Origin: Halobacteriales archaeon QH_2_65_14
GTDB taxonomy: Archaea > Halobacteriota > Halobacteria > Halobacteriales > Haloarculaceae
DNA: 36,592 nucleotides
Direction of reading: 5' to 3'
Assembly (NCBI GenBank): GCA_003021285.1
Contig: PXQO01000049.1
Location: 25,937 to 62,528, forward strand
Part shown: one piece after another, positions 1 to 36,592 of the stretch
Layout of the letters: every line of letters begins with the position of its first letter
Numbering within the stretch: position 1 is the first letter of the stretch
Position numbers and translations under genes: made by a program
Notes under the pieces: generated by a model
What the model was told of the DNA's origin: nothing
The model's input: only the letters and a program-made list of their open reading frames with translations
Databases searched by the model: none

Positions 1-185
1 AAGAACCCGCGGTCGAACTCCGCCCAGGATACTTCATCCTCGTTCCGGGTGACGACGCCGTACATGTCGGTACCGTTGACCCGAAGACACGTAACGAAAC
101 CGGTTGCGTTCCGGAGATAAGAGCAATAAGTCCCGAAACGTGAGTGAGTGTCGGAGACGGGTCGGTGAGCTGGCTCTACCGGCGC

Positions 186-260
186 TCAATCCCTGGTAGC
201 GAGTTTGTACACGATGACAATCGCGATCAGGGCGAGCACGACTTTCGTTTTCTTGGACAT
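186..260 (-). CDS. Candidate 24-aa single-TM microprotein (MSKKTKVVLALIAIVIVYKLATRD)
   Basis: ATG-to-TGA ORF read on the reverse strand; Lys-rich N-terminus plus hydrophobic helix; TATA-like TATTAT about 25-29 nt upstream of the ATG, spacing typical of leaderless haloarchaeal promoters. Below the ORF-track length cutoff. Confidence 0.45.
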   Translation of the reverse strand: MSKKTKVVLALIAIVIVYKLATRD

Positions 261-361
261 CAGTTGAACTGTCGTGATACTCGATAATAGGCTTTCTGGG
301 CGTGCCAAAATGGTGAAAAAATTATTAAATTATACACCAGTTGGTTTAACCGGGATACACT

Positions 362-1100
362 ATGACATTCCAACCTGAACGCACCCACGGAAAAATAAAC
401 CGTCGGTCCTTCCTGAAAGTGACGGGTGTGATAACTGCTTCAACCGCAGTATCCGGCTGTCTCGGAGACGGAGGAGACGGAGACGACGGGGGAGATGGTG
501 ATGACAGTGGCGGGGGAGATGGAGACGACAGCGATGGGGGAGATGGAGACGACGGCGGCGGAGATGGAGACGACGGCGGCGGAGATGGAGACGACGGCGG
601 CGGAGACAGTAATAGTACGTCCTGTCGTCGCCCATTCGGGTCAGTTCAGTGCCGGGGCCAAGGTAAGCGGAGCCGAAGAACTCGCTACTGGTACCGTCGC
701 AAGCGAGGGAGCTCAGATCAGCCGGTTGGAGTACTACTGGTGGGAAACCGGCGAGAGCACCGGTGGTGGAACGCGACTGTTGAACTCGGACGGAGACGTC
801 GAAATCGGGATTGGGACGGGGAATCCAGCCTGGAGGATAGACGACCAGACGGGAATATCCAGAGAACTTGGAGAGACAGCGTACGAAACCTGGGTACAGA
901 CCAGTGTGGAGTTCGACTGGGAAAACGGGTTCGCGACCGTTACACTACAGGACCCGAACAACGAGGACAATTCGTACTCGAACGACCACCCATTGAAATC
1001 CGGCAACGACATCCAAGCGATACAGCTTCACGGGTTCAATGGTTCGGAATGGCAGAGCGGAATCGACATGAACTGGGACGACTTCGTGATAGAGCTCTGA
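362..1100 (+). pseudogene. Tat lipoprotein with Gly/Asp-rich linker and C-terminal globular domain, interrupted by a frameshift
   Basis: N-terminus RRSFLKVTG...AVSGCLGDG (Tat motif + lipobox) in the frame starting at 362; C-terminal domain (RPVVAHSGQFSAGAKVSGAEEL...DDFVIEL) continues in the frame ending at 1100. Confidence 0.7.
463..609 (+). repeat. Low-complexity Gly/Asp coding repeat, ~21-bp units (GGAGATGGAGACGACGGCGGC)
   Basis: Tandem near-identical units visible in sequence, encoding GDGDDGG. Confidence 0.85.
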
Positions 1101-1206
1101 AAATGTATCCAGTCGGCGGTTGGGGGACTCGACACTGACTTTTCGATGGGCAAACGACGGACGGGAGTCGTGACCGATATGACACGCCCGCCCGAACGGG
1201 GAACCG

Positions 1207-1953
1207 ATGAGTCGCGTAACGACGGTCGGGCAACGGCTGGACGCGCTCGTTGCGGCGTACGTCGACGTCGACGTCCCCGAACCCCGGGGATTGCCGTGGT
1301 ACCTCTCGCCGTTGCCGGAGTGGCTGGAGAACGTCTGCCTGCGGCTGGTCTGGCCCATCGTGTTCGCGAACCTCGTCGGGACCGCGTTCGGGTTCGTCTA
1401 CTACTGGCCACAGCTTTCCGAGACGCCCGTGGTGATGTGGCCCATCGTGCCGGTCAGCCCGCTGGCGACGCTGTACATCGCGCTCTCGCTGGCCGCCTGG
1501 CGGCTCGGATACGGCGGGCGGCCGGTCCAGTTGCTCCACCTGCTCGCGTGTTTCGGCTGTCTGAAATACGGCCTCTGGTCGGTGTTCGTCCAACTGTTCG
1601 TCGAGGACGCGAGCGTGATCCCCCTCCCGCTGTGGCTGTTTCTGGTCGTGAGCCACGCCGCGATGGCCCTGGAGGCGTTTCTCGTCCAGCGGTACGCCGC
1701 CTTTCCGCTGTGGGCCGTCGGCGCGGCGACGGGCTGGTTCGTCCTCAACGACGTCCTCGATTACTTCGTCGCGGTGCTGGGGGGACCACACCACACGTGG
1801 CTGAACGTCCTCTGGGTCGGCGGGCGCATCGACCGCACGCTCCCGGCGTTCGAGTACATGGCCGCCTCCGCAGTCGCGTGTACGGCACTGGCGGCGCTCC
1901 TGGCACTCGGAACCTGGCGGGTGCTGTCGACCGGACGCGCGGGAGAACGGTAG
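1207..1953 (+). CDS. DUF1405-like integral membrane protein
   Basis: 248-aa multi-TM ORF; haloarchaeal DUF1405-type sequence (family recalled, not searched). Confidence 0.75.
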   Translation: MSRVTTVGQRLDALVAAYVDVDVPEPRGLPWYLSPLPEWLENVCLRLVWPIVFANLVGTAFGFVYYWPQLSETPVVMWPIVPVSPLATLYIALSLAAWRLGYGGRPVQLLHLLACFGCLKYGLWSVFVQLFVEDASVIPLPLWLFLVVSHAAMALEAFLVQRYAAFPLWAVGAATGWFVLNDVLDYFVAVLGGPHHTWLNVLWVGGRIDRTLPAFEYMAASAVACTALAALLALGTWRVLSTGRAGER

Positions 1954-2013
1954 TCTCGTACGGGCGAGCCGCGCATGTTCATGAATCCGCCCGGGCCTCC
2001 GCCCCGGAGAGAG

Positions 2014-3383
2014 TCACTTCGAAACGCGCACTCGTACGTCGTCGGCCGGCTGGAGGGTCAGTCCGGGGGCGAATCCGGGGTCGGGGTCGCTCAGGAGTTC
2101 CAGGTCGACCGCCTGGGCAATCGTCGTGACGATGTGTTTCAGCTCCATCATCGCGAAGGGCATGCCGATGCAGTGGCGCGGCCCGCCGCCGAAGGGGAAG
2201 TAGGCGTAGTCGGGCAGGTCGTCTTCGAGCCCCGCCAGCCATCGCGACGGGCGGAACGTCTCGGGGTCGTCGTACCACCGCGGGTCCGTCTGGACGTGGA
2301 ACTGCGGGACGGTCACCTTTTCACCCTCGGGAATCCGGTAGCCGCCGATGGCGACGTCCTCGCTGGCCTCGCGGAACATCATGTAGGCGGGCGGGTACAG
2401 CCGCATCGCCTCGTCGATGACGGCCTCCGTGTAATCGAGCTGGTCGAACTGTTCCAGACCGGGCGACTCGCCGTGTGTTTGGCGAGTTCGAGGAACGTGT
2501 AGGTGAGCGCGAGCGCGGTCGTTTCGGTGCCGGCACCGAGGAACGTCAGCATCTGGTCCCTGATTTCCGTCTCCGAGAGCGTCCTGCCCTCGTCGTCCTC
2601 GGCAGTCACCAGCACCGACAGGAGGTCGTCGGGAACCTCGCCACCCTGTTCGAGCGCGCGGCGACGCCGGGCGACGAGGTCGTCGACAAAGCCCCGCAGG
2701 TCCGAGAGCGCCCGCCGGTAGCGCCGGTTGAACGGCGTCGGAACCCACTCGGGCACCAGCGCCGAGAGATTCCGGGGGTTGGCCTGCTCGTTCACGACGT
2801 CGACGCCCTCCCGGATGACGTCCTGGTTCACCCCGTCGAGGTCGACGTCGAGCAGCGTGTGGACGAGTATCCGGAGGGTCAACTCGGGGAACGCCCGGTT
2901 CAGTGCCACCGTCTCGCCGTCCGCCCAGGAGTCGACGAGGTCGTCCGCGTACTCGCCCATGACGTCGGCGAAGGTCTGTATCCGGTCGATGGTGAACATC
3001 TCCTGGACGATGGTCCGCTGGCGCTGCCAGTGCTCGCCCGAGGTGAACACCAGTCCCTCCGGGGCGAAGTGGTCGTCGGTGAACTCCTCGCCGAGCCACT
3101 TCTCGAAGCTCCCGTGCTCGGAGAGCAACACCTGTTCGACGTAATCGGGGTGCAACACCGTCGTGAACGGCTGGCCGAAGGCGCTGTAGCGGACGACGTC
3201 CCCGTGTTCGGCGAGCGTGTCGTAGAAATCGAGTGGTCGACGGACGACCTGGTGGGAACTGCCCAGGAGCGGGTACCCGTCCGGGCCGGGCGGCAGCGGA
3301 AGATCGTCGACGTCGGTCTCGCCGCCCGACGCGGTCACGCCCTCTTCGGTCTCGCGGGAATCGTCGCTGTCGTGGTCTTGCAT
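2014..3383 (-). pseudogene. Cytochrome P450, frameshifted and apparently missing the segment after the I-helix
   Basis: N-terminal part from MQDHDSDDSR through the I-helix motif AGTETT..FLELAKH in one frame; EAMR (ExxR) and heme loop FPFGGGPRHCIGMPFA in another frame; join near 2460-2480. Confidence 0.85.
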
Positions 3384-3505
3384 GGTGTGGTCCTGATATC
3401 TGTCGCGTTGTCTGTCGCGTGGTCGCTGTCGTGGAGTCGATTGCGGGTGTGTGGTCCGGGCCAGTTCATCTGTGATGGGCGGCCACGAACGCCAGCCCAG
3501 GCGAT

Positions 3506-4860
3506 TCAGTACGTTTTTGCGAAGTAGGCCGTCTCCTCGGCGTCCTCGCCACAGATGGCACACTCGTCGTGAATCGGTTCCTCGTCGCGGTCCAGGGGCA
3601 CCATCACGATTTCGGCGGCGATGGCGTCCTTGATGGGGTCCTCGCAGTCCTCGTCGCCACACCAGCCGCTTTTGACGTAGCCGCCGTGCTGGCCGATGGT
3701 CCCGAGAATCTCCTCGCGGCTCTCGGCCTCGCGAATCTCTCCTTCGAGCGTCTCCTCGGCGCTGGCGTACAGTTTCGCGTAGATGGCATCGAGGTGTTCG
3801 TCGACGGAGTCGTCGATGGTCGCCGCGTCGACCGTCTCGCGCTCGCCGTCCGGGCGGTGGACGAGCGTCGCGGTCCCTTCCTCGACCTCGTTGGGACCGA
3901 CCTCGACCCGGAGCGGGACGCCGTTCAGCTCCCACTCGTTGTACTTGAAGCCGGGGTTGCGGTGCTCGCGGTCGTCGAGGTGGACCCGCACGCCGGCCTC
4001 GTCGAGTTCCGATTCGATGGCCTCCCCGTGGGCGATGACCTCCTCTTTGTTGTCCTCCTGCCAGATGGGGACGACGACGACCTGCGTCTCCGCGAGCGTG
4101 GGCGGGAGCACGAGCCCCTGGTCGTCGCTGTGGGTCATCACGAGCGCGCCGAGTGCGCGCCAGGAGACCCCCCACGAGGTGGTGTGAGCGGTTCGTTCGG
4201 CCTCGTCGGCGTCGACGTAGGTGATGTCGAACGCCTCGGCGAAGGAGGTACCGAGGTAGTGGCTGGTCCCCCCCTGGACGCTCTTGCCGTCGGGCATCAG
4301 CGCCTCGACGGTGGTCGTCGTGTGCGCGCCGGGGAACTTGTCGTGGGGGGGCTTGCGACCGACCAGGACCGGCATCGCGAGCACGTCCTCGTAGAGGCGC
4401 TCGTACTGGTCGAGCCTGCGCATCGTCTCCGCCCAGGCGTCCTCGCGGTCGTGGTGGGCGGTGTGGCCCTCCTGCCAGAGGAACTCCTTGGTGCGAAAGA
4501 ACGGTTTCGTCTCCGTCGCCTCCCAGCGGACGACCGAACACCACTGGTTCAGGCGCAACGGGAGGTCGCGGTGCGAGCGCGTCCACTGGGACATGAACGG
4601 CGCGATGATGGACTCGCTCGTGGGACGGACCGCCAGCCGTTCTTCGAGTTCGTCTTCTGGACGCCCGTCTCCTTGAACCAGCCGTCGAGGTAGCTCCGGA
4701 GCCGTTCCCAGATGCCGTATCCCCGGGGGCGCGTGACGATGAACCCGCCCATCGGCGCGTAGTCCGCGAGTTGTGCCTTCCGGACGACTTCGGCGTACCA
4801 CTCGCCCGTGTTGTGCTCTTTCGACTCGGTGATGCCGAGTTCCTGCTCGCTTTCGCTCAT
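3506..4860 (-). pseudogene. proS: Prolyl-tRNA synthetase, frameshifted with an apparent ~30-aa internal deletion
   Basis: N-term MSESEQELGITESKEHNTGEWYAEVVRKAQLADYAPMGGFIVTRPRGYGIWERL...KETGVQ, then frame change to DELEERLAVRPTSESIIAPF...WEATETKPFFRTKEFLWQEGHTAH; the expected segment around the catalytic FIPE-type region is absent at ~4660. Confidence 0.9.
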
Positions 4861-4914
4861 TGCCTGAGTATGCGAGAGGGACGTATAAACAGGCTACGTT
4901 TGTCCTCGAAGCCG

Positions 4915-6414
4915 TCAGCAGTCGTAGAGCCGCCCGTACTTCGCGGTCGCGTAATCGAGGAAGTACTCGGCAGTCAGGTCCTCGCCGGTCGCCCGCTGGA
5001 CGAGTTCGGGCGTGGTGTACCGGCAACCATACTCGTGGACGTTCTCGTTGAGCCAGCCATAGAGGCGGTCTAACTCGCCGTTCTCGACGTCGGCGGCGAC
5101 GTCGTCGAGGTCGCGTTCCGCGGCGGCGTACAGTTGGGCGGCGAGCATCGACCCCAGCGAGTAGGTCGGGAAGTAGCCGAAGCTGGCGTGCGTCCAGTGG
5201 ATGTCCTGGAGACATCCCTCGGCGTCGTTCGCCGGGCGGACGCCGAGGTACTCCTCCATCCGGTCGTTCCAGACGCCGGGAACCTCGTCGACGTCGAGGT
5301 CGCCCCGGATGAGGTCGCGCTCGATTTCGAACCGCAGGACGATGTGCATGTGATAGGTGAGTTCGTCGGCCTCGACCCGGATGAGGTTGTCGTCGTACAC
5401 CTGGTTGGCCCGCTCGTAGAACGCCTGCGGGGACGCGCTGACGCCGAGGTGGTCCGTGACGCGGGGCGCGAACAGCTTCCAGAACGCCTTCGACCGGCCG
5501 ACGTGGTTCTCCCAGAGGCGCGACTGGGACTCGTGGACGGTCATGTCGCGGCTCGACCCGAGCGGCGTGCCGTAGTGATCTTCGGGAAGCCCGAGCGTGT
5601 AGCTGGCGTGGCCGAACTCGTGGATGGTCGAACCGAGCGCACCCATCGGGTCGTCGGGCGAAAAGCGCGTCGTCACCCGGGCGTCGAACTGCGTCCCGGT
5701 CGAGAAGGGATGTGGTGCGGTGTCGAGTCGTCCCCGGTCCCAGTCGTATCCCAGCACGTCGAGGGCCTCCCTGACCAGCGCCTCCTGGTCGTCCTCGTCG
5801 TAGGTTCCGTTGAAGGGGCTGGCAAGTTCGACGTCGCTCTCGGCGATAGCGTCGACGAGCGAGGGGAGTTCCTCCCGGAGTTCCGTCAGGATCGACTCGG
5901 CGGTTTCGAAGTCGAGATAGGGTTCGTAGTCCTCGAACAGCACCTCGTAGGGGTCGCGGTCGGGGTCGATTTCGGCGGCGTACTCCCGCCGGAGCGCGAC
6001 GAGTTCTTCGAGCGTTCCCTCGAACTGGGAGAAATCGGCGTCGGCCTTGGCCTGCTCCCAGACGGGGAGGGCGTTCGACGCCGTTTCCGAGATGCGCCGG
6101 ACGAGGTCCTCCGGGACGCTCCGGGCACGGTCGTGTTGCCGGCGCACCTCGCGAACGACGGCCCCCTTCTCGCCGATGACCGCCCCGTCGAGGTCGTCGA
6201 GCCAGTCCGCCAGGTCGTCGTCGGTCAGCAACTGGTGCCGGAGCGTCGAGAGCGCCGACGTCTGTTTCGACCGGGCCGGCGTCCCGCCCTCGGGCATCAT
6301 CACCTGCTGGTCCCAGCCCAGCACACCCGAGGCGTCCCCGACGTAGTTGTACTGCCGAACGTGGTCGAGAAACGCCTCGTAGGTCTCAGCCGTCCCGCGG
6401 GACTCCTGTGACAT
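4915..6414 (-). CDS. Carboxypeptidase Taq family (M32) metallocarboxypeptidase
   Basis: Intact 499-aa ORF with HEFGHASYTLG (HExxH) and M32-typical C-terminal region. Confidence 0.92.
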   Translation of the reverse strand: MSQESRGTAETYEAFLDHVRQYNYVGDASGVLGWDQQVMMPEGGTPARSKQTSALSTLRHQLLTDDDLADWLDDLDGAVIGEKGAVVREVRRQHDRARSVPEDLVRRISETASNALPVWEQAKADADFSQFEGTLEELVALRREYAAEIDPDRDPYEVLFEDYEPYLDFETAESILTELREELPSLVDAIAESDVELASPFNGTYDEDDQEALVREALDVLGYDWDRGRLDTAPHPFSTGTQFDARVTTRFSPDDPMGALGSTIHEFGHASYTLGLPEDHYGTPLGSSRDMTVHESQSRLWENHVGRSKAFWKLFAPRVTDHLGVSASPQAFYERANQVYDDNLIRVEADELTYHMHIVLRFEIERDLIRGDLDVDEVPGVWNDRMEEYLGVRPANDAEGCLQDIHWTHASFGYFPTYSLGSMLAAQLYAAAERDLDDVAADVENGELDRLYGWLNENVHEYGCRYTTPELVQRATGEDLTAEYFLDYATAKYGRLYDC

Positions 6415-6540
6415 GGTTCGTCATACTTGGACCAGCCACAAGAACGCGTCGCTTGAGATGCCGCCGCGCCGGCCCTCCGGTTGCCGGACGACCGCAGACG
6501 TCGCGGTACCACCGGCAGTGTCGGCGGGGAACGGCTCGAC

Positions 6541-6699
6541 CTGTCGACGGACGCCCGCCTGACACACAGGGGCGGCGTCTCCGAGAACGTCACCGTCGAG
6601 TTCCGGGCGGTCGGTCTCGATTCGGACCTCGTGATGGACGCCGAAACGGTCGACGTCGGCCGACTCGGGACGGACGGAGAGACGCCCGTGACCACTCGA
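6541..6699 (+). pseudogene. Fragment of an extracellular beta-sandwich-type haloarchaeal protein
   Basis: LSTDARLTHRGGVSENVTVEFRAVGLDSDLVMDAETVDVGRLGTDGETPVTT has natural composition (CARDB/DUF7490-like) but lacks both ends. Confidence 0.35.
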
Positions 6700-6744
6700 A
6701 CCGTACCCGCAAACCGGAGAACCGCCTGCGGGCGAGTCCGAGCC

Positions 6745-7799
6745 TCAGCGGGGGGCGAGCGTTCCGAACCGCTCGGCAGCGGTGCGGTAGATGCGATAAC
6801 ACCGGTCGAGCACGTCGAGCGAGACGCTCTCCTCGGCAGTGTGTGCTTCCCCCTGCTCGGCAGCCCCACAGACCACGCACGTCGTGCCGGCCGCGGCGAG
6901 CCAGCCGGCGTCGGTCGCGTGGGGTTTGCCGACGTGCTGGGGGTCACCGTCCTGTGCGTCACGCGCGGCGTCGAGAACGAGGTCCGCGAACGCCGGGTCG
7001 TCACACGCCATCGGCGGCAGGTCCTGGTCGACGTCGACCGTGACGCCGGGCAGTTCCTCGATGCGGTCGAGGGGGACGCGTTCGCCCGGAACGGTTCGTT
7101 CGTCGACCGTCACCGTACACGCCTCGGGGATCACGTTCCACGCCGTCCCGCCCTCGATTTCGGTCACGGCGATGGAACCCCGCATCTCGTGGCCGAGAAC
7201 CGTCGTTTCGGGAAAGTCGAAGGTCCCCACCGCGTCGACGGCGTCGGCCGCCCGGTAGATAGCGTTCTCGCCGGCCTCGGGTTCGCTGGCGTGGGCGGCT
7301 TTCCCCTCGACGGTGAGCGTGCTCCCGCGCCGGCCCTTGTGCGCGACCGCGACGTCGGTGACGCCGGGGGCCGAGTAGCCGGTCGACCCCTCGCCGACGA
7401 CCGCGTAGTCGGGGACGAACCCGTCGTCGATGGCCGCCCGTGCCCCAGCGCCGCCCGTCTCCTCGCCGACGAAGGAGGCGAACACGAGTTCGTACCCGTC
7501 GCCCAGGTCGGCGTCGCGGAAGGCACACATCGCGGCCGCGACGGCTCCCTTCATGTCCGCCGTCCCCCGACCGTAGAGCCGCCCGTCCCGCTGCTCGACG
7601 AGGTACGTCCCGTCGTCGACCTGCGATTCGTCGGGCGGCACCACGTCGTGGTGGCCGACGAGCGCGAGCGAGGTGTCCCCTCGGCCGCGCCGCGCGATGA
7701 CGTTGCCGTGGTCGTCCCGCGTGATGCGTCCATCCGTCTCCCGGTCGAGTGGCTCGGTACCCCGGCGAGCGTCCGGGTGAGTGTCGCTACGTCGCTCAC
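6745..7799 (-). pseudogene. M20 family peptidase (ArgE/DapE/succinyl-diaminopimelate desuccinylase-like), interrupted near the N-terminus
   Basis: VSDVATLTRTLAGVPSH in one frame, then LDRETDGRITRDDHGNVIARRGRGDTSLALVGHHDVVPP...GRGTADMKGAVAA in another; join ~7740-7752. Confidence 0.85.
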
Positions 7800-7851
7800 A
7801 CCAGTACCGACAGCCGGCACCGCAATAAGAGTCGTGTCTCGCCGCTGTCAG

Positions 7852-8598
7852 CTATTCGCCCTTCGGACGGATGAGGTCGGCAAGCGTCACGAGCGTGCCC
7901 ACGACCCAGCCGACCGGGAACGAGACGGCGAACCAGATGATCGCGTGGTGGTACTCCTGGCGGTCGAACCGGTCGCCGAGTGGCTCCATGATCTCGTCGG
8001 GGCCGCTCTGGAACACCCACGTGAACAGGTCCTCGCCCTGCTGGATGATGACCTCGCCCAGCGGTTCCCAGAACAGCGCCGCGACGACCGGCGGCAGGAA
8101 GATGGCCGTCATCGCGAACGGATAGGCCAGCAGGACGGTCGTCCCCCGGCCGCCGACTCGCCAGAAGATATACGAGAGTGCCGAGGAGGCGACTGCAACG
8201 ATACTCGCAGCGGTGAGTGCGGTCACTGCGCCCGGTTCCAGCGCCGACTGTAACTGGATGTAGACGATGGCCGTCAGTCCCCCCCAGAGAAGCGTGAACA
8301 GGAGGACGACCCCGAAAAAGCCGAGGCGGGCGGCAGTCACGTTGATCCGTCGCGTCTGATAGCGCAGGAAGTAGCCAAGCAACACCATGGGATAGACGAT
8401 GCTGATGAGCGGGACGCCGAGCCACCACCAGAGCCGGTAGGTGAACACCTCGTGGGTCTCCTCGGGTTGCCACTTCCCGAGGACGGTGTTTTCAGCGCCA
8501 CGCTGGCGAGGAAAGACGAACTCCATCCAGGTCTCGTGCATCACACGCAAATCGTACTTGATTGCGTCGGAAAGTCCCTGCTCGGTCGCGGCTGCCAT
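7852..8598 (-). CDS. Multi-TM haloarchaeal membrane protein of unknown function
   Basis: 249-aa ORF from MAAATEQGLSDAIKYDLRVMHETWMEFVFP; several hydrophobic segments. Confidence 0.75.
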   Translation of the reverse strand: MAAATEQGLSDAIKYDLRVMHETWMEFVFPRQRGAENTVLGKWQPEETHEVFTYRLWWWLGVPLISIVYPMVLLGYFLRYQTRRINVTAARLGFFGVVLLFTLLWGGLTAIVYIQLQSALEPGAVTALTAASIVAVASSALSYIFWRVGGRGTTVLLAYPFAMTAIFLPPVVAALFWEPLGEVIIQQGEDLFTWVFQSGPDEIMEPLGDRFDRQEYHHAIIWFAVSFPVGWVVGTLVTLADLIRPKGE

Positions 8599-8679
8599 GT
8601 GGTGTGGCTTTCGATTCCCCTCGGTATATGCTTTCCTGACGCCCGCCGATAGTTTCCGCCCCCCGAATGACATCCTCCG

Positions 8680-8790
8680 CGCCGTTGCGACGCTCTCGAC
8701 GCACCGGTCGTGGTCGTCGTTGTGCCACGTGCCGAGTCCGAGCATCGGCATTCAGTTCGCTACCGGGACGTCTACCGGAATCAATGTCAT
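8680..8790 (-). pseudogene. N-terminal remnant of an aldo/keto reductase
   Basis: MTLIPVDVPVAN*MPMLGLGTWHNDDHDRCVESVATA: AKR-type N-terminus with an in-frame TGA, then abrupt loss of homology. Confidence 0.6.
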
Positions 8791-8860
8791 GTCCGTCCCC
8801 CGGGAAAGCACAGTCAAAGGGGTTGTGGAAGGGAGAGGGGACTTGCTGGCGGCGTACAGC

Positions 8861-10111
8861 TCACCAGGTGAGCCCCTCGTAGGTGATGCCGTCGCGGCGC
8901 TCCACGACCCGCCGGCCGTCGACGACGACGGGGTCGGCCATCCGGTCGAACTCCTCGTCGAGCGCCGCGAACTCGTCCCAGTCCGTGACGACGGCGGCAC
9001 CGTGCGCACCGTCGAGCGCCTCGGCCGCCGAGGCGGCGTGGTCGAGGTCCGGGAACTCCTCGGCGAGCGTCGCCACGGGGTCGTAGGCGACGACCGACGC
9101 GCCCCGCTTCCGGAGTCCCTCGATGACGGGGATCGCCCGGGTGTTGCGCGTGTCGTCCGTTCCGGGTTTGAACGCCAGCCCGAGAACGGCAATCCGCTTG
9201 CCCTCGACGTCGACGTGCTCGTCGAGCAGCGAGAGCAGCCGTTCGGGCTGGCGGTCGTTGACCGCGTGTGCAGCGGCCAGCATCTCGGGTTCGTACTCCT
9301 GTTCCCGCGCCGCGTGGATCAACGCGCTGGTGTCCTTGGGGAAACAACTGCCGCCCCACCCCACCCCCGACCGGAGGAACGCCGATCCGATGCGTGGATC
9401 GAGACCGATGGCGTCGGCGACCTCGTAGGTGTCGACGTCGTAGGCCTTGCAGACGTTCCCGATGTCGTTGATGAGGCTGATCTTGCTCGCGAGGAACGCG
9501 TTGTTCGCGTACTTGATCATCATCGCCTCCCGGAGCCCCGTGCGGACGACTGCCGGGTCGGCCGACTCGATGAGCCCCGCGTACAGCGTTTCGAGGCGCT
9601 CGTAGGCGACCTCGTCGGCCGACCCGATGACGATCTTGTGCGGGTTCCGGAAGTCCTCCAGTGCCGACCCCTCGCGCTGGAACTCGGGGTTGGCCGCCAG
9701 CGTCGCCTCACCCAGAAGGGGGTCGATTCGCTCTTCGAGCACGTCCGGGATGACGGTGCTTTTGATCGCCACGACGTGGTCCTCGCCGACGACCGCCCCG
9801 AGCGACTCGGCGGCGGTCTCGACGTAGGACGGGTCGATGGCACCGTCCTCCCGGGCGGGCGTCTGGACGGCGAGAATCGTCACCGCCGTGTCGGCGATGT
9901 CGTCGTAGTCGGTCGTGGCCGACAGGCGGTGGCCGCTGTGGCGTGCGACCAGTTCGTCGACGCCCGGTTCCTCGATGGGGGATTCCCCCGCCTCGATAGC
10001 CGCCACCACGTCGGGGTCGATATCGACCGCCGTGACCTCGTGGCCGAGGTCCGCCAGGGCGGCCGCAATCGTCGTTCCGACGTAGCCGGAGCCGACAACA
10101 CTGGCCTTCAT
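8861..10111 (-). CDS. aglM: UDP-glucose/GDP-mannose dehydrogenase family protein (AglM-like)
   Basis: 416-aa ORF; N-terminal Rossmann [18 protein letters not shown] catalytic Cys motif; adjacent to the nucleotidyltransferase gene. Confidence 0.88.
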
Positions 10112-10115
10112 GCGA

Positions 10116-10877
10116 CTAGACGGCGCTTCCTTCGTCCTCGGGTTCCTCGTCGAACTCCCCGCCGTCCCCGTCGCGGATGCGCTGTTCGGCCTCCTCCCGG
10201 TCCTCGGGATAGCCGACGTCGACGCGCCAGCCGTCCATCCGGATGGCGTCGATGGTCCGCCCGGAGTGGATCAGCAGATCGACGGCGTCCGAGAGTTCGA
10301 ACTCGTCACGGTCGGAGGGCTGGACGAGATGGCAGGCGTGGAAAATCTTCGGCGTGAACGTGTAGAACCCGGTCATCACGAGGTTCGTCGGTGGGTCGTC
10401 GGGTTTCTCGACCACCTCGACGATCTCGCCGTACTCGTTGGTGTCACAGACGCCGTACCGGGTGGCCTCGTCCATCGGGACCTCCTCGACGAGGAAGGCG
10501 GCGTCCGCGCGGGACTCGCGCTGGCGGTTGAGGACGTCCCCCAGGTTGGCCCGGAAGACGTTGTCGCCGAGCATCAACACGAAGTCGTCGTCGATGTGGG
10601 ACTCCGCGGTGAGCAACGCGTGGGCCAGTCCCTTCTGCTCGCGCTGGTGGGTGTAGGTGATCGGAACGCCCCGATACTCGTCGTCGTAGCGCTCGATGAT
10701 CTGTTCTTTCTTGTAACCGACGACGACGATGAGTTCGTCGACGTCGAGTTCGATGAGGTTGTCGAAGACGTCCTCGATGAGCGGTTTGCCGTCCACCTCG
10801 ACCAGTGCCTTCGGCTTGTCCTCGGTGAGGGGACGGAGACGCGTCCCCTTGCCGGCGGCTAACACAACTGCTTTCAT
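10116..10877 (-). CDS. aglF: Glucose-1-phosphate nucleotidyltransferase (AglF-like)
   Basis: [35 protein letters not shown] nucleotidyltransferase signature. Confidence 0.88.
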
Positions 10878-10926
10878 TGCTATATGCTCCGACATTCTAC
10901 GGTATATATCTTGGGAGCGATTCGAC

Positions 10927-11125
10927 GGAACTGTTCAGAGAAGAGATTCTCAAAGAGAACTGCGACCAGCATGAAAGCCCCGGCTTGCTGAACTCCCGCG
11001 ACTCGTTGCGGTCCTCGGCCTGTAAGCACCGCAGTGCAACGAGGAGCGCAGCGAGTCACAGCCCGCGAGCGCCTCGGGGCTTTCATGCTGTTCCCGACTC
11101 CAACATTGCTTATCTGAACGCGACC
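10927..11125 (+). mobile_element. Palindromic non-coding repeat element, copy A (MITE-like candidate)
   Basis: Imperfect terminal inverted repeats GGaactGTTCAGAgAAG / GGtcgcGTTCAGATAAG; inner arms CATGAAAGCCCCG...CGGGGCTTTCATG; flanked by 8-bp direct repeat GATTCGAC at 10919-10926 and 11126-11133; related copy at 35381-35562. Confidence 0.7.
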
Positions 11126-11172
11126 GATTCGACAGTATTCGGAAATTCTCGGATGACGGGAGCCGGAACCGC

Positions 11173-11610
11173 TCAATCGAGGGGTTTCTCCATCTCGACG
11201 TGCGGGATGCCGGCCTCGTCGAAGACGTCGCTCGTCGTCTCGTACCCCAGTTTCTCGTAGAACTCCTCGACCGGGACCTGGGCGTACAGGAGCACCCGCG
11301 AACAGCCCTGCTTGCGAGCCTCGGATTCGAGGAGGTCCATCAGCCGCCGGCCGAGTCCCTCCCCCCGGTGTTCGCTGCGAACGGCGACGCGCTCGACCTT
11401 CGCCAGCCCCGATTCGGGCATCCGGAGCCGTGCGGTGCCGACCGGCCGGCCGCCGTCGTAGAGGACGTAGTGGATGGCGTCGTCGTCCAGCCCGTCCCAC
11501 TCCTCGGCCCCGGAGACGTCCTGCTCGTCGACGAACACGTCCTGTCTGACGTCGAACGCATGCGAAAGCTCGCCCTCGCCCGGAATCCGCCGGACGCCGT
11601 ACTCCGTCAT
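11173..11610 (-). CDS. GNAT family N-acetyltransferase
   Basis: 145-aa ORF; VERVAVRSEHRGEGLGRRLMDLLE acetyl-CoA-binding motif. Confidence 0.9.
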   Translation of the reverse strand: MTEYGVRRIPGEGELSHAFDVRQDVFVDEQDVSGAEEWDGLDDDAIHYVLYDGGRPVGTARLRMPESGLAKVERVAVRSEHRGEGLGRRLMDLLESEARKQGCSRVLLYAQVPVEEFYEKLGYETTSDVFDEAGIPHVEMEKPLD

Positions 11611-11680
11611 CGGACTCTCGTTGGCCCGCGTGCAATCTGTGTGTTTCGACTCCGACCGAGCAACACTGTTATTACCGTAG

Positions 11681-11702
11681 ATTGCATCATTTTTGATGCA
11701 AT
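11681..11702. promoter_or_regulatory. Perfect 9-bp inverted repeat ATTGCATCA-TTTT-TGATGCAAT overlapping the start codon at 11701; candidate operator
   Basis: Read directly; TATA-like TTATTA lies about 29 nt upstream of the ATG, so the dyad sits between TATA and the presumed leaderless +1. Confidence 0.55.
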
Positions 11703-12132
11703 GGTCGAGTCAGACACTGAACCGGACGAGGCCGGGGAAGGCGGAGAACATTCGGACGACAGCACGGTCGAACGGGCGTTCACCTGCACGTTCTGTGGCT
11801 TCCCGATGACCCACGAGGCGGCTCCGTTGCAGGCGGAGGTCAGTTCCATCTGTCACAACTGCGGGGACTGGACCGTGCAGTCGGCGGACCGCGGGGAGCT
11901 GTTCGATGCGGTGCACGACGCCGCCGGGGACCTCGCGGGCGAGGTGCTGACCGAGCGACAGGCCCGTGCTTACCTGCTCCGGGAAGTGCTCGGTTCCGAC
12001 CGGGAGACGGCCGCCGAGGCGATGGACAGTACGGCCTCCAACGTCGACAACCTCCACCAGCGGGCGAAGGAGAAAATCGACGACGCCAGACGGGTAATCG
12101 ACGAACTCGACCGCCTGCAACCCGACGAATAA
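11701..12132 (+). CDS. Zn-ribbon + C-terminal sigma-region-4-like HTH protein
   Basis: CTFCGFPM...CHNCGDW zinc ligands; LTERQARAYLLREVLGSDRETAAEAMDSTASNVDNLHQRAKEKIDDAR HTH-type segment. Confidence 0.75.
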   Translation: MVESDTEPDEAGEGGEHSDDSTVERAFTCTFCGFPMTHEAAPLQAEVSSICHNCGDWTVQSADRGELFDAVHDAAGDLAGEVLTERQARAYLLREVLGSDRETAAEAMDSTASNVDNLHQRAKEKIDDARRVIDELDRLQPDE

Positions 12133-12163
12133 TTTCTTGTGCGAAACGAGGGCTCTAGTCAGT

Positions 12164-13060
12164 ATGAGTGAGCGGTCGTCGTCGATTCCCCAGCCCGAAC
12201 GGGAGGGGACGCTCGAACTGTCGGACGGCCGGGTGCTGGGCTACGCCGAGTACGGTCCACGGGACGGAGAGCCGCTCCTGTTCTTTCACGGCACGCCGGG
12301 GTCGCGCTACACGCGGGTTCCCGAGACGTCGATTCTCGACGAACGCGGGGTCAGGCAGGTCACGCTGGAGCGGCCGGGCTTTGGGCGGTCGACCTACGAC
12401 GGCGAGCGGGAACTCCTCGACTGGCCGGACGACGTGTCCGAGGCGGCGGACGCACTCGGGTTCGACCGGTTCGCCGTTGCTGGCAGCTCCGGCGGTGGGC
12501 CGTTCGCGCTCGCCTGTGGCGCTCGCATCCCCGAGCGACTCACGGGCGCCGGCGTGGTCGGTGGGCTGGGTCCGCTCGACGCGCCGGGCGCAACCGAGGG
12601 CATGGAGCTGACGAACCGCATCGGGTTCAAACTCGCCACCGTACCGCTGGTCCTGCGGCCGTTTCTGTGGCGACGGATACGGAAAATCCGGCGCGACCCC
12701 GAGGGGTTCGTCGACGCCTGGGCCGAAAGTGCCGCCGACCCGGACGCCCGGATTCTCCAGCAACCGGACGTGCGAGCCGTCTTTTGCCAGAACTTCCCCG
12801 AGGCCGTCCGGCAGGGGACGAAAGCGCCGCTGTACGAGACCCGACTGCACGTTCGACCGTGGGGGTTCGACCTCGCGGACATTCCGGTTCACGTCCACGT
12901 CTGGCACGGCGGACGGGATGCGTTCACGCCGGTGTCGATGGCGCGCCACGTCGCCGACGAGATTCCCTCCAGCAGTGCCCACATCTACCCCGACGAGGGG
13001 CACCTGCTCCACTACGAGTACTGGGACGAGATGCTCTCGACGCTCGCCCTGGCGGCGTGA
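12164..13060 (+). CDS. Alpha/beta hydrolase
   Basis: FFHGTPGSRY oxyanion region, AGSSGGGPFALACG nucleophile elbow, terminal EGHLLHYE His. Confidence 0.9.
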   Translation: MSERSSSIPQPEREGTLELSDGRVLGYAEYGPRDGEPLLFFHGTPGSRYTRVPETSILDERGVRQVTLERPGFGRSTYDGERELLDWPDDVSEAADALGFDRFAVAGSSGGGPFALACGARIPERLTGAGVVGGLGPLDAPGATEGMELTNRIGFKLATVPLVLRPFLWRRIRKIRRDPEGFVDAWAESAADPDARILQQPDVRAVFCQNFPEAVRQGTKAPLYETRLHVRPWGFDLADIPVHVHVWHGGRDAFTPVSMARHVADEIPSSSAHIYPDEGHLLHYEYWDEMLSTLALAA

Positions 13061-13073
13061 CGGGTCCGGAGGC

Positions 13074-14117
13074 TCACTCCCCGGCGAGCCACTCGATCCA
13101 CTCGCCGTAGGCGGCGTGCGTTGCGAGTTCCCGTTCTAACGGATCGCCGTCCTCGAAGGCGACGTGTCGGTAGGTGGGCGTTCCGGTCGGGGAGTCGGGG
13201 TCTCCCGACAGCCAGTGAACGGGGCGCTCCCGGCTCGCATCGCGGAGCGTCGCACGGAGCGACGCCACCTCGTCGTCCTCGAACTGGTAGAGGGTGAGCG
13301 TGCTGAACACGCAGGGCGTCGCCTCGTCGGGCAGGTCGGCGAGGACGTCCGGCAGCACGTCCAGCGCGTCGCCCGCGACGAGCGCTGGCGGGTCCTCGCG
13401 GGCGAGGTCGATTGCGGCCGCGAGCCGCTCGTGTCGCCGTAGCTGGTCGGGGATCACCAGCGCCCGGAGCCAGCTCGCGTCGGCCTCGTCGGTGACCGAG
13501 AGGGGATTCAGGTCGATGCCCACCCGCTCGGCCACGTCCGGAGACGACCCGGGGAGGGGTGGCCGGCGCTCGCCCCGGAGTTCCGAGCGGATTTCCACCG
13601 GCGAGTCGGGGTCGCCCCGGACGAGTGGGCCGGCGTCGGTCGCGTACTCGTACCGATAGCGGTCCCACAGGAGGTTGAGCCCGGCGCTCGCCCCGACTTC
13701 GACGAGCGCGAGCGGCTCGTCCGCCCGCCGGGCAACGGACGCGAACGCGGGCAGCAGGACCGCCCCACGGCCGACCTAGTTGGTCTGGACGCGCCGGGTC
13801 GAGGCGATGTCGGGAATGGTCCCTTCGTGGGCGAGACAGAACGACTCGAACTGCTCGACCGGAGCCCCCTCGTCCGGGTCCCGCGGGTCGTCGACGCAAG
13901 TCGGGTAGTACTCCCGGAGCGGGTGCTCAGCGCCGTCGAGCAACAGCGCGTGAACGGCCCCGAGCAACAGGTTCGGTGCGGGCTGGCCTGCCGGCGTGTC
14001 CGCGACCATGTCGAGCAGTGCCGGAGAATCCATGGCACCGCGAGCGAGGCGCTCGTAGAGTGGGGAAACGTCACTCGCCCAGTCCGCGTACCATTCGAAC
14101 TCCGAGCGCACACTCAT
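13074..14117 (-). pseudogene. DUF2332-like protein interrupted by one in-frame TAG (13776-13778)
   Basis: N-part ends ...IASTRRVQTN-TAG and the same frame continues VGRGAVLLPAFASVARRADEPLALVEVGASAGLNLLWDRY... to the stop at 13074. Confidence 0.8.
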
Positions 14118-14139
14118 GGCGGTATCGGTCGGGCCGAGC

Positions 14140-14874
14140 TTACTGGTACATCCCGAGAGGCTGGGCCTGCGAACTCTCCTCGTCGGCCTGCTGCATCTGC
14201 TTGGCGAGTTTCTCCCGTGCCTTGGAGATTTCCTCGGCCTGTTCGACGAGCGAGTCGGTCTCGACGTCGACGCCCGCGATGGGTTCGACCGCGTCGACGA
14301 GAATGACGCGGGCCGCCTCGGGGTCGGGGAACTTGGCGTTGGCCTGGACGACCAGCCCGATACAGTCCAGTCCCTGCTCGCAGGCCTCCGCGAGCAACGC
14401 CCCGGTCGGGCCGCGGATCATGCCGTTCTCGGTCGGCGTATCGATGTCGTGTTCGGCCAGCAACTCCTCGCCCCGCCCGAACCCGACGCCGTAGAGGTCC
14501 GGACGACCGTCTTTCTCCCCGGGAAGCCCGCTCAGACAGAGCGGCACGACATCCTCCTGGGCGAACCACCCGGCGATGCAGGTCGCAAACTCGGGCGCGG
14601 CCTGTGGCGAAACGGGGACGTCGCTCTGGAGCACGAGCAGGTCGTGTTCCTCGTCGGCGTAGATGCGCACCGGCTGTCTGACCTGCCGGTTCCCCGCCTC
14701 GTAGACCGCGACGCGCGGTAACCCGTCGCAGTAACACGAGGCGTAGTGGGTCATCTCGAACGTCTCGACGAGGTGGTCGGCCGTGATCTTGCCGACCAGC
14801 CCGACACCCGGCATCCCCTCGACGAGCACTGGCGAGTCCAGCGTCAGGTCAGTGTGGACCTCGATGTGTGCCAT
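14140..14874 (-). CDS. PAC2 family (proteasome assembly chaperone-like) protein
   Basis: LVEGMPGVGLVGKITADHLVE N-terminus typical of PAC2; C-terminal coiled coil. Confidence 0.85.
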   Translation of the reverse strand: MAHIEVHTDLTLDSPVLVEGMPGVGLVGKITADHLVETFEMTHYASCYCDGLPRVAVYEAGNRQVRQPVRIYADEEHDLLVLQSDVPVSPQAAPEFATCIAGWFAQEDVVPLCLSGLPGEKDGRPDLYGVGFGRGEELLAEHDIDTPTENGMIRGPTGALLAEACEQGLDCIGLVVQANAKFPDPEAARVILVDAVEPIAGVDVETDSLVEQAEEISKAREKLAKQMQQADEESSQAQPLGMYQ

Positions 14875-15099
14875 ACCCGTGAGGTGGGTCGCCCTGAACT
14901 TAAACGTCGGCGGTCGAAAGCAGGATGCTCCCTGCTGTGGCGGGCATATACCCGCGGCCTGGCGGGTAAACGCCCGAACCCGCGAACACTCCGACGAAAA
15001 AATGCCCGGCGACAGACGGAAAACGTCGACGGGAACGGATGGAACTGACGGTCAAGCGGCAAGTATAAATACAGTACCCATAACAGTTGGAGTATCTCC

Positions 15100-18000
15100 A
15101 TGCCCAACCGTAACACGGACGGCCAGGACGGAGGCCGAGAGCGCGACGCGTTCGAGGGAGCGCCAATCGACCGACGGACCTTCCTGGGAGCGGCAGCAGC
15201 GACGGGGGCAGTGCTGAGTCTCCCCGGAACTACCCCCGTAGCGGGCAACGTCAGCGATCCGCGACTCACCGACGTCTGCCAGTACGTCGTCAACAACACG
15301 GGAAGCGATTACGAGACGCCCGTCGTCGTCGAGTTCGACAACAACGCGACGGCCGACTGGTTCGACAGCCAGTTCACGTACGACGACAAGAACCGCGGGG
15401 AGGACCCCGATAAGACGGTCATTAGATACTTCCCGTCGCCGGCGGGTCACGGTCTCGAACCCGTTCTGGAAGCTCCAGGGGGGTTCCGTCAGTACCGTCT
15501 TTCCCGACGCGGTCAATTCGCGCGGCTATCTCTCGTACGACGAGGTCGTCGCCGGCATCGATTACCTCGACAGTCAGTATCCAAACCGCGTGAACGACCA
15601 GACAATCGGCCACTCGCCCGGTTGGTACGACAGCGTCAACGAGGAGGACACGGACTGGGACGTTCACGTGACTGAAGTCTCGAACGACCTCGGGAACGTC
15701 GCGGACAAGGACAAGGTCGTCTACTCGCTGAGCATCCACGGCGACGAGCGGGCCGGGGCGGAGGCCGGATTCCGGCTCATCGAGGACATCGCGAAAGGGA
15801 ACGCATCCGAGTTCGAAGGGCTGCTCGACGACGTCGTTTTGCTGTTCGTCTGGACGAACCCGGACGGCTGGGTCGCACGGGAGCCCTGGACCGACACCGT
15901 CGGGTTCACCGACCGGAACTTCCGGCGTGGAAACGGCGGGTCGTACAACGGTTCCTCGCTGGATACGAACAGACAGTACCCGACAATCGGGTGGACGAAC
16001 CCCGCGTTCCTGCCCGCCGAACCGGACGGCGCACCTACCTTCTTCGAAGACGAGGTTCCCGACGCGCTCGCAATCGTCGACCACCTGCGGACCTACGAAA
16101 ACGTCGAGTACTTCTGTGACTACCACGGGATGTATACAGCCGACCACATGGTATACAACCTCGAAACGAACGGGCCACTCGACCACGCTGGCATCCACGA
16201 ACTCGACGCGCTCTCCCGGAGGACGGGGACGGCGATGCTCCGGCGGTGGGGGGAGGTCGAAGCGATGGAAGACGACATCAAGGAGGCGGCGGCGATTGAG
16301 TACGGGAGCACCAACTTCGTTCCCTCCGGCGAGCAGTTCAACGGGCTGTTCGACTGGGGGACGGTCTACGACACCATCGACTACCAGGTCACCGGGGGGA
16401 TGATGGGCTGGGCCAGCGCGCCCGAGGAGTTCGGGGGACTCGGTGCCGTCGCCCTCTCGCCCGAGATGATCATTTCGAACAACTACAGTTTCGCAATCAA
16501 GGAGTGGAAGCCGTGGTGGACGCGCCACTACGCGGAAGGGTACCGGCTCTCCATGCGGACGTTCGCCGAACTGGCGGCGGTCGACACGGACGCGACAATC
16601 GGGACCGGCGGACGCGACACCGCGTACGTCACGACCGAGGAACTGACCCGGTCGTCGGACGACCTGCCCCACACGGGCGACGACGCCGACCCACCCAGCG
16701 AAACGACGACAGTCACCTCCGAGCGGGAGGTCGTCGGTCCGACTGCGGGCGGGGGGCCGACGCTGAGCATTCGCAGTGAGGACACGACCCGGTCGCTGTT
16801 CGTCCAGGTGGATTCGGCCGGAGGCGAAGCGGGCGTCCGTCTGCTCGGACCCGACGGGAGCGTTCGCGACTCCATCGCGGTCGGTGACCCGCAGGCCACC
16901 ACCGGGCCGATGCCCCGGGAGCTGTATGTCGCCTCGCCCGAGGCGGGGGACTGGACCGTCGAGGTCGATGGAGACGACGTCGACGTGAGCATCAGCGCCC
17001 TCGATTCGGAGAGTACATACCCCGACCCGCGCGACGCGTGGAACGGCGAGGGGTTCGAGCAAACCGAGTACGAGGTCAACCCCATGGGCTTTTTCGAGGA
17101 TTTAGTGCCCTACCTCGAAGACGGGACGCTCGAAGGGATTCCCCAGGACACCATCGGCAGCGACACACTGGAGGGGTACGACCAGCTCGTCGTCTCCCAC
17201 GACGTCGGTATCGACGACGCCGATTACGTCGACGCCATCGACTCGTTCGTCGAGGGCGGTGGCGACCTGGTGGTGACCGACACCGGCGTCCACCTCGTGG
17301 GTGCGCTCGACGCAGTCGAGGGGATTTCGCCCGACGACATCGAGGACGTCACGGTTCAGTTCGCGACGCTGTCGAACCGTGACCTGGAACATCCGCTCCT
17401 GTGCGACGTCCGTCCCCGACAGCAGGAACTCTACAAGGGGCCACAGATCGGGTACACGGACGGCTACGACCAGCCGGCGACAGTCGTCGACGGGGGAGCG
17501 TTCGATGCGGCAGGCGGGGAGTCGGCCGGCGAGATGGGAGGATTCGGTCGCGTCGGTCTCGGACGGATCAGCCTCGACGACGCGAGGATCGACTGCATCG
17601 GCTCGATCCTGCCGCCGGCCAAGCAAACGGAGATACTCCATCCGTTCGGGATGGGCGACTACGCGGTCTCGTTCATGGGGCATACGATCCTGTGCAACGC
17701 GCTGGGATTCGAGCAACGGCGGTTCGTCGCCGGCGGAATGGTCGGGACGTACGGCCCCGACTGGCGTGGCGTCACCCTGCCCGCCGGCGACTCCAACAGG
17801 AACGGCGAGGTCTCGATCAGGGACTCGGTGTTGATCAAGCAACACCTCGTCGGGATGGAACCCGATGCGTTCCACCCGTCGGTGGCGGACACCAACCTTG
17901 ACGGCGAGGTCTCGGTCAGGGATTCGGTGTTGATCAAGCAGTTCCTGGTGGGGATGATCGGGAAGGGCGATCTCGAAATCTCGAACGTCTCGGCGACAGC

Positions 18001-18262
18001 AGGGAACGGGGAGTTGACCATCGACACCGACCTGGAGAACGTCGGCGGCACGGGCGCGGTCAGACAGGCCGAATTCCGCCTGGCGGAGAGCGAAGACGAC
18101 CTCGACGAGTACGCGGTGATCGCCCTCGAAACGGCCAGCCTGGGTCCCGAGGAATCGGGGACTGTGAGCGCGACAATCGAAACCACCCACCTCACGGCCG
18201 GCACGTACCACTACAGCGTCTCCTGCGACGGCGAGGAGAAAACAGGGACGGTCACCCTCTAG
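15100..18262 (+). pseudogene. Tat-exported M14 zinc carboxypeptidase with dockerin-type repeats and C-terminal CARDB-like domain; frameshift near 15430-15450
   Basis: DRRTFLGAAAATGAVLSLPG Tat signal in frame 1; SIHGDERAGAEAG (HxxE) and YHGMYTADH in frame 2; duplicated GEVS(I/V)RDSVLIKQ(H/F)LVGM at ~17800-17960. Confidence 0.8.
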
Positions 18263-18695
18263 AGAACCGCCGCAGAGAGAGGACTGCGGCGAGTCGCCAC
18301 GGGAGCAAAACGAGCAGTCCGAAGCCGACGTTGACGAGCAGGAAGACGGGCGACGCGCCGCCGTGGAACAGCGACGTCGAGCGAAGCAGGCCGCCGGTCA
18401 GCGAGATAGCGGGCCAGCCGACCACGAGCAGGGCGACCGTCAGCCGATAGCTGGTCAGTGTCTCGCGGCGGTAGAGACCGACGACCGGCGACAGCACCAG
18501 CCACGCGATGGCGAACGGTGCGAACGTCATGGCCGCGTGTGCCGGGTGCTCCCAGGGTGGGAGGCCGTGCGAGTACAGGCCGTACCCGAGGAAGGCAAAC
18601 ACCGCGAGCAGGTCCCCGACGAGGACGACCCCCGCGGCCGGGGAGACGGGGAGTCGCGGACGGAGTCGGTCGAGCGTGCGGGCGTGCCAGGTCAT
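18252..18695 (-). CDS. DUF3054 family membrane protein
   Basis: MTWHARTLDRLRPRLPVSPAAGVVLVGDLLAVFAFLGYG...; multi-TM; ATG at 18693-18695. Confidence 0.75.
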   Translation of the reverse strand: MTWHARTLDRLRPRLPVSPAAGVVLVGDLLAVFAFLGYGLYSHGLPPWEHPAHAAMTFAPFAIAWLVLSPVVGLYRRETLTSYRLTVALLVVGWPAISLTGGLLRSTSLFHGGASPVFLLVNVGFGLLVLLPWRLAAVLSLRRFSRG

Positions 18696-18914
18696 GGAAT
18701 CACCAGCGGGTCGAGTCCAGCGCGTTACGCCGGGATAGGTGTTCGAGCGGTGAAAACCCCTCCGTATCGGCCGTCCATACGTGAGGGGACGCGGCCGCAC
18801 AAACCAGCGGTTTGCCCGAACATGTTCAGCTGGGAGAACTCTAGCCTCGTCCCGTCGCTGCTCGTGAGGGCCGCACCGACCAGTCGGCTCCCCTACTCGG
18901 GCTGAACGGTGCTC

Positions 18915-19031
18915 GCACCGTTTCCCCTCGTCGGTCGGCCTGGCGACGCCCTCGCCGCTGCCGTAGTAGAGCAACGCGGTGCCGGCAACGACGAAGAACG
19001 CGCCGTATCCGAGCGTGGCCGCGGGGTTCAT
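18915..19031 (-). CDS. Small membrane protein or fragment (MNPAATLGYGAFFVVAGTALLYYGSGEGVARPTDEGKR...)
   Basis: N-terminus has one TM; the downstream in-frame Arg-rich extension looks non-coding, so the true end is unclear. Confidence 0.35.
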
Positions 19032-19066
19032 CGTGGAGGAAACCGGCGGACGCCAAACTGTACCGG

Positions 19067-20749
19067 TCAGAGTTCCTCGACCTGGACGTCCGGTTTGTCG
19101 AGCAGGGCGTCGGCGCGGTCGGCCGGGCAGTCCCGCCGCCCGACGAGCGTCGTGACGGTCTCGCCGGCGTCGACGACGTTCTCGTATACTAGCCGGTCGC
19201 CCTCGACGGTCCAGCCGTCACCCAGGGGCTGTGAGTCCGCGTCGGCGTCGACGAGTTCCTCGACGAGCCGGACGCGAGCGGGCTTCGAGCGGAGCGACTC
19301 GATTTCGTAGGCGACCACCGGCGACGCGAGCGTGTCCCTGTCGAGGTACGTGGTGACGAGGACGTCCTGCGTCGCCGTCTTCGTCGACTCCGGGGCGCGT
19401 GCGATGACGTCCCCCACAACTGCCTCCCAGAGCTGTGACTCCCCGGCGGTCCCGTCGGTCGGCACCCCAGCCGTATCGTCGGCCGCCGGCTCGCTGTCGG
19501 CGGCGCTGTCGGCACCGGCAGCCCCGTCGCCAGCCACGGAGTCGACAGGGTCGGTTGCCGCGTCATCGGTCGTCCCTGTCTCGTGCGTTTCGCTCGCCGT
19601 CTCGACCGGCTCCAGCAGTCCGGCGCGCTGGACCGCGTAGACGGCTCCCGCCACGAGAGCGAGGATTCCGAGCAGCGTCGCGGGCAACAACAGAAAGAGG
19701 TAGTCGCCGATACCGCCGCCGGACTCCCCGCCCGAGTCGTCTCCGGCGGGCGTCTCCGAGTCGTCGCCGTCCGTTCCGGGGACGGCGAACTCGTCTTCGA
19801 GACGGTAGACCGTCCGGTTGTGACTGCCGACATAGAGGGAGCCATCAACCACGGCAGGGCCGCCCGAGACCGGCTGGCCGGTGTCGAACTCCCAGAGCGG
19901 GTCGCCGGTCCCGGCGTCGAGGCCGAAGACGCTGTGGCTCTCGCTGCCGACGTAGACGACGCCACCGTCGGAGGAGTCCGACGAGCCGTTGCCGGCGTCT
20001 CCGCCGACGGCGACGGCCGGCGGGGCGGTTATCTGGCGACCGGTGTCGAACGACCACAGCTGGTCGCCGTCTTCGGCGTCGAGTGCGTAGAGACGGTGGT
20101 TCCGGCTGCCGACGTAGACGGTCGAACCCGCCACCGCAGGCGAGGAGACGACGGGCCGTCCCGCGTCGAACGTCCACAGTTCCTCGCCGTTCCCGGCGTC
20201 GAGCGCGTAGACAGACTGATCGTTGCTGCCGACGTAGACGACCCCGTCGACGACAGTCGGGGACGACATCACCGCGCCCCCCGTCTCGAACGTCCAGTGC
20301 TCCGTGCCCTCCGCCGCGTCGATGGCGTAGACGGTGCCGTCCTGTGTGCCGACGTAGACCGTCAGCCCCGCCGACCCGTCGACGACGGCCGGCGAGGACC
20401 GCACCTCGCTCCCCGCGTCGAACTGCCAGTTCTCGACCCCCGAGGACGCCGAAATCGCGTAGACGTTCCCGTCGTCGCTTCCGACGTAGACGGTGCCACC
20501 GTCGGACGAGCCTCCGCCGTCGACGACGGCCGGCGAGGCGGTGACCCGCGCGCCCGTCTCGAACGTCCAGCGCGACCCGACGGCTGCACGTGGCCCGGAC
20601 GCATCCGGATTGAACCCCGAGTTGGCCGCGTCGAAGCCGTCCATCGGCCAGGCACCGGCGGCCTGTGCCGACGCCGTTCCCCCGGCGACGGCGGCCGCGG
20701 CCATCCCTCCGGCAACCGACCCGAGCAACTGCCGGCGTGTCGTGCACAT
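19067..20749 (-). CDS. Secreted, membrane-anchored PQQ-like beta-propeller repeat protein with extra C-terminal domain
   Basis: TTRRQLLGSVAGG Tat-like signal; repeated VVYVGSxDxxVYALDAxxGxxLWxFDTG blades; TM YLFLLLPATLLGILALVAGAVYAV; C-terminal VLVTTYLDRDTLASPVVAYEI. Confidence 0.85.
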   Translation of the reverse strand: MCTTRRQLLGSVAGGMAAAAVAGGTASAQAAGAWPMDGFDAANSGFNPDASGPRAAVGSRWTFETGARVTASPAVVDGGGSSDGGTVYVGSDDGNVYAISASSGVENWQFDAGSEVRSSPAVVDGSAGLTVYVGTQDGTVYAIDAAEGTEHWTFETGGAVMSSPTVVDGVVYVGSNDQSVYALDAGNGEELWTFDAGRPVVSSPAVAGSTVYVGSRNHRLYALDAEDGDQLWSFDTGRQITAPPAVAVGGDAGNGSSDSSDGGVVYVGSESHSVFGLDAGTGDPLWEFDTGQPVSGGPAVVDGSLYVGSHNRTVYRLEDEFAVPGTDGDDSETPAGDDSGGESGGGIGDYLFLLLPATLLGILALVAGAVYAVQRAGLLEPVETASETHETGTTDDAATDPVDSVAGDGAAGADSAADSEPAADDTAGVPTDGTAGESQLWEAVVGDVIARAPESTKTATQDVLVTTYLDRDTLASPVVAYEIESLRSKPARVRLVEELVDADADSQPLGDGWTVEGDRLVYENVVDAGETVTTLVGRRDCPADRADALLDKPDVQVEEL

Positions 20750-20820
20750 TAGTCGCCCCTAGCGAGTCGGAGCATAAAACGGCGTCCAATCGCAGTCGCC
20801 GACTGAAAATTGCGTGACCG

Positions 20821-21657
20821 CTATCGCTCCCGGAGGAACTCCCGGGCCAGGGCGGCAACTTCCGAGCGGAACGCCTTCATATCCACTTCCTCGTCGCCGT
20901 GGAGTTGCCCGTGTCGTTCGCGCACGATGTGCTCCAGGGTGCGCTCGTAGAGCGTCTCGAAGGTCACCGGCCGGTCGTGCGCTTCGAGCGTGGACGCGAC
21001 CGTCTCGAACCGCCCCTCGGTTGCGAACTCCGCCGCCAGTTGTGCGGGCGTGGCCTCGACCGGTTGCGGGTCCCCGGCCTCGCGAACGTCGGGGTGGAGC
21101 AGTTTTGCGCGGTCACCCCTCTTGTTCCGGACGACGACGCCAGCCGCTGGGCCGTCGTACCACTCCGAGTCGAGGATAGTGTACGAATCGGGGTCGAAAT
21201 CCCGCGCCCGGAGTTCGCGCTCGAAGACGTTCACAGGGTCGAATCCGAGATGCTCGAAGATGTCCGCGATGGTGTCGAGCGGGCGGAACGCCCCGGCCTC
21301 GGCCGACCAGACATCGAACCCGAGAAACGACGGCGTGCGCTCCCAGTCGTACTCGGTGGTGTGGTAGTGCATCGCCTCGCCGAAGAAGACGACCTCCTCG
21401 ACGTCGTCGACCGCGCGCCTGAGGGCCTCCCGGTCGAGGTGTTCCTGGACGTGTCTCACTGCGTGCTGGTACTGCGCGGGCATCGTGTCGGGGTCCCGGT
21501 ACACCTGGGTTCGGTCACCGAACTGGACGAACCCCTCCTCCCGGAGCCGGAACCGGAGGTGGGCACCGTCGAGGTACTCGACGAGCCACAGATGCCCCTC
21601 CTCGAAGAGGTCGTCCGGGGCATCCGCAACGCGCGGAACAGGTGGATACTCCTTCAT
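20821..21657 (-). CDS. RNA-ligase (Rnl2-like nucleotidyltransferase) family protein with degenerate motif I
   Basis: EYLDGAHLRF at motif I (KxDG consensus, Lys replaced by Tyr), FFGEAM (motif III-like), AAGVVVRNKRGDRAKLLHP (motifs IV/V). Confidence 0.65.
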   Translation of the reverse strand: MKEYPPVPRVADAPDDLFEEGHLWLVEYLDGAHLRFRLREEGFVQFGDRTQVYRDPDTMPAQYQHAVRHVQEHLDREALRRAVDDVEEVVFFGEAMHYHTTEYDWERTPSFLGFDVWSAEAGAFRPLDTIADIFEHLGFDPVNVFERELRARDFDPDSYTILDSEWYDGPAAGVVVRNKRGDRAKLLHPDVREAGDPQPVEATPAQLAAEFATEGRFETVASTLEAHDRPVTFETLYERTLEHIVRERHGQLHGDEEVDMKAFRSEVAALAREFLRER

Positions 21658-21802
21658 CGGACTGGTCAGTGTCGACTCGTTTCCCCGCTCACTTGTTTCA
21701 TGCGGTGTGTGTCTCGCTACCGATACACAATGGCGGCCACGAGAGTGTCTCTACCCCGAGAATAGCCGAACTACCGAAGGGTTTATATGTCCAGGCACCC
21801 AA

Positions 21803-21820
21803 TTATTACATTCGTAATAA
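21803..21820. promoter_or_regulatory. Perfect 7-bp inverted repeat TTATTAC-ATTC-GTAATAA downstream of TATA-like TTTATA (21782-21787)
   Basis: Read directly; upstream of the gene starting at 22022. Confidence 0.45.
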
Positions 21821-22021
21821 ATCGAAATAAAATCGCTGGTTTTTTGTAGCAACTCCCGGTAGCTACTGCTCCGCACGGAGGTACCCACCAGTCCGTTACA
21901 CGAGTTCGACAGCGAGCACCGTTCACCAGCAGGAATCAGTCCCGTCCGGAGCCAGTCCAGACAGCCGGATTCAGTCCGGACAGCCGTCCCGACCGAGTGA
22001 CGCAGTCACCTTACGCTACCA

Positions 22022-22762
22022 ATGAGTGTCGAAACCCCACCCACCCCCGACAGTCCGTACCGTCACAGAGAGAGCCAGCGAGAGGACATCCGATACGTCG
22101 CCGCGCGCGTCATGGAGTGGATGGACGCGTCGCCCGACGCGTGGGAGCGTCCCGAGGCGCTGGACGCGCGGCCGCGCCGCTGGGACGTCGTCAATCCCAG
22201 CGCGACCCGCATCGGTCACCCGGCAGACCCCGACGACGACGTCGACGAACGCCTCCGGGCACTGCACGCGGAACGGCGTGCCGCCCTACAGGGCAACAGC
22301 GACCGCCGCGACCGCCTCGACGTCGCCCGCATCACCCAGGCTGTCTGTAACTCGCTCGACCTCACGGCCTGGGAGCGCGACCGCGTCCTGGGCGTCGTCT
22401 GCGAACTCGACAGCTCCGTCTTCGGCGAGGAGCGAACCATCCCCCGGACCGCGCTCGTCGTCGCCCGCCGCGTCGTCGACGCCGAACGGCGCGCGTGGCT
22501 CGGTCTCGACGACGCGGACGGGCCGCCGGAACGGCTCGCACGGCTGTCCGACCGGCTCCACCGCCTCACCGACAGCGACGAGTACGACCGCCTGTTCGCG
22601 GATTGTGACCTCACGGCGGCTATCGCCGACCGCCTCGACGACGCCATCGAGGCGGAACTCGACGAGGAAACGCTACGCGAGGCGACGATGGGGCGGTCAC
22701 CGTACCGCGACCCCTATCTCCCGCCCGCCGAGCGTCGGCTCTCCGGCCGGGACGTCGAGTGA
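22022..22762 (+). CDS. Haloarchaeal protein with cyclin/TFB-like helical domain, resembling proteins annotated as RNA polymerase subunit epsilon
   Basis: DVARITQAVCNSLDLTAWERDRVLGVVCELDSSVFGEERTIPRTALVVARRVVDAERR; similarity recalled, not computed. Confidence 0.6.
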   Translation: MSVETPPTPDSPYRHRESQREDIRYVAARVMEWMDASPDAWERPEALDARPRRWDVVNPSATRIGHPADPDDDVDERLRALHAERRAALQGNSDRRDRLDVARITQAVCNSLDLTAWERDRVLGVVCELDSSVFGEERTIPRTALVVARRVVDAERRAWLGLDDADGPPERLARLSDRLHRLTDSDEYDRLFADCDLTAAIADRLDDAIEAELDEETLREATMGRSPYRDPYLPPAERRLSGRDVE

Positions 22763-22844
22763 GCGGACGGTCGTGATGTAGCTGTTCGAAGGGGAGTGAG
22801 AGAACAGGTCCCCGTGGAGGGACACGCGTCGAACGCACTGCTCG

Positions 22845-23234
22845 TCAGATGACGCGGTTCTGCAGGTAGTCGAGGTGCTTGGCGTTGTAGATAATCCTGA
22901 CCTCGTCGGTCGCCGCCGACCCGATACAGGTCAGGCGGACGTTCTTCTCCTCGACTTCCTCGTCGGAGAGTATCTGCTGCATGTCCATGTCGATTTCGCC
23001 CTTGAGGACGATAGCGGCGCAGTTCGCACACGCGCCGGCACGACACGAGAACGGCCAGTCGTAGCCCTGTGCCTCCGCGGCCTCGAGGATGTACTCGCCC
23101 TCGTTCACGTCGAGGGTCCCGTAATCCTCGTTATCGAGGTCCATATCCTGGGCTTCCTCGAAGACTGCATCGTCGTACATGTCCCAACCCTGATCGTCGA
23201 CCACGTCGTAGTTGAGGTATTCTACTGTGGGCAT
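22845..23234 (-). CDS. Halobacterial 2Fe-2S ferredoxin
   Basis: [16 protein letters not shown]...LTCIGSA cluster ligands; acidic N-terminal insertion typical of haloarchaeal ferredoxins. Confidence 0.95.
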
Positions 23235-23436
23235 CATCCGAACCTACAGAGCCATGCCGGTTAGACTTTGCTATTGACAGCTACCGTATGGACGGGTGAA
23301 AGGCGATGGAAACGGGGGCAGTCACAGCTCGACCAGGTCTTTCACGGATGCTCGTACACTTGCTTGTGTTTTGTTCCCGTTCACCAGCGGGTCGGGAACC
23401 GACAGCCTTTCGAGGGCGCTTCCCACACGAGCAACC

Positions 23437-24162
23437 ATGTTCCCCGAGTTCGAGGTGATTCCGGCGGTCGACGTCCAGGACGGACGGGTCGTCCAGCTGG
23501 TCGGCGGCGAGCGCGGGACCGGCACGACGTACGGCGAGCCGGTCGAGGCGGCACGGCGATGGGTCGAAGCAGGAGCCGAGACGCTACATCTCGTCGACCT
23601 CGACGGTGCCTTCGCGGGGAAACGGGAGAACGCAGCCGCGATCCAGGCGATCCTCGACTCGTGTGACGTGGCCGTCCAGCTCGGGGGCGGCATCCGGACC
23701 GTCGCGGACGCGACGGGACTGCTCGACAGGGGCGTCGACCGGGTCATCCTCGGCACGGCGGCCGTCGAGAACCCCGACATCGTCGCCCGGATCAGCGAGA
23801 CGCATCCGGGCAGCGTGCTCGTGAGCCTCGACGCGAAAGACGGCGAGGTCGTGGCGTCGGGCTGGACCGAGGGGACCGGACTCTCCCCGGCGGACGCGGC
23901 GCGGCGCTACGAAGGACTCGGGGCCGGGGGTATCCTCTTTACCGACGTCGACGTCGAGGGACAGCTTGCGGGCGTCCGGACCGAACCCGTCGAACGCCTC
24001 GCCGACGCAGTCGGGATACCGGTCGTCGCGAGCGGCGGCGTCGCGACTGTCGAGGACGTGCTGGCGCTCAGGGAGGCGGGTGCGGCCGCAGTCGTCGTCG
24101 GGACCGCACTCTACGAGGGGGCGTTCACACTGGCCGAGGCACAGGAAGCCCTCGACGAGTGA
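23437..24162 (+). CDS. hisA: Phosphoribosylformimino-5-aminoimidazole carboxamide ribotide isomerase
   Basis: VIPAVDVQDGRVVQLVGG; LGGGIRT; VVASGGVATVEDV; complete 242-codon ORF. Confidence 0.95.
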   Translation: MFPEFEVIPAVDVQDGRVVQLVGGERGTGTTYGEPVEAARRWVEAGAETLHLVDLDGAFAGKRENAAAIQAILDSCDVAVQLGGGIRTVADATGLLDRGVDRVILGTAAVENPDIVARISETHPGSVLVSLDAKDGEVVASGWTEGTGLSPADAARRYEGLGAGGILFTDVDVEGQLAGVRTEPVERLADAVGIPVVASGGVATVEDVLALREAGAAAVVVGTALYEGAFTLAEAQEALDE

Positions 24163-24177
24163 CGCTGTTCCGGGGAT

Positions 24178-24687
24178 TCACGCCGGCAGCGAGACGGTGC
24201 TGACCGGCTGGCTGTACCTGGCGTCCCAGAAGACGAGTTCGGAGGCGGTCCACGTCACCGGTTCGACGTCGCGTTCGGCCGCCCGGCGGGCCATCTCGAC
24301 CGAACCGCCACGGGCGATTGTCACGTGCGGGACGTACTCCTCGCCCTCGATGTCCTCGACCGGATCGAACGCGGCCGCGAGGTCGCGATGGAGACGGACC
24401 AGTCCGGGAGACTCGACAGCGAGGTAGACCACCGGCGACGTCCCCCTCGGTGCGTCGGCGAAGTACTCGACGGACGTGACGCTGATGTCGAACGCTGGCT
24501 GTCCGGCGAGCAGTTCCCGGACCTCCGCTTCGAGGTGGTCGTAGGACGGGTTCCGGCCGTCGACCAGCCGTTTCACGCCCAGTGTGTGTTCGCCCCGCGT
24601 TCGTGGGGTCGCCTCCGGCAGGTCGCGGGCGATGTCACTCGCCAGCGCGGCGACCCGACCGGGAACCGGGACGTTGAGACTGTACAC
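24178..24687 (-). CDS. 2'-5' RNA ligase-like / 2H phosphoesterase family protein
   Basis: VYSLNVPVPGRV...HTLGVKRL and HVTIAR (two HxT/S-type motifs); GTG start proposed at 24685-24687. Confidence 0.8.
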   Translation of the reverse strand: MYSLNVPVPGRVAALASDIARDLPEATPRTRGEHTLGVKRLVDGRNPSYDHLEAEVRELLAGQPAFDISVTSVEYFADAPRGTSPVVYLAVESPGLVRLHRDLAAAFDPVEDIEGEEYVPHVTIARGGSVEMARRAAERDVEPVTWTASELVFWDARYSQPVSTVSLPA

Positions 24688-24736
24688 GTTCTCACGGAGG
24701 GGAACCCCGACAAAAAGCGCGTCGATAGCGGGGTCG

Positions 24737-24928
24737 CTAGATACGGTCGAGCAACCAGAGGACAATGAGAATGGCGATGACGAGCCCGATGATGTTCGTG
24801 AACGGGAAGAGTCCGAGGATGGTCCCGACGAGCCCGAGCATCGCGTCGATGACTGCCAGAACCAGCCAGACGAGTATCAACAACAGGATTATCTCCAGGA
24901 GGGTCTCGGCGTCGAGTTTCGCTCGCAT
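24737..24928 (-). CDS. Small two-TM haloarchaeal membrane protein
   Basis: MRAKLDAETLLEIILLLILVWLVLAVIDAML...; TATTATATT centred about 27 nt upstream of the ATG. Confidence 0.75.
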   Translation of the reverse strand: MRAKLDAETLLEIILLLILVWLVLAVIDAMLGLVGTILGLFPFTNIIGLVIAILIVLWLLDRI

Positions 24929-25036
24929 ACGTGGCACTCAACGCGCCGGAATATTATATTTTGTCCCCGCCGTGGCAACAGTGCCACCCCAAATCGGCCT
25001 TAAAGCTTTTTGCTACCCGTTATCAACATCGAGAAC

Positions 25037-26212
25037 ATGATAAAAAAGCGGCGGGTCCCGGCGACGTGGGTCCGGGAGAACGTCTCTTTCCTTCTGGCTA
25101 TTAGTATCATTAGCTTGTTCGGAATTAGCATCCTTTCTGTCGGTCTCGTTACTGCTGGTGGCGCTCTAACTGCCGGGAGCAGTCCGGGCGAGTGGGTGGG
25201 TCAGTCGAGCCACGAAACACAGCCCGCCCAGGCGGAAATCAACCCTGACTCGATTGTTATGAAGGCGACGCTCCCCCCGGACGGGGACGCCGACTGGCGG
25301 GTCCTGTACCGGCTCCAGCTCTCCGACGAGGACGAAATCCAGGCGTTCGAGGAGTTGCGACAGGACATCGAGAACGACCCGTCGGCGTATCTCGACCCGT
25401 TCGAGGACCGGATACGGCGAACAGTCGAGAGCGCGCGGGGAACGACCGGGCGGGAGATGTTCGTCGAGAACTTCGAGATACACGCCGAGCGGACGACACA
25501 GCCGGACGGCGAGTTCGGCGAAGTCACGTTCGAGTTCGAATGGAGCGGGTTCGCCGTCGTCGAAAACGAGGACACGCTCCGCGCAGGCGACGCGCTCGAC
25601 AGTCTCATTCTCGACGAGGATACGAGTCTCCAGATAGGGTGGCCGTCGGCGTACCGGCTCCAGTCGCACGCGCCGGATGCGTCGGTCGTCGAGGACGGAC
25701 GCATCGTCTGGCGCGGGCCGCTCGACTTCGACAGCGGTGAGCCGGAGGCCCACCTCACGAGCGACGACCAGCAAGCGGCGGAACCGACGCCAACCGACGC
25801 GGATAGCTCCGAACCGACGCCCAACGACGACGAGGCCTCGCGCCCGACACTGTGGCTCGTCGCCGGTGTGTTGTTTGCCACCGTCGGAGTCGGCGCGTGG
25901 CTGGTCGTCCGCGAGCGGCGGGCCGGCCCCCTCAGCCCGGCGGAAAACGAAGCGGACTCGTCGGACGGCGACGGCGACGACAGCCTGCCGTCCGAACTGC
26001 TGAGCAACGAGGAGCGCGTCCTGCGACTGCTCGACCAGAAGGGCGGTCGCATGAAACAGAAGGAGGTGGCCGACCGCCTCGACTGGACTGCCGCCAAGAC
26101 GAGCCAGGTCGTCAGCGACCTGCGCGACGACGGGAAAATCGAGGCGTTCCGCCTCGGCCGCGAGAACGTCCTCACCCTCCCGGACGTCGACCTCGAAGAC
26201 AACGAGACGTAG
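25037..26212 (+). CDS. Membrane-anchored regulator: N-terminal TM, extracytoplasmic domain, second TM, cytoplasmic winged-HTH
   Basis: N-term TM LLAISIISLFGISILSVGLV; TM LWLVAGVLFATVGVGAWLVV; C-term LLSNEERVLRLLDQKGGRMKQKEVADRLDWTAAKTSQVVSDLRDDGKIEAFRLGRENVLTL. ORF also open from ATG 25010. Confidence 0.8.
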   Translation: MIKKRRVPATWVRENVSFLLAISIISLFGISILSVGLVTAGGALTAGSSPGEWVGQSSHETQPAQAEINPDSIVMKATLPPDGDADWRVLYRLQLSDEDEIQAFEELRQDIENDPSAYLDPFEDRIRRTVESARGTTGREMFVENFEIHAERTTQPDGEFGEVTFEFEWSGFAVVENEDTLRAGDALDSLILDEDTSLQIGWPSAYRLQSHAPDASVVEDGRIVWRGPLDFDSGEPEAHLTSDDQQAAEPTPTDADSSEPTPNDDEASRPTLWLVAGVLFATVGVGAWLVVRERRAGPLSPAENEADSSDGDGDDSLPSELLSNEERVLRLLDQKGGRMKQKEVADRLDWTAAKTSQVVSDLRDDGKIEAFRLGRENVLTLPDVDLEDNET

Positions 26213-26397
26213 CGAGATAGCAGTTACGGGAAAACCGACTACTGCCGGTCCCGCCATCACACATCGCTGGAGATGAAGCCCGCACGGCGAGACAGTGCGA
26301 AACCCGCCACGAACGACCCTCGTCTATCCGCATCCCCGAGGAGAATCCCCCCCACAGCATCGGCTCTTTCCGCCGACCAGATAATAGTATTTAAATC

Positions 26398-26461
26398 TTC
26401 ATACCGTTTTCCGTCAGTAAACGAAGCTCAACGGAAAACCCGGGGACGAAAACGGTATGAA
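26398..26461. repeat. 14-bp perfect inverted repeat TTCATACCGTTTTC / GAAAACGGTATGAA with a competing internal arm
   Basis: Left arm 26398-26411, right arm 26448-26461; GTTTTCCGT 26406-26414 is also perfectly complementary to ACGGAAAAC 26431-26439. Confidence 0.7.
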
Positions 26462-26543
26462 TCCAGATCAATCGCGGTTAACCCGGTCAGAACGGGGTTG
26501 AGTATTGTGCATTTATACGGGATAAGGGGAACAACAGGGAGGT

Positions 26544-27600
26544 ATGAGGAGACCAACGGCGGTCGCGCTGACAGTGATGATGTCGCTGGCGATGATTGTC
26601 GCGCTCCCGGCAGCAGGGGTAGCAACCCCTGGCACAACTGCCGGGACAGTCGACGAACACGACGGGCACGCACCCGACGACCCCGGCAACGGAACAGTCC
26701 CTGACGAAACGGGACGATTCCTGACGACCCAGGGAACGGAACAGTCCCTGACGACCCAGGGAACGGAACGATTCCCGATGATCCGGGGAACGGAACTGCA
26801 CCGGGGGCACAGCTCTCGGGCGTCGTGGGCGCACAGGAAGGTGAACTGGAAAGTGACCTCGACCAGCGGACCTTCGGCGTCAAAATAGCCAAGACGAACA
26901 GCGCGGAGGCGCAGGCTGACGTCGTTGCAGACAAGCTGGACGACATCGAGAAGAAGCTGGACGAACTCGAAGCGAAGAAAGCGAATCTGCAACAGAAGCT
27001 AGAGAACGGTGAGATCACCGAGGACCAGTTCGCGGCGGAGATGACGGAAGTCGTGGCGGCGACCGAGGCGGTGAAGCAGTTGGCCAACCAGGCGGAGAAC
27101 GTCGCTGGAGGACTTCCGAGCGAGGCGCTCAATAACAGCGGTGTCGACGCCGACAACATCCAGACGCTGAAAGACGAGGCACACAACATGACCGGGTCCG
27201 AGGTGTCCGACATCGCGACCGACATCGCAGGCCCGGACGTCGGCCAGACACCAACCGACGTGCCCGTGGGTCCGCCCGACGACGTCCCGCGGAGCAACGT
27301 GACCAACCCGGGCAATGGCTCCGGCCCGCCCGGTGACATCCCGCCGGGCAACGTGAGTGACCCGGGCAACGGCACCGGCCCACCTGACGATACTCCGCCA
27401 GGCAACGGCACTGGACCCGGTGACGACGGACCCGGCAACGGCACCAGCCCGCCAGGCAACGGCACCGGCCCACCAGGGACGATGATGACGATGGAGACGA
27501 CGGCGATGACGGAGATGACGGTGACGATGGTGACGACGGTGATGACGGCGATGGCCCGCCGGATGACACTCCGCCGGGTGACGACCCCGGAGCACCCTGA
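26544..27600 (+). pseudogene. Secreted coiled-coil protein with Pro/Gly/Asn-Gly-Thr repeats and Asp/Gly-rich tail, spread over three frames
   Basis: Signal peptide MRRPTAVALTVMMSLAMIVALPAAGVA in frame of 26544; coiled coil and PGNGT repeats in frame of 26825; DDGDDG...GPPDDTPPGDDPGAP* in the third frame ending 27600. Confidence 0.7.
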
Positions 27601-27737
27601 CGCGGGGGATAGTCCGGGGACGTTCGACAGTACAGTCCGACCGACCAACACACTTCTAGCGAGGTAGTTTCACGCTGGTGCCCGTTCGTCGGAAAAGACC
27701 ACAGCGTTGAAACGCTGTCCGGCGGTAGATACCCCCA

Positions 27738-29228
27738 ATGACGCTTCGAGTGACGAACTCGCTCACCGGCGAACGCGAGGTGTTCGAACCCCAGGATTCG
27801 GATTCGGTTTTGCTCTACTACTGTGGGTTGACGACCTCGGACCCGGCGCATCTCGGGCACGCCCGCGGGTGGGTTCACGTCGACGTGATGCACCGCTGGC
27901 TCGAATGGCTGGGCTACGACGTCCGCCACGTCGAGAACTTCACCAACGTGAACGAGAAAATCGTCGCGCGCGTCGGTGAGGACGGCGACTCGGAACGCGA
28001 GGTCGCGCGGTCGTACATCCGCGACATCATCCGCGACATGCGCTCGCTCAACCTCCTCCGTGCCGAGGTCTACCCCCGCGTCTCCGAACACGTCCCGGAG
28101 ATCGTCGACCTCGTCGAGACGCTCGTCGACCGCGGCTACGCCTACGAATCCAGCGGCTCCGTGTACTTCGACGTCACCTCATTCGATGAGTACGGCCGCC
28201 TCTCGAACCAGGACGTCGAGGAGATGGAAGCACAGGGGACGACCGAGGAGCAAGCCGAGAAGCGCAACCCGGCCGACTTCGCGCTCTGGAAGGGCGGCGG
28301 CGTCACCCCCGAAGAGATCGGCGAACACCAGCACGACGGGGCCGCTCCCCCGGATGAGGCGGTCGAGACCGCGCTGACGTGGGACTCGCCCTGGGGGGAG
28401 GGCCGTCCGGGCTGGCACATCGAGTGCTCGGCGATGAGCATGACCCACCTCGACGACACCATCGACGTCCACGTCGGCGGGCAGGACCTCGTCTTTCCCC
28501 ACCACGAGAACGAGATTGCCCAGAGCGAGGCGGCGACGGGCGAGACGTTCGCCCGCTACTGGCTGCACGTCCGCCTGCTGGACGCCGCCGACGAGGAAAA
28601 GATGTCCTCGTCGCTGGGCAACTTCGAGACGGTCGCGGAGGCGGTCGAGCGGTACGGCTCCGACGTCGTCCGGACGTTCCTGCTGTCGACGGCCTACCAC
28701 AATCCGGCGACCTACAGCCGGGAGACGGTCCAGGAGGCCCAGGAACGCTGGGACCGACTGGAGCGGGGATACGAGCGCGCCGTCGAGGCCGCCGACAGCG
28801 TCGACGCCCGGACGAAAGTCGAGGATTCCGACCTGCGCAGGACCGTCGAGACCGCAAGACGGGAGTTCGAGGATGCGATGAACGACGACTTCAACACCCG
28901 GGCGGCGATGAGCGTGCTGCTGGAACTGGTGTCGGCGGTCCACGCCCACGTCGACGGCCACGAGGAGTTCGACTACCGCGGCCTCCGGCAGGCCGTCGAG
29001 ACGTTCGAGGAGTTCGGCGGCGGCGTGCTCGGACTCGGATTCGGGACCGGCGGGGCGGACGGCGAGGTCACGGTTGCCCGGGAACTGGTCGACCTCGTGC
29101 TCGGAGTCCGCGAGCAGGAGCGCGAGGCCGGCAACTACGACCGCGCCGACGCCCTCCGCGACGACCTCGAAGCGCTCGGCGTCGAGGTCCAGGACACCGG
29201 CGACGGCGTCGAGTACCGGTTCACCTGA
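27738..29228 (+). CDS. cysS: Cysteinyl-tRNA synthetase
   Basis: Intact 496-aa ORF; HLGHARGWVHVDV (HIGH-like), GWHIECSAMS, KMSSSLGNF. Confidence 0.96.
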   Translation: MTLRVTNSLTGEREVFEPQDSDSVLLYYCGLTTSDPAHLGHARGWVHVDVMHRWLEWLGYDVRHVENFTNVNEKIVARVGEDGDSEREVARSYIRDIIRDMRSLNLLRAEVYPRVSEHVPEIVDLVETLVDRGYAYESSGSVYFDVTSFDEYGRLSNQDVEEMEAQGTTEEQAEKRNPADFALWKGGGVTPEEIGEHQHDGAAPPDEAVETALTWDSPWGEGRPGWHIECSAMSMTHLDDTIDVHVGGQDLVFPHHENEIAQSEAATGETFARYWLHVRLLDAADEEKMSSSLGNFETVAEAVERYGSDVVRTFLLSTAYHNPATYSRETVQEAQERWDRLERGYERAVEAADSVDARTKVEDSDLRRTVETARREFEDAMNDDFNTRAAMSVLLELVSAVHAHVDGHEEFDYRGLRQAVETFEEFGGGVLGLGFGTGGADGEVTVARELVDLVLGVREQEREAGNYDRADALRDDLEALGVEVQDTGDGVEYRFT

Positions 29229-29618
29229 ACGGCGTCGCGGGGGTCACCGGGAGCCGCCGCTGGTCGGCCCCATCCCCCCCGGCCGGGCGCGCGACTCCCT
29301 GCCCAGGCTTCCCGGAGCGACGGCCAGCAGACCGAACGTCACCCCCGAACGCCGACGTAGAGAAGACAATCGTCGACCGCGGTGACGGGACGGCGAGCGC
29401 GACGTGCCCGGACTGGGGACCACCTTCGAGTTCCCGTATCTCCCCCTGTACGTGCTGGTGGGGGCACCCTCGGCGGGGAATCCAGTAAATCCGGAACCTG
29501 GGGCACCCGCGGCTCGGGCACCTGCTGGCGGTGAACCGGTAGTTGTCACCGCGAAGGGCGCGAACGCCGACGCGGACACGCGAGAAGAGACCGACGGCCT
29601 CACCGGCTCGACGGGCGG

Positions 29619-29792
29619 CTAGCTCGACTGGATTTCCTTGAACTGGTCGAGGAGCTCCTCGGTGGAATCGCCACTCTCGTACTCGACGCTTCCCCGGTAC
29701 TCCGTCCGCTCGTCGTCGAAACTGGCGTCCACTTCACTGTTCTTGCGCTCGCGGCGCTCGTGCTCCTCTTCGTCGTATGCTCCCATCGACAT
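29619..29792 (-). CDS. DUF5786-like small acidic protein
   Basis: MSMGAYDEEEHERRERKNSEVDASFDDERTEYRGSVEYESGDSTEELLDQFKEIQSS. Confidence 0.8.
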   Translation of the reverse strand: MSMGAYDEEEHERRERKNSEVDASFDDERTEYRGSVEYESGDSTEELLDQFKEIQSS

Positions 29793-31305
29793 TGTGTGAC
29801 ACACTCAAGCTTGGATGTTCGTTATTATCAAAGTAACGGTTGTCACAATTGACTGGACGAGCGTTCAATCGACACGCTGTCGGGCAGAAATCGCGGCTCA
29901 TTCCCACGTAGGAACTGTCGCAGGGTCGTCGCACCCGGCCGGGCACGTGTACGGTCACACACCAGTAGCCGAGCACGTGCGGGTTATCCCAGTTTCCCAC
30001 GTCGCTATCGGGGCCGCGCTGTTTTTCCTCGTGTGACTCGCCCGCGGGGTTGCCGGCGTAGCCGACCTCAAGTACCGGGACGGTGAAGCCGTCGTAGATT
30101 GCGCCGCCCAGCGCGGCGCTCGGGATGACGATGGTGTTGCGGACCAGGTAGTAGGACCCGGAGACGCGCCCGCCGGCCTGTTGCTCGGCGGGGCCGACGA
30201 TGAGTGCCTTGTGTGCCGGGAGTCCGGCGAACCGGAGCCCCGAGTAGGCAAACAGCGCGACCAGCACGACGGCGTTGGCGGGCGCGCTGATGAGCAGGAT
30301 GGGAAAGATGGCGTACACCGAAAAGCCCAGCGCGACGACCGGCTTCAACCCGACGCGTTCGGCGAGTTTCGCGGCGACCGGCATCGAGACGAGCGCGATG
30401 GCCATCTCGATAGCGAGCAGGACGCCGAAGAACACGTCGGGGTCCAGCGTGACTGCGCCGAGGTCCAGCCCAACCTGGAGAAACTCCGTGACGACGATGA
30501 TGAAAAACACGTAGACCATGCCGTTGGCGAACCGGACGAGCGTGTCCGCGACCAGCAGCGGCCGGAGTTCCGGCGGCAGCGCCCGGAGGTCCTCGAGGAC
30601 CTCTCTGATGCCCTCGAACTCCTTGCCGATGGCCGTGTCCTCGGCCTCGTAGAGGTAGTGCTGTGCGACGGTCGCGGCGACGGCGAAGACGATGGCGACG
30701 GCGAGGATGACCTGGAAGCCGACCTGAAAGTCGGCGAAGACGTAGAGTACGCCGGCCGCGAGCAGCGGGCCGATGAGGAACGCCGTCCGGCGGAACACCT
30801 CGGTGCTGGCGAACCCGCGGGCGAGTTTCGACGGCGGCACTGCCTGCTTGACGATGGCGAACGTCGCACCGAGGCCGAACGACTTCCAGGCCTGCGCCAG
30901 AAAGAGGCCGACGAAAATCCAGAACCACGGCTCGATAGTCACGCCGGCGACGGCGACCGTGCCGAACGCGGGCGCGACCAGCCAGAACAGGAAGCCGAGA
31001 CTCGAAATCAACCCGAAGAGGGTGAGCGCGTACCGCGACCCGATGCGGTCGGAGATGGCACCGCCGGGGTACGGGTAGGCGGCGCTGATGACGTTCCCGA
31101 CGGTGCCGAACATCCCGATGGCCAGTCCGCCGGCCCCGAGGACGGACATGTACCGCGGGACGTACCGGCTGGTCATCTGGAAGCCGAGGCTGAACGCGAA
31201 CATCGCAACCGAGAGGACGAGCACGTCCCGCCGGAACGAGAAGAACTGCCTGAACGGGTCCAGGACATCGGGAACCTCCTCGTCGGTCGTCTCCTGTGCT
31301 GTCAT
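29734..31305 (-). CDS. MFS transporter; C-terminal ~100 residues after VGYAGNPAGE look unnatural
   Basis: Multi-TM ORF starting MTAQETTDEEVPDVLDPFRQFFSFRRDVLVLSVAMFAFSLGFQM; the tail SHEEKQRGPDSDV... is hydrophilic and overlaps the DUF5786 gene in another frame. Confidence 0.75.
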   Translation of the reverse strand: MTAQETTDEEVPDVLDPFRQFFSFRRDVLVLSVAMFAFSLGFQMTSRYVPRYMSVLGAGGLAIGMFGTVGNVISAAYPYPGGAISDRIGSRYALTLFGLISSLGFLFWLVAPAFGTVAVAGVTIEPWFWIFVGLFLAQAWKSFGLGATFAIVKQAVPPSKLARGFASTEVFRRTAFLIGPLLAAGVLYVFADFQVGFQVILAVAIVFAVAATVAQHYLYEAEDTAIGKEFEGIREVLEDLRALPPELRPLLVADTLVRFANGMVYVFFIIVVTEFLQVGLDLGAVTLDPDVFFGVLLAIEMAIALVSMPVAAKLAERVGLKPVVALGFSVYAIFPILLISAPANAVVLVALFAYSGLRFAGLPAHKALIVGPAEQQAGGRVSGSYYLVRNTIVIPSAALGGAIYDGFTVPVLEVGYAGNPAGESHEEKQRGPDSDVGNWDNPHVLGYWCVTVHVPGRVRRPCDSSYVGMSRDFCPTACRLNARPVNCDNRYFDNNEHPSLSVSHNVDGSIRRRGARAPRAQEQ

Positions 31306-31510
31306 TGGTTGGACCTTACTGGACCCGCGAAGTAGTTGTGCGAAACGTTGGCTGATGGATTCAAATAGCTTTTGTCGGCGTGGCGTCCACCGGTCGAGGC
31401 AAGGTTACCGTGGGTCAGTTCGTCGAGTCAACCGGTCGAGCGTCGGGGAGCCGTCCAGCAGGCCGACACGTTCGGGAACACTTTTGCCACCGCCCGTTCA
31501 CGTGGCGGAT

Positions 31511-31951
31511 ATGTCCATCAACCAGACGCAATGGAGCCGGAACGCCCTGGCGCGGGCCGGGCTGTTCGTCGTCGCGTCGACAGTCGCGCTGACGGCGAGT
31601 TTCCTCGGCGTCGTGGGCCTGCTCGCCGGGGAGGTTTCGGGGCTCAGCGACAGGCTTCCCTTCTACGTGCTCGTGATGGCGCTGTCGTTCGTCGCCGCGA
31701 TCATCACCTTCGAGGAGGAGTACCGCGACGCGGTCCGGAGCCTCCAGCTATCGGTTTCGCTGGCCGCCGCGACGTTCCTCCTGGCCACCTTCGGCGGCGA
31801 GGGCGTCGCCTTTCTCTACCAGAACCACGAGGAGGTCGTCGCCTCGCAACTGCTCTTTTACATCCTCGCGGCCGGCCTCATCGGCACCGGTATCGGCTAC
31901 TGGACGCTCCATCACTGGTCGGAACTCAAGTGGAACGGCCCGCAGCTCTAG
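31511..31951 (+). CDS. Haloarchaeal multi-TM membrane protein
   Basis: 146-aa ORF MSINQTQWSRNALARAGLFVVASTVALTASFLG... Confidence 0.8.
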   Translation: MSINQTQWSRNALARAGLFVVASTVALTASFLGVVGLLAGEVSGLSDRLPFYVLVMALSFVAAIITFEEEYRDAVRSLQLSVSLAAATFLLATFGGEGVAFLYQNHEEVVASQLLFYILAAGLIGTGIGYWTLHHWSELKWNGPQL

Positions 31952-31982
31952 CGGTTCTCGGGTCGCGGCCCCACGTCGTGGC

Positions 31983-33023
31983 TCACTCCACACGGGCGTC
32001 GACGACGACGTGGACAACGCCCTCGCTGTATCCCTTGATTTCGCGAGTGTCGCGGACCTCGACAGTCCGCCCCTGGTCGTCGGCGGCCGCCTGCAACCGC
32101 GCTATCGGCCGGTCCGGGGCCAGTTGCTCGGGCGTCGCCTCGTGTATGTGGACGGCTCCGCCGGTATCGAGCGCGGCGAGTGCGCTGTCGAGGTACTCGT
32201 GGGCGTCGTAGTAGCCCATCACGACGCGGTCGAAGGCGAAGGGGTCGCCGCCCGCGTCGGCCACCTCGACGCCGTTCGCGACGACGTCGCGACAGTCCGC
32301 CCGGTAGGTTTCGACGCGCTCTCGCACGTCGTTGCGGACGACGTTCTCGACGAGATACTGGAACGCCGCGGGGTTGCGTTCGACCGCGGTGACACGCGCA
32401 CCCCCGCGGGCCATCGGGAGCGTGAAGTAGCCGATGCCGGCAAACATGTCGAGGACGCGTTCGTCGGCCGGGACGACCTCGCCCATGCGCGCGCGTTCGG
32501 ACTTGTTTCCCGGTGAGAACATCACCGCCGCGAGGTCGAGCGCGTAGGTCGTCCCGTGCTCGCGGTGGACCGTCTCGGTGTCCCCCTCCCCGGCGATGAC
32601 CTCGACGGCCGGTTCGCGGTGCTGGCCGGCGATGCCCTCGCGGGCCAGGACGGTGTCGGCCTCGCCGTGCATCGAGAGCAGCGCCTCGCCGACCTCCGCC
32701 GGCCGCGGGCTGTCGCCGAGTTCCACGAGCACGACGCTCCCGATGACCGCCCAGGACCCGGGTGCGCGGGCGAGTTCGTCGTCGCTCCAGCCCCGCTCGC
32801 GCAGGTGGTCTTCGAGCGTCCGGAGCCGCAACTCGCCGGCCTCCTGGACGACCTCCAGCACGTCGGTCTCCTCCGGCGGTTCGGTGACCGGAATCGCGAC
32901 CGCCCCGGAGCCACACTCGTAGACGCTCCGGTCGTCGTCGTAGACGCCCTCCGCACGCAACGCCTCGATTGCCGTCTGTGCGCGGGGTTTCTCGACCACT
33001 GCTGACAGGGGCTGTTCGGTCAT
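31983..33023 (-). CDS. taw2: Trm5/Tyw2-family SAM-dependent enzyme, probably Taw2-like
   Basis: MFSPGNKSERARM; VLDMFAGIGYFTLPMARGGARVTAVERNP; RVVMGYYDAHEYLDSALAALDTGGAVHIHE (Tyw2-like MGY rather than the Trm5 NLP motif). Confidence 0.8.
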   Translation of the reverse strand: MTEQPLSAVVEKPRAQTAIEALRAEGVYDDDRSVYECGSGAVAIPVTEPPEETDVLEVVQEAGELRLRTLEDHLRERGWSDDELARAPGSWAVIGSVVLVELGDSPRPAEVGEALLSMHGEADTVLAREGIAGQHREPAVEVIAGEGDTETVHREHGTTYALDLAAVMFSPGNKSERARMGEVVPADERVLDMFAGIGYFTLPMARGGARVTAVERNPAAFQYLVENVVRNDVRERVETYRADCRDVVANGVEVADAGGDPFAFDRVVMGYYDAHEYLDSALAALDTGGAVHIHEATPEQLAPDRPIARLQAAADDQGRTVEVRDTREIKGYSEGVVHVVVDARVE

Positions 33024-33135
33024 TCCGATAGCGTGAGTCCGTGTTGCGTCCGGTTATATCTCTCGTTTCTCCGGGCCGGCGCGACGGTGGGTTACGCCCG
33101 CTTGGCTCCGGTCACGACGACCGGACGGTCGGTGT

Positions 33136-33195
33136 TCAGATGGAGTCGGCGTCGAACTCGTCGGCGCGGTCCAGGATGGCGTCGACCGTGCCGGC
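33136..33195 (-). pseudogene. Orphan C-terminal gene fragment (AGTVDAILDRADEFDADSI*)
   Basis: Short natural-looking acidic reading frame ending at TGA, not continuing into a plausible upstream ORF. Confidence 0.25.
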
Positions 33196-33243
33196 GACTC
33201 AAATAAAGACAGTGCACACTGCGAATCGGGGGAGAAAACGGGG

Positions 33244-34230
33244 CTACGTGTCGGTTCCGACGAGCGGGAACTCCGTGCCGACGTCGTGTTCGTCGGCGTC
33301 CTCGTAGACGACGTGGGCGGCGGCGACGTCCTGGATGGCGAGGCCGGTCGAGTCGAAGACGGTCACGCCGTCCTCGGGGGTCCGGCCCGCGACGGCACCC
33401 GTGACGACCTCGCCGAGTTCGCCATGGAGGTCGTCGTCACCCAGCAGTCCCTCGCTCCAGGGAACGTTGATTTCGCCCGAGTGGGTACACTGCTCGTAGT
33501 CGTCGATGACGAGCTTTGCTTCCTGGAGGATTTCGTCGGCGATCTCGTGTTTGCCCGCCGCGTCGGCCCCGATGGCGTTGACGTGGGTCCGCTCGCCGAC
33601 CGAGTGGACGATGGGGTCACGGACCGGCGTGGTCGTCGAGACGACGTCGCACGCGGCGGCCTCCTCGATGGAGCCTTCGCGGACGTCGAACTCGTCGCCG
33701 TACGCGGCGATGAACTCCTCGCGGGCCTCCTCGTCGGGGTCGCTGATGACGACCGTCTGGATGTCCCGCACCTGTGCGATGGCCTCTAGCTGGTAGTGCG
33801 ACTGGACGCCGGCCCCGACGAGTCCCAGCGAGGTGGCGTCCTCGCGGGCGAGATAGCGCGTCGCGACGGCCGCCGCCGCGCCGGTCCGCAGGCGCGTCAG
33901 CCCCGTCCCGTCCATCAGCGCGAGCGGGAAGCCGGTCGTCGGGTCAGAGTAGATGATCGTCCCCATGACCGTCGGGAGGTCGGCCTCGTCGGGGTTGTCA
34001 GGGTGGACGTTCACCCACTTGATGCCCGCCGCGTCCCAGTCCTCGGCGTCGATGTACGCCGGCATCGACCGGAAGTCACCGTTGTACTGTGGCAGGTCGA
34101 TGTACGATTTCGCCGGCATCTTCGTGTCGCCGCGCGCGTAGGCCCCGAACGCACCCTCCACGGCGTCGATCACCTCGACGATGTTCGTGCTCTCGGTTAC
34201 GTCCTCCGAGTCCAGAATCAACGTCTCCAT
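33244..34230 (-). CDS. Ornithine cyclodeaminase / alanine dehydrogenase family protein
   Basis: KWVNVHPDNP, TGAAAAVATRYLAREDATSLGLVGAGVQSHYQL Rossmann motif. Confidence 0.92.
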   Translation of the reverse strand: METLILDSEDVTESTNIVEVIDAVEGAFGAYARGDTKMPAKSYIDLPQYNGDFRSMPAYIDAEDWDAAGIKWVNVHPDNPDEADLPTVMGTIIYSDPTTGFPLALMDGTGLTRLRTGAAAAVATRYLAREDATSLGLVGAGVQSHYQLEAIAQVRDIQTVVISDPDEEAREEFIAAYGDEFDVREGSIEEAAACDVVSTTTPVRDPIVHSVGERTHVNAIGADAAGKHEIADEILQEAKLVIDDYEQCTHSGEINVPWSEGLLGDDDLHGELGEVVTGAVAGRTPEDGVTVFDSTGLAIQDVAAAHVVYEDADEHDVGTEFPLVGTDT

Positions 34231-34286
34231 ACTCGGTGTGTCCAGGGGGAACCCACTTAGCAGTTGATGAATCCGGCCCGCGACGC

Positions 34287-35294
34287 CTAGACTGCCCGCT
34301 CGACCGCCGCGACGGCCTCGTCGACGTCCGCGTCGTCGACGTCCCAGTGGGTACAGAAGCGGACGACGTGGTCGTCGAACGGAACGCCGAGCACGCCCTC
34401 CTGTTTACACGCTTCGAGGAACCGTTCTGCTGGCTCGTCGGTCTCGACGAGAACGATGTTCGTTTCCGGCGACTGGACTGTCAGGCCGTCGATGCGGGCG
34501 ATGCCCTCGGCAAGCCGCTCGGCACGGCGATGGTCTTCGGTGAGTCGGTCGCGGTTTGCCAGCGCGTGCAACCCCGGGGCGGCGATGATGCCGGCCTGGC
34601 GCATCCCGCCGCCCAGTAGCTTCCGGTTGCGGTGGGCGCGCTCGATGAACTCCTCGGACCCGGCGAGCATCGACCCGACGGGCGCACCCAGCCCCTTCGA
34701 GAGACAGAACACGACCGAGTCGACGGGTTCGACGAACTCCGCTGGCGGCCGGTCGAGCGCCGCGGCCGCATTGAACAGCCGCGCGCCGTCGAGGTGGACC
34801 GGGACGTCGTGCTCGTGTGCCGCCTCCGCGGCCGCGGCGATATCCTCGGGGCTGATCGCCGTCCCGCCCTTGCTGTTGTGGGTGTTCTCAAGTGTGAGCA
34901 GGCCCGTGCCGGCCTCGTGGCCGCTCTCGGCGACGTACCCGTCGTGGACCTGTTCTGGCGTGATGACGCCGCGGTCGTCGCCCAGGATGGTCCGGGGCTG
35001 GACCTCCGAGTGCTGGACGAGCCCCCCGAGTTCCCACCGGTAGACGTGGCTCTCGCGTTCGCAGAGCACCTCCTGGCCGCGCTCGGTGTGGGTGCGGGCG
35101 GCGACCTGGTTGCCCATCGTCCCCGAGGGGACGAACAGGCTGTCCTCGGTGCCGAGTACCCCGGCCGCCCGCGCTTCGAGGTCGTTGACTGTCGGGTCCT
35201 CGCCGTAGACGTCGTCGCCCACGTCGGCGTCGCGGGCCGCGTCGCGCATCTCGTCGCTCGGGAGCGTCACGGTGTCGCTGCGCAGGTCTATCAT
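34287..35294 (-). CDS. Threonine aldolase family PLP enzyme
   Basis: MIDLRSDTVTLPSDEMRDA; HLDGARLFNAA; CLSKGLGAPVGSMLAG PLP-lysine motif. Confidence 0.93.
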   Translation of the reverse strand: MIDLRSDTVTLPSDEMRDAARDADVGDDVYGEDPTVNDLEARAAGVLGTEDSLFVPSGTMGNQVAARTHTERGQEVLCERESHVYRWELGGLVQHSEVQPRTILGDDRGVITPEQVHDGYVAESGHEAGTGLLTLENTHNSKGGTAISPEDIAAAAEAAHEHDVPVHLDGARLFNAAAALDRPPAEFVEPVDSVVFCLSKGLGAPVGSMLAGSEEFIERAHRNRKLLGGGMRQAGIIAAPGLHALANRDRLTEDHRRAERLAEGIARIDGLTVQSPETNIVLVETDEPAERFLEACKQEGVLGVPFDDHVVRFCTHWDVDDADVDEAVAAVERAV

Positions 35295-35380
35295 ACCATC
35301 ACGTACGTCTCCCACCCCAAAACTCCACCTCTCTTCGGACGACGTGAGTGGTCCGCTCGTCGTGCGCCTGTCGTCACGAC

Positions 35381-35562
35381 ATAGTGTTCGGATAAGCAAT
35401 ACTGGAGTTGTAAACAGCATGAAAGGGGCGAAGCGCTCGCCGGCTCCGACTCACTGCGCTCCTCGTTGCACTGCGGTGCTTGCTTCGTCTCGCTCGGCGA
35501 GCGCTTCGCCCCTTTCATGCTGGTCGCAGTTCTCTTTGAGAATCTCTTATCTGAACAGTTCC
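35381..35562 (-). mobile_element. Palindromic non-coding repeat element, copy B (inverted relative to copy A)
   Basis: Reverse complement reads GGAACTGTTCAGATAAGAGATTCTCAAAGAGAACTGCGACCAGCATGAAAGGGGCGAAGCGCTCGCCG...CGGCGAGCGCTTCGCCCCTTTCATGCTG...TTGCTTATCCGAACAC; shares ends and a 31-nt core with copy A. Confidence 0.7.
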
Positions 35563-35579
35563 ATTCGAGGGTGACGGCG

Positions 35580-35672
35580 TTACGGGCGGCCGAGTTTGAG
35601 CGCCTGCTGGAGCGTGTGCCCGAGATAGCCGACGACCGGCATGAGCGTGGACAGGGTTCCTATCATCCTCAT
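35580..35672 (-). CDS. Possible 30-aa small protein (MRMIGTLSTLMPVVGYLGHTLQQALKLGRP)
   Basis: Short ATG-to-TAA ORF between copy B and the divergent response-regulator gene; no strong promoter spacing. Confidence 0.3.
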   Translation of the reverse strand: MRMIGTLSTLMPVVGYLGHTLQQALKLGRP

Positions 35673-35789
35673 GACAAACCGAGATAAAACCTGCCGTAGC
35701 GAGAACTCTGCATACGATGGTGTGAGAGGCGGCGAATGCCGACGGGCGAGACGGCCCTTTTTTATGCCAGAGAACTGAGTATACAGAGC

Positions 35790-36592
35790 ATGGGAGAGCC
35801 GATTCGCGTTCTCCACGTTGACGACGACCCGGAACTCGCCGAGACGACAGCCAGCTTTCTCGAACGCGACGACGACAGGTTCGTCGTCGAAACCGCGACG
35901 GGTGCGAGCGAGGGGCTGGATAAACTCGCCGAAGGAGAGTTCGACTGCGTGATTTCGGACTACGAGATGCCGGCGACCGACGGGCTCGCCTTTCTCGAGA
36001 CGGTCCGGGAGACGTATCCGGAGTTGCCGTTTATCCTGTTCACCGGAAAGGGAAGCGAGGACGTCGCCAGCGAGGCCATTTCGAGCGGCGTAACGGATTA
36101 TCTCCAGAAGGAATCCACGGTCGAGCAGTACACTGTGCTGGCGAACAAGGTGAGCAACGCGGTTGATCGCTACCACGCTCGGCGTGCCGTCGAGCGGTCG
36201 GAACACCAGCTCAGACGGACGTACGAACGGATCACGGACGGCTTTTTCACGGTCGACACGGACTGGCAGTACACCTACGTCAACGAGGAGGGTGCCCACC
36301 TCGTCGATCAGTCGAAAGACGAACTGCTCGGGACGACTGTCTGGGAGGTGTTTCCCGACATCGTCGACACGCCGTTCGAGGACGCGCTCCGAACGGCGAT
36401 GGAGACCCGACAGACGACGACCGCCGAGGCGCACTATCCGGCACACGATACGTGGTACGAGGTCCGGGTGTACCCCGACGAGGAGGGCATCTCCATTTTC
36501 TTCCAGGACGTCACCGAGCGCAAGGAGCGCGAACGGACGCTGACGGCGCTACACGAGGCGACACGGGAGATCGGACGCGCGGAGCGACCGGC
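35790..36592 (+). CDS. Response regulator receiver + PAS domain protein (partial, runs off window)
   Basis: VLHVDDDPELAETTASFLE...CVISDYEMPATDGLAFLE...PFILFTGKG receiver; PAS segment ending FFQDVTERKERE; TTTTTTATG about 25-30 nt upstream fits a leaderless promoter. Confidence 0.9.
   Translation, partial: MGEPIRVLHVDDDPELAETTASFLERDDDRFVVETATGASEGLDKLAEGEFDCVISDYEMPATDGLAFLETVRETYPELPFILFTGKGSEDVASEAISSGVTDYLQKESTVEQYTVLANKVSNAVDRYHARRAVERSEHQLRRTYERITDGFFTVDTDWQYTYVNEEGAHLVDQSKDELLGTTVWEVFPDIVDTPFEDALRTAMETRQTTTAEAHYPAHDTWYEVRVYPDEEGISIFFQDVTERKERERTLTALHEATREIGRAERP

Follow-up and report, generated by a model that had tools for sequence, protein, structure and literature searches.

IS6-type MITEs upstream of leaderless promoters in a haloarchaeal genome, probably with a rearranged piece of an older, structure-selected cloverleaf as cargo

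Two copies, A and B, of a short non-coding repeat lie about 24 kb apart in inverted orientation within the window analysed here, a stretch of 36,592 nucleotides (C49:25937-62528) from a 1.96-Mb haloarchaeal genome that is incomplete (64%) (Table 1). The sequences that an earlier sequence-only reading had quoted for the two copies are present where it had placed them, and the outer ends and the core are common to A and B as it described. Both hairpins are also genuine. When folded as single-stranded DNA, copy B (183 bp) and copy A (199 bp) give z values of -8.2 and -6.1, respectively, relative to dinucleotide-preserving shuffles, and none of 200 shuffles folds as well as either copy. Copy A consists of the 5' half of one cloverleaf hairpin (hairpin A) fused to the 3' half of another (hairpin B), and its left tip is located 49 nt upstream of the start codon of an aglF-like gene.

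Table 1. Features of copies A and B and of the gene next to copy A, in window coordinates.
Feature	Position	Strand	Basis
Copy A, IS6-type MITE, internal-deletion hybrid	10927..11125	+	sequence, flanks, module map, fold
Copy A target-site duplication, left, GATTCGAC	10919..10926	+	flank comparison
Copy A target-site duplication, right, GATTCGAC	11126..11133	+	flank comparison
Copy A outer-stem arm CAGCATGAAAGCCCCG	10967..10982	+	sequence and fold
Copy A outer-stem arm CGGGGCTTTCATGCTG	11075..11090	+	sequence and fold
aglF-like gene, UTP-glucose-1-phosphate uridylyltransferase	10116..10877	-	NF041313, 437 bits (cut-off 400), aligned from residue 1
TATA-like box GATATATA of the gene downstream of the copy A left tip	10903..10910	-	sequence between tip and start codon
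Copy B, complete but rearranged IS6-type MITE with one cloverleaf hairpin	35380..35562	-	terminal repeats, flanks, module map, fold
Copy B left terminal inverted repeat GGAACTGTTCAGATAAG	35546..35562	-	terminal repeats and flanks
Copy B other tip, degenerate terminal repeat CATAGTGTTCGGATAAG	35380..35396	+	sequence, flanks
Copy B hairpin arm GGGGCGAAGCGCTCGCCG, stem P1 of cloverleaf half-unit	35425..35442	+	homologous to family stem P1
Copy B complementary arm CGGCGAGCGCTTCGCCCC	35495..35512	+	pairs with 35425-35442 in predicted fold
Copy B core AAGCACCGCAGTGCAACGAGGAGCGCAGTGAGTC	35448..35481	-	sequence and alignment

The family to which A and B belong occupies about 40 dispersed places in the source genome, and 19 of its copies could be delimited end to end. 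These complete copies are 164-295 bp long, which is too short for a transposase, and none encodes one. Most of them end in GG-tipped inverted repeats with TGTTCAGATAAG or close variants, and exact 8-bp target duplications flank 10 of the 19, copy A included (11 of 19 if one off-frame 9-mer is counted). The source genome also encodes a putative IS6-family transposase (PF13610; NF033587 at 176.6 bits, cut-off 125), which sits in a short element with terminal inverted repeats GGCATTGTTCAGATAAG; at a few of 17 positions the ends of this element do not agree with those of the MITEs. Counted by eye, the right tip of this resident element (contig C84) lies about 50 nt upstream of the ATG of the next gene. 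Two of the 17-bp tips found in the source genome, GGTAGTGTTCAGATAAG and GGCGGTGTTCAGATAAG, recur unchanged at the ends of complete 696-699 bp IS6 transposons of other haloarchaea, and several of these transposons carry 8-bp duplications. Given the shared IS6 tips, the 8-bp duplications and the resident IS6 transposase, copies A and B and their family in the source genome are IS6-type MITEs by anatomy, and have presumably moved as such. Copy B fits less well in that, like several other complete copies, it has no target duplication, and it has one degenerate tip and a tip 85 nt from the next start.

Distances from IS6-type tips to the next start codon, with starts called heuristically by GC at the third codon position, show a spike in three data sets. 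Tips fall 45-53 nt from the start in 17 of 36 cases in the source genome (mostly at 48-49 nt), at 9 of 25 cloverleaf loci of other genomes, and at 10 of 37 autonomous IS6 transposon loci of other genomes. If insertion were uniform over tolerated upstream DNA, 5.5% would be expected when weighted by length, or 12.7% per gap; the p values for the spike lie between 1e-12 and 0.014. Starts that follow half-units are preceded by TATA (-29 to -26) and AAA (-35 to -33), as is usual for haloarchaeal leaderless promoters, and the IS6-type tips abut the TATA/BRE region. On these statistics, IS6-type insertion favours DNA just upstream of leaderless promoters, perhaps through docking on the TBP/TFB complex; the spike could also partly reflect where insertion is tolerated. 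Since autonomous IS6 loci show the same spike, the simplest view is that targeting belongs to the transposase and not to the cloverleaf.

The differing inner arms of A and B had been interpreted in the sequence-only reading as apparent covariation, and this interpretation is not borne out. In a module map of all 19 complete copies of the source genome, GCCCCG/CGGGGC of copy A is part of the outer stem (CAGCATGAAAGCCCCG/CGGGGCTTTCATGCTG), whereas GGGGCGAAGCGCTCGCCG/CGGCGAGCGCTTCGCCCC of copy B is the stem of one internal hairpin. Because these arms belong to different, non-homologous modules, the pair provides no evidence of compensation. The parent element in this map has a central hairpin flanked by two inverted half-units; the centre is deleted in copy A, and copy B retains a single hairpin. 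A and B are therefore unlike and yet both paired because an inverted-dimer parent stays self-complementary after a deletion that spans its centre. Two copies of a nested palindrome may thus suggest covariation wrongly, even where covariation in the family is real. In addition, the 5' arm of the variable hairpin is absent from about 11 of the 19 complete copies, with runs of N at that place in some, so that the source-genome copies do not look constrained and structure is not visibly maintained there. One copy (L032) is an almost perfect palindrome that looks template-copied. Elsewhere in the source genome, at the end of contig C57, a cloverleaf is contained within a long perfect palindrome, possibly an assembly artefact.

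It had also been suggested that A and B could mediate inversion of the DNA between them. For the present arrangement this is contradicted by the perfect 8-bp duplication that is still found on both sides of copy A, as any odd number of A-B inversions would have separated the two matching sequences. Synteny of the 11-35 kb segment with relatives of the genus is heavily scrambled. At one orthologous site with flanks that are 96-97% identical (L056 versus L167), the halves of the element appear swapped, as if it had been inverted in place.

The interior of the element is probably descended from a cloverleaf found in most of the haloarchaeal genera sampled. Of 60 relatives, 31 have matches to parts of the element, and the seed GGGACTGAAAGGGGC is present in 108 of 195 genomes of the order, with a patchy distribution and up to 67 occurrences per genome; the reversed seed, used as a control, is present in none of the 195. 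At least 117 stretches match in bacterial and archaeal species genomes, and all among the matches listed are haloarchaeal, including Haloarcula, Halonotius, Halovenus, Haloterrigena, Natronococcus, Halorarius and others. Matches in named plasmids lie almost entirely in intergenic DNA without annotation. Complete copies are predicted to be able to fold as a four-way junction of outer stem, hairpin A, central hairpin (TTTCAGTCCC.../...GGGACTGAAA) and hairpin B, and the cloverleaf contains two inverted, outward-facing half-units, each of the form 5'-GGG[TC]GGGACTGAAAGGGG-(variable stem and core)-GGGGCTTTC. Rfam has no counterpart that reaches the gathering score, the matches below it being mostly to microRNA models, and phage records contain no match to the element. 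The 15-nt seed occurs in 16 IMG/VR viral contigs. A search of open-access papers by sequence string and keyword returned no earlier description.

Two further observations concern the surroundings of half-units. About 130 nt upstream of one conserved half-unit are nearly invariant in six species (alignment A1, columns 1-140); this stretch has no Rfam match and is possibly part of a longer structured RNA. Another haloarchaeal module, GCGAGGGAYGAGCG...GGCTGGGGAGG, is found near half-units in either orientation at seven loci. A role as transcription terminator was rejected on the basis that convergent gaps are not enriched (13 of 82 elements versus 35 of 214 background gaps), as was a dedicated partner gene next door, there being no recurrent convincing family among 4476 neighbouring ORFs.

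Covariation is evident across the family as a whole. An arm-blind sample of 254 units, comprising every exact seed together with the next GGGCTTTC and applying no criterion to the arms, gives an arm match of 91.5% compared to 53.0% when shuffled (maximum 55.9%), and 10 or 11 of 11 positions are paired in 214 of these units. In an alignment of 66 half-units that were picked for distinct arms, a choice that favours variation while shuffled and slid controls address pairing, double-sided changes are seen in 23 of 32 predicted pairs, and the covariation score is 0.523 versus 0.147 for shuffled and 0.039-0.066 for slid partners. Clear helices on the unit strand contain 51 G.U and 11 A.C pairs. The corresponding counts are 48 and 13 in the arm-blind set, and 38 and 13 when one sequence is taken per distinct arm (p 0.0006). 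Single pair states (C-G 37, U.G 21, U-A 6) place G.U as an intermediate between C-G and U-A. Moreover, the unpaired motifs of the half-unit are invariant; GGG[TC] 5' of the seed is conserved at about 83-99% per position, 207 of 211 arm-defined units have a run of G after the 3' arm, and the half-unit has four G-tracts without Watson-Crick pairing to each other.

Orthologous sites show several kinds of change. Both arms of one half are altered in step at a site with flanks about 90% identical, and the arms at another site are identical letter for letter in six species with diverged flanks. Whole arms differ at further sites, implying that module exchange occurs too. The large excess of G.U over A.C on one strand suggests that a single-stranded RNA or DNA is constrained, and selection on single-stranded structure, in either RNA or ssDNA, is the best reading of the family alignments; ssDNA accounts for the tolerance of G.T equally well as RNA does. 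The earlier proposal that selection acts on hairpin structure is thus supported for the family, on the strength of covariation and strand-specific wobble pairs, and not for the source-genome copies, many of which lack the 5' arm of the variable hairpin.

The tails 3' of GGGGCTTTC in 234 half-units are about 40 nt long and have a strong three-nucleotide rhythm in fixed phase. G amounts to about 10% at every third position versus about 27%, and C to about 42%, in all taxa sampled. Protein coding was rejected as the source of this rhythm because the periodic frame is interrupted by stops on either strand. Where a genome lacks IS6-type tips (e.g., at L200, L204, L152 and L065), the boundary of the element lies at CTAG, with the consensus TTSCTAGC. 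This boundary is in phase with the triplet rhythm in 44 of 52 cases and is often 41-50 nt upstream of a start codon, and at orthologous sites the flanks agree outside it and differ inside. As the cloverleaf ends at CTAG and not at an IS6-type tip in many genera, IS6 mobilisation leaves part of the family unexplained. At five loci, some copies have the tail in a tandem repeat (GCTAGC-GGGGCTTTC-tail or similar).

Paired arms might also be a product of mutation bias, with template switching or gene conversion in palindromes rewriting one arm from the other in place of selection. Some source-genome copies do look template-copied, L032 above all, and whole arms differ between some orthologous sites. 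Copying of arms is strand-blind, however, and the preponderance of G.U over A.C on one strand, which persists when each distinct arm is counted once, is not what it predicts; nor are the G.U intermediates between C-G and U-A or the invariant unpaired motifs. Strand-biased cytosine deamination might mimic part of the wobble asymmetry, and on balance we consider mutation bias unlikely. Slightly more unlikely still is the view that every copy, A and B included, now functions as a cis-acting RNA or regulatory element maintained by selection, with mobility being incidental. Such a role would be in keeping with the strong family covariation, the intergenic location upstream of promoters, and the conservation of one locus in six species, but the patchy distribution and the missing 5' arms in the source genome speak against it. 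Moreover, autonomous IS6 loci share the promoter-upstream position, and so position is no argument for regulation.

Relationships to other mobile systems fare less well. A REP/BIME-like origin, in which a dedicated Y1 (RAYT-type) transposase processes inverted oriented hairpins as single-stranded DNA, would share with the present element those same hairpins, a conserved foot motif and a strand preference. A RAYT-like Y1 enzyme was nevertheless rejected because its presence does not track the copies: none was found in the copy-rich genomes G000, G070, G125 and G159, whereas G020, G023, G119 and G160 have the transposase and zero copies. The GTAG tag is also absent and the source-genome copies have terminal inverted repeats and 8-bp duplications, and we regard this origin as very unlikely. 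We give almost no weight to the idea that the element represents right ends or omega-RNA of IS605/TnpB transposons, or the palindrome-associated elements (PATEs) derived from IS605 ends, even though it is structured, dispersed and haloarchaeal and PATEs abound in Haloquadratum (PMC3119063). Neither the exact motif nor GGGGCTTTC occurs at any of 30 TnpB loci from motif-rich genomes, on which ground a right end or omega-RNA was rejected, the sole match being one single-mismatch motif far from the TnpB gene. In addition, the portions of PMC3119063 that deal with PATEs describe them without terminal inverted repeats or target duplications, and copies here have both.

Overall, A and B are probably IS6-type MITEs with promoter-upstream insertion, whose cargo is a rearranged piece of an older, structure-selected cloverleaf. 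An IS6-family DDE transposase would recognise the GG...TGTTCAGATAAG tips and move the non-autonomous A and B in trans, leaving 8-bp target duplications and placing the tip 48-49 nt from the start of leaderless genes, possibly by docking on the TBP/TFB complex. The widespread haloarchaeal cloverleaf from which the cargo would derive has two half-units, inverted and facing outwards, together with an outer stem and a central hairpin; the covariation suggests that selection on one strand, whether as RNA or as single-stranded DNA, keeps the stems in the family paired. Centre-spanning deletions of this inverted-dimer parent would yield products, such as A and B, that are still self-complementary.

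A more speculative proposal, which we hold only tentatively and think somewhat doubtful, joins an undescribed strand-specific element with IS6 docking on TBP/TFB at a fixed distance. The arrangement GGG-N-GGG-N7-GGGG-(covarying stem-loop)-GGGG could form a quadruplex-duplex hybrid in the K+-rich cytoplasm, to be followed by the rhythmic non-coding tail, and a dedicated RNA- or ssDNA-binding protein might read the half-unit. G4 formation has been reported in Haloferax volcanii (PMC12873603), and the parts of that paper concerned with G4 do not mention the cloverleaf element. If the overall reading of A, B and their family is right, a structured element is present in over half of haloarchaeal genomes; its base-pair covariation is exceptionally strong, it has no match in Rfam and goes unannotated in the plasmid records examined, and something must recognise its fold. 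Promoter-upstream IS6-type insertion at 48-49 nt would then represent transposition aimed at the archaeal promoter complex, and haloarchaea that are easily handled, Haloferax volcanii for example, would allow a direct test.

Insertion at a fixed distance from the transcription start is also seen for the Ty1/Ty3 retrotransposons of yeast, which achieve it through the initiation machinery; the element and enzyme are unrelated, however, the present case being an archaeal DNA element for which docking is a conjecture. REPINs and BIMEs with their RAYT resemble the family in having inverted oriented hairpins, a conserved foot motif, variable covarying stems and tens of copies per genome, and differ from it in that the present element has no GTAG tag and no Y1 correlation, and has G-tract motifs, a larger cloverleaf, terminal inverted repeats and target duplications. 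Haloarchaeal PATEs and SMRs are likewise palindromic repeats without transposase that reach tens of copies, SMR-A being about 110 bp long and targeting PATEs, but the sections of PMC3119063 that describe them report no covariation. The closest likeness in anatomy is to IS6-family MITEs, two of which are mentioned in a review covering archaeal IS6 clades (PMC7986276), and which share GG-tipped terminal repeats with TGTT, an 8-bp duplication, the lack of coding capacity and an IS6 transposase in the genome. The family described here differs from these in its fixed-distance insertion upstream of promoters, a feature absent from the passages of that review on such elements, and in its cargo, a piece of a conserved cloverleaf whose occurrence extends well beyond IS6 tips.
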